This document shows, piece after piece, positions 1-64,000 of a DNA stretch of 64,000 nucleotides (position 1 is the stretch's first letter; each line of letters begins with the position of its first letter). The stretch is taken from NCBI RefSeq assembly GCF_028993635.1, contig NZ_CP118631.1, forward strand, positions 4,898,001-4,962,000. The letters run 5' to 3'. The stretch comes from Mucilaginibacter sp. SJ (lineage in GTDB: Bacteria; Bacteroidota; Bacteroidia; Sphingobacteriales; Sphingobacteriaceae). The notes under the pieces are model-generated. The model ran no database searches, had not been told where the DNA came from, and saw only the letters and a list, made by a program, of their open reading frames with translations. The position numbers and the translations under genes are program-made.

Positions 1-1
1 C

Positions 2-649
2 CTGGTGCCTTCGATGGATGGCCTGGAGCTTTCATCGCAGGTATCAACTACCGAAACCTATACTTTTGGCAGCGAAGATGCTCCTTACCGTGTAGCGGTG
101 CTTGACCTTGGTGTAAAGAAAAATATCCTTCGCAATTTTGATTCGCGCGAGGTTTATGCCAAAGTATTCCCTGCTAAAACAACCTATGCCGAAATGGAAA
201 AAGATTTTGGCCCAACAGGTTACTTTATATCAAACGGCCCCGGCGATCCATCAGCGATGCCTTACGCCGTAGAAACAGTTAAAGAAATTTTAGCTGCTGA
301 CAAGCCAATGTTCGGGATTTGTTTAGGTCACCAGTTGCTGGCTTTGGCTAACGATATCCCAACCCAAAAAATGTTTAACGGTCACCGTGGTTTAAACCAC
401 CCGGTAAAAAATATCATCATTAACCATTGTGAGGTTACTTCACAAAATCATGGTTTTGGAGTAGTGCCGGAAGCTGTACGTGCTTCGGATAAAGTGGAGA
501 TCACCCACGTTAACCTGAACGACCAATCCATAGAAGGCATTCGTGTAAAAGGCAAAAAAGCTTTCTCGGTACAATATCACCCTGAATCGTCACCTGGTCC
601 ACACGATTCAAGGTATTTGTTTGATGACTTTATCAAATTGATGAAATAA
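2..649 (+). CDS. carA: Carbamoyl-phosphate synthase small subunit, C-terminal part (5' end outside window)
   Basis: Glutamine amidotransferase subunit of carbamoyl-phosphate synthase, which hydrolyses glutamine to supply ammonia for carbamoyl phosphate in pyrimidine and arginine synthesis. The open frame runs in from the left edge, so only about 215 residues, essentially the class I glutaminase domain, are present. Visible signatures are the oxyanion-loop region SNGPGDPSA, the nucleophile-elbow motif GICLGHQ with the catalytic Cys, and QYHPE with the catalytic His and Glu near the C terminus. The N-terminal swivelling domain lies outside the window. A strong hairpin terminator follows 39 bases downstream. 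carB is not seen here. Identification is certain from the motifs; only the start is unknown. Confidence 0.96.
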   Translation: MVPSMDGLELSSQVSTTETYTFGSEDAPYRVAVLDLGVKKNILRNFDSREVYAKVFPAKTTYAEMEKDFGPTGYFISNGPGDPSAMPYAVETVKEILAADKPMFGICLGHQLLALANDIPTQKMFNGHRGLNHPVKNIIINHCEVTSQNHGFGVVPEAVRASDKVEITHVNLNDQSIEGIRVKGKKAFSVQYHPESSPGPHDSRYLFDDFIKLMK

Positions 650-654
650 ATTGC

Positions 655-681
655 AGATGTGCAGATTTTAGATGTGCAGAT
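655..681. repeat. Short direct repeat AGATGTGCAGAT x2 after carA
   Basis: Two copies of AGATGTGCAGAT lie a few bases apart between the carA stop and its terminator. Function is unknown; it looks like a minimal member of a simple intergenic repeat class. Confidence 0.5.
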
Positions 682-687
682 CTCCGG

Positions 688-719
688 AAGCCTTCCAATT
701 TAGTTTGGAAGGCTTTTTT
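688..719 (+). terminator. Rho-independent terminator after carA
   Basis: Perfect 11-bp arms (688-698 and 705-715, AAGCCTTCCAA / TTGGAAGGCTT) around a 6-base loop, running into six T. It lies 39 bases past the carA stop and ends that transcript. Confidence 0.85.
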
Positions 720-765
720 GTTTGTCGGGATTCCTTGTTAAATTAGCTTATTAAGTAAGCCTGTC

Positions 766-1263
766 ATGAAAAAATCAATTAACCTACTTTTAACTGCCGA
801 AGAAAAAGCTACCCTCAGGGCCCAAAAAACAAAAATAGCCGATCTTATAAGTTTCGCCCCTGATGAAATCGCCATGATATTAAATGCGGATGCCGAACGG
901 GCAAGAGAGATCAATGCGCTTATTGAATTTCAGAGTATTCCGTCGTTAGGGATCAACTTTGCTACTGAGTTGATACAGCAGGGCTATTACTCGTTAAAAC
1001 AATTGGAAGGCAAGGATCCGGTAGAATTGTTTAACGCCTTTGAACGTTACGTTGGCGCATGGGCCGATCCTTGTGTGGAAGATTCATATCGCTTACTGGC
1101 CCATTATATAAAATATGGTGATACCGGCAAGAGCTGGTGGGATTTCACTGCCGAACGTAAAGCTTACCGGGCACAATATGGTTTTCCGGCAAACAGACCT
1201 GCCAAAGCCTGGCACGAATTGCCGCAATATCATGAGGGAAAAGAGTTGGCCGGGAGTAAGTAG
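766..1263 (+). CDS. Cdd1-like helix-hairpin-helix protein
   Basis: Small cytoplasmic protein of 165 residues that resembles the Cdd1 'pathogenicity locus' / mitomycin-resistance-associated family. The recognisable core is a helix-hairpin-helix-like segment around residues 58-85 (IPSLGINFATELIQQGYYSL followed by a K/D-rich turn), then a conserved-looking stretch containing DPCVEDSYRLL near residue 105. HhH motifs usually contact DNA without sequence preference, so a DNA-repair-related or nucleic-acid-binding role is possible, but no reaction can be assigned. The gene stands alone between the carA terminator and a palindromic repeat and converges on rpoD. Start ATG 766 is the first in frame. 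Family call is moderate; function is unknown. Confidence 0.7.
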   Translation: MKKSINLLLTAEEKATLRAQKTKIADLISFAPDEIAMILNADAERAREINALIEFQSIPSLGINFATELIQQGYYSLKQLEGKDPVELFNAFERYVGAWADPCVEDSYRLLAHYIKYGDTGKSWWDFTAERKAYRAQYGFPANRPAKAWHELPQYHEGKELAGSK

Positions 1264-1298
1264 GTATATTGGAATAAGCGGAAAAAAAGTGCAGGATT

Positions 1299-1422
1299 GT
1301 GCGATTCCCTCCCTTGGGAGGGTGTAGGGAGGGGTTTTATCGATATGCTTATTCGTTTGAAATAGCGTATAACCCCTCCCTGCCACTGCTCATTCCAACA
1401 CACCCCTCCCAAGGGAGGGAAT
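1299..1422 (+). repeat. Interspersed palindromic repeat, family A, copy 1
   Basis: About 124 bp beginning GTGCGATTCCCTCCC and ending in CCCTCCCAAGGGAGGGA. Its ends are inverted copies of CCCTCCCTTGGGAGGG, and the core contains CGTATAACCCCTCCCTGCC. Further copies occur at 9858-9975 (inverted) and 20205-20330. It sits between the convergent Cdd1-like gene and rpoD and could fold into a long hairpin. Short frames across it are only products of the repeat. Confidence 0.9.
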
Positions 1423-1440
1423 TAAAAACATCAAGCCCAC

Positions 1441-1471
1441 AAAAAAACCGCGAATGAAATCTCATTCGCGG
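1441..1471 (-). terminator. Rho-independent terminator of rpoD
   Basis: Perfect 10-bp stem CCGCGAATGA / TCATTCGCGG (1448-1457 and 1462-1471) with a 4-base loop. On the minus strand it is followed by seven T, 36 bases past the rpoD stop. The plus strand has four T, so it may work weakly in both directions. Confidence 0.85.
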
Positions 1472-1506
1472 TTTTGGTATAAAAACTCAGGCGGATATAT
1501 CCTGGA

Positions 1507-2367
1507 TTAGTTTAAGTATGATTGCAAAAGGTTTGATTTTGAATTGTGACGTAAACGCATCAAAGCCTTGTCTTTTAACTGGCGAACACGCTCACGGGTT
1601 AAATCAAATTTTTCACCTATTTCCTCTAATGAGTGAGGAGCATGACCACCAAGGCCAAAGAATAACATCAGTACTTCACGGTCACGTTCGGCAAGGATGC
1701 CTAACGAGCGTTTAATTTCCTGCGATAAAGAATCGGCCATTACTTCGGTATCGGTTGCAGCATCAGAGCTGGCCAATACGTCAAGTAAGGTGTTTTCTTC
1801 ACCCTGGATGAAAGGCGCGTCCATTGAAATCTGGCGACCCGCATTATTCATCGAATCGGCAATTTTATCAACCGAAATTTCCAGGTTGTCTGCAAGTTCT
1901 TCGGGTGTTGGCTGTCTTTCAAATTCCTGCTCCAGTTTTGAAGCTGCTTTGTGGATTTTGCTCAATGAACCAATCTGGTTCAATGGTAAACGCACAATAC
2001 GCGATTGCTCGGCAATGGCCGACAGGATTGACTGACGGATCCACCATACGGCATATGAAATAAATTTAAAGCCTTTGGTTTCGTCAAAGCGTTTTGCCGC
2101 TTTAATTAAACCAAGGTTTCCTTCGTTTATTAAGTCGCCCAGGGTAAGGCCCTGGTTTTGGTACTGCTTAGCAACCGATACCACAAAGCGAAGGTTTGTT
2201 TTTGTCAAACGTTCTAACGCTACCTGGTCGCCCTCACGGATCTTTTGCGCCAGGATCACTTCCTCCTCAGCTGTGATCAAATCTACCTTGCCAATATCGT
2301 GCAGGTATTTTTCGAGCGATGCCGATTCGCGGTTAGTGATTGATTGGGATATTTTAAGTTGTCTCAT
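1507..2367 (-). CDS. rpoD: Primary RNA polymerase sigma factor RpoD (short Bacteroidetes type)
   Basis: Housekeeping sigma-70 factor that directs RNA polymerase to TTTG / TAnnTTTG promoters in Bacteroidetes. At 286 residues it has the short form typical of this phylum, with no region 1.1 or non-conserved region. Order of regions: 1.2 ([16 protein letters not shown], about 17-32), 2 ([18 protein letters not shown], then the [18 protein letters not shown] core and [11 protein letters not shown] for -10 recognition), 3, and 4 with the helix-turn-helix [19 protein letters not shown] near the C terminus. The gene is single, with its own terminator at 1441-1471 and a long upstream region holding a good -7 match at 2619-2626. 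Start ATG 2367 gives the usual N terminus [14 protein letters not shown]. Identification is certain. Confidence 0.98.
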
Positions 2368-2701
2368 TTTTTAATACAGATTATTAAGCTAAAAACGGTT
2401 CAATAAGATACATGTGCCGGGTTAAACAACCGGAGGTAAAAACAGACTACATTAAACTTTGCTTCCTTCTTTATTTGTGAACCCGGGATAGTATTTATTT
2501 AAAACGAGGGTTTGCTACTGATATTATTGCTGTAAGGAGCGAGCGGTTTAAAAGTTTTTAAAATAATGTGCTAACCAATTAAATGTTTAATCAACATATT
2601 ACCCTATAATGAACAGCACAAAGGTAAGCATTTATTTGCTATTATAGTGTCATTTAAACACCATGAAAATAAGGTTAATGTGAAGTTTTTTTGAAGTTAA
2701 A
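2368..2701. other. Intergenic region upstream of rpoD (334 bp)
   Basis: A+T-rich stretch between rpoD and the AsmA-like gene, which ends at 2702 on the same strand. It holds no plausible gene. The only feature I can point to is the -7 promoter match at 2619-2626 on the minus strand, which would give an rpoD leader of roughly 240 bases. Confidence 0.6.
2619..2626 (-). promoter_or_regulatory. Candidate -7 element (TACCTTTG) of rpoD
   Basis: On the minus strand this reads TACCTTTG, an exact fit to the Bacteroidetes -7 consensus TAnnTTTG. No clear TTG -33 box lies 19-21 bases upstream, so the call rests on one half-site and position. Confidence 0.4.
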
Positions 2702-5215
2702 CTAATCTTGTACAGGTTCGGGTGTTTGCTGGCTGTCGTCTGTCTTTTGTTCATCGTCAGTTGTCTTGGTTTTTTTATGGTTCTTATTCCATTTTATCTT
2801 TATTTTGCCGTCGTCACCGTCGGTAGCAAGTATGTGTAATACGATGCCGCGCATCCGCTTTTTATTGCGCTTGTTATCATCGGCTATTTTACTGTCGTTT
2901 TTGGGGTTGCGCAATGGCACATCCAGTGCAATATTAGTTCCCTGCGATAAGGAATAAACTCCTTCCACATCCATATTTAACACGCTCGAATTAATTTGCA
3001 TCGGGGCAATTTTGATCTTATCGCCATTGATATCAAACCGGGCTTTCAAATCGCCAAAGGTAATATTATCCAGATCGCGGAATGGGAAGGCAAACTTGCC
3101 CACACTTTTTATCGGCGAAAAATTAACCAATGCGCCATCTTTAAGGTTAACCACCGCGGTGCCCCTGATTGATTTAGGTACCAGGTTACCTGCATTATTG
3201 ATGCCTCCTTTGATATCGACCTTTGCCGAAAGAAAACCCCGCAGGTTATCACTGGTAAAATCCTTCAACCCGAAGTTGTTAAACGATGCAAAAAATGTAT
3301 TAGTATTCACGTTGCTGATGGTAGTACTAACGGCAAAATTATTCATGGGCCCCTGCAATATCAGCCCGCTCATTTTTAATGAACCGCCGGCGCTTTTCAG
3401 GCTTACATTGCGCACTTTCATCGAATTATCGGCAAGCAATATATCGGCCGTGGCATCGGTTGCCAAAAACTTTTTATAGTACACCTTTGCCACGCGGAGG
3501 TGAAGTTCGGCCTGGCCCTTATCAAAGGCGGTGTTTAACCGGTGGGTCATCTTCGCGTTCGCGGCACGGCTCATGGCCTTACTGCTACTGCCGCGGCTGC
3601 TTTGCCCTCCGCGATTATTCAGGAAGCCCAAAAATTCACCTAAGCGGATCTGCGGGCTGGTGATTTGCCATACTATCAGGATCTTTTCGGGCGCAGTGTA
3701 ATACAGGTTTAAAAAGTTACTTACTTTACCCTGCATATAAACCACGCTGCTCCCGTTTTGCATGCGGATATTGTTAATGTACAGGTCTTTATCGGTAAAT
3801 TTTAAAGCAATCGAGTTGTTTTTGAATACCAGGTTGCGGGGCAGGTAAGTTACATCGGCGTTTTTTATATCTACATTGCCGGTAACATAGGGTTTGGTGA
3901 ATTTGAAATTCACGATATCGGCCTTATAAGCCAGTTTCAGATCGGCCATTCCCCTGGTAAATTTAAGGCTTTCATCACCAATGATAGGATTGAGCTTGCT
4001 AACCGGGAAACGCGACCTGAAAATCCCCGTGGCGACCGGTGTATTCAGGTTGTTGATAAACGCGGTATCAATAGTAAAGGGGATATTTTTATAGCTGCCG
4101 TTAAAATGGTAAAGCTTTATTACTGAATTTTCATCGCCCAGGCCCCTGCCGTTAATATAGTTATTGCTGAACGTTCCGTTAAAGCTGCAATTTTCGATTA
4201 TGCCTCCCTGGGTTTTCAACACGTTATTCTTTGCTTTGGCGGTAACATAAATAGATGGGTCGCCGCTAACGCCTAAAGCCCCTTTCAGGTCGCAGGTAAC
4301 ATCAATAGGCTTTTCCAGGTCGAACATTTTGAGGCTTTTGGTGATGTTGGCCGCAAGCAGGTTAGCTGCGCTGGTCCATAAAATATTGTTAACTTTTAAA
4401 TTGATAATAAACGGCGTTTCGGGTTTCTTAAGTTCAAACCTGGCAGCGACATTGAAGGCGTCATCACCTATATTTAAGTTATTAGGCGCTACGTTAATAA
4501 TCTGCAAGTCATAAGCATAGCTGATATCAAAATGACCTTTGAGCAGCCTGTTTTTCATGAAACTTCCCTTTTGGGTATTAAAAGAAAAACTGTTTACCAT
4601 GGTGTTCAGGTCAATGCCGGCATTCCATCCTTTAGCAGGATAATCCAGGCGGCCCCGGATATCATTAACAGCAAATTTGAAAAGCTTATAAGCGTGGCGG
4701 TCATCAACCACAAAATTTACTTTGTTTAACGAAAACCTTTTGATTTGGGTTGATGAACTGGTTTGTTTTTCCGTCGGGTCTTTTTCAACTTTAGGTTTTG
4801 TTTTAAATATAGATGCATTACTGTAGCCGGTGCTATCGGTAAACAGATCGATATCGGCATTGTTGATATCGATTTTATTGATCACCACTTCACCCTTTAA
4901 AAGAGCAGAAGCGTTTACTGATACTTCAAGATCTTTGGCGGTAAGTAGCGTATGATGATGTTGTGCCCAGCGGTTATCTTTCAGTACTACATCTTTCAGC
5001 TCGACTGATACCCCTGGGAAACCTTTAAATAATGTTGGATCGATAGTGCCGATAGTTAGTGTGCCGTTCAGGTTTTTATTAAGCTCGGAGGTGATCATAG
5101 CAAGCACCTTCTGTTTATTATTATTAACATAAACAGTAAGGGCAATAAACAAAATTATAATTAAACCAACGAGCGCTCCGGCGATCTTTAAGGTTAACTT
5201 TAACCATCCTGGCAT
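2702..5215 (-). CDS. AsmA-like inner-membrane/periplasmic protein
   Basis: Large protein of 837 residues in the AsmA superfamily. These are inner-membrane-anchored proteins with long periplasmic beta-rich domains, thought to help move phospholipids or shape outer-membrane assembly. One N-terminal membrane helix (about residues 7-29, GLIIILFIALTVY) is followed by the family opening 'KVLAMITSELNKNLNGTLTI..', repeated 'DV.LKD' and 'IDINNADIDLF' strands, and a C-terminal AsmA-type block (about 610-790: SLKMSGLILQGP, VNLKDGALVNFSPI, FGDLKARFDINGD). The C terminus ends in a low-complexity K/T/D/Q tail. It is transcribed alone and diverges from the SDR gene at 5356. Superfamily call is firm; substrate is unknown. 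Confidence 0.85.
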   Translation of the reverse strand: MPGWLKLTLKIAGALVGLIIILFIALTVYVNNNKQKVLAMITSELNKNLNGTLTIGTIDPTLFKGFPGVSVELKDVVLKDNRWAQHHHTLLTAKDLEVSVNASALLKGEVVINKIDINNADIDLFTDSTGYSNASIFKTKPKVEKDPTEKQTSSSTQIKRFSLNKVNFVVDDRHAYKLFKFAVNDIRGRLDYPAKGWNAGIDLNTMVNSFSFNTQKGSFMKNRLLKGHFDISYAYDLQIINVAPNNLNIGDDAFNVAARFELKKPETPFIINLKVNNILWTSAANLLAANITKSLKMFDLEKPIDVTCDLKGALGVSGDPSIYVTAKAKNNVLKTQGGIIENCSFNGTFSNNYINGRGLGDENSVIKLYHFNGSYKNIPFTIDTAFINNLNTPVATGIFRSRFPVSKLNPIIGDESLKFTRGMADLKLAYKADIVNFKFTKPYVTGNVDIKNADVTYLPRNLVFKNNSIALKFTDKDLYINNIRMQNGSSVVYMQGKVSNFLNLYYTAPEKILIVWQITSPQIRLGEFLGFLNNRGGQSSRGSSSKAMSRAANAKMTHRLNTAFDKGQAELHLRVAKVYYKKFLATDATADILLADNSMKVRNVSLKSAGGSLKMSGLILQGPMNNFAVSTTISNVNTNTFFASFNNFGLKDFTSDNLRGFLSAKVDIKGGINNAGNLVPKSIRGTAVVNLKDGALVNFSPIKSVGKFAFPFRDLDNITFGDLKARFDINGDKIKIAPMQINSSVLNMDVEGVYSLSQGTNIALDVPLRNPKNDSKIADDNKRNKKRMRGIVLHILATDGDDGKIKIKWNKNHKKTKTTDDEQKTDDSQQTPEPVQD

Positions 5216-5355
5216 TTCAACTAATTTATTGTTAAAGCGTTATGGTTATATAATTGTTTGTATTGTAACATATAATTAACACAAGGTGTAGGAATAGGTA
5301 ATAAATCTGCAATAAGATACAATATTTTAAATCTATAATCGGCTATATCAGTATC

Positions 5356-6033
5356 ATGGAAACAACTAATAAAATAAGGGCTATTATAACAGGAGCCACC
5401 GGTATGGTAGGCGAGGGCGTATTGCATCAATGCTTGTTGAGCGATAAGGTTGAAGCTGTATTGGTTATTAACCGTAAGCCCTGCGGTGTAACACACCCTA
5501 AACTAAAGGAAATTATCCATACTGATTTTTTTAACCTCACACCTATTCAGGATCAGTTAGAAGGTTACAATGCCTGCTTTTTTTGTTTAGGCGTTTCATC
5601 GGTAGGGATGAACGAAGAAGCTTATTATAAAATAACTTACCTGCTCACTATGCACGTGGCCGAAATTTTGAGCCGCATAAATCCGGATATGACTTTTTGC
5701 TATGTATCCGGTGCCGGTACAGACAGTACCGAAAAAAGCCGCAGTATGTGGGCCCGGATAAAAGGCAAAACCGAAAATGATCTGATGAAGCTGCCCTTCA
5801 AACAGGTATTCAACTTCAGGCCGGGATTTATGAAAAGCTTTAAGGGGGCAAAAAACACCCTGCCATTTTATAAATACATCAGTTGGATGTACCCCATAGG
5901 CCGCCTTATTTACCCTAAAGGTTTTATTACACTTGAGGAAGTTGGAAAAGCCATGATCAATTCCGCGAACCGCGGCACCGGTCGCTGGATATTAGATGGA
6001 AAGGATATTGTTGCTATGGCGAATAACCAATAG
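5356..6033 (+). CDS. Atypical SDR / NAD(P)-binding epimerase-like protein
   Basis: Cytoplasmic Rossmann-fold protein of 225 residues. The dinucleotide-binding motif GATGMVGEG is at residues 13-21, and the strand LVINRKP that usually selects NAD(P) follows. A YVSGAGTD segment near residue 115 stands where SDRs carry the catalytic Ser, but the classical YxxxK pair is not obvious; an SRSMWARIKGKTEND stretch follows in its place. This matches atypical SDRs of the HTATIP2/NmrA kind, which bind NADP(H) with or without catalysis. It is a single gene reading away from the AsmA-like gene. Start ATG 5356 is the first in frame and lies directly before the Rossmann motif. Fold is certain; substrate is unknown. 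Confidence 0.8.
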   Translation: METTNKIRAIITGATGMVGEGVLHQCLLSDKVEAVLVINRKPCGVTHPKLKEIIHTDFFNLTPIQDQLEGYNACFFCLGVSSVGMNEEAYYKITYLLTMHVAEILSRINPDMTFCYVSGAGTDSTEKSRSMWARIKGKTENDLMKLPFKQVFNFRPGFMKSFKGAKNTLPFYKYISWMYPIGRLIYPKGFITLEEVGKAMINSANRGTGRWILDGKDIVAMANNQ

Positions 6034-6201
6034 TGGGTAATGACATATGGAGAAAGCCATCGTGTAAACCCGATATATCGTGAATGTTGAGTAACTGGAT
6101 TTTAATTAATATATTGATTAATAGTATTTTGTGTTTTTGGAGCACGCTTTGAAATGGTACTGTCAACAGTATTATTTATGAAACTTAAACTCCAGCAAAA
6201 A

Positions 6202-6993
6202 ATGAACACAAAATTCATGAAAGGCCGCTTAAAAGCACATTTAATTGCGGCGACTATTTTATCAGGTAGTTTGTTTGCCTTTACTTTTAAGGCCGCTGCC
6301 CAGGCACAGCCTGTTAAAAACATTGTATTAGTGCACGGGGCCTTTGCCGATGGCTCGGGCTTTAAGGCCGTGTACAATATCCTTACAAAAAAAGGTTATA
6401 ATGTTACCGTGGTGCAAAATCCGCTCACTTCTTTAAAGGACGACGTTGACGCCGCCAACCGGATCCTGGATAAACAGGATGGCCCGACGGTATTGGTAGG
6501 CCACTCTTATGGTGGTACGGTAATTACCGAAGCCGGGAATAATTCAAAAGTAGTAGCGTTAGTTTATATAGCCGCTTTTATGCCCGATAAGGGGGAAAAT
6601 ACGATAAAATGGGTACAGTCGGCACCTCCTGCGCCCGAGAACGGTATTTTACCGCCCGATGATAAAGGTTTTGTTTACTATGATAAAGCCAAATTTCATG
6701 GTGGTTTTGCCGGCGACCTGAGTAAAGCCGAAGCCGACTTTATGTTTGCATCGCAGGGGCCGACTTCGGTTCAATGTTTTGTTACGCCTGTTACCGAAGC
6801 AGCATGGAAAACCAAGCCAAGCTATGCTATAGTGGCCACCGAAGATAAAAGCATTGTTCCCGATGTTGAGCGCACGATGTACAAACGTGCCGGTGCAAAA
6901 GTAACAGAGGTAAAAGGCAGCCATGTGATCTTCGTTTCGCAGCCAGAGGCCGTTGCTAAAGTGATTATCGACGCGGCAAATGGCGTTAAATAA
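6202..6993 (+). CDS. Secreted alpha/beta hydrolase
   Basis: Exported alpha/beta-hydrolase of 263 residues from the chosen start. ATG 6202 gives a normal signal peptide: a basic start MNTKFMKGRLKAH, a hydrophobic stretch LIAATILSGSLFAFTF and cleavage near AAAQAQ. A longer frame from 6154 would only add residues ahead of the signal. After the signal comes the oxyanion motif VLVHGAFADGSGF, the nucleophile elbow GHSYGGT with Ser, and a late acidic residue and His (ATEDKSIVP and GSHVIFVSQPE). This arrangement fits the esterase/haloperoxidase-like group often annotated as plant-esterase-like hydrolases. It stands alone, with its own terminator. Physiological substrate cannot be read from sequence. 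Confidence 0.85.
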   Translation: MNTKFMKGRLKAHLIAATILSGSLFAFTFKAAAQAQPVKNIVLVHGAFADGSGFKAVYNILTKKGYNVTVVQNPLTSLKDDVDAANRILDKQDGPTVLVGHSYGGTVITEAGNNSKVVALVYIAAFMPDKGENTIKWVQSAPPAPENGILPPDDKGFVYYDKAKFHGGFAGDLSKAEADFMFASQGPTSVQCFVTPVTEAAWKTKPSYAIVATEDKSIVPDVERTMYKRAGAKVTEVKGSHVIFVSQPEAVAKVIIDAANGVK

Positions 6994-7419
6994 TCAGATA
7001 GTTTTTGTTACAGTTTTAAGCGGAATTGGTCGTGATTGACTGTTCCGCTTTTTTATTGGTTTGCCGAAAAAGTGCTGTCACAGGGTAAAGATGTGCTTTG
7101 ATCTTCACGGTCCGACGCATCCATTTTTAGTAGCGGCAATTCTATATACTTTATAAGTAAATTAAACGTTTTACCATCTCAAAACAGCCAATCCGGTGCG
7201 CAGAGCTTATTTTATATTGTTAAAACAACACTAATTATTGCTTGTCTGAATATACGTGCCAGCAATTTTTTCAACAGGCACTTGAACTATGTAATGACTT
7301 TTTTACAGGCCAAAAGGTTCATTTAAGTAAATAATGCATTTTATCTGAATAAAATTTTAAATAAAATTTTTCTTTGTCAAAAATTAAGTGTTATTTCGAC
7401 AATAATTATAAATCTTTAT
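6994..7419. other. Intergenic control region upstream of the arabinose operon (426 bp)
   Basis: Holds the terminator of the preceding gene, then about 350 bases of A+T-rich DNA with no coding frame. Near araB there is an interrupted inverted repeat TTGTC (7378-7382) ... GACAA (7398-7402) just before the start codon, partly overlapping a weak promoter-like stretch. It could be an operator for an arabinose regulator, but no regulator gene is in the window and the symmetry is short. Confidence 0.35.
7019..7054 (+). terminator. Terminator after the alpha/beta hydrolase
   Basis: Arms AGCGGAA (7019-7025) and TTCCGCT (7043-7049) enclose a 17-base loop that may pair further, and run into six T. It lies 25 bases past the stop codon. 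Confidence 0.7.
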
Positions 7420-9126
7420 ATGAGCAATAACCAATTAGTGATCGGGGTTGATTACGGGTCTGACTCCGTGCGCTCCGTGATAGTGAACGCGGCCAACGGA
7501 GAAGAAATAGCATCATCGGTATTTAATTACCCCCGCTGGCGCGACGGCAAGTATTGCGTACCTGCCGAAAACCAGTTCCGCCAGCATCCGCAGGATTATA
7601 TCGACGGACTTAAAGCCACCATTAAAGATTGTATTGCACAGGCCGGCGGTGAAGCCATTGCAAAAAATATAAAAGGCATTTCTGTTGATACCACAGGCTC
7701 GACCCCCGTTGCGGTTGATGCTACAGGAATACCGCTTGCCTTAACTCCAGGTTTTGAAACCAACCCCAACGCCATGTTTGTGTTGTGGAAAGATCATACT
7801 TCGGTTAAAGAAGCAGCACAGATCAATGAGCATGCTGCAAAATTTGATACCAATTATTTGAAATATGTTGGCGGTATCTACTCGTCTGAGTGGTTTTGGG
7901 CTAAACTGCTGCATGTACTAAGGGTTGATAAAAGTGTACGTGATGCTGCTGCCTCATGGGTTGAGCATTGCGACTGGATTCCCTTCCTGCTAACCGGCGG
8001 TACCAATGTTAAGGATATTAAACGCGGCCGTTGCTCTGCCGGGCACAAAGCATTGTGGGCCGAGGAATTTAATGGCCTGCCCCCCGAAGAATTTTTTGTT
8101 TCCCTTGATCCGATACTGGCTGGTTTCAGGGATAAATTATATGAAGATACATACACGGCCGATGAAGCAGCCGGAAACCTCAGCGCGGAGTGGGCGGAGA
8201 TATTGGGACTCTCAACCGATGTGATTGTAGGTACCGGCGCTTTTGACGCGCACATGGGCGCTGTTGGCGGCCAGATTGAGCCTTATCACCTGAGCAAGGT
8301 AATGGGCACATCAACCTGCGATATCCTGGTTGCCCCAACATCAGAGATGGAAGGCAAACTGGTACGCGGTATCTGTGGACAGGTGAATGGCTCGGTTATT
8401 CCGGGGATGGCTGGTTTAGAGGCTGGTCAATCGGCTTTTGGCGATACTTATGCCTGGTTTAAAAATATCCTGGCCTGGCCGTTGAATAACCTGCTTTCAC
8501 AATCGCAGGTAATCGACGCGGCCACTGCCGAAGCTTTGAAGGAAGAAATTTCAGAAATGATCATCCCTGAGCTAAGCAGGCAGGCAGCTTTATTACCAAT
8601 TGAAGAAAGCAATGAGCTGGCTATCGACTGGTTTAACGGCCGACGTACACCGGATGCTAACCAGGAATTGAAGGGCGCTATAACCGGTTTAGGTTTGGGC
8701 AGCGATGCACCACGGGTATTCCGTGCGCTTGCCGAGGCCACCTGCTTTGGTGCCAAGAGCATTGTTGATCGCTTTATCAGCGAGGGCATCCCGGTTAAAG
8801 GGATCATCGGTATCGGCGGTGTGGCAAAAAAATCACCTTTCGTGATGCAAATGATGGCCGATGTTTTGGGCATGCCTATCCGCATCCATCAGTTTAAACA
8901 TACCTGCGCTTTGGGCGCTGCGATGTTTGCAGCGGTGGTTGCCGGTATCTACCCAACTATAGAAGAAGCTATGACAGCCATGGGCCGCGGTTTTGACGTA
9001 GTTTATGAGCCAAACATCGCGCTGAAAGAGGTTTATCAGCAACGGTATAACCAATACAGCATACTGGGCAAGTTTGTAGCTGCCGAAGTTGCTTTGAAAA
9101 ATAATCCTGAACTGCAAAATGCTTGA
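7420..9126 (+). CDS. araB: L-ribulokinase AraB
   Basis: FGGY-family sugar kinase of 568 residues that phosphorylates L-ribulose to L-ribulose 5-phosphate with ATP, the second step of L-arabinose catabolism in the cytoplasm. The phosphate-binding loop GVDYGSDSVR is at residues 9-18. Typical AraB features follow: WKDHTS, a YSSEWFWAKLLH segment, the catalytic-base region TGAFDAHMGA, and the C-terminal FGGY-type stretch GIGGVAKKSPFVMQMMADV. Length matches bacterial AraB. It is the first gene of the araB-araD-GH27-araA run and overlaps araD by 8 bases (ATGCTTGA), which suggests translational coupling. The upstream region carries no obvious Shine-Dalgarno sequence. Identification is very secure. 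Confidence 0.96.
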   Translation: MSNNQLVIGVDYGSDSVRSVIVNAANGEEIASSVFNYPRWRDGKYCVPAENQFRQHPQDYIDGLKATIKDCIAQAGGEAIAKNIKGISVDTTGSTPVAVDATGIPLALTPGFETNPNAMFVLWKDHTSVKEAAQINEHAAKFDTNYLKYVGGIYSSEWFWAKLLHVLRVDKSVRDAAASWVEHCDWIPFLLTGGTNVKDIKRGRCSAGHKALWAEEFNGLPPEEFFVSLDPILAGFRDKLYEDTYTADEAAGNLSAEWAEILGLSTDVIVGTGAFDAHMGAVGGQIEPYHLSKVMGTSTCDILVAPTSEMEGKLVRGICGQVNGSVIPGMAGLEAGQSAFGDTYAWFKNILAWPLNNLLSQSQVIDAATAEALKEEISEMIIPELSRQAALLPIEESNELAIDWFNGRRTPDANQELKGAITGLGLGSDAPRVFRALAEATCFGAKSIVDRFISEGIPVKGIIGIGGVAKKSPFVMQMMADVLGMPIRIHQFKHTCALGAAMFAAVVAGIYPTIEEAMTAMGRGFDVVYEPNIALKEVYQQRYNQYSILGKFVAAEVALKNNPELQNA

Positions 9127-9832
9127 TAAAAACATGAGTAAATATGATCATATAAGGCTTAGTGCCTATAATGCCAATATGCAGCTGCCCAAATTGGGCC
9201 TGGTGCTGTTCACTTTTGGTAACGTAAGTGCTGCCGACAGGGAATTAGGTGTGTTTGCGATAAAACCAAGCGGTGTACCTTACGAGGATCTGTCGCCGGA
9301 GAAAATGGTAATCGTTGACTTTGATGGTAACACTGTTGAAGGTGACCTTCGCCCGTCAAGCGATACCAAAACACACGCCGTACTTTATAAACACTGGGAA
9401 GGCATTAACGGTATTGTGCATACGCACTCTACCTACGGCACTGCCTGGGCACAGTCGCAACGTGATATCCCGATTTTTGGTACTACCCATGCAGATCATT
9501 TAACGGTTGACATTCCCTGCGCTCCACCCATGAATGATGAAATGATCAAGGGTAACTACGAGTACCAAACCGGTTTCCAGATCATGGAGTGCTTTGAAGA
9601 AAAAGGCCTGGATTATAAAGAGGTTGAAATGGTGTTGGTGGGTAACCATGCGCCGTTTACCTGGGGCAAAACTGCCGAAAAAGCGGTGTATAACAGCGCC
9701 GTACTGGAAGCCGTAGCCCAGATGGCCTACCTTACCGAGCAAATTGACAGAAGCGCCCCCCGCTTAAAAGATGCGCTGATCAAGAAACATTACGAGCGCA
9801 AACACGGACCTGATTCATATTACGGACAATAA
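9119..9832 (+). CDS. araD: L-ribulose-5-phosphate 4-epimerase AraD
   Basis: Zinc-dependent class II aldolase-fold enzyme of 237 residues that epimerises L-ribulose 5-phosphate to D-xylulose 5-phosphate, linking arabinose to the pentose phosphate pathway. Motifs: GNVS (34-37), KPSGVPY (49-55, phosphate binding), the zinc ligands in HTHSTYGTAW (His101 and His103) and a further His in VGNHAPFTWG. Two starts are possible: ATG 9119, which overlaps the araB stop, and ATG 9134 (MSKYDHIRLS). The first is preferred because the overlap suits coupling. The next gene starts 2 bases after the stop, so the three form one tight operon. Confidence 0.95.
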   Translation: MLDKNMSKYDHIRLSAYNANMQLPKLGLVLFTFGNVSAADRELGVFAIKPSGVPYEDLSPEKMVIVDFDGNTVEGDLRPSSDTKTHAVLYKHWEGINGIVHTHSTYGTAWAQSQRDIPIFGTTHADHLTVDIPCAPPMNDEMIKGNYEYQTGFQIMECFEEKGLDYKEVEMVLVGNHAPFTWGKTAEKAVYNSAVLEAVAQMAYLTEQIDRSAPRLKDALIKKHYERKHGPDSYYGQ

Positions 9833-9834
9833 GC

Positions 9835-11337
9835 ATGAGAAAGATAAAAACGTTTTTAGCTCCCCTCTTGAGAGGGGGCGCGATGGATAAGAGCGGGAGC
9901 AGGGGGGTGTTATGCGCCCGGAATAACAAAAGCGATGAACACACCCCTACACCCCTATCAAGAGGGGAATCGCACTACCCCCGCTTTTTCTCTTTTTTCC
10001 TACTGCTTTGTTTTTTTGCCTGCACCCGTTTATCGGCGCAGGTAGCAGCTACACCGCCAATGGGCTGGAACAGTTATAACTGTTTTGGTTCGGCAGTACA
10101 TGAAGATGAAGTAAAGGCCAATGCCGATTATATGGCAGAGCATTTGAAGCAATATGGCTGGGAGTATGTGGTGGTGGATTTTTTATGGTCGTACGATAAC
10201 CCTCCGGGCAGCAATATCGGCAACCCATTCCAATTGCGTTTGCAGGATGGTTCATACGTGCCATGGTTAACTATGGATAAATGGGGCCGCCTTACACCGC
10301 AGCCTACTAAATTCCCTTCGGCTTTTGGTGGTAATGGCTTTAAACCGCTGGGTGATTATATCCACAGCAAAGGTTTGAAATTTGGCATCCACGTAATGCG
10401 CGGAATCCCAAGACAGGCTGTTTGGTCAAAATCTCCGGTGAAAGGTACCAATGGCATTACTGCCGATATGGTAGCCGATACCAACTCAAAATGCCCATGG
10501 ATGAACCACATGTATGGCTTGGACATGAAAAAGCCCGGTGCACAGGAATACCTGAATTCGCTGCTGGAGCTTTATGCTTCATGGGGAGTTGACTTTATTA
10601 AGGTAGATGACCTTTCGCGCCCGTACAGCAACGCCGAGGTTGAAGGTTATCAAAAAGCTATTCAGCAATGCGGCCGGCAGGTTGTATTAAGCTTATCGCC
10701 CGGCGAGACCCCGGTTGCGCAAGCGGCTCATGCTGCCAAATATGCCAATATGTGGCGCATGGCTGATGACTTTTGGGATAACTGGAAAGAGATCCTTCAT
10801 ATGTTTGAATATGCTAAAAGCTGGGAAGGTGCAAGCGGCCCCGGTCACTGGCCCGATTGTGATATGATCCAGATTGGCAAGCTAAGCAAGCGTGGTCCGG
10901 TAGGGCAGGAGCGCTTCAGCCGCTTTACCGAAGATGAAGAAATTACACATATGACCTTCTGGAGCATTTTCCAATCGCCGCTGATGATAGGGGGAAACAT
11001 GCCCGAAAACCGTGATTTTGAGTTGAAGCTTTTTACCAATGATGAGGTAATTGCGGTAAACCAAAAAGGTGCGCACCCTAAACAGCTATACAAAAAAGAT
11101 GGTGCCATGGTGTGGTATTCGCAGATCCCCGGCAGTAAGGATATTTATGCCGCCTTTTTCAATATTGGCGATGATGACAAATCTGTATCTCTCAATTTCA
11201 AAGACCTGGGCCTGAAAGGCAAGGTAACCGTACGTGACCTATGGAAAAAACAGGATGTTGGCCAGTACAAAACAAGCTATCAGCAAAAAATAAACAAACA
11301 CGGCGCAGCACTATTTAAGCTGTCACCCAAAAACTAA
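9835..11337 (+). CDS. Exported GH27 glycosidase, probable beta-L-arabinopyranosidase or alpha-galactosidase; repeat inserted in N terminus
   Basis: Retaining glycoside hydrolase of family 27, 500 residues. The family opening TPPMGWNSYNCFG is at about 73-85. The likely nucleophile is Asp258 in FIKVDDLSRPY, where alpha-galactosidases read KYDNC, and the acid/base probably lies in WRMADDFWDNW. The DD pair that binds galactose in characterised alpha-galactosidases is VDF here (Asp115, Phe116). Its place between araD and araA suggests a pentopyranose substrate such as beta-L-arabinopyranose, but this is inference. The start is 2 bases after araD. Residues 9-47 are encoded by a repeat (9858-9975), which pushes the hydrophobic signal FFSFFLLLCFFAC to residues 51-63. 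Met17 inside the repeat is an alternative start. Confidence 0.85.
   Translation: MRKIKTFLAPLLRGGAMDKSGSRGVLCARNNKSDEHTPTPLSRGESHYPRFFSFFLLLCFFACTRLSAQVAATPPMGWNSYNCFGSAVHEDEVKANADYMAEHLKQYGWEYVVVDFLWSYDNPPGSNIGNPFQLRLQDGSYVPWLTMDKWGRLTPQPTKFPSAFGGNGFKPLGDYIHSKGLKFGIHVMRGIPRQAVWSKSPVKGTNGITADMVADTNSKCPWMNHMYGLDMKKPGAQEYLNSLLELYASWGVDFIKVDDLSRPYSNAEVEGYQKAIQQCGRQVVLSLSPGETPVAQAAHAAKYANMWRMADDFWDNWKEILHMFEYAKSWEGASGPGHWPDCDMIQIGKLSKRGPVGQERFSRFTEDEEITHMTFWSIFQSPLMIGGNMPENRDFELKLFTNDEVIAVNQKGAHPKQLYKKDGAMVWYSQIPGSKDIYAAFFNIGDDDKSVSLNFKDLGLKGKVTVRDLWKKQDVGQYKTSYQQKINKHGAALFKLSPKN
9858..9975 (-). repeat. Interspersed palindromic repeat, family A, copy 3, inside the GH27 gene
   Basis: Read on the minus strand this begins GTGCGATTCCCCTCTTGA and carries GCATAACACCCCCCTGC, matching copies 1 and 2 (1299-1422 and 20205-20330) at both ends and in the core. 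Here it lies within the coding sequence of the GH27 gene, keeps the frame open, and splits a short basic N terminus from its hydrophobic signal sequence. Confidence 0.85.
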
Positions 11338-11342
11338 TCAAG

Positions 11343-11390
11343 ATTCAATAAATTAAAATTCAATAATTCACTAACTCAATAATTCACTAA
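11343..11390. repeat. Short tandem-like repeats in front of araA
   Basis: CAATAATTCACTAA occurs twice (11361-11374 and 11377-11390, 16-base period), and ATTCAATA occurs further upstream. Together these fill the spacer between the GH27 stop and araA. No protein coding; effect on araA translation is unknown. Confidence 0.75.
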
Positions 11391-11399
11391 TTGACATAT

Positions 11400-12890
11400 A
11401 TGATTGATCTGAAAACATTTGAAGTATGGTTCATTACCGGGAGCCAGAATTTATACGGAGAAGAAACACTGAAAAAAGTTGCCGAGCACTCGCAGGAAAT
11501 TGCTAAAGGTATTGACGGTGCTGCCAATATCCCTGTGCGTGTAGTGTACAAACCAGTTGTTAAATCAACCGAAGAAATCTACAACACCTTACAGCAGGCT
11601 AACGTTGCCGAAAACTGTATTGGTGTTATTGCCTGGATGCATACTTTTTCGCCAGCTAAAATGTGGATTCGTGGGTTAAGCATCCTTAAAAAACCGATGC
11701 TGCACCTGCATACCCAATATAACCGCGATATTCCATGGAGTTCAATTGACATGGATTTTATGAACCTTAACCAGAGCGCCCACGGCGACAGGGAATTCGG
11801 TTTCATGGTATCACGTATGCGCATTAACCGCAGAGTGGTTGTTGGTCACTGGCAGGATAGCGAAGTGTTGAAAGACATTGAAAGCTGGAGCCGTGCAGCA
11901 GCAGGCTGGTATGACTGGCAGGGCGCTAAGTTTGTTCGCTTTGGCGATAACATGCGTTTTGTTGCTGTTACCGATGGCGATAAAGTTGAGGCCGAATTGA
12001 AATTTGGTTTTGCTGTAAATACTTATGGCATTGGCGATCTGGTTGCTGTTGTTGACAGTATCAGCGATGCTGAGGTTAAAGCCCTTACCGATGAGTATGA
12101 AGCCACCTATACTATGGCCGATGACCTTAAGCAAGGCGGTGCAAGGTATCAGTCGGTTTATGACGCTGCCAAAATTGAACTTGGCTTACGTAAGTTTTTA
12201 CAGGACGGCGGCTACAAAGGTTTCAGCGATACGTTTGAAGACCTGCATGGCATGATCCAGTTGCCGGGCATTGCTTCACAGCGCTTAATGGCCGATGGTT
12301 ACGGTTTTGCCGGTGAAGGCGACTGGAAAACCGCTGCCCTGGTACGTGCATTCAAAGTAATGGGTGCTGGTTTACCAGGCGGTAACGCTTTCATGGAAGA
12401 TTATACTTACCACTTTGATCCGAACAATGCCTTGGTTTTAGGCTCACACATGCTTGAAGTGGATAGCAGCTTAGCTAACGGCAAAGCAGCGTTAGAGGTA
12501 CACGCATTGGGCATTGGCGGCAAAGCCGATCCTGCACGTTTGGTATTTAACGTGGCTGGCGGTGCTGCGTTGAACGCTTCTATCGTGGATATGGGTAACC
12601 GTTTCCGTTTAATTGTTAACGAGGTTGAAGCCATTGAGCCGGTTGAAGATCTGCCAAAATTACCAGTTGCAAGGGTGCTTTGGAAACCACTGCCCGATAT
12701 GAAAACCGGTTGTGCAGCCTGGATCTATGCCGGCGGCGCACACCACACTGCGTACAGCCAAAACCTATCGGCCGAGTTGATCAATGATTTTGCTGATATG
12801 GCCGGTATCGAGTTTTTACGTATTGGTAAAGACACCAAACTTGATCAGCTGAGGAGCGAGATCAGGTGGAATGACGCGGCTTATAAATAG
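11400..12890 (+). CDS. araA: L-arabinose isomerase AraA
   Basis: Manganese-dependent cytoplasmic isomerase that converts L-arabinose to L-ribulose, the entry step of the pathway. ATG 11400 gives 496 residues starting [20 protein letters not shown], the usual AraA N terminus; a TTG 9 bases earlier is less likely. Family landmarks include [23 protein letters not shown], the metal-ligand regions around [12 protein letters not shown] and [10 protein letters not shown], and the C-terminal GGAHHTAYS. It is separated from the GH27 gene by 62 bases of short repeats, then followed by a 540-bp zone packed with palindromic repeats before the transporter. Identification is certain. Confidence 0.97.
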
Positions 12891-12930
12891 CCCCAGCCCC
12901 CTCTAAATCTCCCCCAAAAGGGGAGACTTG
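12891..12930 (+). repeat. C-rich palindromic repeat
   Basis: CCCCAGCCCCC followed by an AAATCTCCCCC / GGGGAGACTT hairpin. An inverted relative is at 13371-13409 and a shorter one at 52616-52646. Confidence 0.75.
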
Positions 12931-12950
12931 GAAAAAAATATAAGATGGTC

Positions 12951-13060
12951 GCCGCTCGGCTCCGGCCGAGTGGCAACTATTAAGCGGCCTCTGGCCGCCG
13001 GGATTGGAGTAGCAGGCCAGAGGCCTGGGGATAATAGCCACTCGGCTGGAGCCGAGCGGC
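12951..13060. repeat. Large inverted repeat, 110 bp
   Basis: The left arm opens GCCGCTCGGCTCC and the right arm closes GGAGCCGAGCGGC. Within them, GGCCTCTGGCC pairs with GGCCAGAGGCC, and CCGAGTGGC pairs with GCCACTCGG. The two arms can form a nearly continuous cruciform around a short GC-rich centre. Followed by GGCGG and seven T, so it could also end transcription. Confidence 0.85.
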
Positions 13061-13074
13061 GGCGGTTTTTTTAA

Positions 13075-13109
13075 AAGACTTACGAAGTTTTTAAAACTTC
13101 GTAAGTCTT
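13075..13109. repeat. Perfect 35-bp palindrome
   Basis: Arms AAGACTTACGAAGTTTT (13075-13091) and AAAACTTCGTAAGTCTT (13093-13109) around one central T, with no mismatch. As RNA it forms a strong symmetric hairpin. Confidence 0.9.
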
Positions 13110-13125
13110 AAGTTCTGCGATTGTC

Positions 13126-13206
13126 GCGTTAGGGATAGCAGCGGATACCGGCCACGTGGCTAAGGCCTCGTGCAGTATGAGCGGATAGCCCGGCCGCAGG
13201 TAACGC
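13126..13206 (+). repeat. Interspersed repeat, family B, copy 1
   Basis: Begins GCGTTAGGGATAGCAGCGGA and ends CCCGGCCGCAGGTAACGC. The same ends, inverted, bound 25291-25391. The two copies differ in the middle, which is 20 bases longer in copy 2. Outer ends GCGTT / AACGC are inverted. Confidence 0.8.
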
Positions 13207-13370
13207 CATTGTGAATTTGAGATTTCGGATGTCCGATTTCGGAATTGTCTGAACTCGAATGCACAGAATTAAAGAATTTGTCGAATTAGCTTAGCATGCT
13301 GTTAATGCTTTAATTCCACAAGTTCCGGTTCAGAAAAAATGAGAAGAATATAAACTTAACCAATGCTTTA

Positions 13371-13409
13371 AAAAGCCCTCACCCTTTAGGGGAGGGTTGG
13401 GTGGGGCGC
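13371..13409 (-). repeat. C-rich palindromic repeat, inverted relative
   Basis: Contains CACCCTTTAGGGGAGGG and a G-rich tail GGGTGGGGC. On the minus strand it resembles 12891-12930, so the two bracket a 440-bp segment in inverted orientation. Confidence 0.7.
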
Positions 13410-13432
13410 TAAACTAAATTTTAAACCAAATA

Positions 13433-15133
13433 ATGAACAAATTTTCCACTATCGATTACGTGATCTTCGTAATCTATTTTATTGTAGTTACGAGCTACGG
13501 GTACTGGGTTTACAGCCGTAAAAAGATCAAAGGCGTATCTGATAGTCACGACTTTTTCCTGGCCGAGGGTTCACTTACCTGGTGGGCCATTGGTGCTTCG
13601 CTAATCGCGTCAAACATATCTGCCGAGCAATTTATAGGCACCAGTGGGCAGGGTTTTGCTGTGGGTTTGGCCGTTGCAGCTTACGAATGGGTTGCTGCCA
13701 TAGCGCTTATTATTGTGGCTGTATGGTTTATACCAGTATACCTCAAAAATAAGATTTTCACCATGCCGCAATTTCTGCATACGCGGTATAATGAAACGGT
13801 AAGTTTTATCATGGCCATTTTCTGGCTGTTGTTGTATGTGCTGGTTAACCTAACCTCTATACTTTACCTGGGTGCTTTGGCCATCAATAACTTAATGGGG
13901 GGCGGATACCTGCACGAGATCATTATCGCGTTATCGATCTTTGCATTGTTCATTACCCTTGGCGGTATGAAGGTGATCGGCTTTACCGATGTTATACAAG
14001 TATTGGTATTGGTTGTTGGTGGCTTGGCTACCACTTATATAGCGCTTACTTTGGTGAGCGAACATTTTGGTTTGGGCAAAGACGCCATGGCGGGCCTAAA
14101 TAAAATGATGAGCGATGCACCTGATCACTTTAAAATGATGATGGCTAAACCTAAGCCGGGCGCTCCGCAGGCAGAGATCAACAAATACCTTGCGCTGCCT
14201 GGTATTGCCATGTATTTTGCCGGTCAATGGATCGTGAACCTGAACTACTGGGGCTGTAACCAATACATTACGCAAAGGGCTTTGGGCGCTAACCTGAAAA
14301 CTGCCCGTACAGGGATCCTTTTTGCAGGTTTAATGAAACTGGCTATGCCTGTTATAGTGGTATTACCGGGTATTGCTGCTTACGTATTGTACAAAAACGG
14401 CGGCTTGCAACAGGAAATGGCATCGGGTGGTCACTTCAATTCGGATAATGCTTACTCGGCTATATTGGGCTTTTTGCCAACCGGGTTAAAAGGTCTTTCG
14501 GTTGCAGCTTTAACTGCTGCTATCGTGGCTTCGCTGGCAGGTAAGGCTAATAGTATCAGTACCATTTTTACGCTCGATATTTACAAAAAACATATCAGTA
14601 AAGAAGCCAGCGAAAAGAACATGGTACTTATAGGCAGGCTTACCATTTTGGCAGCGTTAGTGTTTTCGATCATACTTACCTGGAAAGATCTTTTAGGCAT
14701 AGGCGGCGAAGGCGGCTTTACCTTTATCCAGAAATATACCGGCTTTATCAGCCCGGGGATCTTCGCCATTTTCATTTTAGGTTTCTTTTGGAAACGTACC
14801 ACCGGGGCCGCGGCTATTGCCGGTATTTTAACAGGCTTTGGCATGTCGGTGCTGTTCAATAACTATGCACCAAAATTGTTTGGTAACGAAACCCTGTTGT
14901 ATACGGCTTTCCCTAACGGTAAGGGCGGTTATGAAATTCCGTTCCTGATTTGTATGGGGCTGTCATTCATGTTCACCATTATTGTGATGGTGGCTATCAG
15001 CCTTGCCGGACCGAAAGTTAATCCGAAGGCCTTTGAAATTCCGCGCAGTATGTTCAAGGTTGAGAAATCAACCATGGCATTAATTGTAGTTACATTGATC
15101 CTGCTTACCATGCTTTATGCTAAATTCTGGTAA
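13433..15133 (+). CDS. Sodium/solute symporter (SSS family), probable arabinose importer
   Basis: Integral inner-membrane protein of 566 residues in the sodium:solute symporter family (vSGLT-like), with about 14 hydrophobic helices running from [19 protein letters not shown] to the last residues. The opening '[27 protein letters not shown]' contains the sodium-site region of helix 1 typical of SGLT proteins, and the [20 protein letters not shown] and [16 protein letters not shown] segments are also characteristic. Sugar specificity cannot be read directly; position between araA and the aldolase gene argues for L-arabinose. It is followed 17 bases later by the aldolase gene. The start ATG 13433 lies 23 bases after a palindromic repeat, and no Shine-Dalgarno is seen. 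Confidence 0.9.
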
Positions 15134-15150
15134 GTACAATAATTTATAAA

Positions 15151-15810
15151 ATGAAGTTTTTTATCGACACAGCCAACCTGGCACAAATTAAAGAAGCTCA
15201 TGATCTGGGCGTATTAGACGGCGTTACCACCAACCCATCACTGATGGCTAAAGAAGGTATTACCGGTCATGAAAATATCATTAACCACTACAAAGCCATT
15301 TGCGAAATTACGGATGGCGATGTAAGTGCCGAAGTTATATCAACCACTTTTGACGAGATGGTTGCCGAAGGCGAAGCGCTCGCTGCTCTTCACGAGCGCA
15401 TTGTGGTAAAGCTGCCCATGATAAAAGATGGCGTAAAAGCTTTAAAGTACTTTAAACAAAAAGGAATTAAAACCAATTGCACGCTGGTGTTTTCAGCGGG
15501 TCAGGCCCTGTTGGCGGCTAAGGCCGGTGCTACTTACGTATCGCCGTTTATCGGTCGTTTAGATGATATCTCAACAGATGGTTTACAACTGATTGAAGAT
15601 ATCAGGCTGATTTACGATAACTACGGTTATGAAACACAGATCCTGGCAGCTTCGGTACGTCATGCTATGCACATAGTTAACTGCGCTAAGCTGGGTGCAG
15701 ATGTGATAACCGGTCCGCTGAGTGCTATTACCGCATTACTAAAACATCCGCTTACAGATAACGGGCTTGCGCAGTTCCTGGCCGACCATGCCAAGGCTGC
15801 AGGTGTTTAG
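15151..15810 (+). CDS. Transaldolase-like / fructose-6-phosphate-aldolase-type enzyme
   Basis: Short transaldolase of 219 residues (TalC/FSA subfamily). The beta-barrel opening [20 protein letters not shown] carries catalytic Asp6, GVTTNPSL holds the conserved Asn28, and the Schiff-base lysine is Lys87 in IVVKLPM. The later stretch [20 protein letters not shown] is also typical. Enzymes of this size act either as transaldolases in the pentose phosphate pathway or as fructose-6-phosphate aldolases. In an arabinose locus the first role makes sense, because xylulose 5-phosphate from AraD must be rearranged to hexose and triose phosphates. It is co-oriented with the symporter and ends in a terminator at 15841-15862. 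Activity within the subfamily is not resolvable by eye. Confidence 0.92.
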
Positions 15811-15840
15811 TTGAAATATTTGATTTTTGAATAAGAAAGT

Positions 15841-15862
15841 CCCGCGCGAGGCGGGCTTTTTT
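15841..15862 (+). terminator. Terminator after the transaldolase gene
   Basis: Stem CCCGC / GCGGG (15841-15845 and 15851-15855) with loop GCGAG, then C and six T. It divides the uptake/catabolism genes from the exported-enzyme genes that follow. Confidence 0.75.
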
Positions 15863-16021
15863 AAATTAAATATTTTAAGTGTTTTTTTAACAATTATAAA
15901 TTAATTTTTATACATTGGTCTCACTGATTCTCAAACCATTAGTTAAACCAATTTATTTGTTCCGGAAATTATAATAGTTAAACGGCAAATGCTTTAAAAA
16001 GCAAGCTAACAACCTCAAATT

Positions 16022-17194
16022 ATGAAGAATAACAAGAATTTATTAATGATGTTAAGCTGTTCGGCAGCGCTTTTTGCGGCTTGTAACGGTAATCCAAAAG
16101 CAACTGATTCAACCGTGAAAGATTCAACCTCGGTAACTACCCAGTCAATACCCGATTCGGCAAATTTTGAGGCCGATGTACAGGGGCAAAAAGTAAAACT
16201 CTTTACCCTGAAAAATAACAGCGGTGCAACAGTGGCCGTTACCAATTATGGCGGCAGGCTGGTAAGCTTACTGGTACCCGATAAAGACGGCAAAGCTACC
16301 GATGTTATTTTAGGTTACGACTCGCTGAAAAGCTATCAAAAACCAAAGGAACCGTATTTCGGTGCCATCATAGGCCGTTATGGTAACCGTATTGCCAAAG
16401 GTAAATTCACGTTGGATGGCAAAGCTTACCAATTGGATATTAACGATGGTGTAAACACCCTGCATGGCGGCTTCAACGGCTTTTACGGAAAGGTATTTTC
16501 GGCTAAGCAGCTGAGCGCTTCGCAATTGGAATTTACTTATATTTCAAAAGACGGCGAAGGCGGTTATCCGGGCAATTTAACCGCAACCGTGGTTTATACT
16601 CTGGGCGATGATAACGCGCTTAAGATTGAATATAAAGCCACTACCGATAAAACTACCATCGTTAATTTAACTAACCACGCATATTTTAACCTGAATGGAG
16701 CGGGCAACCCAACTATTACCGATAACGTACTGCAAATAAATGCCGACGCATTTTTGCCGGTAGATACCACCTTGATCCCGACAGGCAAGCTGCAGCCGGT
16801 TAAAGGTAGCCCGTTTGATTTTACCACATCAAAAACCATTGGTAAAGACATTGGCACTGCCGATGAGCAATTGAAAAACGGTAAAGGTTATGACCATAAC
16901 TTTGTATTGAACAAACATGACCTTAGCACCCCAATTGCTACCGTTAAAAGTACGGTTACCGGCATTACTATGGAGGTATTCACCGAAGAGCCAGGTTTGC
17001 AATTTTACTCAGGTAATTTTTTAACCGGCGAAACCAAAGATGGTAAAGGCGGTAAAGCTTATCCTTACCGTTCGGCGTTTTGTTTGGAAACCCAGCATTT
17101 TCCTGATGCGCCAAATCAACCGGCGTTTGCTTCAACCGTGTTAAAGCCTGGCCAAACCTACCATACGGTAACCATTTACAAATTCTCCAAATAA
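16022..17194 (+). CDS. galM: Aldose 1-epimerase (mutarotase), lipoprotein
   Basis: Mutarotase of 390 residues that interconverts the alpha and beta anomers of free aldoses. The N terminus MKNNKNLLMMLSCSAALFAACNG has a basic start and a lipobox LFAAC, so the mature protein should be a lipoprotein in the periplasm or outer membrane rather than the cytosol. A Ser/Thr-rich linker (about 24-50) leads into the GalM beta-sandwich: VTNYGGRLVSL, the substrate-binding GRYGNRIAKGKF, TLHGG(FN)GF, and the catalytic His/Glu regions NLTNHAYFNLNG and YRSAFCLETQHFPDAPN. It starts the exported half of the arabinose locus and is 7 bases from the GH51 gene. Export suits anomers released by the glycosidases next door. 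Confidence 0.95.
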   Translation: MKNNKNLLMMLSCSAALFAACNGNPKATDSTVKDSTSVTTQSIPDSANFEADVQGQKVKLFTLKNNSGATVAVTNYGGRLVSLLVPDKDGKATDVILGYDSLKSYQKPKEPYFGAIIGRYGNRIAKGKFTLDGKAYQLDINDGVNTLHGGFNGFYGKVFSAKQLSASQLEFTYISKDGEGGYPGNLTATVVYTLGDDNALKIEYKATTDKTTIVNLTNHAYFNLNGAGNPTITDNVLQINADAFLPVDTTLIPTGKLQPVKGSPFDFTTSKTIGKDIGTADEQLKNGKGYDHNFVLNKHDLSTPIATVKSTVTGITMEVFTEEPGLQFYSGNFLTGETKDGKGGKAYPYRSAFCLETQHFPDAPNQPAFASTVLKPGQTYHTVTIYKFSK

Positions 17195-17201
17195 ATAAGC
17201 G

Positions 17202-19169
17202 ATGCTAAAAAGAGCTTTTTTAATGCTGTGTGCAGCCGGTACCTTTACCGGGGTGCGTGCGCAAACACAATATACCATAGCGGCTGATAAGGTGAAGGCA
17301 CACATTCAGCCAACCATGTATGGGATATTTTTTGAGGATATTAACCTTGCTGCCGATGGCGGTGTTTATGCCGAACTGGTAAAAAACCGCTCGTTTGAGT
17401 TCAATATGCCTCTGATGGGATGGAAGGAACATACAAAGGATGGCGGTGACGGCCGTACAGAAGTGATAAACCGTGCTGTTGAACGGCCGGAGAATGCGCA
17501 CTTTATAAAAAGTTATATTACAACCGATGCCGGTTTTTACGGTTTCTCGAACGAGGGCTTTCGCGGGATGGGGGTTAAGGAAGGCGAGGAATACAGCTTT
17601 TCGGTGATAGCCAAACAGGAAGGCGATACCGATGTAAAACTGAATATTGAGCTGCACGGCGATAATGATGCTATTATTGGTAAAGCCGAACTTACGCCAA
17701 CTGATAAAGAATGGAACCGTTATAGCGTGAAATTTAAATCGGATGCTACAACGCAGAAAGCACGTTTGTATGTTTGGATGAGCGGCAAGGGCGTAATCGA
17801 CCTCGATATGATTTCCCTGTTCCCAGAGCACACCTGGAAAAACCGCCCGGGTGGCCTGCGTGCCGACCTGGTACAGCGACTGGCTGATCTTAAGCCCGGC
17901 TTTTTACGCTTTCCCGGCGGATGCATTGTTGAAGGCCGCGAGTTGAGCAACCGCTATCAGTGGAAAAAAACTATCGGCGCGGTTGATAAACGCGAGAACA
18001 TCATTAACCGCTGGAATACCGAGTTTAAACACCGTCCAACGCCTGATTATTATCAAACTTTCGGCCTGGGCTTTATGGAGTATTTCATGACTGCCGAAGA
18101 TATTGGCGCTTCGCCTCTGCCTATCCTGAATTGCGGTATGGCCTGCGAATTCAACACCGGCGAGCTGGTGCCTTTGGATAAACTTGATCCTTACGTGCAG
18201 GACGCACTCGACCTGATTGAGTTTGCTAATGGCGATGCCAGCACCAAATGGGGTAAGCTGCGTACCGATCTCGGTCACCCGGCACCGTTTAATTTAAAAA
18301 TGATCGGTGTAGGTAACGAGCAATGGGGCCCGCAATATATCGACCGTTGGAAAATTTTCACCAAGGCTATCAAAACTAAATACCCCGATATCAAAATCGT
18401 ATCGGCTTTAGGCCCATCGCCCGATGGTAAGGAGTTTGACTTGTTAAATAAAACATTCCGCAGTTTAGGTGCTGATATTTTGGATGAGCATTACTATGCG
18501 CCTGCAAAATGGTTCAGGGATAATGCCCGCCGCTACGATAATTATGATCGTAAAGGTCCTAAGATCTTCGCCGGTGAGTATGCCGCGCAAAGCAAATCCA
18601 CAGTAAATCCGGATAATAAAAACAATTGGGAGTGCGCATTATCAGAAGCAGCCTTCATGACCGGTTTAGAGCGTAATGCAGATGTGGTGAACATGGCTTC
18701 ATATGCCCCGCTTTTCGCTCATGTGGAAGGCTGGCAGTGGACACCAAACCTCATCTGGTTTGATAACCTGAAAAGCTATGCTACACCAAATTATTATGTG
18801 CAGCAATTGTTTTCGTTAAATAAAGGCACCGATGTAGTGCCGCTTACCTTAAACAATGAAGCCGTAGCCGGGCAAAATGATAGCTACGCAACCGCCAGTT
18901 TAGATAAGAATACCAACGAACTGGTGATCAAGTTTGTGAACACCGGCACATCAGCGCAAAACGTGAACTTTAAAATTACAGGTTCGAAAGGTTATCAGAA
19001 ACAAGCGACAGTTACAACACTGAAATCCGATAATAAGGATGCTGAAAACTCATTGACCGCACCAACGGCAGTTAGCCCTGTTGAAAACAAGATTGATATT
19101 TCGGGCAATACCCTGAAGCTGGCGGTTGAGCCATACTCGTTTAAAATAGTAAGGCTTAAAAATAAATAG
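17202..19169 (+). CDS. Secreted GH51 alpha-L-arabinofuranosidase
   Basis: Retaining exo-enzyme of family 51, 655 residues, that removes terminal alpha-L-arabinofuranosyl groups from arabinan and arabinoxylan fragments. A signal peptide covers about residues 1-20 (MLKRAFLMLCAAGTFTGVRA, cleaved before QTQYT). The family opening is HIQPTMYGIFFEDINLAADGG. A carbohydrate-binding-like insert (about 70-205) is followed by the catalytic barrel: FLRFPGGCIVEG, the acid/base Glu in GVGNEQWGPQY, and the nucleophile Glu in IFAGEYAAQ. The C-terminal beta domain ends in the usual SFKIVRLK. It is packed against galM (7 bases) and GH43 (2 bases), so the three are one operon. Assignment is very secure. Confidence 0.95.
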   Translation: MLKRAFLMLCAAGTFTGVRAQTQYTIAADKVKAHIQPTMYGIFFEDINLAADGGVYAELVKNRSFEFNMPLMGWKEHTKDGGDGRTEVINRAVERPENAHFIKSYITTDAGFYGFSNEGFRGMGVKEGEEYSFSVIAKQEGDTDVKLNIELHGDNDAIIGKAELTPTDKEWNRYSVKFKSDATTQKARLYVWMSGKGVIDLDMISLFPEHTWKNRPGGLRADLVQRLADLKPGFLRFPGGCIVEGRELSNRYQWKKTIGAVDKRENIINRWNTEFKHRPTPDYYQTFGLGFMEYFMTAEDIGASPLPILNCGMACEFNTGELVPLDKLDPYVQDALDLIEFANGDASTKWGKLRTDLGHPAPFNLKMIGVGNEQWGPQYIDRWKIFTKAIKTKYPDIKIVSALGPSPDGKEFDLLNKTFRSLGADILDEHYYAPAKWFRDNARRYDNYDRKGPKIFAGEYAAQSKSTVNPDNKNNWECALSEAAFMTGLERNADVVNMASYAPLFAHVEGWQWTPNLIWFDNLKSYATPNYYVQQLFSLNKGTDVVPLTLNNEAVAGQNDSYATASLDKNTNELVIKFVNTGTSAQNVNFKITGSKGYQKQATVTTLKSDNKDAENSLTAPTAVSPVENKIDISGNTLKLAVEPYSFKIVRLKNK

Positions 19170-19171
19170 CC

Positions 19172-20176
19172 TTGAAAAATATCCTATTGATCATAACCTT
19201 ATTGTTCCCGGGCATTTTCTGCAATGCCCAGGAACTAAGGACTGATATATCGGTACATGACCCGGTAATGACCCGGCAGGATAGTACGTATTACATCTTT
19301 TGTACGGGCAACGGCATTGCCATGTGGTCGTCGTCAGATAGGATACACTGGAAGGCCGAGAAACCGGTATTTGCTGCACCTCCGCAATGGGCTCTTGACG
19401 CTATTCCTGGTTTTAAAGGCCATATCTGGGCCCCGGATATTTCGTTTTACAATGGATTGTACTACCTGTTTTACTCGGTATCGGCCTTTGGCAAAAACAC
19501 TTCGGCCATAGGTGTAGCAACCAATACTACATTACATACCAATGATCCGGCATATAAATGGATTGATCATGGCAAAGTGATTCAATCAATCCCCGGCAAA
19601 ACCAACTGGAATGCCATCGACCCCAATTTAATTACAGATAAAGATGGTACACCGTATCTGGTTTTCGGATCGTTTTGGGATGGTTTAAAATTAGTGAAGC
19701 TGAATAAAGAGAGGTTAAGCGTTGCGGAGGATCTTAACAATATCCCAACCATAGCCACCCGCCGAAAAGGATCAACGGAAAATCTTCCCGCTGTTGACGG
19801 GAACCCGGTTGACGCCGGCGGCAATGCCATTGAAGCGCCGTTTATTTTTAAACACGATCAATACTTTTACCTGTTTGCCTCGATAGATTATTGCTGCAAA
19901 GGGCCGAAGAGTACTTACAAAATGATTATCGGTCGTTCAAAAAACCTAAAAGGGCCATACCTGGATAAAGATGGTATTGCTATGGATAAAGGCGGAGGCA
20001 GTATCCTGCTGGCCGGCGATAAGGATTGGTACGGTGTTGGACATAACGGTGTAAGCACCTTTGACGGCGCGGATTACATTATTTTCCACGGCTATGATGC
20101 AGCTGATAGAGGGATTTCGAAGTTAAGGATTGAGAAACTGGATTGGGTTGGCGGATGGCCGGTTGTAGGGAAATGA
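19172..20176 (+). CDS. Secreted GH43 enzyme, probable endo-alpha-1,5-L-arabinanase
   Basis: Inverting five-bladed beta-propeller hydrolase of family 43, 334 residues. The call of endo-arabinanase rests on overall layout: the catalytic base region SVHDPVMTRQDSTYYIF, the WAPDISFYNGLYYLFYS blade, the pKa-modulating Asp in AIDPNLITD, the acid Glu in AIEAPFIFKHDQYFYLF, and the calcium-site-like GVGHNGV. The only in-frame start that keeps the signal peptide (KNILLIITLLFPGIFCNAQ) is a TTG at 19172, two bases after the GH51 stop. This suggests that re-initiating ribosomes translate it. A family A repeat follows at 20205. Alternatives within GH43 are arabinofuranosidase or xylosidase. Confidence 0.88.
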   Translation: MKNILLIITLLFPGIFCNAQELRTDISVHDPVMTRQDSTYYIFCTGNGIAMWSSSDRIHWKAEKPVFAAPPQWALDAIPGFKGHIWAPDISFYNGLYYLFYSVSAFGKNTSAIGVATNTTLHTNDPAYKWIDHGKVIQSIPGKTNWNAIDPNLITDKDGTPYLVFGSFWDGLKLVKLNKERLSVAEDLNNIPTIATRRKGSTENLPAVDGNPVDAGGNAIEAPFIFKHDQYFYLFASIDYCCKGPKSTYKMIIGRSKNLKGPYLDKDGIAMDKGGGSILLAGDKDWYGVGHNGVSTFDGADYIIFHGYDAADRGISKLRIEKLDWVGGWPVVGK

Positions 20177-20204
20177 GTTAATTAATCTGGAAAAAGGTAG
20201 GGCC

Positions 20205-20330
20205 GTGCGATTCCTCCCTTGGGAGGGTGTAGGGAGGGGTGTCGTCGAGATGCTCAGTTGTTGCAATGGTGTATAAACCCCTCCCTGCCAATACGCAATC
20301 CTAACGCGCCCCTCCCCAAGGGAGGGAACT
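20205..20330 (+). repeat. Interspersed palindromic repeat, family A, copy 2
   Basis: About 126 bp in the same orientation as copy 1: starts GTGCGATTCCTCCCTTGGGA, contains GTGTATAAACCCCTCCCTGCC, and ends CCCCAAGGGAGGGAACT. It separates the two GH43 genes. Confidence 0.9.
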
Positions 20331-20404
20331 GTCAATTACTATTGAGAGAGGGAATTTGAAAGGAGCATAGGCCTGTTGGCCTGTGAATTTAAATCGATTA
20401 CAAT

Positions 20405-21382
20405 ATGAAAATATCACAATACCTGATTGCATTAGGCCTAACACTTGGCAGCCTGACATATGCCAATGCCACAACCCGCGATACCACTTTTCACTCTGAT
20501 GGTAACCCCATCATCAGGCATAAATATACCGCCGACCCGGCGGCTATGGTTTATAAGGACAAGGTATACCTGTACACCGGACATGATGAAGCTGCTCCCG
20601 GTCATAACGGCTATACCATGCACGACTGGACCTGCTTCACTACAACCGATATGGTGACCTGGACAGAGCATCCCTCACCGATGAATGTTAAGGCTTTTCA
20701 ATGGGCCAGGGACGATGCATGGGCTTCGCAGGTGATAGAACGGAATGGCAAGTTTTACTGGTATGTGGCTGTTGAACATGGTACTATCCGCGGTAAAGCT
20801 ATCGGTGTTGCGGTGTCTGATAGTCCGCTGGGGCCGTTTAAGGATGCCCGTGGCAGCGCTTTGGTTACCAACGATATGACCAAAGCCGTAAAGCATTCAT
20901 GGGATGATATTGACCCAACAGTTATTATTGACAAAGACGGACAAGCCTACCTGTTTTGGGGCAATGGCATTTGCTATTACGCTAAACTGAAAAGTAACAT
21001 GACCGAGCTTGATGGTGAGATCAAAACCATCACCTTGCCGCACTATACCGAAGCACCATGGATCCATGAGCGTAATGGCTGGTATTATCTTTCATATGCT
21101 TATGAATTTCCTGAGAAAATAGCCTATGCTATGAGCAGGAATATCAACGGGCCATGGGAATATAAGGGGATCATTAATGAAATAGCAGGAAATTCCAATA
21201 CCAATCACCAGGCTATTATTGAGTTTAAGGGCAAATGGTATTTTATATATCATAACGGAGCGTTAGTGCCTGACGCTGGCAGTTTCCACCGTTCCGTTTG
21301 CATCGATTATTTGTATTACAATAAAGATGGGAGCATTAAGCGGGTGATAATGACCAGCGAAGGGGTTAAGCCGGCCAAATAA
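20405..21382 (+). CDS. Secreted GH43 glycosidase (xylosidase/arabinofuranosidase type)
   Basis: Family 43 beta-propeller enzyme of 325 residues with a signal peptide at about 1-22 (MKISQYLIALGLTLGSLTYANA). Catalytic landmarks: the base Asp in HKYTADPAAMVYKDKVYLYTG, the Asp in DIDPTVIIDKDGQAYLFWG, and the acid Glu in YTEAPWIHERNGWYYLSYA. A GNSNTNHQAI motif near residue 260 supplies the central-cavity His. It differs from the upstream GH43 in sequence and lies past the repeat, so it may have its own transcript. Exo-acting arabinofuranosidase or beta-xylosidase is likely given the arabinan context; exact linkage cannot be read. A terminator-like hairpin follows. Confidence 0.88.
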   Translation: MKISQYLIALGLTLGSLTYANATTRDTTFHSDGNPIIRHKYTADPAAMVYKDKVYLYTGHDEAAPGHNGYTMHDWTCFTTTDMVTWTEHPSPMNVKAFQWARDDAWASQVIERNGKFYWYVAVEHGTIRGKAIGVAVSDSPLGPFKDARGSALVTNDMTKAVKHSWDDIDPTVIIDKDGQAYLFWGNGICYYAKLKSNMTELDGEIKTITLPHYTEAPWIHERNGWYYLSYAYEFPEKIAYAMSRNINGPWEYKGIINEIAGNSNTNHQAIIEFKGKWYFIYHNGALVPDAGSFHRSVCIDYLYYNKDGSIKRVIMTSEGVKPAK

Positions 21383-21394
21383 TTAGTCCCACTC

Positions 21395-21421
21395 AAGCCT
21401 TCCCGGGGTAGGGAGGGCTTT
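21395..21421 (+). terminator. Terminator-like hairpin after the second GH43
   Basis: Arms AAGCCTTCCC (21395-21404) and GGGAGGGCTT (21411-21420), 10 bp with one G-T pair, loop GGGGTA. The T tract is only three bases, so termination may be partial. Confidence 0.5.
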
Positions 21422-21592
21422 AAGGTTGTCCTGACATGATAGTCCAAAGGGCGAATTATTCCGGTTCATAAATACATAATTTAATGAAAAGTAATTTTAC
21501 CAATTATTTTACTGATATTGCGTTGCTGAAGCAATATGGCCTGTAACCAGTTGGCTATGATTGCTTTGGTAAGGAACCAATTATAACAAAAT

Positions 21593-23530
21593 ATGATCAT
21601 TAAAAATGTTTACTTATTACTTGCCGGACTTTTATTGGCCGGTTTTACTTCATGCAAAAAGAAAGAAGTTTTGCCGGGCAATTCCGGGAACGTTCCCGGT
21701 GATACAGTGGTGAACACCGGGAAGGCGTTGCCGGCGGGTGCAAAAGACGGGGTTACCTTTATCAACTCGGGTAAATCGGTAATTTTTAACCTGTATGCAC
21801 CGGGCAAAAAATCCGTATCGGTAATAGGTGATTTTAACGGTTGGGATGTGAATGACACCAAAGCCCTGATGAACAACACTCCCGATGGAAAACGCTGGTG
21901 GCTGCAGATTGATAACATCGACCCCGCTACCGAATATGGTTACCAGTTTTATATTGATAAATCATTAAAAGTAGCCGATCCGTATACCGAAAAGGTGCTT
22001 GATCCGGATAATGATTCATACATTTCCGCAGATACTTATCCCAACCTGAAGAAATATCCAACCGGGAAAACTACCGGTAATGTAAGCGTTTTTCAGGCCA
22101 ATCAGCCTGCGTACAGCTGGAAAAACACCAGTTTCACCCGCCCCGATAAAAAGAACCTGGTTATTTATGAATTATTGGTTCGTGATTTTATTGATGCACA
22201 TAATTATCAAACCCTTACAGATACGCTGAAGTATCTCTCCAACCTGGGTGTTAACGCTATTGAACTGATGCCTTTTAATGAGTTTGAAGGTAATCTTTCA
22301 TGGGGGTATAATCCGTCTTTTTATTTTGCGCCTGATAAATACTACGGTACCAAAAACGCCTTGAAAGCTTTTATTGATGAGTGCCACTCGCGGGGTATCG
22401 CGGTGATCCAGGATATGGTGCTTAATCATTCCTTTGGCCAATCGCCAATGGTACAGATGTATTTTAATACAACAGCAGGCAAACCTGCGGCCAACAACCC
22501 CTGGTATAATGTGGATCCAACGCATCCTTACAATGTAGGTTACCAGTTTAACCATGAAAGTGCCGACACTAAATATTTTGTAAAAAATGTGCTCAAATTC
22601 TGGATGACGGAGTATAAGATAGATGGTTTCCGCTTCGACCTTTCAAAAGGTTTTACCCAGGTTAACTATGGCACGTCTGATGCAGCCGTGAACGCATGGA
22701 GCCAGTACGACGCCAGTCGTGTAGCCATCTGGAAAGATTATAACAACTACATCAAAAGCGTCGATAATAATAATTTCTACGTAATACTGGAACATTTTGC
22801 GGCTAACCAGGAAGAAAAAGAACTGGCCGGCGAAGGCATGATGCTTTGGAACAACCTGAACTATAATGCCAATGAAGCTACTATGGGCTGGCTAACCAAC
22901 TCCAATTTTCAGGGTTTGTTTTATGATCAGCATACGTTTACGCAGCCGTATAACCTGGTAGGTTACTTTGAAAGCCATGATGAAGAACGCCTGCAGTTTA
23001 AAAACGAAAGTTATGGCAATGCGGTTGGCAGCTATAACGTAAAAGATAAAAACACTGGATTAGCGCGCGAAGAAATGGCAGCCGCGTTCCTGTTCTCGGT
23101 TCCGGGGCCTAAGATGCTGTGGCAGTTTGGCGAGCTCGGCTACGATGTAAGTATTAACCAGGGGGGCCGTACAAGCAATAAACCCATCTACTGGAACTAT
23201 AATACCGATCCTGATAGAAGGCATTTATATGGCGTTTATGCAAAGATGATTAAGGTGAAGGAAAAGAACGCTGTATTTGCCTCAACCAATTCTACTTATG
23301 ACCTTGCCGGCCCTATTAAAACTATACAGTTAAAAGATGCCAGTGCGAATGTTGAAGTGGTTGGTAATTTTGATGTGGTGCAGCAAACCGGCAATATCAG
23401 CTTCCCGGCTACCGGAACGTGGTACGATAACATTCGCAAAACCAGTATTAATGTAACATCATTGCCATATTCCATGACGCTGCAACCCGGCGAATATCAT
23501 GTTTACAGCAGTGTTCCTTTACAGCAATAA
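21593..23530 (+). CDS. GH13 alpha-amylase-family lipoprotein
   Basis: Alpha-glucan-active enzyme of 645 residues. The lipobox GFTSC (about residues 17-21) predicts a surface or periplasmic lipoprotein. An early-set/CBM48-like beta domain (about 55-140, containing SVSVIGDFNGWDVNDTK) comes before the (beta/alpha)8 barrel. The four GH13 regions are visible: I QDMVLNHSFG, II GFRFDLSKGF with the nucleophile Asp, III VILEHF with the acid Glu, and IV FESHDEER. The first barrel strand is NLVIYELLVRDF. The C-terminal beta domain ends at about 645. It lies beyond the arabinan genes and after a hairpin, so it is probably a separate unit for starch or glycogen breakdown; no susC/D pair is present. Confidence 0.93.
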   Translation: MIIKNVYLLLAGLLLAGFTSCKKKEVLPGNSGNVPGDTVVNTGKALPAGAKDGVTFINSGKSVIFNLYAPGKKSVSVIGDFNGWDVNDTKALMNNTPDGKRWWLQIDNIDPATEYGYQFYIDKSLKVADPYTEKVLDPDNDSYISADTYPNLKKYPTGKTTGNVSVFQANQPAYSWKNTSFTRPDKKNLVIYELLVRDFIDAHNYQTLTDTLKYLSNLGVNAIELMPFNEFEGNLSWGYNPSFYFAPDKYYGTKNALKAFIDECHSRGIAVIQDMVLNHSFGQSPMVQMYFNTTAGKPAANNPWYNVDPTHPYNVGYQFNHESADTKYFVKNVLKFWMTEYKIDGFRFDLSKGFTQVNYGTSDAAVNAWSQYDASRVAIWKDYNNYIKSVDNNNFYVILEHFAANQEEKELAGEGMMLWNNLNYNANEATMGWLTNSNFQGLFYDQHTFTQPYNLVGYFESHDEERLQFKNESYGNAVGSYNVKDKNTGLAREEMAAAFLFSVPGPKMLWQFGELGYDVSINQGGRTSNKPIYWNYNTDPDRRHLYGVYAKMIKVKEKNAVFASTNSTYDLAGPIKTIQLKDASANVEVVGNFDVVQQTGNISFPATGTWYDNIRKTSINVTSLPYSMTLQPGEYHVYSSVPLQQ

Positions 23531-23651
23531 CGAGGTTAAAATACTAAGTGTTAAGGCTTCCGGGAGTTGATAAATGCTGTTTTTAAGACGTAGTTTTCAA
23601 CAGGGAATTACACTTCCGAAAACTTTAAACGTGTAATGGCCTTATTTTTAA

Positions 23652-23680
23652 TTGATTGTTAATAATTAATGTTACCTTTG
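23652..23680 (+). promoter_or_regulatory. Bacteroidetes-type promoter of the cold-shock gene
   Basis: TTG at 23652-23654 (-33) and TACCTTTG at 23673-23680 (-7, exact fit to TAnnTTTG), 18 bases apart. It would start RNA about 12 bases before the ATG. Confidence 0.6.
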
Positions 23681-23699
23681 TGGCTTAAATAAAAATATA

Positions 23700-23888
23700 A
23701 TGCAAGGAACAGTAAAATTCTTTAATGAAACTAAAGGCTTCGGATTTATTACACCAATAGATGGTGGTGCTGAAGTTTTTGTACACGTATCAGGTTTGGT
23801 TGACACTATCCGTGAAAACGATAGCGTTACCTACGATGTAGAGCAAGGCCGTAAAGGCCCAAATGCGGTGAATGTAAAAGTAGCTTAA
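23700..23888 (+). CDS. Cold-shock domain protein (CspA family)
   Basis: Single-domain OB-fold nucleic-acid-binding protein of 62 residues; members act as RNA chaperones during cold or growth transitions. It starts MQGTVKFFNETKGFGFI, which contains RNP1 (KGFGFI), and continues with RNP2 (VFVHVS, about 26-31). It is slightly shorter than the E. coli type (about 70 residues) but complete, ending NAVNVKVA. A good TTG/TACCTTTG promoter is just upstream and a terminator just downstream, so it is a one-gene unit. The short leader offers no long cold-sensing 5' UTR of the enteric kind. Confidence 0.96.
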   Translation: MQGTVKFFNETKGFGFITPIDGGAEVFVHVSGLVDTIRENDSVTYDVEQGRKGPNAVNVKVA

Positions 23889-23914
23889 ACTATTAATTAT
23901 ATAAAAATCGTACG

Positions 23915-23946
23915 GCATCTGTTCAGCAATGGGCAGATGCTTTTTT
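23915..23946 (+). terminator. Terminator of the cold-shock gene
   Basis: Arms GCATCTG (23915-23921) and CAGATGC (23934-23940) followed by six T; 26 bases past the stop. Confidence 0.75.
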
Positions 23947-23951
23947 ATGCA

Positions 23952-23985
23952 ATAAAAAAGCCTAACGCATGCATTCCGTTAGGCT
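23952..23985 (-). terminator. Terminator of hemH
   Basis: Arms AGCCTAACG (23959-23967) and CGTTAGGCT (23977-23985). On the minus strand the stem is followed by six T, 28 bases past the hemH stop. It lies back to back with the cold-shock terminator. Confidence 0.8.
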
Positions 23986-24012
23986 ATGATTATCTTTCGA
24001 CCCGAAGTACGC

Positions 24013-25032
24013 TTAAGATGGGTTTACCATCTGCACTAAAGCATCTATAAACTTAGGGGCATCATTCAAACTCTCAACCAGTTGCACATGCTCACCGCCA
24101 AGCGCTCTAAACTCGTCACCGTATTCGGTAGTTACTTCATATACGGTTTCAAGGCAGTCGGCTACAAAGGCGGGGCAAAATACCAGGAGACGTTTTTTAC
24201 CTTCGCCGGCCAGCTTAGCTACGATTTCGCTGGTGTAAGGCTGCACCCATGGGTCGTTGCCCAGGCGTGATTGAAAGCAGATGGTATATTTCTCTTTCGG
24301 AATGCCCATTTTTTCAGCTATCAGTTTCGCTGTATGGTGCGATTGTGCTGAATAACAAAAGCGGTTGGCATCAGTAAGTGTTTCACAGCAGCCGGCCGAT
24401 TTAAGGCAGTGGTTATGCGTATGGTCGGCTTTAATCAGCTGCCTTTGCGGCAGTCCGTGAAAGCTAAATAAAACGTGATCGTAGGTATCCGGGTTGTATT
24501 TTTGAGCGTTATCAGCAAAAGTTTCAATCATCAGCTCGTTATCATGAAACGAGTTGATGAAGCTGATATTTGGCGATGTTGGCCATTTACCAACAATGTC
24601 CATCACTTTTTCATAAACAGACCCGGTACTGGCCGAAGCATATTGCGGAAACAAAGGGATCACCTGGATACATTCAACAAGGGCTGCTTTCAGTTTCTCT
24701 AATGCCGATTCGATAGAAGGGTTTTGGTAACGCATAGCCAACTCAACCATATAGTCATCGCCAAGGCGCTGTTGCAAAGCCTGCTGTTGTAAAACGCTGT
24801 AATGTAACAGTGGTGAGCCTGTTTTGGGGTCCCAGATGGCTTGGTACAATTTGGCCGATTTAGGCGCCCTGAACGGAACAATAAGGCCTTTGACTAAAAG
24901 GGTACGTGAAATGGCCCCGATGTCAATAACCCGCGGATCCATCAAAAATTCATTCAAATAACGCTTTACATCTGCTGTGCTGGGGCTATCCGGGGTGCCC
25001 AGGTTAACCAGTAAAATTCCTTTTTTAGCCAT
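24013..25032 (-). CDS. hemH: Ferrochelatase HemH
   Basis: Inserts ferrous iron into protoporphyrin IX, the last step of protoheme synthesis. ATG 25032 gives 339 residues starting MAKKGILLVNLGTPDSP, the standard HemH N terminus; an in-frame ATG 54 bases upstream would only add an unrelated 18-residue extension. Landmarks: SPLLHYSVLQQQAL, the QVIPLFPQYASASTGS segment, the catalytic His in LFSFHGLPQR, and the conserved Glu near LLVFCPAFVADCLETVYE. The CLKSAGCCET stretch carries several cysteines, as in Bacteroidetes ferrochelatases. It is a single gene facing the cold-shock gene, with a clear terminator. Confidence 0.96.
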   Translation of the reverse strand: MAKKGILLVNLGTPDSPSTADVKRYLNEFLMDPRVIDIGAISRTLLVKGLIVPFRAPKSAKLYQAIWDPKTGSPLLHYSVLQQQALQQRLGDDYMVELAMRYQNPSIESALEKLKAALVECIQVIPLFPQYASASTGSVYEKVMDIVGKWPTSPNISFINSFHDNELMIETFADNAQKYNPDTYDHVLFSFHGLPQRQLIKADHTHNHCLKSAGCCETLTDANRFCYSAQSHHTAKLIAEKMGIPKEKYTICFQSRLGNDPWVQPYTSEIVAKLAGEGKKRLLVFCPAFVADCLETVYEVTTEYGDEFRALGGEHVQLVESLNDAPKFIDALVQMVNPS

Positions 25033-25154
25033 AACTGTAGGCGCAAAAATAGCAAAAAATGCCCCGTAAGTTATGACGGTAGTCACAATTTACAAATAAA
25101 TGAGGTGTAAGGTTTATTTATTCCCTGTCACTGTATACTCCCGTTATTATAGGA

Positions 25155-25224
25155 GACGAAGCAATCCCCAGCTTAGTAGGGAGATTTGCACGATTACCTG
25201 TCTGTTTGGGGGGATTGTTTCGTG
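25155..25224. repeat. Inverted repeat, family C
   Basis: GACGAAGCAATCCCC (25155-25169) faces GGGGATTGTTTCGTG (25210-25224), 13 of 15 positions pairing, with a 40-base centre. Confidence 0.8.
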
Positions 25225-25290
25225 TTTTTATCATGATGTGATTGTAAGAGGTTGATTATTAAATGTTTTTGGACAGGTTTAATGATATGG

Positions 25291-25391
25291 GCGTTGCCTG
25301 CGGCCCGGGCTTTACGCTGCAAATCCTCGCCTTGCCTGTACGCACTGAGGCCTGCACAAGGCTGTGGGTTTTCCGCTGCAATCCCTAACGC
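25291..25391 (-). repeat. Interspersed repeat, family B, copy 2
   Basis: On the minus strand it begins GCGTTAGGGATTGCAGCGGA and ends CCCGGGCCGCAGGCAACGC, the same ends as 13126-13206. It is 101 bp here against 81 bp in copy 1. Confidence 0.8.
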
Positions 25392-25489
25392 TGCCCTGCG
25401 CAACATCCCTAAAATATATTTTATACGTCATTACGATTTTTTCCGAGCTTAATAGTGGATACAATGACGAGCAGCGGGTTATGGATTAG

Positions 25490-26179
25490 TTAATCTCTGC
25501 TTTTCGGCAACGGAGCCTTCCACAATTTCCACCACGGTACACCCGGCGATTCATGGTGCTCATAATGATAGCCGAAAAAATAGCAGCTAAAAAATGCAGC
25601 CAAATGATTACGGCGCTGGCTCCGGGCAAAGTGCCGGTTATCGTGTTCGCCTTTATGCGGTTGGTACGTACCAAAGTAAAATAACTGTAATGTGCTCAGT
25701 AATGATGGTACAACCCAAAACATGATCAGGTTTGGCTGTGGGATCCAGATCTTCAGCATATTGAATACAACAGCCATCACCACAATTTGCCATATGGACA
25801 GGTAATTGCGGATAAATTGTACATACCATGCAAAAAAGCTGCCCTGATGATAATCCGGATCTTCATGGGTATGTACGTGGCTATGGTGCCTGTGGTGTTT
25901 GGTGTACAATTGCGGGTACCAGAACGAGGCATATAGGAAAGTGCTGAGGTAACCCACAAAGTTATTTAAGCCCTTATTGGGCGAAACTGTACCATGCATA
26001 GCATCATGTGCAGTGATGAACAGTCCGGTATAAAGGTGCATTTGCACCAGCATCAGTACACAAACAAGAGGATTGCTGAAGCTGAAATGCCACTGCATCA
26101 GTAATGTAATGCTTATTGCCCAGCAGCCAATTACCAGCGCGGCCACAAATAAACCAATATTTGATGGACTTTTTTGCAT
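25490..26179 (-). CDS. crtW: Beta-carotene ketolase CrtW-like membrane di-iron enzyme
   Basis: Membrane-bound non-heme di-iron oxygenase of 229 residues. The three histidine clusters of the CrtW/fatty-acid-desaturase superfamily are present: HDAMH (58-62), HHRHHSHVH (95-103) and HYEHH (205-209). The wording around them (FITAHDAMHGTV, DPDYH, and the C-terminal ESPGVPWWKL) is that of 4-ketolases rather than desaturases or CrtZ hydroxylases. Four or more hydrophobic segments fit an integral membrane protein. CrtW puts keto groups at C-4 of beta-ionone rings. It ends the minus-strand carotenoid group, 28 bases after ispH. The crtB, crtI and crtY genes are not in the window. A fatty-acid desaturase is the main alternative. 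Confidence 0.8.
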   Translation of the reverse strand: MQKSPSNIGLFVAALVIGCWAISITLLMQWHFSFSNPLVCVLMLVQMHLYTGLFITAHDAMHGTVSPNKGLNNFVGYLSTFLYASFWYPQLYTKHHRHHSHVHTHEDPDYHQGSFFAWYVQFIRNYLSIWQIVVMAVVFNMLKIWIPQPNLIMFWVVPSLLSTLQLFYFGTYQPHKGEHDNRHFARSQRRNHLAAFFSCYFFGYHYEHHESPGVPWWKLWKAPLPKSRD

Positions 26180-26207
26180 GTTACCTATTATAGCAAAAAG
26201 CGTGCTG

Positions 26208-27059
26208 TTAAAAGCTTTCTATAGCGGCTTTTACTTTCTGCATCAGCCACATTGGGGTTGATGTTGCTCCGGCAATACCAATGGTATCATTTGGCGCAAA
26301 CATGTTTTTATCCAGCTCGTCGGTTGAGGATATGAAGTAAGTATTGGGATTGTGCTTGCGGCATACTTCATACAACACCTTACCGTTTGATGATTTTTTG
26401 CCCGATACAAAAACAATCTTATCAAAGCGCGTTGCAAATTTGGGCAGGTCTTTATCCCGGTTACTTACCTGGCGGCAAATAGTATCATTAGCCTTAAGGG
26501 CGTAGCCGCGTGAAATAAGCTCGTCTTTCACCGAGTAGAATTTATCCATACTCTTGGTGGTTTGGCTATACAGCGTAATGTTGTGCGGCAGTTCTACATT
26601 GTCAAGCTCGGCAATATCCTGGAAAACTATCGCTTCATTATTGGTTTGTCCCTGCAGGCCAACCACTTCTGCATGACCGTGCTTGCCAAAAATCAGGATC
26701 TTCTCGTTCGAGTCGTATGAGGTTTTGATGCGGTTTTGCAGTTTAAGCACTACCGGGCATGAGGCATCAATAAGGGTGATGTTATTCTCTAAAGCCGTAC
26801 GGTAGGTGTCGGGAGCTTCACCATGGGCACGGATGAGCACCTTTTCATTATGGAGATCTTTAAGCTGGCCGTGCTCAATGATGCGCAGGCCTTTTGCTTT
26901 CAGACGTTCAACTTCCTCGTCATTATGCACAATATCGCCAAGGCAGTACAGGTAGCCATCCTCTTCTAAAATCTCTTCAGCCATATCAATGGCATAAACC
27001 ACCCCAAAGCAAAAGCCCGAATCCTGATCAATAGTAACCTTTAACTGATAATCTCCCAT
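26208..27059 (-). CDS. ispH: 4-hydroxy-3-methylbut-2-enyl diphosphate reductase IspH
   Basis: [4Fe-4S] enzyme of 283 residues that makes IPP and DMAPP in the last step of the MEP isoprenoid pathway. The three cluster cysteines are visible: Cys17 in DSGFCFGV, Cys101 in IDASCPVV and Cys195 in DTICRQVSNR. Other conserved stretches are IRAHGEAP, GKHGHAEVVGLQGQ, and the C-terminal GIAGATSTPMWLM. The gene lies next to crtW and near cruF, so precursor supply is encoded beside carotenoid tailoring. Start ATG 27059 (MGDYQLKVTIDQ) precedes the first Cys by the usual distance; a TAAATTTG -7-like site lies 8 bases upstream, too close for a typical leader. Assignment is certain. Confidence 0.97.
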   Translation of the reverse strand: MGDYQLKVTIDQDSGFCFGVVYAIDMAEEILEEDGYLYCLGDIVHNDEEVERLKAKGLRIIEHGQLKDLHNEKVLIRAHGEAPDTYRTALENNITLIDASCPVVLKLQNRIKTSYDSNEKILIFGKHGHAEVVGLQGQTNNEAIVFQDIAELDNVELPHNITLYSQTTKSMDKFYSVKDELISRGYALKANDTICRQVSNRDKDLPKFATRFDKIVFVSGKKSSNGKVLYEVCRKHNPNTYFISSTDELDKNMFAPNDTIGIAGATSTPMWLMQKVKAAIESF

Positions 27060-27152
27060 GGTGCTGCAAATTTACGGCAAAAATAACCGTTGATTGTAAT
27101 GATTGCGTTGATTTTGATGATCTTTGGTAGTCAACTTTATTTGTTGTAGTTA

Positions 27153-27911
27153 TTAAAGGGATTGGATGCCTGGAAACTCCTTACCTATACTGTTGTAATA
27201 AGCTCTTACCTTCCGACGCCAGCTACTTCTCGCAGACGGCCAGTTTTTTTGTCCCTCAATAAAATCAATACGGGGGTTGGAATGCCCTGGTCTGGAGTTG
27301 CTACCTTTTGAGGGTTGTTCAAATTTTAATAATAGCCCGGGATCATTTATGGGATCAAAATCCCCATCATGGTCAAATATAGTTTTATGTTCAGAGCTAT
27401 TATATAACTCTCTTCTGCGCTTAAGCAGGTTCATCAATTCATTTAGGGAGACGTGATCGGTAATATAATCAAGGTCATAAATATCTTTGTCATTTGCCCT
27501 GCTTGATGCGGTCATTAATTTTAATGGCCCAATATCAATTAGGCTCATAACCTTGACGTTATTAATAATTTCAGGAGTGTTATAAACCTGCATATTCTGC
27601 AATATTTCTACTTTAATTGCTGTGTCGTCTCTGCGAATAAAAAAACGTTGAAGCAAAAACTGATCATTTATATCGCATGGATAGTCTATCGCAAAAACGG
27701 CTTCTCCGTAAAAAGCTTCAACTTCCTTTCTGATCAACTCATACCCAATTTTGCCTATAATACCGGGAAAGAAAAAATCAATATCATTAGACACCCGGTG
27801 GCTAAAACGGATGGCCAGGCTGGTACCGCCACCTAAAACACTTGCCTTTAGCGAAGGGAGTTGTTGAAGTTCACAAATGGTTTTAAATAAATTATCATCA
27901 ACAGCCTTCAT
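27153..27911 (-). CDS. AbiEii/AbiGii-type nucleotidyltransferase toxin
   Basis: Nucleotidyltransferase of 252 residues resembling the toxin of type IV toxin-antitoxin and abortive-infection systems (AbiEii/AbiGii, MenT-like). The active-site motif GGTSLAIR (28-35) is followed by SHRVSNDIDFF with the two metal-binding Asp (43 and 45), and a later acidic region near KDIYDLDYI. Such enzymes add nucleotides to tRNA or other targets and arrest growth. The C-terminal third is basic and low in similarity to anything I recognise. It overlaps the upstream partner gene by 4 bases, as in toxin-antitoxin operons. It separates ispH from cruF, which suggests later insertion. Fold is secure; target is unknown. 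Confidence 0.85.
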   Translation of the reverse strand: MKAVDDNLFKTICELQQLPSLKASVLGGGTSLAIRFSHRVSNDIDFFFPGIIGKIGYELIRKEVEAFYGEAVFAIDYPCDINDQFLLQRFFIRRDDTAIKVEILQNMQVYNTPEIINNVKVMSLIDIGPLKLMTASSRANDKDIYDLDYITDHVSLNELMNLLKRRRELYNSSEHKTIFDHDGDFDPINDPGLLLKFEQPSKGSNSRPGHSNPRIDFIEGQKNWPSARSSWRRKVRAYYNSIGKEFPGIQSL

Positions 27912-28195
27912 TGGGCAAACCGTAAAAACTGCTTAATATGGTAACGGCGTGCAACCAGCAAGCAAACCTGATTACTCACTTTTTCTTTAGTGGCTTTTAA
28001 TTCACGTGCAATAACTGCTTTGGGATAAATAGCTTCGAGCCTTAATATATCATCTGCAAAAGTTGATGAGGTAGTTGCCATCAATGCCCTCGGAATGATG
28101 AGATCTTGGTCGTGATTGATATCAAGAGATGCGATGTCCACGTCCCAAAATAAATACTTAGGAAATATTTCTTGAATGTGTATATCCTTTTTCAT
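27908..28195 (-). CDS. DUF6922-like protein, probable partner/antitoxin of the AbiEii-type toxin
   Basis: Small protein of 95 residues from ATG 28195 (MKKDIHIQEIFPKYLFWDVD). The N-terminal FPKYLFWDVDIASLDINHD segment is what I associate with DUF6922 proteins, which are usually encoded directly before AbiEii-like nucleotidyltransferases. The C-terminal half (ADDILRLEAIYPKAVIARELK) looks helical and may bind DNA or the toxin. The 4-base overlap with the toxin gene, antitoxin first, supports a bicistronic toxin-antitoxin unit. TATCTTTG at 28202-28209 on the minus strand is an exact -7 match 7 bases from the ATG, so the mRNA could be nearly leaderless. Function is inferred from position. Confidence 0.7.
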   Translation of the reverse strand: MKKDIHIQEIFPKYLFWDVDIASLDINHDQDLIIPRALMATTSSTFADDILRLEAIYPKAVIARELKATKEKVSNQVCLLVARRYHIKQFLRFAQ

Positions 28196-28237
28196 CTTAA
28201 ACAAAGATACAAAATCAGTTATTGATTAATGACCAGC

Positions 28238-28915
28238 TTAATACACCAAATTCAAAACAGCAAAAAATACAAATTGTGCAATCAGTAATGCCGGGCCAAC
28301 AATGCTTTGCCGTTTAAATTTAAACTGCTCAAATATAAAAAGCAGCAATGCACTCAGCACAAACCAGCAACCATAGTTTTTAAACGGAACGCCGGCATCC
28401 AGCCAATGCCAGTAATCAAAATGTATGGCAATAGGCTCAATCAGTACATCGAGCAGGGTAAGGACCATAGATCCCGTAAATATCCTTACCCAGGTATTTT
28501 GAAGCCTGCTTCGCTGTAGGATAACCCCTGCGGCATAGATCAGCAGGAACCAATTTACCCCGATCATCAGGGGAATTTCAAATAGTTTAATGCCAAGTGT
28601 TCGGCCATACTGATAATGCCCGAAGAGCCAACCGGTATGTACGCCGATGTATTCGGCCAGGAAGCCGGTGACGAAGGCGGTTAATGCAAACAGCAGAAAC
28701 CTGCTGTCAAAATTGTCATAACTATAAATGATAATCCCAAGCATTAATAGTAAATGCCATGGTACCAGGGTTATAAATAATACGGTTAATGAGGGGATAA
28801 TAAAGCCTGTCAATCCTACCAAATGAAACAGGAAAATAACTATGATACAGATCCTGTTTTTTGCCCGGGCAGAATTATCGGATGCTATGGGTTTCAAATT
28901 TTTCGCCCTTTCCAC
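28238..28915 (-). CDS. cruF: Carotenoid biosynthesis protein, CruF-like 1',2'-hydratase
   Basis: Polytopic membrane protein of 225 residues with about seven hydrophobic segments, in the DUF422 / carotenoid-synthesis family that includes CruF. The signature is in the third to fourth segments: GFLAEYIGVHTGWLFGHYQY followed by IPLMIGVNWFLLIYAAG. CruF adds water across the psi-end of gamma-carotene-type carotenoids to give a tertiary 1'-hydroxyl, which is the site for later glycosylation. Its gene overlaps the upstream glycosyltransferase gene by 22 bases. Together with crtW this fits a monocyclic keto-carotenoid with one hydroxylated acyclic end. Family is secure; the exact hydratase reaction is inferred from relatives. 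Confidence 0.82.
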   Translation of the reverse strand: MERAKNLKPIASDNSARAKNRICIIVIFLFHLVGLTGFIIPSLTVLFITLVPWHLLLMLGIIIYSYDNFDSRFLLFALTAFVTGFLAEYIGVHTGWLFGHYQYGRTLGIKLFEIPLMIGVNWFLLIYAAGVILQRSRLQNTWVRIFTGSMVLTLLDVLIEPIAIHFDYWHWLDAGVPFKNYGCWFVLSALLLFIFEQFKFKRQSIVGPALLIAQFVFFAVLNLVY

Positions 28916-29982
28916 ATCGTGGTTTTGGTAAGATACCTTTGGATGGATAAAACAGCCACAATCAGCAGGCTAAACATTTGAGCAGGATGTAAAAGGATGT
29001 TATACTCCGCTTTTTGACCGGCCGAAAGGGAGATCATGATCCGCGTAAGAAAAATAAGGCCTGCGGTAAAAAGTATCAGCGGCATGTTCAGGGTTGTCAG
29101 GATAATCAGCGGACCGGCAATAGTGATGGTAATGTACACCAAAAAACCAATGATGCTGTAGTTAAACGCCGCCAGGAAATTTTTACTGAACCCGTTTATA
29201 GCTTCGCCATAGCCCCGGTACATGCGGCAGCTGATCATGCCGTTGGCCAGCAGTGCCTCACCATTATAACGCTCTGCTTTTATGAGGCGCATGATCTCCA
29301 CGTCTTCCACCACCTTGTTTTTTACCGCTTTGTGCCAGTGGTGTTTATGATAAATGGCAGCATCAAACAACATAAACTGCCCGCTGGCGGCTGCTACTGA
29401 GGCGTTTTTTAATATATATACCAGGCGTAAAGGAAGCAGGTTTAGCAATATGAAATGCATAAGAGGCACTACCAGGTTCTCGCCGAGGGTAAGCATGGTT
29501 TGATTGCTAAACAGGCTTAATAAACCCAGTTGGTGCAAATGCATACGGTGCACAGCACTGTTGATAAGCCGGTTACTAACTTGTTCGTCGGCATCCAAAA
29601 ACAGCAGATATTTACCATCGGCCTGTTTAGCCATCTGGTGGCAGGCGTAATTTTTCCCCATCCAGCCATCCGGTAATTTACCGCCCTTTAACACCCTAAA
29701 GTGAGGGTGCCCGGCAGCAAATTCAGCACAAACCTGGTAAGTGTCATCGCTTGAATCATCGTCATAAATAATAACCTCGTAGTTGTTATAATCCTGCTGA
29801 TGGATGGAATTTAACAGGGTTAATATGTTTTCGGCCTCGTTACGTGCAGGGATCAGGATAGAAACTTTATCCGAATAATACCGCCCTATATGGGGCAGCT
29901 TAGGGTTGGAGATATAATTGAATAGCGTTACCGCAAACCTGAGTATGATAAAAAAGAGGGTTATTAATATAGCTATGGTCAC
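28894..29982 (-). CDS. Membrane-associated GT2 glycosyltransferase, CruC-like
   Basis: Glycosyltransferase family 2 protein of 362 residues with one N-terminal membrane segment (about 2-22) and three or four at the C terminus (about 265-350). The GT-A domain has VSILIPARNEAENI, the DDDSSDDT nucleotide-binding stretch, FLDADEQV as the DXD metal site, and VVEDVEIMRLIKAERY in place of the usual ED/QxxRW region. This layout matches carotenoid glycosyltransferases such as CruC. Tight overlap with cruF (22 bases) argues that it glycosylates the CruF product. It follows the first acyltransferase by 3 bases. A polysaccharide or lipid glycosyltransferase role cannot be excluded from sequence alone. 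Confidence 0.78.
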   Translation of the reverse strand: MTIAILITLFFIILRFAVTLFNYISNPKLPHIGRYYSDKVSILIPARNEAENILTLLNSIHQQDYNNYEVIIYDDDSSDDTYQVCAEFAAGHPHFRVLKGGKLPDGWMGKNYACHQMAKQADGKYLLFLDADEQVSNRLINSAVHRMHLHQLGLLSLFSNQTMLTLGENLVVPLMHFILLNLLPLRLVYILKNASVAAASGQFMLFDAAIYHKHHWHKAVKNKVVEDVEIMRLIKAERYNGEALLANGMISCRMYRGYGEAINGFSKNFLAAFNYSIIGFLVYITITIAGPLIILTTLNMPLILFTAGLIFLTRIMISLSAGQKAEYNILLHPAQMFSLLIVAVLSIQRYLTKTTMWKGRKI

Positions 29983-29985
29983 TTT

Positions 29986-30612
29986 TTATGTATCAAATTC
30001 GGTTTGCAGTGCTTTGGAGGCTTCATAATGCCTTTGGTAAGCCTGTTGTAATTTACTTATGCTTTTACCGGTGTAATTTTCTGGTTCGCTTTTTAAATAA
30101 ACGGTTGCCGTTGCCTTTTTATGTTTAAAGTACTGAATAAAAGTTGAAGCAAAAACGAGCTGGAAATTCCCGTTTGCTTTTTCAATGATCCTCATAACCC
30201 CTTTTTCAAAGTTTATGCTGGTAACAAAGTTAGCATACAGTTTGCCCTGCGGAAACATCAAAACCAAATTTGCCGGATCGGTGAGCAATCCGGCCGCATA
30301 GTCAAGGGACTGAATGATACTTTTTGAATCTTTTTTTACTGAAAAAGCACCCACATATTTCAGGAAGTGCTCGCTACGGGCAGTCTCTTCCAGGATCATG
30401 ACATGTAACTTTTTCTTTAGCAATTTATCGTTTACGCAGTATAATATCAACCCATCCCAAAAACTAAAGTGGTTGCCTATCAGCAGCACCGATTTGTTTT
30501 TATCAATCACAATATCGTTAAACAATAGTTCATGAAACGTTTTGCCAACTATCCATTTAATATAATAATGGACAATACGGTTCATGAAAAAGTTTTCTTT
30601 ATTGCGGATCAT
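29986..30612 (-). CDS. PlsC-like acyltransferase 1 (possible carotenoid-glycoside acyltransferase)
   Basis: Lysophospholipid-acyltransferase-type protein of 208 residues. The HX4D catalytic motif is NHFSFWDG and the acceptor-site motif is FPQGKLYAN. It resembles the protein at 30736-31359 from end to end, and the two N termini align without gaps from ATG 30612, which supports that start over an internal ATG at 30585. No strong membrane helix is seen, so it probably binds the membrane peripherally. It reads directly into the glycosyltransferase gene (3-base gap). By analogy with CruD of green sulfur bacteria, it may add a fatty acyl group to the sugar of a carotenoid glycoside; phosphatidic-acid synthesis is the alternative. 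Confidence 0.8.
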   Translation of the reverse strand: MIRNKENFFMNRIVHYYIKWIVGKTFHELLFNDIVIDKNKSVLLIGNHFSFWDGLILYCVNDKLLKKKLHVMILEETARSEHFLKYVGAFSVKKDSKSIIQSLDYAAGLLTDPANLVLMFPQGKLYANFVTSINFEKGVMRIIEKANGNFQLVFASTFIQYFKHKKATATVYLKSEPENYTGKSISKLQQAYQRHYEASKALQTEFDT

Positions 30613-30688
30613 ATTTTGAAACGAATGTATTGCATGTCGGCGACAATTTTATCGAATTACACGAAATTTGCTGATGGCTTATCAAATG

Positions 30689-30732
30689 AAATTAGTGTCA
30701 ATTTGATATAATTCGGGAAATTAGTGTCAATT
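30689..30732. repeat. 15-bp direct repeat between the acyltransferase genes
   Basis: AAATTAGTGTCAATT is present at 30689-30703 and again at 30718-30732, 29 bases apart, in the 123-bp spacer between the two acyltransferase genes. Confidence 0.75.
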
Positions 30733-30735
30733 AAG

Positions 30736-31359
30736 TTAGTGTTCCATATTGATCTGGTTCTTCAACGCTTGCTGATGCGCGTTATTAATGTTCTCCTTCA
30801 ACTGCTCAAAACTAAGTTCGCCGGCAACACCTAAATCAAACAAATGAACATAGGCACGGGGCTTCAGGCTTTCAAAGTAATCGATCAGGGTACAGTGGTA
30901 AACCACCTGGCAGGGGCCTTTTATCTGCCGCATCAGTTTATAAACACCGGTTTCAACATGGATATGTGTTTCATGGTTTGAATAGAGCTCGCCCTGCGGA
31001 AATATCACGATGAGGTTCTCAGGATCATTTAATATCCCGGCCGAGTAACTGAGCGAGTCGAGTATTGCCCTTGACCCTTTTTGAATAGAGTAAGCACCAA
31101 TGTACCGAAAATACCTGTGCTGATCGAACTGGTCCTGCTGCATCATGATATAGAATTGCTTTTTAAGATCATAAACAGCTGTCCGGTTAGCAATGAAGCC
31201 ATCCCACCAGCTAAAATGATTGGTCAAAAGCAATATTGAATGTCCCGGGCGTGGCTCAAAGGGCTGTACATTAACCTCTTTAAAATTACGGCCGATCCAC
31301 CATTTTACGCAACGGATGAATAGTTTACTCCAAAATTTCTTTTTACGCGAAGGTACCAT
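30736..31359 (-). CDS. PlsC-like acyltransferase 2, paralogue of acyltransferase 1
   Basis: Acyltransferase of 207 residues with HX4D as NHFSWWDG and the second motif as FPQGELYSN. It matches acyltransferase 1 in length and order of motifs (..VKWWIGRNFKEV.. against ..IKWIVGKTFHEL..; ..GAYSIQKGS.. against ..GAFSVKKDS..), so the pair came from a tandem duplication that has since diverged strongly. It follows the alpha/beta hydrolase gene by 2 bases, on the same strand. A 123-bp spacer with a direct repeat separates it from copy 1. It may use a different acyl chain or sugar position. Family is secure; substrate is inferred only from the carotenoid genes nearby. Confidence 0.8.
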   Translation of the reverse strand: MVPSRKKKFWSKLFIRCVKWWIGRNFKEVNVQPFEPRPGHSILLLTNHFSWWDGFIANRTAVYDLKKQFYIMMQQDQFDQHRYFRYIGAYSIQKGSRAILDSLSYSAGILNDPENLIVIFPQGELYSNHETHIHVETGVYKLMRQIKGPCQVVYHCTLIDYFESLKPRAYVHLFDLGVAGELSFEQLKENINNAHQQALKNQINMEH

Positions 31360-31361
31360 GT

Positions 31362-32171
31362 TTATTTAACTAAATACTCGTCAAGTGCCTTTGTAACCAA
31401 CCAGTGCCCGAGTTCAATTTCGTGCACTTCAGCATTATTGAGCATTCCTAAGAATGGCATTGCCGCCGATTTAGGGAAAAGTTTATCATGCCTGCCAAAT
31501 ATCAGCAAACATTTAATTTTATGCTGATTGATTAGTTGTGCTACTTTCTGTACGTCAGGTTTTAACTGTCTGATCAAATTTAGGGTATAAAAGGTGTCAA
31601 GCCGTTTTTGTTCGGTATCAATTTCATTATAAGCTATGCGGTAAAGGCTTTCGTCAATAGCGCCAACGGTTTTCATGCTTTTAACTAAAAAAGGTGCCAG
31701 CCATTTGCTTTTTGTAGCCGTACGGAAAATTGCGCGGCCAAGCGTATTATGTAGTATAAAATGAAAGCCTTTAAATACAGCCAGGCCATCAGGGGCCATT
31801 AAAATGATATCATCAATCATATCGGCATATTCTTCAACCAATATCAGGGCCAGGTTGGCGCCTATAGAATAACCCATTACCGAAAAGCGCTGCCGGCCGT
31901 AAAGCTTAAACCATTCTTCCATGTAGCTGCGTACCATTGTTTTCGGCATCCCGGCCATGATCTGTTGTTCTGTCCAGCCATTCAGCCTGCTTTCGCCGTG
32001 AAAAAAATGATCGAAACCATAGATATGATATTGGGGTAGGATAGACTGATCAAGTACATGAAACTGCTTCCCCGTCATGCCATAACCATGAAAGGCCAGC
32101 AGCGGTTTTTGACCGGTACCATACTCGTGAAAATGTGCTTTGCCCAGGCCGGGCAGATGTAAAAACCCCAT
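31362..32171 (-). CDS. Cytoplasmic alpha/beta hydrolase
   Basis: Alpha/beta-hydrolase of 269 residues with no signal peptide. The oxyanion motif LLAFHGYGMTGKQF is near residue 26. The nucleophile elbow reads MGYSIGANLAL (Ser about 98), the acidic residue is probably in LLIFGRHDKLFP, and the catalytic His is in ELGHWLVTKAL at the C terminus, so the triad is complete. It is the first gene of the acyltransferase run (2-base gap to acyltransferase 2). Beside two acyltransferases, a thioesterase or lipase supplying or removing acyl groups is plausible but unproven. A 32256-32388 repeat lies upstream, between it and waaA. Confidence 0.83.
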   Translation of the reverse strand: MGFLHLPGLGKAHFHEYGTGQKPLLAFHGYGMTGKQFHVLDQSILPQYHIYGFDHFFHGESRLNGWTEQQIMAGMPKTMVRSYMEEWFKLYGRQRFSVMGYSIGANLALILVEEYADMIDDIILMAPDGLAVFKGFHFILHNTLGRAIFRTATKSKWLAPFLVKSMKTVGAIDESLYRIAYNEIDTEQKRLDTFYTLNLIRQLKPDVQKVAQLINQHKIKCLLIFGRHDKLFPKSAAMPFLGMLNNAEVHEIELGHWLVTKALDEYLVK

Positions 32172-32255
32172 TAAGGCAATATTAAGAATTTATGGCTTTT
32201 GTACAGTAAACAACCATGTTTTGTTTTGAATGATGGAATAGTCTTTTTATAAATT

Positions 32256-32388
32256 GTCATTTCGATGAACGGCGGAGGTGGCGAAGCGGGGCGTGAAGAG
32301 AAATCTTCTGCTTCCTGCAAATCCACCATACATGGTTTACTTACCGGGTGTACAAGATTTCTCACCCGTTCCTCATATGATAAATGAC
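32256..32388. repeat. Inverted repeat, family D
   Basis: Starts GTCATTT and ends AAATGAC. Internally AGAAATCTTCTG (left) faces CAAGATTTCTC (right). It fills the gap between waaA and the hydrolase gene. Spurious short frames cross it on both strands. Confidence 0.75.
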
Positions 32389-32394
32389 ATTTTT

Positions 32395-33648
32395 TTATTT
32401 ATCGATATACTTCATGATCATGTCCGTAGCCCCTACGTTTTCCTTCACATAATTAAATACCTTTTTACGAGTAATATTATAAAACGCCTCGTCATTAACC
32501 AGTGTGTCAACAATATCTTTTAATTCTGTTTCATTGCTGATGCTAAAACCAGCTTTAATGGCTATAAGTTCCTTGGCTTCGTTAAATTTCTGATAATTAG
32601 GGCCAAAAATAACCGGCAGACCGAATGCGGCTGCCTCCAGGGTATTATGAATTCCCACGCCAAAGCCGCCACCTATGTAAGCAACGTCGGCATAAGCATA
32701 AAGCGATGAAAGCATGCCAATATTATCTATCACCAGCGATTGAAGATTGTTAGATGTAAGCGATTGGTTAATAAAATCTCCCGACTTCAGACCTTCAGCT
32801 TCGGTTTTTAGCTGTGAAAACGTGATGGCTTTTCCTTCCGGAAGCAACTCTATCAAGTTATTAATCTTTTCTTCCGGTATTTCATGCGGAGCGAAGATGA
32901 ATTTCCAGTCGGGATATTGGATTACCAGTTTAGCCAGGAGGGCTTCATCTTGCGGCCAGGTGCTACCCGCGATAAACACTTTGTGCCCGTTTTTAAATTC
33001 TTCAATCAGGGGCAATTGTTTAGGATTTTGTGCATTTGCCCAAACGCGGTCAAAACGGGTATCACCACTCACCGATGTATTGGTAATGCCTATGTTTTCC
33101 AATAGCTGCTTAGAGCTGTTATCCTGTAAAAAAAAGTGGCTTACCAGGCTTAATATTTTGCGGTTAAAACCGCCATACCATTTAAAAAACACCTGTTCGG
33201 GCCTGAAGATGCCTGATACGATATACAAGGGGATGTTACGCTTGTTTGTTTCATTAAAAAAATGGAACCAGTACTCGTATTTAGTAAAAATGACAATTTC
33301 GGGGTTAATGGCATCAATAAACCTGCGAGCGTTTCGGGCAGTATCCAAAGGCAGGTAGTAAACATGGTCGGCAAGCGGTGTGTTTTTCCTGATCTCATAT
33401 CCCGAAGGAGAAAAAAAGGTGATTACTATTTTCTTTTCGGGGTGTAAATTTCTCATAGCTTCCAGTATCGGCCTGCCTTGCTCAAATTCGCCAAGTGAAG
33501 CAAAATGAAACCAAACGCTGCTATCCATACGTACAAAAACAATGTTTTTACGTCCTGCAATCCAAAGTTTTGCCTTATTGTTAAATAGCGAGGCAAAACG
33601 GATAAAAAGGGAATATAATTTGATACCTATATTATATAATAACATCAA
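32395..33648 (-). CDS. waaA: 3-deoxy-D-manno-octulosonic-acid (Kdo) transferase WaaA
   Basis: GT30 glycosyltransferase of 417 residues that adds Kdo to the lipid A precursor at the inner membrane, the first inner-core step of LPS. A short hydrophobic N-terminal anchor is followed by the donor-independent domain with the conserved WFHFASLGEFEQGRPILEAM, including the catalytic Glu, then ITFFSPSGYEIR, TKYEYWFHFF and SGDTRFDRV. The C-terminal domain has FIAGSTWPQDEALL and the nucleotide-binding GGGFGVGIHNTLEAAAFGLPV. Length and order match the family. It is transcribed alone and diverges from ugd. Assignment is very secure. Confidence 0.95.
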   Translation of the reverse strand: MMLLYNIGIKLYSLFIRFASLFNNKAKLWIAGRKNIVFVRMDSSVWFHFASLGEFEQGRPILEAMRNLHPEKKIVITFFSPSGYEIRKNTPLADHVYYLPLDTARNARRFIDAINPEIVIFTKYEYWFHFFNETNKRNIPLYIVSGIFRPEQVFFKWYGGFNRKILSLVSHFFLQDNSSKQLLENIGITNTSVSGDTRFDRVWANAQNPKQLPLIEEFKNGHKVFIAGSTWPQDEALLAKLVIQYPDWKFIFAPHEIPEEKINNLIELLPEGKAITFSQLKTEAEGLKSGDFINQSLTSNNLQSLVIDNIGMLSSLYAYADVAYIGGGFGVGIHNTLEAAAFGLPVIFGPNYQKFNEAKELIAIKAGFSISNETELKDIVDTLVNDEAFYNITRKKVFNYVKENVGATDMIMKYIDK

Positions 33649-33799
33649 TTTTAACGCTGAATGATTATCTTAGCCGGGCATAAAAGTAATAACAATAATT
33701 ACAATATTAGTTTTATGGCCCGCCCGGTGCTATAATATGCTGGTTATATGGTTGATCATACGAATATTGCTAACCTTAATTTAAAACACATTTAACACT

Positions 33800-35116
33800 A
33801 TGAAAATTGCAGTAATTGGCACAGGTTATGTAGGCCTGGTAACGGGAACTTGTTTAGCCGAAACGGGAAATGAAGTAACCTGTGTAGATATCGTGGAAGA
33901 AAAAGTAAACAAGATGCGGAATGGCGAGATGCCGATCTATGAACCGGGGCTTGATATTTTATTTCTGCGTAACATTAAACAGGAAAGACTAACCTTTACC
34001 ACCAACCTTGCCGAAGCAATAGCCCCGGCCAAAGTGATCTTTTTGGCCTTACCTACGCCTCCGGGAGCTGATGGGGCGGCCGATTTGAGCTATGTGCTGG
34101 GCGCGGCCAAAGATATAGCCAAACTGATTACCGAATATAAAGTGATCGTAACCAAATCAACAGTACCGGTAGGTACGGCAGATAAGGTAACCGCAGTGAT
34201 GAAAGCCAATACCGATGTTCCGTTTGCGGTGGTATCCAACCCCGAATTTTTACGCGAAGGCGTAGCCGTAGAAGACTTCATGAAACCGGACAGGGTAGTG
34301 ATCGGTACAACGGATGAAAAAGCCCGCCAGGTAATGGGCGATTTATATGCACCCTATGTGCGCCAGGGCAACCCTATATTATACATGGACGAACGCTCAT
34401 CCGAGCTAACCAAATATGCAGCCAACTCATTTTTGGCCACCAAAATCACGTTCATGAACGAGATTGCCAACATGTGCGAACTGGTAGGGGCGGATGTTGA
34501 TATGGTACGCAAGGGGGTGGGGGCAGATGGCCGCATTGGTAAACGCTTCCTCTTTCCGGGTGTGGGTTATGGGGGCAGCTGTTTTCCTAAAGATGTGCAG
34601 GCCCTGTCCAAAGCAGCCGAAGAAAATAAATACGACTTCAAGATCCTCAACTCGGTGATGGAAGTGAACGAAACTCAGAAGAAACGGCTGGTAGTTAAAA
34701 TGCGTGAATATTATGGCGAAGGCGGACTGAAAGGAAAACATTTTGCCCTGTGGGGACTGGCTTTTAAACCGGAGACCGACGATATCCGCGAAGCACCGGC
34801 ACTGTACATTATCGATGAGTTATTAGCAGCCGGGGCAACAGTAACTGCCTACGACCCGGAAGGCATGCCAAACGTTAAAAAACTACTTGGCGATAAGATA
34901 AGCTATGCCACCAACCGGTACAATGCCCTTGAAGATGCAGATGCCCTGCTGATTGTGACCGAATGGCCGGTTTTCCGCACGCCGGATTTTGACTTTATGA
35001 AGGAAAAGCTGAAGTCGCCGGTTATTTTTGACGGACGTAACCTGTATGACCTGGACAGGATGAAAGATTATGGATTTTATTATAACAGTATAGGCCGTAA
35101 AATAGTAGCAATATGA
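33800..35116 (+). CDS. ugd: UDP-glucose 6-dehydrogenase
   Basis: NAD-dependent enzyme of 438 residues that oxidises UDP-glucose to UDP-glucuronate in two steps. The N-terminal Rossmann motif is [15 protein letters not shown] (7-21), TKSTVPVGT and [14 protein letters not shown] follow, and the catalytic Cys261 is in [10 protein letters not shown]. The C-terminal domain contains the usual [18 protein letters not shown]. It opens the nucleotide-sugar operon and overlaps the next gene by 4 bases (ATGA), so UDP-glucuronate is passed straight to the decarboxylase. Some lines in this gene pair are much richer in G+C than neighbouring genes. Assignment is certain. Confidence 0.97.
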
Positions 35117-36096
35117 CAGCAAGAAAAAGAATCCTGATTACAGGAGCGGCCGGTTTTTTAGGCTCGCACTTGTGCGACAGGTTTATTAAGGAAGATTATC
35201 ATGTGATCGGGATGGATAACCTGATCACCGGCGATTTAAGGAATATCGAACATTTGTTCAAACTGGAGAACTTTGAGTTTTATAATCATGACGTATCCAA
35301 GTTTGTTTATGTACCGGGTGAACTGCACTATATCCTGCATTTTGCCTCACCGGCCAGCCCGATAGATTACCTGAAAATTCCGATCCAGACATTGAAAGTA
35401 GGCTCATTGGGAACCCATAACCTGCTGGGACTGGCCCGGAACAAGAAAGCACGGATGCTGATCGCCTCTACCTCGGAAGTATACGGCGATCCGAACATCA
35501 ACCCGCAGCCAGAGGAATACTGGGGTAATGTAAACCCGGTAGGCCCGAGAGGGGTGTATGATGAAGCCAAAAGGTTCCAGGAAGCTATTACCATGGCTTA
35601 CCATACCTTCCACGGGTTGGAAACCAGGATCGTTAGGATTTTCAATACTTATGGCCCAAGGATGCGACTGAACGACGGAAGGGTATTACCGGCTTTTATC
35701 GGGCAGGCACTGCGGGGCGAACCGCTGACGATGTTTGGCGACGGCTCACAAACGCGGTCGTTTTGTTATGTAGATGACCTGATAGAAGGGATCTACAGAT
35801 TACTGCACAGCGATTACGCCCAGCCGGTGAACATCGGCAACCCGGATGAAATCACGATAAAACAATTTGGCGAGGAGATCATTAAGCTGACGGGCACCAA
35901 CCAGGAGCTGATCAGCCTGCCTTTGCCAACGGACGATCCGAAGCAACGCCGCCCGGATATTACCAAGGCCAAAGCTATATTAGGCTGGGAGCCAAAAGTA
36001 TCCAGAAGTGAAGGTTTGAAGATCACCTTAGAATACTTCAAGTCGTTGCCCGAACATGAAATAAACCATAAAGACTTTACTTATTACAATAAGTAA
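35113..36096 (+). CDS. uxs: UDP-glucuronate decarboxylase (UDP-xylose synthase)
   Basis: Extended SDR enzyme of 327 residues that decarboxylates UDP-glucuronate to UDP-xylose. The NAD motif is [14 protein letters not shown], the GMDNLITG and LHFASPASP segments are typical of UXS rather than epimerases, the catalytic Ser/Thr lie in [10 protein letters not shown], and the YxxxK pair in [20 protein letters not shown] and [14 protein letters not shown] complete the sugar-nucleotide site. It overlaps ugd by 4 bases and should use its product directly. Base composition is like ugd: I counted 41 of 60 G+C in line 35701. UDP-xylose would serve surface polysaccharide; no acceptor glycosyltransferase is adjacent. 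Confidence 0.93.
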
Positions 36097-36209
36097 GGGT
36101 AACGAGGCCGGAAATTAATTTTTTTGGCCTTTTTTATAATATAAAAGCGGATGAATTGTCACAATCTGCTTACTTTGCCAAACATTCAAACATACTCTCT
36201 ATTTAAACC

Positions 36210-37232
36210 ATGAAAATATTAGTAACAGGCGGTTTGGGTTTTATTGGTTCGCACACCGTTGTTGAGCTGGTTAACGCGGGGTATGACCCCATTATCGTTG
36301 ACGACCTGTCGAACTCGGACCCTAAAATATTAGATCAGCTTACAAAGATCTTAGGCTTTACCCCGGTATTTCATAAGCTTGATCTTTGCGATGAAGCCGC
36401 CGTTAGGTCACTTGCACTTGCCGAACCCGAAATTGGTGGGATCATCCACTTCGCAGCTTTTAAAGCAGTAGGCGAATCGGTAAAAAAACCAATGAAATAT
36501 TACCGGAATAATTTTTATTCACTTATTAATCTGCTCGAAGCTTATTACGGTAAGGCTATCAACTTTGTATTTTCATCAAGCTGTACAGTTTACGGGCAGC
36601 CCGAAAAACTACCCGTTACAGAGAATGCACCGGTACAACCTGCACAATCGCCATATGGTAATACCAAGCAAATAGCCGAAGAAATTTTGGTTGATATGGT
36701 AAATTCAGGTACTAATTATAAAGTAATATCGTTACGCTACTTTAACCCGGTAGGGGCCCATGAGTCTGCTTTGATTGGGGAGTTGCCAATAGGTGTGCCA
36801 CAAAACCTGGTGCCTTTTATTACACAAACTGCCATAGGCAAACGCGAAAAAATAACCGTTTTTGGTAATGATTATAACACGCCTGATGGTAGCTGCATCC
36901 GCGATTATATTCACGTAGTTGATTTGGCGAAAGCCCACGTTGCCGCGTTAAGGCTTGCCGAAAAAGGCGAATTTAAAGGCTATGATGTATTTAACCTGGG
37001 CACAGGCAACGGCACTTCAGTGTTGGAAGTAATTCATGCTTTTGAAAGCACAACAGGCGAAAAACTGAACTATGAAATTGGCCCGCGCCGTGAAGGTGAT
37101 GTAGAACAGGTTTGGGGCGATGTTACCAAATCCTCAACCAAACTTGGCTGGACGGCCGAACTGGGTATTGGCGAAATGATGTCATCGGCCTGGGAGTGGG
37201 AAAAATATATTGCTCAAAATCCGTTCAATTAA
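36210..37232 (+). CDS. galE: UDP-glucose 4-epimerase GalE
   Basis: SDR epimerase of 340 residues that interconverts UDP-glucose and UDP-galactose. Motifs: TGGLGFIGSHTVVEL (NAD binding), VDDLSNS, the HFAAFKAVGESV segment of GalE, catalytic SSSCTVYG and the YxxxK pair in YGNTKQIAEE. The C-terminal half has YFNPVGAHESALIGE and GTPDGSCIRDYIHV-type sequence (here NTPDGSCIRDYIHVVDLAKA), diagnostic for GalE. It is 113 bases downstream of uxs, so it may have its own promoter, and 15 bases upstream of rfbB. Base composition is lower in G+C than the ugd-uxs pair. Assignment is certain. Confidence 0.96.
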   Translation: MKILVTGGLGFIGSHTVVELVNAGYDPIIVDDLSNSDPKILDQLTKILGFTPVFHKLDLCDEAAVRSLALAEPEIGGIIHFAAFKAVGESVKKPMKYYRNNFYSLINLLEAYYGKAINFVFSSSCTVYGQPEKLPVTENAPVQPAQSPYGNTKQIAEEILVDMVNSGTNYKVISLRYFNPVGAHESALIGELPIGVPQNLVPFITQTAIGKREKITVFGNDYNTPDGSCIRDYIHVVDLAKAHVAALRLAEKGEFKGYDVFNLGTGNGTSVLEVIHAFESTTGEKLNYEIGPRREGDVEQVWGDVTKSSTKLGWTAELGIGEMMSSAWEWEKYIAQNPFN

Positions 37233-37247
37233 TATCAACAGCAGGGA

Positions 37248-38300
37248 ATGAAAAAGATCATTATAACAGGGGGCGCTGGTTTTATTGGTTCGCATGTAGT
37301 GCGCAGGTTTGTGAAAAATTATCCTGATTACAGCATTGTTAATTTAGATAAGCTTACTTATGCGGGTAACCTGGCCAATTTAAAGGATATTGAAAATGAA
37401 CCTAATTATAAGTTCGTAAAGGGAGATATTGTTGATATTGCTTTTATTAATGAACTTTTTGCGGCTGAAAATCCAGATGCGGTGATCCATCTTGCTGCCG
37501 AGTCGCACGTAGATCGGTCCATCACTAACCCCCTTGATTTTGTGATGACCAATGTGGTAGGTACGGTAAATTTATTGAATACCGCCCGCGAGCATTGGAA
37601 AGGCAAATATGATCAAACCCGTTTTTATCATGTTTCTACCGACGAGGTATACGGTACGCTTGGTGAAGACGGCATGTTTACCGAAGAAACCGCCTATGAT
37701 CCGCATTCACCATATTCGGCGTCAAAGGCAGGTTCTGATCATTTTGTGCGGGCCTACCAGGATACTTATGGTATGGATACCGTTATATCAAATTGCTCAA
37801 ACAATTATGGATCATTCCATTTTCCGGAAAAACTCATTCCGCTGGCAATTAATAATATCAAGCAAAGTAAACCTGTACCGGTATATGGTAAGGGCGAGAA
37901 TATCCGCGACTGGCTTTGGGTTGAAGACCATGCGCGGGCAATTGATGTAATATTTCATAATGCCAAATCGGGCTCAACCTATAATATAGGCGGGCATAAC
38001 GAATGGAAAAATATTGACCTGATCAAATTGCTTTGCAGTATATTGGACAAAAAATTAGGCAGGGCTGAGGGAGAATCGGCTAAGTTGATCACTTTTGTAA
38101 CAGACCGGGCCGGGCATGACCTGAGATATGCTATCGATGCAACCAAATTAAAAAATGATTTAGGTTGGGTGCCGGGCATAACTTTTGAGGAGGGTTTGGA
38201 AAAAACCGTTGATTGGTACCTGGCCAATGAAGATTGGCTGAATGATGTAACATCAGGACATTACCAGCAATATTACAGCAGTCAGTATAACGATAGATAA
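37248..38300 (+). CDS. rfbB: dTDP-glucose 4,6-dehydratase RfbB
   Basis: Extended SDR dehydratase of 350 residues that converts dTDP-glucose to dTDP-4-keto-6-deoxyglucose, the branch point to rhamnose and other deoxysugars. Features: TGGAGFIGSHVVRRFV, the NLDKLTYAGNLANL segment typical of RmlB, HLAAESHVDRSI, the catalytic STDEVYGTLGE region with Asp-Glu, and YxxxK in YSASKAGSDHFVRAY. NNYGSFHFPEKLIPL and GENIRDWLWVEDHARAI follow. It is tightly linked to galE and to the PHP phosphatase 3 bases downstream. The other rhamnose genes (rfbA, C, D) are not here. Confidence 0.95.
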   Translation: MKKIIITGGAGFIGSHVVRRFVKNYPDYSIVNLDKLTYAGNLANLKDIENEPNYKFVKGDIVDIAFINELFAAENPDAVIHLAAESHVDRSITNPLDFVMTNVVGTVNLLNTAREHWKGKYDQTRFYHVSTDEVYGTLGEDGMFTEETAYDPHSPYSASKAGSDHFVRAYQDTYGMDTVISNCSNNYGSFHFPEKLIPLAINNIKQSKPVPVYGKGENIRDWLWVEDHARAIDVIFHNAKSGSTYNIGGHNEWKNIDLIKLLCSILDKKLGRAEGESAKLITFVTDRAGHDLRYAIDATKLKNDLGWVPGITFEEGLEKTVDWYLANEDWLNDVTSGHYQQYYSSQYNDR

Positions 38301-38303
38301 AAA

Positions 38304-39044
38304 ATGTTCGGGCTTTTTAAGAGGAAGAAAGAAGTAAGGGAATCAAAACTCAACTATGAGGGAATCATGGTTGATATGCACTCGCATGTGTTACCGGGGA
38401 TTGACGATGGTGCTAAAACGCCTGAAGACTCGGTAGAATTGATAAAAAAGATGATGGAACTGGGGATAAAAAAAGTTATCGCCACGCCACACATCATGAT
38501 AGATTTTTATCGAAATACCCCCGAAACCATAGGAAACGCGCTTACTTTATTAAAAGCCGAACTGGTTCAACAGGGAATATATATCCCTGTTGAAGCCGCT
38601 GCCGAACATTATTTTGATGAAACGTTTGAAGCACGTATAGAGAATGGCCCGATCATGACTATGGGCGATAATCACGTATTATTTGAATTTTCATTTATAA
38701 ATCAACCGCCAAATACTTACAGTGTAATTCAAAAGCTTCATGATAAAGGGTATAAACCTATTTTGGCCCATCCTGAGCGCTACCAATATCTTGATTTAGA
38801 GAAGTTGAAAAATCTGCACAGTTGGGGTGTTGACTTTCAGCTTAACACCATATCGCTTACAGGGTATTACGGCAAAGAGATAAAGAAGATGGCCGAAGAC
38901 TTGATTGATAATAGTTTGGTAGATTTTATTTCCAGCGATATGCACCACTTAAGGCACGCCGCAGCATTTGGCGATGCGTTGAGAACAACCTATATTGAAA
39001 AACTGCTTGTCGACTATCCGCTTAAAAATAAGATGTTATTTTAG
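38304..39044 (+). CDS. CpsB/CapC-type PHP-domain tyrosine phosphatase
   Basis: Metal-dependent phosphatase of 246 residues from the PHP family that includes CpsB, CapC and Wzb-like regulators; these dephosphorylate the tyrosine kinase that controls capsule or exopolysaccharide polymerisation. After a basic N terminus (MFGLFKRKKEV), the PHP motifs appear: MVDMHSHVLPGIDDGA (HxH and two Asp), ATPHIMIDFY, an EAAAEHYFDE stretch, LAHPERYQYL and ISSDMHHLRH. It is the last gene of the nucleotide-sugar operon, 3 bases after rfbB, and is followed by a strong two-way terminator. The partner kinase (Wzc/Etk type) is not in the window. Confidence 0.9.
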   Translation: MFGLFKRKKEVRESKLNYEGIMVDMHSHVLPGIDDGAKTPEDSVELIKKMMELGIKKVIATPHIMIDFYRNTPETIGNALTLLKAELVQQGIYIPVEAAAEHYFDETFEARIENGPIMTMGDNHVLFEFSFINQPPNTYSVIQKLHDKGYKPILAHPERYQYLDLEKLKNLHSWGVDFQLNTISLTGYYGKEIKKMAEDLIDNSLVDFISSDMHHLRHAAAFGDALRTTYIEKLLVDYPLKNKMLF

Positions 39045-39074
39045 TAAAAGCAGTATTGCAAAAATGATATAGTT

Positions 39075-39117
39075 AAAAAAAGTCGTTATTGCGGTAAGAA
39101 GCAATAACGACTTTTTT
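39075..39117. terminator. Bidirectional terminator between the sugar operon and the permease gene
   Basis: Perfect 12-bp arms AGTCGTTATTGC / GCAATAACGACT (39081-39092 and 39101-39112), loop GGTAAGAA. Seven T follow on the plus strand and six on the minus strand, so it can end both convergent units. Confidence 0.9.
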
Positions 39118-39156
39118 TATTTGTTTTTAAAAGCTTATAAAATTTTGAAGCGTAGT

Positions 39157-40395
39157 CTATTCATACCTCAAAGCTTCCACCGGATCAAGCTTTGCTGCCT
39201 TTTTTGCAGGATAATAGCCCGATATCAAACCAATAAACGTACACAACACTACCGCAAAGAATAACCATCCCCATGGCACCACAAACGATCCACTTATTTG
39301 CACGGCTATAAGGTTTCCGGCGGCCATGCCCAGTATCATACCGGCCGCGCCACCAATAAGGCAAATTACAATTGCTTCTATCAAAAACTGTTTGCGAATA
39401 ATTGCCGGGGTTGCCCCTATGGCTTTTCGCACACCAATTTCGCGGGTGCGTTCTGTTACTGATACCAGCATGATGTTCATAAGCCCAATGGCGGCGCCGA
39501 TGAGCGTGATAATACCTACAGCAAAACCGGCGGCTGTAATACCGGCAAGCTGGCCTGATAGCTCTTTTTGAATGGAATCGCTTCGGCTTATTTCAAAGTT
39601 ATCCTGGTTAATTACATTAAGCCCCCTTACGTTTCTGAATAAGGAGGTAGCTTCGCCAATGGTAGCGTCAAGGGCGCCGGGACTGGCTACTTTAATAGTT
39701 ACCGTGAACGATGCATTCTTGGTACTGTCTATCTGTTTAGCTTTCAATACAGGGATCACGCAAAATTTATCGCCACCGAATGAGCTTGAACCTTTTGATG
39801 CAAATACACCAACTATTCTGAACCTATCGGTACCAAGGTATATCGATTTATTTATCGGGTCTTCAGTTTTAAACAGTTTCTTTTTAATCTCATCTCCAAT
39901 AATGACCACGTTCGATCCATGTTCCAGCTCAGAAGCGGAAAAATTACGCCCGAAAGCCAGCTTTTTACCCGCTGTAACGAGGTAATTTTCGTTTGAGCCC
40001 GAAATGGATATATTGGGATTTGTTTTTTGATTGCCGTATTTGGCTACTGCAGTGCCAATTACCTCTAAATTAATGGCTACAGCTACCGGTAATTTAAAAG
40101 TATTTTTAAAACGCACAGCCTGGTCATAAGTAATGGCCGGATACACTTTACGGTGCCCGCCGTTGCCGAAGTTCAATCCCTCGCCGCGGTTTTGCAGGGT
40201 GAATGTGTTGGCGCCAAGATCGGCAAAAGCATCGTTGGTGAACTGCCTGATGCCTTCGATGGCCGTTAAAATACCTACAAGCGCCATGATACCTATCGCT
40301 ATGATCAGCGCGGTTAACGAGGTGCGCAGCCTGTTGCCGGCTATAGACTGTAATGCAATGGAAATGTTTTCTTTGTAAGAGGTTTTTACCGGCAT
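39157..40395 (-). CDS. MacB/FtsX-type ABC transporter permease
   Basis: Inner-membrane permease of 412 residues. One N-terminal helix (about 20-42, [20 protein letters not shown]) is followed by a periplasmic MacB_PCD domain (about 45-280) and three C-terminal helices of the FtsX domain (about 285-400) with the conserved [20 protein letters not shown]. Closing residues [11 protein letters not shown] are the standard family C terminus. Such permeases work with a separate or fused ATPase in lipoprotein release, efflux or mechanotransmission, but no ATPase gene is next to it. It is transcribed alone toward the shared terminator. The class is secure; cargo is unknown. Confidence 0.9.
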
Positions 40396-40549
40396 GGTAT
40401 AAATATAAAAAACTTGCTGGTATGACTAAGCATTATACCAGTTTGTTACATGCTGATTTAACTTAATTTTTGTGATTGGTGTGGGTTTAGGTCCTGATTT
40501 GGTAACGTGCTATTTATGTTATAATTTACCGTTGAATTTAAACCTTAAA

Positions 40550-41278
40550 ATGAAAAATTATTATATCCTGTTTGCTATCACATTGCTTGTTTTTAGTATT
40601 TCAAGCGCATATGGTCAAATTGAGATAACACGACCGATAGAACAATATGGCTTCAATGAAAAAACGGTAGTTACCAATGTGAAAGGCCAAAAATACGCTT
40701 ATGTTAAATGGCGTGAACTGATGGCAACCGGCCATTATATGTTGAAGCCTGTACAGCATGATAGTGATAGCTCAGCTTTTATATTAACCAAACGCGACCC
40801 GGTTGCCGATGGCATTTTGCCGGCTAACGCCAATAAGCCGCCCGAAACCAGATTTTTTAAAACGGGCAATACCTTTAGCTTTTTCAATATGAGAGATGTT
40901 AACGGTAATGTAATTACCGCTGCGGAACTGAAAGGGAAAATAGTTGTGCTCAATTTTTGGTTTATTGCCTGCCCGCCATGTCGGTATGAAATGCCGGAGT
41001 TGAACCGCCTTGTCGACGCTTATCAGGATAATAAGGATGTTGTATTTATTGCAATTTCTTTAGATAAAACTGAGCAGGTGGAGCGATTCCTGAAGGTGTC
41101 GCCATTTAAATACCATGTGGTTAGCGATTCGATGCCTTTGTTTTCTTACTACGGGGTTGATGAGTGTCCGGTAAGCCTGGTTATTGACAGGGAGGGGATT
41201 ATACGGTTTAACAGCCAGGGCTACGGCGATGGAATGGTGCCAGACTGGATCAGGAAAACGATATCTGATATTAAGTAG
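40550..41278 (+). CDS. TlpA-like thioredoxin-fold protein, secreted
   Basis: Periplasmic thiol-disulfide protein of 242 residues. ATG 40550 gives a clear signal peptide (MKNYYILFAITLLVFSISSA, cleaved near YGQ); an earlier in-frame codon at 40472 would place 26 unrelated residues in front. Residues 25-110 form an N-terminal region I do not recognise. The AhpC/TlpA thioredoxin domain starts near 112 and holds the active-site pair Cys141-Pro-Pro-Cys144 in FWFIACPPCRYEMPEL. The later cis-proline region reads ECPVSLVIDREGIIRF. The VFIAISLDKTEQVERFLK stretch is typical of TlpA. Likely a reductase for periplasmic or cytochrome-maturation thiols. It converges on iscA. Confidence 0.88.
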   Translation: MKNYYILFAITLLVFSISSAYGQIEITRPIEQYGFNEKTVVTNVKGQKYAYVKWRELMATGHYMLKPVQHDSDSSAFILTKRDPVADGILPANANKPPETRFFKTGNTFSFFNMRDVNGNVITAAELKGKIVVLNFWFIACPPCRYEMPELNRLVDAYQDNKDVVFIAISLDKTEQVERFLKVSPFKYHVVSDSMPLFSYYGVDECPVSLVIDREGIIRFNSQGYGDGMVPDWIRKTISDIK

Positions 41279-41355
41279 TGGTTGTAAATATCACCCGCAA
41301 ACTAAATAGGTACGCTGCTGATAGTTTGCCACATTACCGAAATACAAAACAAAAA

Positions 41356-41380
41356 CCGCTTCATATTTACAATGAAACGG
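41356..41380 (-). terminator. Terminator of the A-type Fe-S carrier gene
   Basis: Minus strand reads CCGTTTCAT / ATGAAGCGG with one mismatch, followed by five T; 26 bases past the stop. Confidence 0.6.
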
Positions 41381-41405
41381 CTTTCCATATTTTAACCGGG
41401 TTTAT

Positions 41406-41753
41406 TTAAACCGAGAAAGAAGAACCACAGCCGCAGGTGCTGGCAGCATTAGGGTTGTTGAAAGTAAAACCACGGGCATTTAATCCGTCCTGGTAATCGA
41501 TTTGCATACCGGCCAGGTATAAACCGTGCGCTTTGTGCATGAAAACTTTTATGCCATCAATGAAGTATTCCTGGTCGCCGTCTTTTTTCATGTCGAAGCC
41601 TAAAATATAGTTCATGCCCGAACATCCACCACCCTCAACACCAACACGTAAACCAAATTCGTCGTTTATTTCTTGCTGGTCTTTCAATTTAAAAAGTTCC
41701 TTTACTGCGCCCGGTGTAAAAGAAACCGGAGCAGCTTCAACAGCTATACTCAT
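41406..41753 (-). CDS. A-type iron-sulfur cluster carrier (IscA/SufA/ErpA family)
   Basis: Fe-S assembly protein of 115 residues that receives clusters from a scaffold and passes them to apo-enzymes. The three ligand cysteines are Cys44 in EGGGCSGMNY and Cys107/Cys109 in ASTCGCGSSF. The opening SFTPGAVKELFKL and the DYQDGLNARGFTFNNPNA stretch are also typical. It cannot be assigned to IscA, SufA or ErpA by eye. It is a single gene, convergent with the TlpA-like gene and divergent from the membrane protein at 41846. Possible client genes nearby include ispH, but that is only a family-level remark. Confidence 0.95.
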   Translation of the reverse strand: MSIAVEAAPVSFTPGAVKELFKLKDQQEINDEFGLRVGVEGGGCSGMNYILGFDMKKDGDQEYFIDGIKVFMHKAHGLYLAGMQIDYQDGLNARGFTFNNPNAASTCGCGSSFSV

Positions 41754-41845
41754 CTTTATTTTTATTTATTCCACACAAATATAACGTAAAATGCAGATTT
41801 TTGTTAGTGTCATAATTTTATGACCCCTGTATAACATTTATAAAC

Positions 41846-42376
41846 ATGCCCACTCTACCTTTTTTGTTTGATATTTTAAAGTACACTATTTCGGGCTTAG
41901 GCGTTGTGTATATCGCTTTTTACCTGTTTAAACCCTATCTTGATAAATCAGAAAGTATCCAGTTATTGGAATTAAAACGCACCATCAGTAATCAAACCCT
42001 GCCATTACGCCTACAGGCCTATGAAAGGGTTGTACTTTTTATTGAAAGGGTTAATCCTGCAAGTTTACTTATCCGCCTTAACGGATCGGCCGATACCGCC
42101 GCCGAATTGCAGGCTATTATTGTTAACGAGGTGCGCAACGAGTTTCAGCATAACATTACGCAGCAAATTTATGTAAGCGCCCGGGTTTGGAACGTGGTAA
42201 AAAGAGTAAAGGACGATACCATTAATATGATCAATAATGCTGTAAAGGCTTTGCCGCCGGATACTTCAGCACTTGAGTTAAGCAAAGTGATCCTGGTACA
42301 TTTAAGTAAGCTTGAAGATAACCCTTATGATGTGGCGCTTGGGCTCATCAGGCAGGACATGGAAGAATTATACTAA
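41846..42376 (+). CDS. Membrane-anchored conserved protein upstream of the mutase (DUF7935-like)
   Basis: Protein of 176 residues of unknown function. One N-terminal membrane helix (about 8-27, [20 protein letters not shown]) is followed by a soluble, largely helical region with charged heptads ([40 protein letters not shown]) that may form a coiled coil. It resembles small Bacteroidetes proteins that I associate with DUF7935. The next gene, a methylmalonyl-CoA-mutase-type catalytic subunit, begins 4 bases later, so the two are almost certainly co-transcribed and perhaps coupled. No catalytic motif is visible. A membrane tether or chaperone for the mutase is a guess from position only. Confidence 0.7.
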
Positions 42377-42380
42377 TCTT

Positions 42381-43931
42381 ATGGCCAGGGATAAAAAAAT
42401 TACCACTACATCGGGTATTGAAATTAAGGAGGTTTATACCGAACCTTCAAATATGGGTGAATTGCCCGGTGAGTTCCCTTTTACCCGTGGCATCCAAAAA
42501 GATATGTACCGGGGCAAACCCTGGACCATGCGGCAGTATGCAGGTTTTTCAACCGCCGAAGAATCAAACAAACGTTACCATTATTTACTAAGCCAGGGCA
42601 CAAACGGACTTTCGGTAGCGTTCGATCTTCCCACACAAATAGGTTACGACTCCGATCATGCCCTTGCCGAAGGTGAGGTGGGTAAGGTAGGAGTAGCCAT
42701 TGATTCGTTAAAGGATATGGAGGTTTTATTTGAGGGTATTGAACTTAAGAATATCACTACCTCCATGACTATTAATGCCACGGCCCCGATCCTGCTGGCT
42801 ATGTACATTGCCCTGGCCAAAAAGCAGGGGGCCGATCTCAAGCAGATTTCCGGCACCATACAGAATGATATATTAAAGGAATATGTCGCGCGCGGTACCT
42901 ATATATATCCGCCTGCACCCTCCATGCGGCTTATTACCGACGTGTTTGAATACTGCAGCAAAGAGGTGCCCAAATGGAACACCATTTCCATATCAGGTTA
43001 TCATATTCGCGAAGCAGGCTCAACCGCTGTACAGGAACTGGCATTTACATTAGCCAATGGTAAAGCTTATTTAAAGGCCGCGCTGGATAAGGGACTTGAT
43101 ATTAATGTGTTTGCCAAACGTCTTTCTTTCTTTTTTAACTGCCACAGTAATTTTTTTGAGGAGATTGCCAAGTTCCGGGCCGCCAGGCGTATGTGGGCAC
43201 ACATTACCAAACAATTGGGAGCTACCGATGCCGGCGCCCAAAAGCTTCGCTTCCATACGCAAACGGGGGGCTCTACTTTAACAGCACAACAACCACTTAA
43301 TAATATTATAAGGGTAAGCAACCAGGCCATGGCTGCCGTGCTGGGGGGTACACAATCATTGCATACCAACGGGTATGATGAAGCCTTGTCGTTGCCAACA
43401 GAAGCTGCAGCCAAAATAGCCTTGCGCACCCAGCAGATCATCGCGTTTGAAAGCGGTGTTACTGATACGGTTGACCCGCTGGCCGGTTCATACTTTATAG
43501 AAGCATTGACAGATGAGATAGAAGCCGCTGCTCAATTATATATGGATAAGATAGACGCCATGGGCGGCGCGGTAAAAGCCATAGAGCAGGATTATATCCA
43601 GCAGGAAATAGCGGCCTCTGCTTACCAGTATCAACAGGAGATTGAAACCGGCGAAAAAGTTATAGTAGGTGTTAACCGGTTTACCCAGCAGGAGGAAGCT
43701 CCCGTTAATGTTTTTAGGGTGGATGATGCTATCAGAAAAATGCAGTCGGAAAAAATTGCCGAACTAAAAAGAGAGCGCAATAGTGAGGATGTTGAGAAAA
43801 GTTTACACCTTTTGGGAATAGCAGCAGCCGGTACTGAAAACTTAATTCCTTTTATCGTAACTTCGGTAGAAAGCTATGCTACCCTTGGAGAGATCGCTGA
43901 TGTATTGCGCGGTGTTTTTGGAGAGTATTAG
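42381..43931 (+). CDS. Methylmalonyl-CoA-mutase-type catalytic subunit without B12 domain
   Basis: Acyl-CoA mutase of 516 residues from ATG 42381 ([19 protein letters not shown]). The catalytic barrel is complete: [37 protein letters not shown], the [20 protein letters not shown] substrate region, [12 protein letters not shown], and [20 protein letters not shown]. It stops where single-chain enzymes continue into the cobalamin-binding domain, so a separate small B12 subunit is expected elsewhere. The longer frame beginning at 42312 would overlap the previous gene and has no family sequence. MeaB, the GTPase chaperone of such mutases, is encoded 17 kb away at 61351. Methylmalonyl-CoA is the likeliest substrate; isobutyryl-type mutases cannot be excluded by eye. 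Confidence 0.88.
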
Positions 43932-44365
43932 CGTCGTGGTGTGGCTTCCGTGCATGTGTTATAGCGTACCACAAATCAAACAGACCTGGTTTTTATTTTT
44001 TATAAGGCACTAAACCAGTGCGTTATTTTTTTGTTTGCAGTAACCACCAAAAAAGCGCAAACATTACCCATGTTTTGGCGTATAACTAAGGGTTGTAATT
44101 GACAGTTTTGTTATTCTTTTTTTTGAAATTTCAAAAAAAGAAAAAAACAATTGAGAAATATTCGGATTGTGATTTTTATATCAAAAATTATGTTATCCAT
44201 ACAAAAAATTCATTAAAAAATCGAATTTGTTAGTAAATAGTCAATTGTTAAAAAAGTGAAAATTTAATTTTTTTATAAGCTTTTTTTGGCAATATTCGAT
44301 GTTCCGTAGCAAGGCCAAAAGTTGTTTCGCTGGGGGTTGGAAATCAATATTTTACTTTTATTTAT
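43932..44365. other. A+T-rich region upstream of dnaA (434 bp)
   Basis: No gene. Contains a near-perfect A/T palindrome around GAAATTTC (about 44118-44142) flanked by long T and A runs, and one DnaA-box-like word TTATCCATA at about 44192-44200 (one mismatch to TTATCCACA). A single weak box is not enough to call an origin. The dnaA promoter must lie here, but no convincing TTG/TAnnTTTG pair was found. Confidence 0.6.
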
Positions 44366-45790
44366 ATGGAAAAAACTTGTACGAACGTTTGGAATAGCTG
44401 CCTTCAGATCATCAAAGACAACATACCGGCCCAGAGTTTTAAAACCTGGTTTGAGCCGATAAAAGCTTTGAGAATGGAAGGGAGCGTATTAACCATACAA
44501 GTACCAAGTTTATTCTTTTACGAGTGGCTTGAAGAGCACTATGTTGGGTTACTGCGCAAGACAATCAAAAAACAATTGGGCGACGAAGGACGTTTAGAGT
44601 ATAATATAGTTGTTGAGCAATCATCAAGTAAACCATACACAACTAACATGCCTTCAAACGGAAATGGCGCTGATTCAAAACATCAGAGTATGCCGATACC
44701 TATTTCAATTAACAAGGATATTAAAAACCCCTTTGTTATACCCGGGCTCAAAAAGTTGAACGTAGATCCTCAGCTTAACCGTAACTACACCTTCGAAAAC
44801 TTTGTTGAAGGTGACTGCAATCGTTTGGCCCGCTCTGCAGGTTATGCCGTTGCCGCTAAACCCGGAGGTACTTCATTTAACCCTTTAATGATTTACGGCG
44901 GTGTAGGTTTGGGTAAAACCCACCTGGCGCAGGCTATCGGTAACGAAATCAAACGTACGCTGCCCGATAAACTGGTACTGTATGTTTCATGCGAAAAATT
45001 TACACAGCAATTTGTTGATGCCTTAAAGCACAACAACATTAACGACTTTGTGAATTTTTACCAAGCTATTGATGTGCTGATCATGGATGATGTACACAAC
45101 TTTGCCGGTAAGGAAAAAACACAGGATTTCTTCTTCCATATTTTTAACCACCTGCACCAATCAGGCAAGCAGTTGATCATTACATCAGATAAAGCGCCTA
45201 AAGATTTGGCTGGTTTGGAAGAACGCCTGCTTTCGAGGTTTAAATGGGGCTTATCTGCCGATTTGCAGATCCCTGACCTGGAAACCCGTATGGCTATCCT
45301 GAAAAACAAAATTTACCAGGATGGTATCGATCTGTCAAACGATGTGATCGAATACGTTGCCCATAATATCGACAATAATGTACGTGAGCTGGAAGGCGCC
45401 ATGGTGTCATTACTGGCACAATCAACCCTTAACCGTAAGGAGATTGACCTGAACCTGGCTAAACAAATGTTGAAAAACTTTGTGAAGAACTCCTCTAAAG
45501 AAATTTCGATGGAGTATATCCAGAGCCTGGTGTGCGAGTATTTTGAGGTACCTATCGAAATGGTAAAATCGCAAACCCGCAAACGTGAGATAGTTCAGGC
45601 CCGTCAAATTTCTATGTACCTGGCTAAAGCCCATACCAAAAGCTCATTGAAATCAATCGGTCATTTCTTTGGCGGTCGCGACCACTCAACCGTGATCTAT
45701 GCCTGCCAAACTGTGGAGGATTTGATTGATACCGATAAAAAGTTTAAAGGGTATGTTGCCGATATTCAAAAGAAACTAAAGATGTCGTAA
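44366..45790 (+). CDS. dnaA: Chromosomal replication initiator DnaA
   Basis: AAA+ initiator of 474 residues that binds DnaA boxes and opens oriC. Domain I (about 1-85) starts TNVWNSCLQIIKDNIPAQSF; domain II is a short linker of low complexity (about 90-130). Domain III has Walker A GGVGLGKTHLAQAIG, Walker B VLIMDDVHNF and the sensor region LIITSDKAPKDLAGLEERLL with the arginine finger SRFKWG. Domain IV holds the DNA-binding signature GGRDHSTVIYACQTVEDLI. Length is normal. It is a single gene with a clear terminator and an A+T-rich upstream region. No dnaN or recF is adjacent, as is common in Bacteroidetes. Assignment is certain. Confidence 0.98.
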   Translation: MEKTCTNVWNSCLQIIKDNIPAQSFKTWFEPIKALRMEGSVLTIQVPSLFFYEWLEEHYVGLLRKTIKKQLGDEGRLEYNIVVEQSSSKPYTTNMPSNGNGADSKHQSMPIPISINKDIKNPFVIPGLKKLNVDPQLNRNYTFENFVEGDCNRLARSAGYAVAAKPGGTSFNPLMIYGGVGLGKTHLAQAIGNEIKRTLPDKLVLYVSCEKFTQQFVDALKHNNINDFVNFYQAIDVLIMDDVHNFAGKEKTQDFFFHIFNHLHQSGKQLIITSDKAPKDLAGLEERLLSRFKWGLSADLQIPDLETRMAILKNKIYQDGIDLSNDVIEYVAHNIDNNVRELEGAMVSLLAQSTLNRKEIDLNLAKQMLKNFVKNSSKEISMEYIQSLVCEYFEVPIEMVKSQTRKREIVQARQISMYLAKAHTKSSLKSIGHFFGGRDHSTVIYACQTVEDLIDTDKKFKGYVADIQKKLKMS

Positions 45791-45815
45791 TACACACGAC
45801 TTTTAACATACGAAG

Positions 45816-45842
45816 GCCTTGCATCTTATGCAGGGCTTTTTT
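45816..45842 (+). terminator. Terminator of dnaA
   Basis: Arms GCCTTGCAT (45816-45824) and ATGCAGGGC (45828-45836) with one G-T pair, loop CTT, then six T. Confidence 0.8.
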
Positions 45843-45889
45843 GATGGAAGAAACTATGAAGTAACTCTAAAAATTCAGTGATGCACCGT

Positions 45890-46774
45890 TTATAAAAATA
45901 ACGTACCCTCCATTACAATCACCGATGAACCACTTACCAAAACATTTTCGGGCGTTACCCTGATGTGAATGGTAGATGGATGATTTACCAGTACTCCCTG
46001 CAAAATTTTATAATCTTGGTTGATGTTTATATAATTGGCCTGCTGCAAAAATCCGGCGAGCGGACCGGCGGCTGTTCCTGTAGCCGGATCTTCGTCAATG
46101 CCATATGCCGGGTTAAAAAAGCGGGTTTCGGTTAGATAGCCACCCTCTGAAACATTGGTTGTAAATAAGTAAAACCCTTCAAAGCCATGGTTTTTTGAAA
46201 TTTCCTTAAGCTTATCAGGGTTGGGTATAGCCTGATTAAGAAGCGCCCTGTTTTTTACAGGAACCATGGTATGGGCTACTTCTGTTTTCATGATAGTAGG
46301 CTTCCAGTTATTTAATTCCAGGTCGCTTGTTTCTAAACCAAGCGCCGCTGCCACAATTTCCGGGTTAACAGTACCAAGGTTCTTCGCGGCCTGCTGTTTT
46401 ACTGCTACCAGTATCAGGCCGTTTTCTTCATTGATCACAACGGGCAATTTTTCATCCTTCATGGTTACCCAATACTCAGCACCCTGGCCGTTAAAAATAT
46501 CCCATTCTTTAAGCAAAGCCAGGGATACAGCGCCCAGCAAATTATGACCGCCGCCGCCAACCTCATAATTGCCCGGAGTAAATGAACGCACCTTAAACAA
46601 CTTTTCAGCATCAGAGTACCACACAAAGGATGTTTCGGAATAACCAAATTCGCGGGCAATGTTGTAGTATTGAGATAATTCCAGCTCGTCATCGCACCAC
46701 ACTACCGATAGTGGGTTGCCTTTATATGGCTGGTTGGTGAATACATCAAGTATGTAGTAAGATAGTTTTTTCAT
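45890..46774 (-). CDS. PhzF-family isomerase-like protein
   Basis: Protein of 294 residues with the two-lobed diaminopimelate-epimerase fold of the PhzF family. The opening YYILDVFTNQPYKGNPLSVV contains the GNP motif; a FGYSETSFVW stretch holds the conserved Glu that acts as general acid/base in PhzF; FTPGNYEVGGGGHNLLGAV and EDPATGTAAGPLAGFLQ form the phosphate/anion-binding loops of the two lobes. PhzF itself works in phenazine synthesis, but most chromosomal relatives outside phenazine clusters have no known reaction, and no other phenazine genes are present. It is a single gene converging on dnaA. Family is secure; substrate is unknown. Confidence 0.9.
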   Translation of the reverse strand: MKKLSYYILDVFTNQPYKGNPLSVVWCDDELELSQYYNIAREFGYSETSFVWYSDAEKLFKVRSFTPGNYEVGGGGHNLLGAVSLALLKEWDIFNGQGAEYWVTMKDEKLPVVINEENGLILVAVKQQAAKNLGTVNPEIVAAALGLETSDLELNNWKPTIMKTEVAHTMVPVKNRALLNQAIPNPDKLKEISKNHGFEGFYLFTTNVSEGGYLTETRFFNPAYGIDEDPATGTAAGPLAGFLQQANYININQDYKILQGVLVNHPSTIHIRVTPENVLVSGSSVIVMEGTLFL

Positions 46775-46988
46775 TGGTGGTAAATGTTTTTGCTTGTTGC
46801 AATGTAATGAAGCACCTGATACTAAATGTCAGAAGAGTTTAAAATTGGATAAAGAGTTATTGTCGTTTTATACAATATGTTAGGCTTTTAATGGGTTTTA
46901 GTTACGATGAGTTTTGGCTTTCTTGTTTGTACCCTGTGAATGATTACACCCGGGTATTGAGATAATGATAAATACAGTATATTTAACT

Positions 46989-47444
46989 ATGAAAAAAGTT
47001 ATCCTCGCAGTATTTATTTTATTATCGTTCAAATCCTTTGCCCAGCAAACCGAACAGGATGCTATTAAGCAAACCATCAATATGATGTTTAACGCCATGC
47101 GCAAGGGGGATAGCACTATGCTTAGATCTACCTTTGCTAAAGGCATTGCTTTTCATAGCATCGCCAATAAAAAAGATGGCTCAACAGCTTTAGAAATTGA
47201 AAATCCGGATGATTTTGTCAAAATTATCGGTACCCCACATAAAGGCGTATATGATGAGCGTGTAACTTTTTCGGATATCAAGATCGACGGTCCACTGGCC
47301 AGCGTTTGGGCGCCCTATAAGTTTTATTTAGATGACAAATACAGCCATTGCGGGGTAGACGTTTTTCAGCTAATGAAAACCGCGGATGGCTGGAAGTTCA
47401 TTTATATAGTTGATACCCGGCGTAAAGATAATTGCCCGGAATAG
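46989..47444 (+). CDS. Secreted NTF2/SnoaL-like protein
   Basis: Exported protein of 151 residues. ATG 46989 starts a signal peptide (MKKVILAVFILLSFKSFAQQ); an ATG 24 bases earlier would only add residues before it. The mature part is a single cone-shaped NTF2-like domain: the opening helix TEQDAIKQTINMMFNAMRKGDS, the GDSTMLRSTFAKGIAFHSIA stretch, and the closing strands VFQLMKTADGWKFIYIVDTR. Family members include bacterial SnoaL-like enzymes and ligand-binding proteins; no specific role can be assigned. Its stop lies one base from the stop of the convergent Uma2 gene, leaving no room for separate terminators. Confidence 0.8.
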   Translation: MKKVILAVFILLSFKSFAQQTEQDAIKQTINMMFNAMRKGDSTMLRSTFAKGIAFHSIANKKDGSTALEIENPDDFVKIIGTPHKGVYDERVTFSDIKIDGPLASVWAPYKFYLDDKYSHCGVDVFQLMKTADGWKFIYIVDTRRKDNCPE

Positions 47445-47445
47445 T

Positions 47446-47976
47446 TTAAAATGAAAGCGTTATTGAAAGTTGGTTAACAATCAACCGGCCTGTGGATGAA
47501 TTAGGTTGTAATTGATAGTTGCCTTTAATCAACAAGTAATGTAATACATCTTTAGTATCAGCATCTACAATGATATATTCAGCTACAGAATTACGCTTGT
47601 AAAGTTCAAATTTTTTCTCTTTATCGTAATTCTTGTTTGAGGAAAGTATTTCAATTACCAGGTTCGGAGCGCCAAAAATACCCTGCCTGTGAATTGTGCC
47701 TGTATTTTCTTTTTTTATATAGATGATATCTGGTTGCACTACGCTTTGTTCTGCATCCAGGTATACATCGCAGGGAGCAATAAATACTTCACCTAATCCG
47801 GCATCGTTTGTTGATGACCTAAGCTGGTAAGCAAGATCAAATAAAATTCGTTGATGGTCTGTAGTAGGTAAAGGTGACATATAAAGTGTGTTGTCGATTA
47901 CTTCACACAAAGTACCCTCTGGCAGCAGATTAAATACCTCCATCGCTGTTCTTGGTATATCTAAAATGTTTTTCAT
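47446..47976 (-). CDS. Uma2-family (DUF820) putative PD-(D/E)xK nuclease
   Basis: Protein of 176 residues from the Uma2 family, which has a restriction-endonuclease-like fold and is common in cyanobacteria and some Bacteroidetes. Core features: the opening GTLCEVIDNTLYMSPLPTTDHQ, the strand SVVQPDIIYIKKE with the conserved Asp, and the ExK-like pair in PNLVIEILSSNKNYDKEKKF. The motif VIEILS..N...D...K is the hallmark. The function of the family is unsettled; DNA cleavage is predicted. It sits beside a toxin-antitoxin-like module and could be part of the same accessory patch. The downstream gene is tail to tail with 1 base between stops. Confidence 0.85.
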   Translation of the reverse strand: MKNILDIPRTAMEVFNLLPEGTLCEVIDNTLYMSPLPTTDHQRILFDLAYQLRSSTNDAGLGEVFIAPCDVYLDAEQSVVQPDIIYIKKENTGTIHRQGIFGAPNLVIEILSSNKNYDKEKKFELYKRNSVAEYIIVDADTKDVLHYLLIKGNYQLQPNSSTGRLIVNQLSITLSF

Positions 47977-48021
47977 CTTATGCTAAGATACCTAAAAAGT
48001 AAAAATATCGCAATTCTACAT

Positions 48022-48078
48022 CACTCCCAGCTTCATCATCCCATAAAACAAACCGGCGCAATGCATGGCTTGTTTTAT
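48022..48078 (-). pseudogene. Detached duplicate of the NUDIX gene 3' end
   Basis: 57 bp matching the end of the NUDIX gene (48719-48775), differing at about five positions that are mostly synonymous. Read on the minus strand it encodes KQAMHCAGLFYGMMKLGV plus one residue and a stop, the same as the live gene except for the last residue. It starts directly after the stop of the broken DUF5615 gene. With the intact copy it flanks the DUF433/DUF5615 module as a direct repeat. Confidence 0.85.
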
Positions 48079-48431
48079 CTACAGATATAATTCATACACA
48101 CCCAAATTGTCGTCATTGATGAAATGAATTATTTCTTCATATTTTAATAACAGGTTAGCAATGGCTTGGGTGTTCGCGTTACCGGTGCGTAACCATATTA
48201 TTTTAGGAAGGAAAGAATAAAGATTCTGCAATTCCCAAAAGTCTTCATCAAAGGTTAAAATTGAATAATCGTTTGCTTTAGCAAATTGCCAGATCTTGAA
48301 ATCGCTTAAGCGTTCTTGTGCCGTGATTTCATTTACAGGTAAAATATCCCATGATGAGAGCAGCTTTTTTAAACGCCATGAGATATTTCATCGGCAACAA
48401 TGCGGATGGTTTTAGAAGCAAGAATAGCCAT
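48079..48431 (-). pseudogene. DUF5615 PIN-like protein, single-base frameshift
   Basis: After ATG 48431 the frame reads MAILASKTIRIVADE and then meets a stop within a few codons. If one A is added to the run at 48386-48388 (TTT on the plus strand), the frame continues as NISWRLKKLLSSWDILPVNE and stays open to the stop at 48079-48081, giving 117 residues. The restored protein has DUF5615 (PIN-like) features: the early DEN motif, DFKIWQFAKANDYSILTFDE with DxDF-like acidic residues, and KIIWLRTGNA. DUF5615 usually pairs with DUF433 as a toxin-like partner, and that gene is directly upstream (1-base overlap). Either a real inactivating deletion or a sequencing error in a homopolymer. Confidence 0.85.
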
Positions 48432-48664
48432 CAGGCAACCTTTATTATTCTCTCTTTATTGGCCGCATAAGCCAAACAAGCTAAAATATGATCTTCATTT
48501 AGCTGAGGGAAATCGTCTGTAATTTCTTTGTAAGTTAAACCGGAAGCAAGCCATTGCAGTATGTCGTATACGGTAATGCGTGTACCTTTAATTACAGGTT
48601 TACTAAACCTGACTTCCGGATTAACTTCAATGAATTCTTTGTAATTTACTTGTGGCATATTCAA
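48431..48664 (-). CDS. DUF433 antitoxin-like protein
   Basis: Small protein of 77 residues of the DUF433 (VapB-like) family. The hallmark is KPVIKGTRITVYDILQWLAS followed by GLTYKEITDDFPQLNEDHI, a winged or ribbon-helix-helix-like DNA-binding fold. DUF433 proteins are usually paired with a DUF5615 PIN-like protein; here that partner overlaps downstream but is frameshifted, so an antitoxin-like protein may be left without its toxin. The module lies between a NUDIX gene and a duplicate of the NUDIX 3' end, which points to insertion. Start may also be Met3. Confidence 0.88.
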   Translation of the reverse strand: MNMPQVNYKEFIEVNPEVRFSKPVIKGTRITVYDILQWLASGLTYKEITDDFPQLNEDHILACLAYAANKERIIKVA

Positions 48665-48712
48665 ATTTACCTAAATATATTTCAGATAAAAAATATAGAT
48701 TATCTGGCGCAT

Positions 48713-49264
48713 TTATAGCACACCCAACTTCATCATCCCATAAAACAAACCAGCGCAATGCATAGCTTGTTTTATTTCGTTATTGAGCAGTAGTTGTTTT
48801 ACTTCTTCAATGGTGTATTCTTCAACAATCAGTTCCTCCAGTTCATCGAGGTGTTGGCCTTGCACCTTTTTGCCGCCTTTGGTAAAGTAGGTAAACGTTT
48901 TATTGTTTGCTGTTGATGGGTTGCCATATACCGTGCAGATCAGTTCAAATTCATCAAACTGGTAGCCTGTTTCTTCCAGTAGCTCGCGGCGTATAGCATG
49001 TATAGGCTCTTCGCCTGCGTCAATCACACCGCCCGGAATTTCGAGCGAGATAACACCTGCCGCATGACGGTATTGTTTCACCATCAATACTTTATTGTCT
49101 TCGGTTATGGCTACCGCGTTGACCCAGTTTGAATATTCAAGTACATAATAATCTTCAACTATTTTGCCATTTGGCATTTCGCATTTATCAATGCGGAGCG
49201 TAGCCCAGGGGCCTTTATGGATGTATGATGATGAAAGTAGTTTCCAGGTGAGATCTTTACTCAT
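48713..49264 (-). CDS. NUDIX hydrolase, ADP-ribose-pyrophosphatase-like
   Basis: NUDIX enzyme of 183 residues that cleaves nucleoside diphosphates linked to another moiety. The complete Nudix box runs from Gly79 to Tyr101 (GVIDAGEEPIHAIRRELLEE then TGY) with REllEE intact. The N-terminal half (EDYYVLEYSNWVNAVAIT, MVKQYRHAAG) and the ICTVYGNPSTANNKTFTYF stretch fit the ADP-ribose/sugar-nucleotide group. The last 19 codons are present again at 48022-48078, past the DUF433/DUF5615 module. Because the live gene is complete, the module entered without destroying it. The exact substrate is open. Confidence 0.93.
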   Translation of the reverse strand: MSKDLTWKLLSSSYIHKGPWATLRIDKCEMPNGKIVEDYYVLEYSNWVNAVAITEDNKVLMVKQYRHAAGVISLEIPGGVIDAGEEPIHAIRRELLEETGYQFDEFELICTVYGNPSTANNKTFTYFTKGGKKVQGQHLDELEELIVEEYTIEEVKQLLLNNEIKQAMHCAGLFYGMMKLGVL

Positions 49265-49442
49265 TAATGTTTATAGATTTGAACCTTGATTTTTAGGATT
49301 GAAGGATTACCATGATGATAAACCTACTCTGGTATATGAGGCTCGTTAATAATTTTATATTTAAATGTTGATTTTTTTGAGTTGAAAGGGAGTTGTGGTG
49401 GTCATATCCTGTTATCCTTAAATCAGGCTAATCATGGGCCGG

Positions 49443-50222
49443 TTACCAGCTGCCGCTTGAACCACCGCCGCCGCCGCTTCCGCCGCCAAAACCGCCGAAG
49501 CCGCCACCTCCTCCGCCGCCTGAAAAGCCTCCCCAATCGCCGCTGCTTCGTCCTCCTCCGCCAAGCATATTGCCGGCCAGGAACCACCAGAATGGGCTTG
49601 CACCTCCACGACGGCCAATGATCTGCCTACCTCCGCCGCCCCCGCGATTACGGAACACCAGGATCAGAATAATTACGACTATAACAATGACTATAAAACC
49701 AGCCGGGCCGCCATTGCTTTGCTTTTGTTTTTTAGCGGCCTTATACTCACCTTTCATGGCTTTGATAATACTGTTGGTACCAGCGTCAAGGCCGCCATAA
49801 TAATCGCCTTGTTTAAAGTGTGGTTTAAGGTCGTTTTGGATAATGTCCTGCGTAACGATGTCGGGCAAGGCGCCTTCGGCGCCGTAGCCGGTTTGAATAC
49901 TCATTTTACGGTCGCCAATAGCTACCAGTACCAGTACGCCATTGTTTTTGTCTTTTTGGCCCACGCCCCATTTTCGTAACAATTGAACGCCATAGTCATT
50001 AATATCATAACTCCCTGTCGATTTCAGGATCACCACTGCAATTTGTGTTGAAGTAGAATCATTAAAAGCTACAAGCTTATGTTCCAACTGCTGTTGATCA
50101 GATGGGCTAAGGGTATTGGTATAATCTGTAACGAGGGTATTGGAGCGCTGGGGAAAATCCTGTGCCGTCGCGACAATAACACAAAGTATAAATCCGAAAA
50201 ATAGTATAAACTTTTTGAACAT
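49443..50222 (-). CDS. TPM-domain (YgcG-like) membrane protein with glycine-rich tail
   Basis: Membrane protein of 259 residues. A signal peptide (1-20, MFKKFILFFGFILCVIVATA) is followed by a TPM domain (about 28-155; DYTNTLSPSDQQQLEHKLVA, STQIAVVILKS, GVLVLVAIGDRKMSIQTGYG, GGLDAGTNSIIKAM). One membrane helix (about 175-190, VIVIVVIILILVF) and a glycine/serine-rich C-terminal tail of about 60 residues close it. TPM proteins sit in membranes and have been linked to photosystem repair or phosphatase activity; in bacteria they occur with LemA. The order here (LemA, TPM, TPM) is the common one. Role is not settled. Confidence 0.88.
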   Translation of the reverse strand: MFKKFILFFGFILCVIVATAQDFPQRSNTLVTDYTNTLSPSDQQQLEHKLVAFNDSTSTQIAVVILKSTGSYDINDYGVQLLRKWGVGQKDKNNGVLVLVAIGDRKMSIQTGYGAEGALPDIVTQDIIQNDLKPHFKQGDYYGGLDAGTNSIIKAMKGEYKAAKKQKQSNGGPAGFIVIVIVVIILILVFRNRGGGGGRQIIGRRGGASPFWWFLAGNMLGGGGRSSGDWGGFSGGGGGGGFGGFGGGSGGGGGSSGSW

Positions 50223-50235
50223 GGTTTTTTAATTT

Positions 50236-50670
50236 TTAATCACCATCCATAAAGGCGATATCATCGGGAAGTTCGTTTTGATCGCCATCATGACGGGGAA
50301 AGTATTTTTGCAGCTGTTCGCCGGCAATTTTCAAACCAGTAACAATACCTTCCACAATATCGCCATATTTAAAATGCTGCAGCATGTCATCGCGGGTGGT
50401 ATCCCAAAAATTGGGAGGCACCACCTGGTTAATGCCGGCATCACCTATAATGGCAAATTTACGATCGACAGTGGCAACATATACCAGTACCCCATGCCTC
50501 AGCTTGGTTTTATGCATGTTAAGCTGCAGGAAATATTTCGCGGCGCGGTCAAGAACTTCTTCACTGCATCTTTTTTCAATACAAACCCTAATCTCACCCG
50601 ATGAGTGGCTTTCGGCCTCCTCAATAGCCTTACGGATGCGCTGCTGTTCATCTTCGTTAAATACAGCCAT
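50236..50670 (-). CDS. TPM-domain protein, cytoplasmic/peripheral
   Basis: Short TPM-domain protein of 144 residues, without signal peptide or membrane helix. It has the TPM strand order QRIRKAIEEAESHSSGEIRV, then HGVLVYVATVDRKFAIIGDAG and GDIVEGIVTGLKIAGEQLQKYFP. It lies 13 bases upstream of the larger TPM gene and about 110 bases downstream of lemA on the same strand, so the three form one group. Its shorter form may be a partner of the membrane-anchored TPM protein. The sequence in front contains repeats (50685-50776). No enzymatic residue set can be named. Confidence 0.85.
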   Translation of the reverse strand: MAVFNEDEQQRIRKAIEEAESHSSGEIRVCIEKRCSEEVLDRAAKYFLQLNMHKTKLRHGVLVYVATVDRKFAIIGDAGINQVVPPNFWDTTRDDMLQHFKYGDIVEGIVTGLKIAGEQLQKYFPRHDGDQNELPDDIAFMDGD

Positions 50671-50684
50671 ATATTTTGATTTAT

Positions 50685-50776
50685 GATTTCACCGATTCGT
50701 TATGATTTCACCGATTGTTTTCGCTGTTACCGAGGGAAATCGGTGAAATCACAAAACAAACCAATCGGTGTAATCC
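50685..50776. repeat. GATTTCACCGATT repeat cluster
   Basis: GATTTCACCGATT occurs twice on the plus strand (50685-50697 and 50704-50716) and AATCGGTGAAATC once in reverse (50738-50750), with a decayed fourth copy at 50763-50776. It can fold into a hairpin between lemA and the TPM genes. Confidence 0.8.
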
Positions 50777-50783
50777 CATCAAA

Positions 50784-51365
50784 TTAATTAAACTCTACTT
50801 TCGGGGCTTTGTCGGCGCCTGGTTCGGCAGTGAAATAGCCTTTTGCAGAAAAACCGAACATTTTGGCAGTTATATTGGCCGGGAATGAACGGATCTTGCT
50901 GTTGTATTCCTGAACGGCATCATTAAAATCTTTGCGCGATACATTGATCCGGTTTTCGGTACCTTCCAGTTGAATCTGGAGGTCGTGGAAGTTGGAGTTC
51001 GATTTCAGGTCTGGATAATTTTCGGTAATTGAAAGCAATTTGCCCAAGGCAGCACTCAGTTCGCCCTGTGAAGCCTGGAACGCCTTTATTGATTCGGGAG
51101 TAAGCTTGTTGGGGTCAACTTGCACCGATGTTGCCTTTGAACGTGCCTCAACCACAGCTGTTAGCGTGCTTTTTTCAAAATTGGCAGCGCCTTTTACTGT
51201 ATTAACTAAATTGGGAATCAGATCGCTGCGGCGTTGATAGTCGCTTTGTACGGCACCCCATTTGGCTTTAACAGTTTCATCCAATTTAACCATGCTGTTA
51301 TAACTGCATGAACTTAAGGACATAGCTGCTGCTATAATTAATATAACTGAAAATAACTTTTTCAT
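50784..51365 (-). CDS. LemA family protein
   Basis: LemA protein of 193 residues. The N terminus has a hydrophobic stretch with a lipobox-like end (MKKLFSVILIIAAAMSLSSC), then the LemA helical domain: LDETVKAKWGAVQSDYQRRS, DLIPNLVNTVKGAANFE, and the tail VQEYNSKIRSFPANITAKMFG typical of the family. LemA proteins occur with TPM/YgcG proteins in many bacteria; they are membrane-anchored helical bundles without known enzyme activity. Here lemA is first and two TPM genes follow. The cysteine at the end of the hydrophobic part suggests a lipoprotein rather than a simple anchor. Confidence 0.93.
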   Translation of the reverse strand: MKKLFSVILIIAAAMSLSSCSYNSMVKLDETVKAKWGAVQSDYQRRSDLIPNLVNTVKGAANFEKSTLTAVVEARSKATSVQVDPNKLTPESIKAFQASQGELSAALGKLLSITENYPDLKSNSNFHDLQIQLEGTENRINVSRKDFNDAVQEYNSKIRSFPANITAKMFGFSAKGYFTAEPGADKAPKVEFN

Positions 51366-51605
51366 TTGTTTTTCGTGTATTTATGTGATGTTTTGGGTTA
51401 GAGTACAAATTACGTACCGTTGTTACAAAGGGCGTGAGTTGCTGACAAGGTGTCAAGGTACAGCTTTTCGGTAACTTATGGAAGGATGTGAGACGTGAGA
51501 TATGAGAAATTTCGGCAATATGAGCCCTATTAAAAAGCAGAAAGCCCCATAAGGAGCTGCAGCTTTATAAATGATCAGTATGTTTCTTTTAACGGAAGAG
51601 GCTGT

Positions 51606-52181
51606 TTATCCTGCCAGGCAGTGTTCTTCGCGCATGATTAGTTTGGCCACCATGTCTTTTAAAAGTGTACGGGCGCGGTGCAATGTGGTGCGGGATAATA
51701 ATTCGCTCATCCCCAGTGACGTGCCGATTTCCTGGTGTGAGTAGCCTTCAATGGCGTACATGTTAAAAACAGAGCGGTATGTTTTTGGTAATTTTTGTAC
51801 CAGTTTCATCAGGTCTTTAGCTTCAAGTCCATTATCATTAAATGAGCTGCTGATAGGTATAGCGGCGGCTTCCTCTGCTGCAAAATCATCAACCAAAACC
51901 ATTGGCTTTAACTTGCGATAACGTGATATGGCACAATGTACCATGATGCGGCGGATCCATCCTTCCAGGCTGCCTTCACCGCGGTAGTTTTTCATATTGC
52001 GGAACATTTTTATAAAACCTTCCTGTAATATATCCTGTGCTTCGTCTTTATCGGTTGCATAACGCATGCAAACTGCCAGCATGCGGGGGGCTAATAACCT
52101 GTATAGTTGTTCCTGGCTCTTTCTGTCGTTACTCAGGCAGCCATTCCATGTTGTTTGTAAGCGTTCGTCGGCGGTAGTCAT
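51606..52181 (-). CDS. ECF-type RNA polymerase sigma factor
   Basis: Sigma-70 family factor of 191 residues from ATG 52181 (MTTADERLQTTWNGC); a further in-frame ATG at 52211 would add 10 residues. Region 2 is at about 20-90 (SQEQLYRLLAPRMLAVCMRY, DEAQDILQEGFIKMFRN, EGWIRRIMVHCAISRYRK). Region 4 is at about 125-180 (LPKTYRSVFNMYAIEGYSHQ, EIGTSLGMSELLSRTTLHRAR). There is no region 3, as in ECF factors. No anti-sigma gene follows directly, so the mode of control is not evident. The gene stands alone downstream of a 500-bp intergenic region. The Bacteroidetes SusC-linked pattern of sigma/anti-sigma is not seen. Confidence 0.92.
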   Translation of the reverse strand: MTTADERLQTTWNGCLSNDRKSQEQLYRLLAPRMLAVCMRYATDKDEAQDILQEGFIKMFRNMKNYRGEGSLEGWIRRIMVHCAISRYRKLKPMVLVDDFAAEEAAAIPISSSFNDNGLEAKDLMKLVQKLPKTYRSVFNMYAIEGYSHQEIGTSLGMSELLSRTTLHRARTLLKDMVAKLIMREEHCLAG

Positions 52182-52387
52182 TTTTTTATTATTTAAATAC
52201 ATGAGGTGCATGCCAATCTAAGTGCCATTTTGTAAGTTGCTGATTTTTAGATTGTTATTTTTTATAGAGTTTTAAAACTGTTCGATAGCGTACGGTCATT
52301 GTGCAAACCCGAACGGTTTTGAGGGTATTGAACACCATTGGAATGGGAGTAATAATTGAAATTTAGCCGATAATATTTATACAAAAT

Positions 52388-52490
52388 GGGGGTTAACACT
52401 TTTTTTGACATACAAACTTCCAATTGTTTGATTATTAGTTATGTATGTAAATGTTAACCCTGAATTCTGTTAACCCTGTTAACCCCCCCC
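52388..52490. repeat. GTTAACCC cluster with inverted partner
   Basis: GTTAACCC at 52453-52460, 52469-52476 and 52478-52485; the last continues into eight C. GGGGGTTAAC at 52388-52397 is its inverse. Could form a hairpin or be a set of operator sites. Confidence 0.6.
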
Positions 52491-52615
52491 TTGTTAGTAG
52501 AGTCAACCCAACCCAAAACTATATATCGCTTGGAAGCTGAATAAGAAAAGAGAGGCGAGGCATGATTTATGATATGGCTTCAGGGTGAAAATGGGTACTA
52601 TAAGAATTACTAATC

Positions 52616-52646
52616 AAAAGCTCCCCTTTAGGGGGCCGGGGGCGGT
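52616..52646. repeat. C/G-rich palindromic repeat, short form
   Basis: AAAAGCTCCCCTTTAGGGGG then CCGGGGGCGG. Similar in style to 12891-12930 and 13371-13409; it abuts the -7 element of the next gene. Confidence 0.65.
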
Positions 52647-52653
52647 TTTTTCT

Positions 52654-52661
52654 TAACTTTG
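52654..52661 (+). promoter_or_regulatory. Candidate -7 element (TAACTTTG) of the FAD oxidoreductase operon
   Basis: TAACTTTG fits TAnnTTTG exactly and lies 31 bases before the ATG. The place of the -33 box is taken by the palindromic repeat. Confidence 0.45.
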
Positions 52662-52692
52662 CATCATCCGGGATAAAAACCCGGCATCAGTC

Positions 52693-54243
52693 ATGACAAA
52701 AGAAACAGAGATAGTTTGCCCGCCCGGACAACATGAAGATGAGGCCGTTTTGAAGCAGTTGGCTGCATCAGCCCTGAAAATTCCACTGAAAAATATTACA
52801 GCATTAAAAATCTTAAAGCGCTCAATTGATGCGCGTGGCCGCCGTGTGATTTACCGCATGCAAGTGAGGGTTTTTATAGAGGAGGCCTACCAGCCAGAAA
52901 TTTTTACTGTTAATTACCCCAATGTGCAATTTGGCCGACCAGTAATCATCGTTGGTGCAGGCCCGGCCGGGTTATTTGCTGCCCTGCAATGCATCGAACT
53001 TGGATTAAAACCAATTGTTATTGAGCGGGGCAAGGATGTAAAACAGCGCCGCCGCGATTTGGCTAATATCAACAAACAAGGCCTTGTTAACCCCGAATCA
53101 AATTATTGTTTTGGTGAAGGCGGGGCAGGTACCTATTCAGACGGTAAGCTGTATACCCGCTCAACCAAACGCGGAGACGTGAACCAGGTGCTTAAAATGT
53201 TTGTGGCCCATGGAGCAGCCGAAGACATCTTGATTGACGCCCGTCCGCACATCGGCACCAATAAACTGCCGCAGATTATTACAGCTATGCGCGAAACCGT
53301 ATTGAACGCAGGCGGCGAGATCATGTTTGATACTAAAGTAAGCCAACTGTTGGTTGACTTTGGGAAGATCAAAGGTGTAAAGACATCAGCAGGTGAAAAG
53401 ATCATGTCTGATGCTGTGATCCTTGCCACAGGTCACTCGGCACGTGATGTGTTTGAAATGCTGCACAGCCAGAATATCCTGATCGAGGCTAAGCCATTTG
53501 CTTTGGGAGTAAGGATAGAACATCCGCAGGAAATAATTGACCGCGCTCAATACCATTGTGAACACAGAGGGCCGGATCTGCCGCCATCATATTACAGTTT
53601 GGTTGAGCAGGTTGATGACCGCGGTGTGTTTTCTTTTTGTATGTGTCCCGGTGGAATTATAGCCCCTTGTTCAACTGAAGCAGGCGAGATCGTAGTTAAC
53701 GGCTGGAGTCCCTCGAAACGGAATAATCCTTTTGCTAATTCGGGTACTGTGGTGCAAATTAATTTAGAGGATGTTGCCGGCGATGATAACGATCCTTTTA
53801 AAATGCTCAACTTTCAAAAGCAGGTGGAGCAGGCTGCATTTGTAGCAGGTGGCGGCAACCTTGTGGCACCAGGCCAGCGCATGGTTGATTTTGTGCAGGG
53901 CCGTTTATCTGCCGATTTGCCGGTTAACTCCTATTTGCCCGGTACCAAAAGCGTAGAATTAACTGAAGTTTTACCTGGTTGGATCAATGAACGTTTGCGT
54001 AAAGCACTACCGGTATTCGGAAAAAAAATGAAAGGCTATTATACCAACGAAGCCATTTTGGTAGGTGTTGAATCGCGTACATCATCGCCTGTTAAAATTC
54101 CGCGCGATAGGGAAACTTTACAGCATCCGCAGGTTGCCGGTTTATTTCCCTGCGGAGAAGGGGCTGGTTACGCGGGTGGTATAATTTCTGCTGCTATTGA
54201 TGGGATTAATTGTGCAACTGCTGCTTTAAAAATATTATCATGA
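52693..54243 (+). CDS. FAD-dependent oxidoreductase (COG2509-like)
   Basis: Flavoprotein of 516 residues. A short N-terminal domain (about 1-80) precedes the FAD-binding Rossmann motif VIIVGAGPAGLFAALQCIEL at about 88-107, with the matching VIERGKDVKQRRRD. Further conserved stretches are NYCFGEGGAGTYSDGKLYTR, GHSARDVFEML, and the C-terminal FAD loop GLFPCGEGAGYAGGIISAAIDG. A MCPGGII segment near 315 is also diagnostic of this group of uncharacterised dehydrogenases. It is the first gene of a run that overlaps DinB by 4 bases. The reaction is unknown; the family is conserved from Bacteria to plants. Fold is certain. Confidence 0.88.
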   Translation: MTKETEIVCPPGQHEDEAVLKQLAASALKIPLKNITALKILKRSIDARGRRVIYRMQVRVFIEEAYQPEIFTVNYPNVQFGRPVIIVGAGPAGLFAALQCIELGLKPIVIERGKDVKQRRRDLANINKQGLVNPESNYCFGEGGAGTYSDGKLYTRSTKRGDVNQVLKMFVAHGAAEDILIDARPHIGTNKLPQIITAMRETVLNAGGEIMFDTKVSQLLVDFGKIKGVKTSAGEKIMSDAVILATGHSARDVFEMLHSQNILIEAKPFALGVRIEHPQEIIDRAQYHCEHRGPDLPPSYYSLVEQVDDRGVFSFCMCPGGIIAPCSTEAGEIVVNGWSPSKRNNPFANSGTVVQINLEDVAGDDNDPFKMLNFQKQVEQAAFVAGGGNLVAPGQRMVDFVQGRLSADLPVNSYLPGTKSVELTEVLPGWINERLRKALPVFGKKMKGYYTNEAILVGVESRTSSPVKIPRDRETLQHPQVAGLFPCGEGAGYAGGIISAAIDGINCATAALKILS

Positions 54244-54725
54244 CAACTTCTCAAAAATTATTTAACCAGCTCGAAAGCGTTTTATCCGGTGAGCCATGGT
54301 ATGGCCCCTCGGTTTATTCCATCGTTGACGGTATCAGCTTTGAAGCGGCTTATGAAAAGCCTGCCGGTTCAATCCATAACATAGCAGGTATTATACTGCA
54401 TATGGTAGGCTGGACAGAAGAAGTAATGGACCGCATGAACGGCATGGAAGCCCAGCTGCCGGTGCGCGGTGACTGGCCCGAGCCCGGCCTGCCCGACGAA
54501 CAAAAGTGGAAATGGATTGTTGAAGATTTAAAACTGGTTAACGTAAATCTGGCGGGCTTTATCCAAAATTTTCCGGAGGAAAAATGGCGTGAACCTGTTA
54601 TGGGAAAGCAGGACAGGGAGTTAGGGACAGGTGAAACTTATGAGCAACAGGTGAACGGTTTGATCCAACATCATATTTATCATTCCGCGCAAATTGCTCT
54701 ATTAAACAGGATGATTAATGGCTGA
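54240..54725 (+). CDS. DinB/YfiT-like metal-binding protein
   Basis: Four-helix-bundle protein of 161 residues from ATG 54240, which overlaps the previous stop by 4 bases (ATGA). Three likely metal-ligand histidines are spread as in DinB-like proteins: one in IAGIILHMVGWTEEV and two in LIQHHIYHSAQIALLNRM. Some family members are thiol-transferases (bacillithiol or mycothiol type), but no thiol-specific feature can be read, and Bacteroidetes may use bacillithiol. It overlaps the following CoA-binding protein gene by 8 bases. The fold assignment is good; function is unknown. Confidence 0.82.
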   Translation: MTTSQKLFNQLESVLSGEPWYGPSVYSIVDGISFEAAYEKPAGSIHNIAGIILHMVGWTEEVMDRMNGMEAQLPVRGDWPEPGLPDEQKWKWIVEDLKLVNVNLAGFIQNFPEEKWREPVMGKQDRELGTGETYEQQVNGLIQHHIYHSAQIALLNRMING

Positions 54726-55083
54726 TAAGAAAACATTAATATTAGGGGCAACACCCGATACCAGCAGGTACGCCAACTTAGCTGCTACCCGCCTGGTTGA
54801 ACGCGGACATACCATTGTTAACGTTGGCATAAAAACAGGCGAGGTTGCCGGTGTCCCTATCGAAAAACCTGAAACCATACATCATGATATCGATACCATA
54901 ACGCTGTATGTTGGGCCGCAAAACCAACCTCCTCTATATGATTACATATTGAATACGAATCCCAAACGCATTATATTTAACCCCGGAACAGAAAATACCG
55001 AACTGAGGCGCAAGGCCAATGAAAAAGGCATTGAAACTGCGTATGCCTGTACCCTGGTGATGCTATCGATAGGGGAGTATTAA
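54718..55083 (+). CDS. CoA-binding-domain protein (COG1832-like)
   Basis: Small Rossmann-like CoA-binding protein of 121 residues. Motifs: the opening KKTLILGATPDTSRYANLAA with the nucleotide loop, HTIVNVGIKTGEVAGVPIEK, and NPKRIIFNPGTENTELRRKA followed by IETAYACTLVML with the conserved Cys. This is the CoA_binding_2 fold. Members are often encoded near acyl-CoA or stress genes but lack a proven activity. It overlaps the DinB-like gene by 8 bases and ends the FAD-DinB-CoA operon. A repeat follows before the convergent ABC-transporter gene. Confidence 0.88.
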   Translation: MADKKTLILGATPDTSRYANLAATRLVERGHTIVNVGIKTGEVAGVPIEKPETIHHDIDTITLYVGPQNQPPLYDYILNTNPKRIIFNPGTENTELRRKANEKGIETAYACTLVMLSIGEY

Positions 55084-55086
55084 GTT

Positions 55087-55190
55087 TTTAAGTCTTAAGT
55101 CGAAAGTTCAAAGTCGGAGATTTATCAGATATAACCAAATTAATACTTGAAGTTATAGCTTAGGACTCAAGACTTGAAACTTCTGACTAA
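55087..55190. repeat. AAGTC/GACTT-rich inverted repeat
   Basis: The left part carries AAGTCTTAAGTC and TTCAAAGTC; the right part carries GACTCAAGACTTGAAACTTC. The two sides pair imperfectly. It occupies the gap between two convergent genes, where a terminator is expected. Confidence 0.6.
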
Positions 55191-55193
55191 AAC

Positions 55194-57074
55194 TCATTCC
55201 CCGCTGTTAAACGCCTGCATGTCTATCAATTTCCTGTATAAACCATTGTTTTGCAGTAACTCAAGGTGCGAACCGCGTTCAACAATGCAGCCATTTTCAA
55301 GAACAAGAATGATATCGGCATTTTGTATGGTGCTTAAACGATGTGCAATTATAAGCGATGTCCGGTTCTGCATCAGGTTATTCAAAGCTTCCTGAACAAG
55401 TTTTTCCGATTCGGTATCTAGTGCAGATGTTGCCTCATCCAATAGCATGATTGGCGGGTTGTTCAACACCGCACGGGCTATACAGATTCGTTGGCGCTGG
55501 CCTCCGGATAGTTTAGTGCCGCGGTCACCTGTGTTGGTTTGGTAACCTTTAGCTGTTTCCATAATAAAATTATGGGCGTTGGCTATGCGCGCGGCGGCTT
55601 CCACTTCTTGTTGTGTTACATTAGGTTTGCCGAAGGCGATATTGTTGAAAATGGTATCGTTAAATAAAATAGACTCCTGGTTGACTATTCCCATTAAAGC
55701 CCTTAATGATTCCATGGTAACGGTTTGGATATTTTTCCCATCGATAGAGATCGTCCCGGACTGGGGTTCGCTAAACCGGGGCAGCAAATCCATTAAAGTT
55801 GATTTCCCCCCGCCCGATGGCCCAACGAGGGCCACAGTTTTTCCTTTCGGTATTTCGAAGTTAATGTCTTTTAGTACATACTTTTCGGTTTCCAACAGTG
55901 GTTTACTGCTGTCTGCAGCTTGTTTAACATCAGGTTTAACAGTATAGGCAAATGATACGTTTTCAAATTTAACCTTGTCCTCAAATCCGGTAAGTTCTGT
56001 TGCATTTGGTGCGTCAACAATTAGCGGTTTCTCATCTATCAGTGCCAATACGCGTTCGCCCGCTGCTATACCCGAATGAATATTGCTGAATGAATCTGAT
56101 ATGGCCTTGGCCGGGCGCATAACCTGCGAAAACAGGGCAATATAAACGATAAAGTCGGAGGCGGCCAGTGTGCCGGTGCCACTTATAATTAACGAGCCGC
56201 CGTATAGCACGATGCCGGCAACCATCAAAACTCCTAAAAACTCAGACACAGGCGAGGCCATTTGCTGTCTCTTGGCCATTGAACGGGTAATTCTGGAATA
56301 TTCCCTGTTTTCGTGATCGAAACGGTTTTTTATAAACGGAACAGCATTAAATGCTTTGATGATCTTAATGCCCGATAAAGCTTCATCCAGATTGCTGATC
56401 ATGTTACTGTAAGTTTGCTGCGATTCGGCGGCCTGTTCTTTAAGGCGTTTCACTATCCTCGATATGATAAATGCTGAAATCGGGATTATCAGCATGGAGA
56501 ATAGAGTTAATTTAACGGATATTACAAACAGCATTACCAGGTAGGCTATCAATTGAAAAGGTTCTTTGAAAGCAACCTGTAAAGTACCGGTGACCGAAAA
56601 TTGCACCACCTGTACGTCTGCCGAAATTTTTGATAGGATATCGCCTTTGCGCTCGTTACTAAAGTATCCCAAATGCAGGTTCATTACGTTATTAAATACG
56701 GTGCGGCGCAGGTTAAGTAGTGTGTAAATACGCAGGTTTTCCATTATTCGCTGCGATAAATACCTGAATACGTTGCTTAACAACACTGATGATACAATTG
56801 CTGTACAAACAAACTTTAAAGCACCAAGCGGTCCATAATGCTGATTGGCTGTATGGGCAAGAAATTCAAAATCCTTAATCGGGTCCCACCAGTTTTGAGG
56901 CTTAACTATTACGGCAGTTGCGGCATGCTTGTCAAAAATTGTGGTAAGCAGCGGTGCAAGCAGCGCTATATTGAGCGTGTTAAATATTACCGACAGCAAA
57001 GTACATATAAAGTAAGGAAACGCGAATTTTCCTATTGGACGGGCAAATGACAGAAGCCTGAAATAAATCTTCAT
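55194..57074 (-). CDS. msbA: ABC exporter, MsbA-like lipid A flippase
   Basis: Half-transporter of 626 residues with a transmembrane domain of six helices (about 15-340) joined to an ATPase domain. Walker A is GPSGGGKST, the Q-loop region VNQESILFNDTIFNN, the signature LSGGQRQRICIARA, Walker B IMLLDEATSALD and the H-loop IIAHRLST. The transmembrane part has the usual NVFRYLSQRIMENLRIYTLL coupling region. It fits MsbA, which flips lipid A-core across the inner membrane, and the glycosyltransferases upstream on the same strand support that. Other exporter classes (lipid, peptide) cannot be ruled out. TAGCTTTG at 57093-57100 could be its own -7 element. Confidence 0.88.
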   Translation of the reverse strand: MKIYFRLLSFARPIGKFAFPYFICTLLSVIFNTLNIALLAPLLTTIFDKHAATAVIVKPQNWWDPIKDFEFLAHTANQHYGPLGALKFVCTAIVSSVLLSNVFRYLSQRIMENLRIYTLLNLRRTVFNNVMNLHLGYFSNERKGDILSKISADVQVVQFSVTGTLQVAFKEPFQLIAYLVMLFVISVKLTLFSMLIIPISAFIISRIVKRLKEQAAESQQTYSNMISNLDEALSGIKIIKAFNAVPFIKNRFDHENREYSRITRSMAKRQQMASPVSEFLGVLMVAGIVLYGGSLIISGTGTLAASDFIVYIALFSQVMRPAKAISDSFSNIHSGIAAGERVLALIDEKPLIVDAPNATELTGFEDKVKFENVSFAYTVKPDVKQAADSSKPLLETEKYVLKDINFEIPKGKTVALVGPSGGGKSTLMDLLPRFSEPQSGTISIDGKNIQTVTMESLRALMGIVNQESILFNDTIFNNIAFGKPNVTQQEVEAAARIANAHNFIMETAKGYQTNTGDRGTKLSGGQRQRICIARAVLNNPPIMLLDEATSALDTESEKLVQEALNNLMQNRTSLIIAHRLSTIQNADIILVLENGCIVERGSHLELLQNNGLYRKLIDMQAFNSGE

Positions 57075-57092
57075 TAAATAATTTTAAAAATG

Positions 57093-57100
57093 CAAAGCTA
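57093..57100 (-). promoter_or_regulatory. Candidate -7 element (TAGCTTTG) of the MsbA-like gene
   Basis: Exact TAnnTTTG fit on the minus strand, 19 bases before the ATG at 57074. No TTG is seen at the proper -33 distance. Confidence 0.4.
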
Positions 57101-57256
57101 ATATATACTTTAATAAAAAAACCGGACAGCTAACCGATAGCAGGAAATTGCTTTTAAAAGAAGGCGAAGCGAATACAGCCCGTATTTATAGCTTTAAGCG
57201 ATTTCCCTGTAACGATAGTTAGTTCTTGCATTAAAGGATATATGTTTTAGTTGTAA

Positions 57257-58171
57257 TTATTCTTTTACCCTTCGGGCATACTTCAGTACAAATAATAGCC
57301 TGGATATTCCTTTCCTTTTTTTGAGGTAAGGAAACAGATTTAAATATTGGCTATAAAGTAAATGTATAAGTTTAAGATTATAATAAGGATAGTTTACCTG
57401 GTGATATGCTTTTTTAAGATTAAGAATGAATTTTTTATCACTATTGTTTAATCCCTTATATGTCAAATAGTTTGACTGCATGGTGCTGTTAAGGGCAAAG
57501 TATAACTTTTTTTGTTTTTCCGCATCTGCTGCTAAGCTCTGTTGAATCACCGATTTCTCATGAATGCGGTATTGCGTTAATATTTTATCAACATATCTCA
57601 ACTTATGATTATAACTTGCTACAAAACCCATCCACCAATCATAATAGCCATTTTCGGGGAAAGGAAAAATATGCTCCAAAAACTCCCTTGCCATTAAAGT
57701 TGTGTGCCCGGTAACAAAATTACCTAAAAGAAATGCCATGTAGTTTCTTTGCAGATACTTAAAATTTAATAGCAACGGTTTATCCGTTACTGTACCATCA
57801 TCTTCTATATAGACGGAATTTGAAAAAACAAGCCAGTTGTCACCAATGTTATTCAACAGCTCATAGATTTTAGTATCCATCCAGATATCGTCCTGATCGC
57901 TGATAGCTATATAATCGCCGGTGGTTAAATTAAGCGCATTCTCAAAATTTTTATTAAAGCCTAAGTTAGTTTTATTCCGGAAACACCTAATCCTCTTATC
58001 GTTTTCAGCATAGCCCAAAGCAATGTTATAAGAGTTGTCCGTTGAGCAGTCATCAACAATAACAATTTCGAGGTTTTTATAAGTCTGGTTAACAATACTA
58101 TCCAATTGTTCAGCAAGATGCTTTTCACCATTGTAAGTACAGAGTGCAATAGATATTAATTTTTGCTCCAT
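57257..58171 (-). CDS. GT2 glycosyltransferase
   Basis: Family 2 glycosyltransferase of 304 residues, cytoplasmic GT-A fold. The opening SIALCTYNGEKHLAEQLDSI and VDDCSTDNSYNIAL form the nucleotide-binding part; the metal site is ISDQDDIW, in the SDQDD style of rhamnosyl- and related transferases. The last third is rich in Tyr, Lys and Leu and lacks a membrane helix. It is the last of four glycosyltransferases on the minus strand and lies 17 bases after the StrF-like one. These genes probably build part of LPS core or another surface glycan exported through the next transporter. Sugar and acceptor unknown. Confidence 0.85.
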   Translation of the reverse strand: MEQKLISIALCTYNGEKHLAEQLDSIVNQTYKNLEIVIVDDCSTDNSYNIALGYAENDKRIRCFRNKTNLGFNKNFENALNLTTGDYIAISDQDDIWMDTKIYELLNNIGDNWLVFSNSVYIEDDGTVTDKPLLLNFKYLQRNYMAFLLGNFVTGHTTLMAREFLEHIFPFPENGYYDWWMGFVASYNHKLRYVDKILTQYRIHEKSVIQQSLAADAEKQKKLYFALNSTMQSNYLTYKGLNNSDKKFILNLKKAYHQVNYPYYNLKLIHLLYSQYLNLFPYLKKRKGISRLLFVLKYARRVKE

Positions 58172-58187
58172 TTAAGTTAAGGAATTT

Positions 58188-59006
58188 TCAGCCACGTTGC
58201 AGATGCGTTTTTATTTCTTCGGCTGTTTTAATTATCCTCCTGAACACACGCGTATTAAACAGAATGTTCCTGATCTTCGAACCTGAAACGTAAAACTTCG
58301 CGATTGTTGTATTTACATAACGTCCTTTCATAAAGGCGACGTATTTTTTTTTTGTAGTTATTAAAGCTTTGTCAAATGTGCCGTCGGCAATATTGCCCAT
58401 GCTTTTATGAATAAGTAAAAAATCAATTACGTATGCGTTGTAACCCAAAACCGCGGCTACCGTGCAAATGTCAAGGCCATACAAGTGGTACCCGCCGATA
58501 TTGCCGGATAAAGAGAGATTTGCGCCGCTCTTTACTAACATAAAGTTTTCATCAATACTGCAAACCTGTTGAGGTAAATTACCTTTTAGGTCAATAAACC
58601 CATTTGGGTAAGCTATTTTTATAGCCAATCGGTCATATAACCTTGCCGCGGCGCCCGCATTTCCCAATATCGCCCAGTTTGAGTCCAGAACATCCATTTC
58701 GGCAATGCGATTATCAAGGTTTTGGATATTGCTTTCATTTTCAATAAGCAAAATATCCTGATGACAAATGATGATATATTCGCCCTTGGCCCTTTGTAAA
58801 AAAGAGTTGATGCCCTGGTAAGCATCCATTTGATTGGTCTCGGTATTGTCAATTATCAGGTACTCACAAATATCTTCGGAAAAACCGCTTTTGATAAAAG
58901 TATCAAGCATTTCCATATATTCCTGTTTACGTGTTATCAGTGTGCAAACGGAATACCTGTATTGATAAAAAGGTTTTTCAACTTGCTTTATAAACCCTGG
59001 GAGCAT
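58188..59006 (-). CDS. StrF-like (GT2_5-type) glycosyltransferase
   Basis: Glycosyltransferase of 272 residues. It lacks the classic N-terminal GT2 start but has YLIIDNTETNQMDAYQGINS and, in place of a DXD motif, the HQD motif in GEYIIICHQDILLIE. The latter, together with YHLYGLDICTVAAVLGYNAY and VIDFLLIHKSMG, is typical of the GT2_5 / streptomycin StrF-related group. It lies 2 bases downstream of the GT2 gene at 59009-60004 and 16 bases upstream of the next, so it belongs to the same operon. The sugar added is unknown. The divergent metal site is the notable feature. Confidence 0.8.
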   Translation of the reverse strand: MLPGFIKQVEKPFYQYRYSVCTLITRKQEYMEMLDTFIKSGFSEDICEYLIIDNTETNQMDAYQGINSFLQRAKGEYIIICHQDILLIENESNIQNLDNRIAEMDVLDSNWAILGNAGAAARLYDRLAIKIAYPNGFIDLKGNLPQQVCSIDENFMLVKSGANLSLSGNIGGYHLYGLDICTVAAVLGYNAYVIDFLLIHKSMGNIADGTFDKALITTKKKYVAFMKGRYVNTTIAKFYVSGSKIRNILFNTRVFRRIIKTAEEIKTHLQRG

Positions 59007-59008
59007 GA

Positions 59009-60004
59009 TTATTTCGTTTGTGCGTTTAAAATTTGATCGAGTGCGGTCTTTATTTGTTTTTTAATTATTGTATACGGGATATAACGTTGCCTTTGGACAG
59101 CATGTTGTTTAAAAGCGAGCTTATAAACTTTCATGGCATTTAACCTTTGCAAATAAAGGCGGTATGCCTGTAAATAATAAGCTTTGCCAGCAAGCCATTT
59201 CAGCGGTAATGATAATATGGTTATTATTTGCCAAATATAAAGGCGCATATCATCCAAATGAAAATAATGAAGCAGCAGTTTATTGCGGGTACTGATAGTT
59301 TTGATGTTTTTTTTTGAATTATGTGATTTTATAGTTGCCGAAACGGCATGGAAACAAACAGCTTTGGGCTCATAATAACATTTCCAGCCATTTTCCCAGG
59401 CTCTTAATGACAGGTCGATATCTTCATGATAAAATGGTGAAAAAATCTCGTTAAAACCGTTAAGCTCGTTAAGCTTATCGCGGCTTACCAGTGCATTGGC
59501 CCCGCTTAGATAGTATGAGTAAGCCTCAGCGGCGAAATCAATGGATATATTTTTAAAATGGTTGACCTTAAAAAAGGAGAATAAAGGATATTTACATGAT
59601 TCGGCAACATTGCCTGAGCCTTCATCAATGATCTTACCCATTACGCCAAAAGTATCGGGATGGTCAAAGTATTTTATTTGTTGTTCAAAATAATTTTCGC
59701 CAGGTTTTATATCGCTATTAAGCAACAATACCAATTCGAGCTTTGCCGCGGCTATACCTCTGTTAATGTTAACAGAAAAACCGGCGTTTGTATGGTTGCA
59801 GATCAGGACAATATCGGGATAGTTTGCCCTGATGAATTCAACACTGTTGTCTGTTGATGCATCGTCGCTAACAATAATCTCATGATTAAGCCCGCTGCTT
59901 TTCAGTGCTGCATATACCGAAGGCAGATTTTCTGCTAATAATCTGGCCCCGTTATAATTGGGTATTACTACGGATATACCTTTCTTAATATGGGTATTAT
60001 ACAT
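59009..60004 (-). CDS. GT2 glycosyltransferase
   Basis: Family 2 glycosyltransferase of 331 residues from ATG 60004 (MYNTHIKKGISVVIPNYNGA). An in-frame ATG at 60046 would lengthen it by 14 residues but overlap the previous gene by 50 bases. Motifs: VIPNYNGARLLAENLPSVYA, SDDASTDNSVEFI, LLLNSDIKPGEN as the metal site and DIDLSLRAWENGWKCYYEPK as the ED/QxxxRW-type end. This layout resembles rhamnosyltransferases of O-antigen or core loci. A hydrophobic segment near residues 246-262 may sit in the membrane. The start overlaps the GT9 stop by 8 bases. Donor and acceptor unknown. Confidence 0.85.
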   Translation of the reverse strand: MYNTHIKKGISVVIPNYNGARLLAENLPSVYAALKSSGLNHEIIVSDDASTDNSVEFIRANYPDIVLICNHTNAGFSVNINRGIAAAKLELVLLLNSDIKPGENYFEQQIKYFDHPDTFGVMGKIIDEGSGNVAESCKYPLFSFFKVNHFKNISIDFAAEAYSYYLSGANALVSRDKLNELNGFNEIFSPFYHEDIDLSLRAWENGWKCYYEPKAVCFHAVSATIKSHNSKKNIKTISTRNKLLLHYFHLDDMRLYIWQIITILSLPLKWLAGKAYYLQAYRLYLQRLNAMKVYKLAFKQHAVQRQRYIPYTIIKKQIKTALDQILNAQTK

Positions 60005-61010
60005 TGCTGAATTTATTATCATACCATGTAGCAATTTTTTCGGCAACGATATCTGGTGTTATGACATCCAGGTTATCGGTATGGCTTTCCAAATAACCGG
60101 CTTTTTTTCCGAGCGGTCCCCATCTGCCCGGATGGATAGGCCGTAAAGAAGGGAACAGCCCCAGCGTATTAATACCTGCCGCCGCGGCCAGATGCAGCGG
60201 TCCTGTACCCGAAGCAAGTAATCCGTCTGCATTAAATATGAAACCAATGAGCTCACTCAGCGACATTTTGCCGGTCATATCCAATACATGGACGGGCAGG
60301 GTTTTTATCCAGTTTTTAAGGACATCCATTTCTTTGTCTGAGCCTGTTATAATAATGTTAAATTGCCCGCCGGATAAACGGTTTATCAGTTCCGCAAAAT
60401 TATCCAGCCCCCACTCCATACCGCTGCCATGTGATTTTGGATGAATGATCAGGTTAAATTTATCGTTTGCAAGTACAGCTTCCAAAGCTGGCGTAAGCTC
60501 AACATTATTTTGGAAATTATTATGTGCTATAATTTCAGGTAAAGAAGGTACATGCTCAAGGCCTAATGGTTTTAAGAGGACCAGGTTGAGCTGCGCCTCA
60601 TGCAGATCTGATTTTTTACGGCTTAATTTTACCAGCTTGTTACAGGTGTGCCAATGAAATATCCTGTTGGTTGTTCCGATCCGGAGTTTAATACCTGCCT
60701 GTTTTGCTATTCTGGCAATATGTTTATTGGGCAATACATGAATAATTGCATCTATATTTTTGCTTTTTAAAAAAGCCATCTGCTCATCGGCCGATAGTTT
60801 TTTAAGCTCATCGTAATTGATAAATTCATCAACAGCCTGGCATGTTTTAATCACCGGCTGGGTATAGGTACGACCTAAAAAGGATATTGTTGCGCCTGGT
60901 AGCAATATTTTTAGATAAGCGGCCATGGGGAGTGTAAGCACAACATCTCCAATGGCATCAACTCTGCTAATTAATATATGAGGTGTTTTGATATGATTGA
61001 TATCAGCCAT
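59997..61010 (-). CDS. GT9 glycosyltransferase (heptosyltransferase type)
   Basis: Glycosyltransferase of 337 residues, GT-B fold, family 9, which includes WaaC/WaaF heptosyltransferases of the LPS inner core. Markers: ILISRVDAIGDVVLTLPMAA, with the Asp that acts in catalysis; SFLGRTYTQPVIKTC; and the donor-binding C-terminal half, with IIHPKSHGSGMEWGLDNF and LLASGTGPLHLAAAAGINTLG. It is the first gene of the minus-strand run GT9-GT2-StrF-like-GT2-MsbA. Its product could start the outer part of the core, after WaaA. Specific sugar cannot be read from sequence. Confidence 0.9.
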   Translation of the reverse strand: MADINHIKTPHILISRVDAIGDVVLTLPMAAYLKILLPGATISFLGRTYTQPVIKTCQAVDEFINYDELKKLSADEQMAFLKSKNIDAIIHVLPNKHIARIAKQAGIKLRIGTTNRIFHWHTCNKLVKLSRKKSDLHEAQLNLVLLKPLGLEHVPSLPEIIAHNNFQNNVELTPALEAVLANDKFNLIIHPKSHGSGMEWGLDNFAELINRLSGGQFNIIITGSDKEMDVLKNWIKTLPVHVLDMTGKMSLSELIGFIFNADGLLASGTGPLHLAAAAGINTLGLFPSLRPIHPGRWGPLGKKAGYLESHTDNLDVITPDIVAEKIATWYDNKFSNV

Positions 61011-61350
61011 TGTTTTAATTAATTACGTGCGGATTGATAAAATCTTACACATTAATTTGCAATGATAAGATTAAATCTGTTACAGGGTTAATGTAATTTT
61101 ATATCATGGCATACTTAATGTGCATCTTATTATTTATGATGTTTTATAGATATCTTATTTATTTGATCAATAATTTATATTTTTCAATTATTAATCTTCT
61201 GCCTAAGTATTAGTTTCTTACATTAATATAATAAGAATATGATGTCTGTGAGTTCAGGCAAACGAATCAAATTTCATCCGGTGTAGTTTAAATATTGCTT
61301 ATAGTTGTTTGTGATATAATAGGTAGATTTGAGCGTTATCCTCATTTGCT
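61011..61350. other. Divergent intergenic region upstream of meaB (340 bp)
   Basis: Strongly A+T-rich spacer between the divergent GT9 and meaB genes. No gene, no repeat and no convincing promoter pair was found on either strand. Confidence 0.6.
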
Positions 61351-62235
61351 TTGAACTTGCATCAAAATATCGTTGGTCAATTAAATTTTCGTGTAATTGC
61401 GCGCGCGTTAACTATCGTTGAGAATGATCTTAATGGCAGCGGTGCATTGCTTAAAAGCCTTAAGCTTGATAAAAACTGCCCGGTTATTGGCATCACGGGT
61501 CCACCGGGTGCAGGTAAAAGCACCCTGGTAAACGGTATTATTGATATACTTTTAAGAGCTGAAAAAAAAGTAGCTGTACTGGCCATTGACCCCACATCGC
61601 CGTTTAATTTTGGCTCATTGCTTGGTGACAGGATCAGGATGGCATCCCATTTTAATCATCCCGATGTTTTTATCCGATCATTAGCCACACGGGGCTCTTT
61701 AGGCGGCTTGTCAGCAAAAACTATTGAGATGGCCGATGTGCTAAGGGCCTCCGGGTTCGATTATGTGCTGATTGAAACAGTAGGCGTAGGTCAGTCTGAA
61801 ATTGAAATTACCGGCCTTGCCGATATTACGCTGGTTGTATTGGTGCCTGAGGCAGGCGACGAGATCCAGCATATTAAATCGGGCTTGATGGAAATTGCTG
61901 ATGCTTTTATTATCAATAAAGCTGATCGGGAAGGGGCCGATGTTTTTTCCAATAACTTAAAAAAGATCATTGGACACAGCGTTGATGGGCCGCCGCCCAT
62001 TTTTAAAACTATAGCGTCTCAAAACCAGGGGCTCGGGGATATAGCCGCCTTTATACAACACACCAATTTAAAGCAAAACAACAGGCGTAAATTGCTGCTG
62101 ACCGAAAAAGTATACAAACTTATTCAACAAAAAATGATGACTGGAATCGATAAAAAAAAGCTTCAGCTTGATATAGCTAAAGCTTTGGAGGCCGGAAATT
62201 TTAACCTGTATAGTTTTGTGGATACTTATGTATAG
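61351..62235 (+). CDS. meaB: MeaB/ArgK-like G-protein chaperone of the B12 mutase
   Basis: P-loop GTPase of 294 residues that guards methylmalonyl-CoA mutase, gates cofactor loading and is needed to keep the enzyme active. G1 is GITGPPGAGKST (47-58); a DPTSPF(N)FGSLLGDRIRM switch follows; RSLATRGSLGGLS, ETVGVGQSEIEI (G3 region) and NKAD (G4) are complete. The C-terminal dimerisation arm is shorter than in MeaB of Methylobacterium. No ATG is available: a stop lies 21 bases upstream and TTG 61351 is the only start that keeps the N-terminal helix (ARALTIVEND). The mutase catalytic gene is 17 kb away (42381). Assignment is secure. Confidence 0.94.
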   Translation: MNLHQNIVGQLNFRVIARALTIVENDLNGSGALLKSLKLDKNCPVIGITGPPGAGKSTLVNGIIDILLRAEKKVAVLAIDPTSPFNFGSLLGDRIRMASHFNHPDVFIRSLATRGSLGGLSAKTIEMADVLRASGFDYVLIETVGVGQSEIEITGLADITLVVLVPEAGDEIQHIKSGLMEIADAFIINKADREGADVFSNNLKKIIGHSVDGPPPIFKTIASQNQGLGDIAAFIQHTNLKQNNRRKLLLTEKVYKLIQQKMMTGIDKKKLQLDIAKALEAGNFNLYSFVDTYV

Positions 62236-62305
62236 TTATTTGATAGCTTAATGTAAAAAAAAATACAGATGGAGCTTTTTTGTTTATATAAATTTAAGGT
62301 GAGTT

Positions 62306-63595
62306 TTAACTGTTCATAATTTCTTCAATGTGTTCTGCTTCAACCGGGATGCTGCCCATTAAATCTATATTACCGGTGCTGGTAATGAGGATATTGTTTT
62401 CGAGGCGGATACCCAACCCCTCTGCTGCAATGTAAATTCCTGGCTCGCAGGTTAGTATATTCCCTGCCTCAAAAGGTTTATATCGGCTTGCATAGTCATG
62501 AACATCCAGGCCCAGGTGATGCGAGGTGCCATGCATGAAGTATTTTTTATACAGTGGTGCGTTCTTATCCTGTTTTTCAACATCATGCCTGTCAAGCAAG
62601 CCCAGGCTGATAAGTTCTCCCGTCATGATTTTACCAACTTCCTCCTGGTAGTCATTCCATATGGTGCCTGCCACAATGAGTTTTGTAGCTTCCCGCATCA
62701 CCTTTAAAACGGCATTATAAACCTGGCGCTGACGCTCAGTGAAACGGCCGCTAACTGGTATTGACCGGGTCATATCAGCATTATAGTTGCCATATTCGGC
62801 ACCAAAATCAAGCAGTATTACATCACCCTTGTTACATACCTGGTTATTATCATTATAATGTAGCACAATAGCGTTGGCGCCCGAAGCAATAATGGGATTG
62901 TAAGCATGGCCCGTAGCACGCTGCCTGATGAATTCATGAATAATCTCAGCTTCAATTTCATACTCGGTTACACCGGGTTTGATATATTTTAAAATACGTA
63001 CAAAAGCATCACGTGTAATATCACAGGCTTTTTGTGTGAGCTCTATTTCGATATCTGACTTTATTACCCTGAGATCGCGTAAAATTGGCGCCGAACGGGT
63101 GTAATTATGAAGCGGGTACTTTAATTTAAGAGCTTCATACATGCGGTAATCGCGATATGGAACAGTATGGGCGTACCTGTCATTTTCATTAGTGTTGATG
63201 TAAATATTTTCGCTATAGTTAATAATGCTATGGAGTATGGTATCATATTCATTCAGCCAAAAAATACTTTCAATGCCCGATGCTTCGCGTGCTTCCTCTT
63301 TAGTGTATTTGTGGCCCTCCCAAATGGCTATATGTTCGTTGGTTTGTCTTAAAAAAAGTACTTCTCTGTATGCTTTATTAGGACAATCGGGGTACAAAAC
63401 CAGGATGCTTTGTTCCTGATCAATGCCCGTTAGGTAAAAAAAATCCGGGTTTTGTTTAAACATAAATGCCTGATCACCACTGCGCGGGAACTCGTCATTG
63501 GCATGAAAAATAGCGATTGAATTGGGTTTTGTTCTTGAAACGAAATTTTTTCTATTATTTGTAAATAAGCTATTTTTTATCGGCAGATATTTCAT
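62306..63595 (-). CDS. pepP: Xaa-Pro aminopeptidase (aminopeptidase P), M24 family
   Basis: Di-manganese metallopeptidase of 429 residues that releases N-terminal residues preceding proline. An N-terminal domain (about 1-165, FPRSGDQAFMFKQNPDFFYL) is followed by the pita-bread catalytic domain. The metal ligands lie in VILLDFGAEYGNYNADMTRS (two Asp), FMHGTSHHLGLDVHDY (His), LTCEPGIYI (Glu) and GIRLENNILIT (Glu). Length and motif order match PepP rather than prolidase or methionine aminopeptidase. It is a single gene convergent with meaB; 71 bases separate the two stops. Location is cytoplasmic, as no signal peptide is present. Confidence 0.94.
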   Translation of the reverse strand: MKYLPIKNSLFTNNRKNFVSRTKPNSIAIFHANDEFPRSGDQAFMFKQNPDFFYLTGIDQEQSILVLYPDCPNKAYREVLFLRQTNEHIAIWEGHKYTKEEAREASGIESIFWLNEYDTILHSIINYSENIYINTNENDRYAHTVPYRDYRMYEALKLKYPLHNYTRSAPILRDLRVIKSDIEIELTQKACDITRDAFVRILKYIKPGVTEYEIEAEIIHEFIRQRATGHAYNPIIASGANAIVLHYNDNNQVCNKGDVILLDFGAEYGNYNADMTRSIPVSGRFTERQRQVYNAVLKVMREATKLIVAGTIWNDYQEEVGKIMTGELISLGLLDRHDVEKQDKNAPLYKKYFMHGTSHHLGLDVHDYASRYKPFEAGNILTCEPGIYIAAEGLGIRLENNILITSTGNIDLMGSIPVEAEHIEEIMNS

Positions 63596-63697
63596 ATTTA
63601 TCGGTTGAATATTTTATTAAATCATTTTTTTTTAGTTATTTGTGTAACTATTACAATTTTTGGAACAATGTTTGGTCATGGATTCAAACATAATTAC

Positions 63698-63705
63698 TAA
63701 ATTTG
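63698..63705 (+). promoter_or_regulatory. Candidate -7 element (TAAATTTG) of the outer-membrane protein gene
   Basis: Exact TAnnTTTG fit, 38 bases before the ATG. A TTTG at 63671-63674 could be the -33 box, but the 23-base spacing is slightly long. Confidence 0.45.
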
Positions 63706-63743
63706 AAAAAAATCACAATTAAAATCGTTTAATCTTAAAAACT

Positions 63744-64000
63744 ATGAATTATTCTACATTAAAGAAAACAGTCGCATTGTCATTTGCTTCTTTGATGGTT
63801 GCAGGTTTGGCGAACGCGCAAACCGATTCAACCAAAACAACGGCAACTACAACGTCATCTGAAACCTCAACCGCTAAGGTATTTGGTGGTTTAGGCCAGT
63901 ACAGGAAATTTAGCATTGGTGTAAATGGTGGTGTTACCTCACAATCATTAGCAACCGGTGGTTCAAGCGATTTCCAAAAGAAAAAACTTAGCCTTGGTTA
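63744..64000 (+). CDS. Outer-membrane beta-barrel / OmpA-like protein, N-terminal part (3' end outside window)
   Basis: The frame starts at ATG 63744 and is open to the right edge; at least 85 residues. A signal peptide covers about 1-25 (MNYSTLKKTVALSFASLMVA then GLANA, cleaved before QTD). A Ser/Thr-rich stretch (27-45) leads into the first beta strand (RKFSIGVNGGVTSQSLATGG). This fits the N-terminal barrel of an OmpA-family or porin-like protein common in this phylum. The rest of the gene lies outside the window, so any peptidoglycan-binding C-terminal domain cannot be seen. Category is fairly likely; exact family unknown. Confidence 0.7.
   Translation, partial: MNYSTLKKTVALSFASLMVAGLANAQTDSTKTTATTTSSETSTAKVFGGLGQYRKFSIGVNGGVTSQSLATGGSSDFQKKKLSLG

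Follow-up and report, generated by a model that had tools for sequence, protein, structure and literature searches.

A dispersed palindromic repeat in frame in the signal-peptide region of a Mucilaginibacter GH27 gene

The GH27 locus and its repeat

The window (the whole stretch of DNA analysed here, 64,000 nucleotides of the Mucilaginibacter sp. SJ genome, G000) carries araD and, immediately downstream, a gene for a GH27 alpha-galactosidase whose signal-peptide region holds a copy of a palindromic repeat, family A. The features of the locus are given below in window coordinates.

9119–9832, + strand: araD (class II aldolase), upstream of GH27, identified as an ORF and by Pfam; its stop (9830–9832) lies 2 bases before the GH27 ATG
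9835–11337, + strand: GH27 alpha-galactosidase preprotein, 500 aa, identified as an ORF and by Pfam (PF16499 Melibiase_2, E 1.2e-26; PF17801 Melibiase_C, E 1.5e-13)
9835–9858, + strand: original GH27 start and first codons, MRKIKTFL; the ATG is present in 10/10 clade orthologues
9861–9992, + strand: family A palindromic repeat in GH27, approximately codons 9–53 (nhmmer E 6.3e-34, model of 25 copies)
9862–9877, + strand: left 16-bp palindrome CCCCTCTTGAGAGGGG, beginning 27 bp after the A of the GH27 ATG
9952–9967, + strand: right palindrome CCCCTATCAAGAGGGG, 90 bp from the left palindrome
9994–10041, + strand: hydrophobic core and end of the GH27 signal peptide (FFLLLCFFACTRLSAQ), located by hydropathy and common to the empty-site orthologues

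The sequence-only reading had placed the GH27 start (ATG at 9835) 2 bases after the araD stop and had described an in-frame insertion of a dispersed repeat in the signal-peptide region, and both descriptions hold (profile E 6e-34, with the frame open). With araD ending this close to the start, the insert had to be translated. It separates MRKIKTFL from FFSFFLLLCFFAC in frame; the top hydropathy window of the protein begins at residue 54, and the cleavage site is a presumed one. The repeat is real, whereas its extent, earlier given as 9858–9975, is corrected to 9861–9992 (132 bp): the end was set at 9992 rather than 9975 because the 3′ tail CGCACNNCCCCCGCTTTTT is common to other copies. The two 16-bp palindromes are near-direct repeats of one another.

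A profile HMM was built from 25 copies of several genomes, G000 among them. Positions 9820–10010 are matched by 38 places in the 6.82 Mb genome at E ≤ 1e-3, the GH27 site included, and a hand-made consensus gave 45 genomic matches at E ≤ 0.01, some of which are fragments or one place found on both strands. We conclude that the repeat match is far beyond chance and that the genome holds roughly 40 copies. Three of them stand in a row, about 150 bp apart, at G000:C1:2699355-2699776 (loci L212, L211 and L207). Among 399 sampled genomes of the family, the matches listed at 1e-6 came from one of 25 genera; a shorter query at E ≤ 1 gave single weak matches (E 0.02–0.5) in three genomes of other genera.

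Family A was compared with known types of element. In a test for the terminal inverted repeats of a MITE, palindromes lay near both ends and their inner arms were complementary, while the tail at the right end was without a left partner. An Rfam scan of 9000–11000 gave no match overlapping the element; the sole hit, a nematode snoRNA model off the element (E 0.86, 21 bits against a cut-off of 80), was rejected. A RAYT/REP origin was likewise rejected, as none of the seven Y1 transposase (Y1_Tnp) loci of G000 had a family A copy in the flanks searched (within 1.5 kb).

The window holds other repeats. Two weaker profile matches, at 1283–1417 and 20191–20322, belong to a sister family B of similar build and are 83% identical to each other over 126 bp. 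Family B, with CCTCCCTTGGGAGG palindromes, ends with the same GTGCGATTCC as family A, and the two families may share one mobiliser. A distinct 47-bp inverted repeat occupies 12950–13061; parts of it match, at 77–92%, several repeats flanking a Y1/TnpAREP-like transposase gene elsewhere (L405), and it may be a RAYT-associated REP pair. Finally, a 62-bp direct repeat, 90% identical, lies at 48017–48078 and 48714–48775 (697 bp apart).

Full, short and empty sites among GH27 orthologues

Orthologues were selected by the mature protein. The mature enzyme was searched in 149 Mucilaginibacter genomes, 89 of which matched at 1e-60; 30 loci from 30 genomes were kept and their N termini read, the remaining 59 matching genomes lying outside this comparison. 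Ten of the 30 form one clade, 94–100% identical in the mature protein. Within it, five species carry the full repeat (G000, G121, G053, G091 and G009), two carry a short form with 30 codons less, in frame (G025, M. gossypii, and G039, M. oryzae), and three have an empty site (G026, M. gossypiicola; G032, M. kameinonensis; G015, M. endophyticus). The frame is open in all ten. The alignment with orthologues proposed in the sequence-only reading thus yields both occupied and empty sites in related species, and its expectation of a normal signal peptide without the repeat is borne out in the three empty-site orthologues, which read MKKINLFFLLLCFFAC[TS]RLSAQ, a normal short signal peptide. The repeat was not seen at the N termini of the other 20 orthologues, outside the clade.

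Both basal branches of the locus tree, built from flanking and mature sequence, carry the insert, full or short. Support for the basal split is 95–100 in the joint tree; trees of single segments have weak branches (47–70) and disagree in places. The five full GH27 copies form a clade of exactly five among about 127 family copies (support 0.84, midpoint root), and a copy outside GH27 (L257 of G009) is closer to some of these than others of the GH27 set are. A single old insertion predating the radiation of the clade is the most likely history on these trees; a recent insertion is disfavoured by the presence of the insert on both basal branches. The three empty sites are nested in the locus tree, and several losses, or a single loss spread by recombination, would explain them if the change ran from filled to empty.

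Similar inserts in other genes

In G000, a family A copy occupies the same part of the signal peptide of lolA (Pfam LolA) as in GH27. Orthologues of lolA were found at 1e-30 for eight of the ten clade genomes, and all eight have an in-frame repeat in the n-region: six of family A (G000, G026, G053 and G032; G009, with a degraded left end and extra sequence; G121, with a tandem pair) and two of family B (G091 and G015, in reverse orientation as judged by eye). No repeat was seen in seven outgroup lolA orthologues. The lolA copies of G000 and G009 group apart from the other lolA copies in the tree, which therefore points to several lolA insertions. Anchor lengths differ modulo 3 between GH27 and lolA, so the arms are not both read in the same frame. 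In G121 lolA (L165, upstream of 1501), the tandem copies place about 105 residues before the hydrophobic core, as judged by hydropathy.

A GH43 gene of G143 has a repeat in frame at the same kind of site; it is the one filled case, and the nine orthologues found at 1e-90 are all empty. The flanks of the GH27 and GH43 copies, compared by eye, are T-rich and without a clear target-site duplication. GH27 and lolA of G000 and GH43 of G143 start 2 nt after the upstream stop or overlap it, and for all three, the gene and its upstream neighbour have Pfam support. The fourth copy inside a gene, in an L,D-transpeptidase of G048 (Pfam YkuD), comes directly after the hydrophobic segment; the end of the closest ORF upstream is about 160 bp distant, and the repeat is absent from the eight orthologues examined (approximately 55–61% identical). 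A rule that copies in genes always lie in the n-region was rejected on this case, and removal by cleavage is not the sole route to tolerance, as this copy follows the hydrophobic segment.

How often copies sit in genes was assessed by a six-frame survey of 122 copies (43 from G000, 36 from G091, 28 from G009 and 15 from G121), in which at least two places are counted twice and the GH27 and lolA copies of G091, G009 and G121 are left out; the places from these three genomes are among the matches listed for a query in one reading frame of the element. The only surveyed copies inside genes were GH27 and lolA of G000 (2 of the 43 in that genome). Fifteen long frames cross the element: these two, one with its own downstream start, two duplicates, and ten that gave no match when scanned with Pfam. 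Long frames at copies in G067, G053, G026, G015, G032, G121 and G091, as well as in G050, G062, G011, G025, G079 and G143, were judged by eye and rejected as spurious or as having their own start after the element. The GH43 and transpeptidase cases are among the matches listed for queries with an appended signal peptide, which favour such cases.

A probable in-frame passenger in the n-region

Taken as a whole, GH27 is probably best explained by a tolerated in-frame passenger in the n-region, with the original ATG in use. A non-autonomous mobile palindromic repeat would have inserted, most likely once, before the radiation of the ten-species Mucilaginibacter clade, at a point between the start codon and the hydrophobic core. 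The element would be permissive to open reading frames, and translation would still initiate at the original ATG. The 40-odd added residues would act as a long n-region and be lost when the signal peptide is cleaved, so that the exported mature enzyme would be the same as without them. The insert would then erode by in-frame steps. The short GH27 forms are exactly 30 residues below their nearest full relatives (69 to 39 and 71 to 41), and a deletion between palindromes 90 bp apart would remove exactly 30 codons; a deletion between the flanking T-runs may remove the whole insert. In G000 lolA the palindromes are spaced by 92 bp, so that such a deletion would be out of frame, and none of the eight lolA inserts is short. 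In G053 the n-region carries a net charge of −1, which counts against this explanation.

The sequence-only reading had left two options, a tolerated long N-region or a start supplied by the repeat at Met17, and the former fits better: the original ATG is found in all ten clade orthologues, close to the araD stop, and Met17 in only two of the five full copies (G000 and G009). As a new start, Met17 was rejected on this count. An in-frame GTG25, however, is present in 5/5 full copies, and a GTG occupies the same element position in GH43, which together with Met17 in two species would fit initiation within the repeat at either codon, giving a moderately long n-region. Starts inside the element also occur in three of the eight lolA inserts (G121, G091 and G015), and G026 has a TTG in the element tail. 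Against this, Met17 is missing from three of the five full copies, both short GH27 forms have lost GTG25 while keeping the original ATG in frame, four of the eight lolA elements (G000, G053, G032 and G009) lack any ATG, GTG or TTG in frame, and the ATG near the araD stop is retained throughout the clade. We therefore regard a start supplied by the repeat as unlikely, and an internal start in the GH27 element is disfavoured by these comparisons.

Among the five full GH27 copies, the element has a pN/pS of 1.00, against 0.04 for the mature enzyme and 0.19 for the stretch that follows the element (the rest of the signal peptide and about 40 mature residues). Read in its two other frames, the element gives 1.16 and 0.93, so this test reveals no constraint on the element residues, but little else. 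The sequence-only reading had held that orthologues carrying the same residues with protein-level conservation would make the insert an ordinary part of the gene; orthologues do carry the insert, but its amino acids show no sign of conservation. An ordinary conserved protein part is disfavoured by the pN/pS of 1.00 and by the empty orthologues, and the insert looks like an inherited passenger instead. Silent divergence (pS) is lower in the element than in the mature gene (0.18 against 0.51), which we cannot explain; constraint at the DNA level and exchange with other copies are options.

The frame, by contrast with the residues, appears to be held. The five full copies align without an indel over 42 element codons, and all have an anchor length of 83 bp; just past those codons the species differ by whole codons. 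As a control we used 13 orthologous pairs outside recognised genes, drawn from eight sets and not independent. The net length differs by a non-multiple of 3 in 7 of the 13 (8 by a cruder count from profile ends), and 10 have at least one gap of such length, with some gaps at the element edge. Identity is 75–92% among control copies and 76–87% among GH27 copies. By stop codons alone, a neutral element remained open across five lineages in 10–21% of simulations; of the 122 family copies, 111 are open in one or more of the six frames, and near-full copies have 1.7 open frames on average. Selection thus seems to retain the GH27 reading frame, while the element residues look unconstrained.

Two further alternatives were weighed. 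The insert could have been adopted for a function, its long n-region slowing export in the manner of extended autotransporter signal peptides, or an RNA hairpin setting GH27 translation in the operon. The insert RNA does fold better than shuffled sequences do (z −2.46), with 2 of 200 shuffles equalling it; seven of ten species retain some or all of the insert, all eight lolA orthologues keep a repeat, and the low silent divergence of the element points the same way. Yet the pN/pS of 1.00 and the identity among GH27 copies, which resembles that of copies outside recognised genes, argue against adoption, as do three species without the insert, two with a short form, and lolA inserts that differ in repeat family and orientation; we consider it highly unlikely. 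That GH27 is decaying or no longer exported, with its frame open by chance in a nearly stop-free element, agrees with the many open frames among family copies but hardly with a mature gene under strong constraint (pN/pS 0.04, and 0.19 just after the element) or with a frame kept in five full and two short forms while copies elsewhere shift, and is scarcely credible.

The best reading of these comparisons is that the signal-peptide n-region tolerates in-frame mobile repeats. A broader proposal is tentative, and we give it somewhat less than an even chance: in compact operons, the n-region of a Sec signal peptide would serve as a safe harbour for mobile DNA. A gene for an exported protein would start on top of the previous stop, with the insert placed between the ribosome footprint and the hydrophobic core; an in-frame repeat there would cost little because it is discarded when the signal peptide is. 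Such sites would time and again gain repeats, exchange one for another, and see them duplicated or shortened, producing signal peptides of approximately 40 to 120 residues.

Several known systems offer comparison, insofar as the accessible parts of the sources describe them. Rickettsia palindromic elements (RPEs) are palindromic, dispersed, approximately 100–150 bp long, and found in frame and translated within genes; their hosts include many metabolic or conserved genes, ORFs contain nearly half of those in R. conorii, and the encoded peptide is conserved (PMC2229807, PMC10969869). Like these, family A is dispersed and palindromic (132 bp, two 16-bp palindromes, 45 matching places in G000) and lies in frame where orthologues are without it (GH27, lolA, GH43 and L,D-transpeptidase). 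Unlike RPEs as described there, it is in genes in only 2 of 43 surveyed G000 copies, its encoded residues lack conservation, and the four genes that carry it encode exported or membrane-anchored proteins struck near the N terminus. The likeness is one of behaviour alone and not of sequence relation to the Rickettsia families. An enterobacterial RU-2/YPAL repeat contributes to the signal sequence of YPO1552 of Yersinia, putatively an exported protein, in the accessible text of Delihas; in GH27, unlike that case, a normal signal peptide exists without the repeat, which does no more than extend the n-region, and the orthologues comprise full, short and empty forms. Autotransporters have very long Sec signal peptides, 79 of 90 sequences sharing one domain organisation (PMC2805444). 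The GH27 signal peptide is similarly very long, but unlike the autotransporter extension as outlined there, its own is without residue constraint and derives from a dispersed repeat, and the protein is a GH27 enzyme rather than a type V secretion protein. REP elements of TnpAREP (RAYT) transposases are short palindromes in many copies per genome (PMC6006769), as is family A, which unlike them is absent from the searched flanks of all seven Y1 loci of G000. A literature search for Mucilaginibacter with "miniature inverted-repeat" found no paper. Among the titles and beginnings of abstracts listed, with most subscription papers outside reach, none besides the Delihas papers concerned n-region insertion.

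In the literature surveyed, as far as it was accessible, it is chiefly from Rickettsia that mobile repeats lying in frame within bacterial genes have been described. The GH27 insert offers a reason why some of them may survive, namely their placement in the discarded part of a secreted protein. It also provides a natural test of the length and variability of bacterial n-regions, which reach about 105 residues before the core in one lolA, and gene callers may set starts wrongly in genes that bear such repeats. Any effect on export would be directly measurable by comparing related species whose sites are full, short or empty. Together with the few other exported proteins that have similar inserts, our comparisons suggest that genes can accommodate mobile DNA in the export tag.
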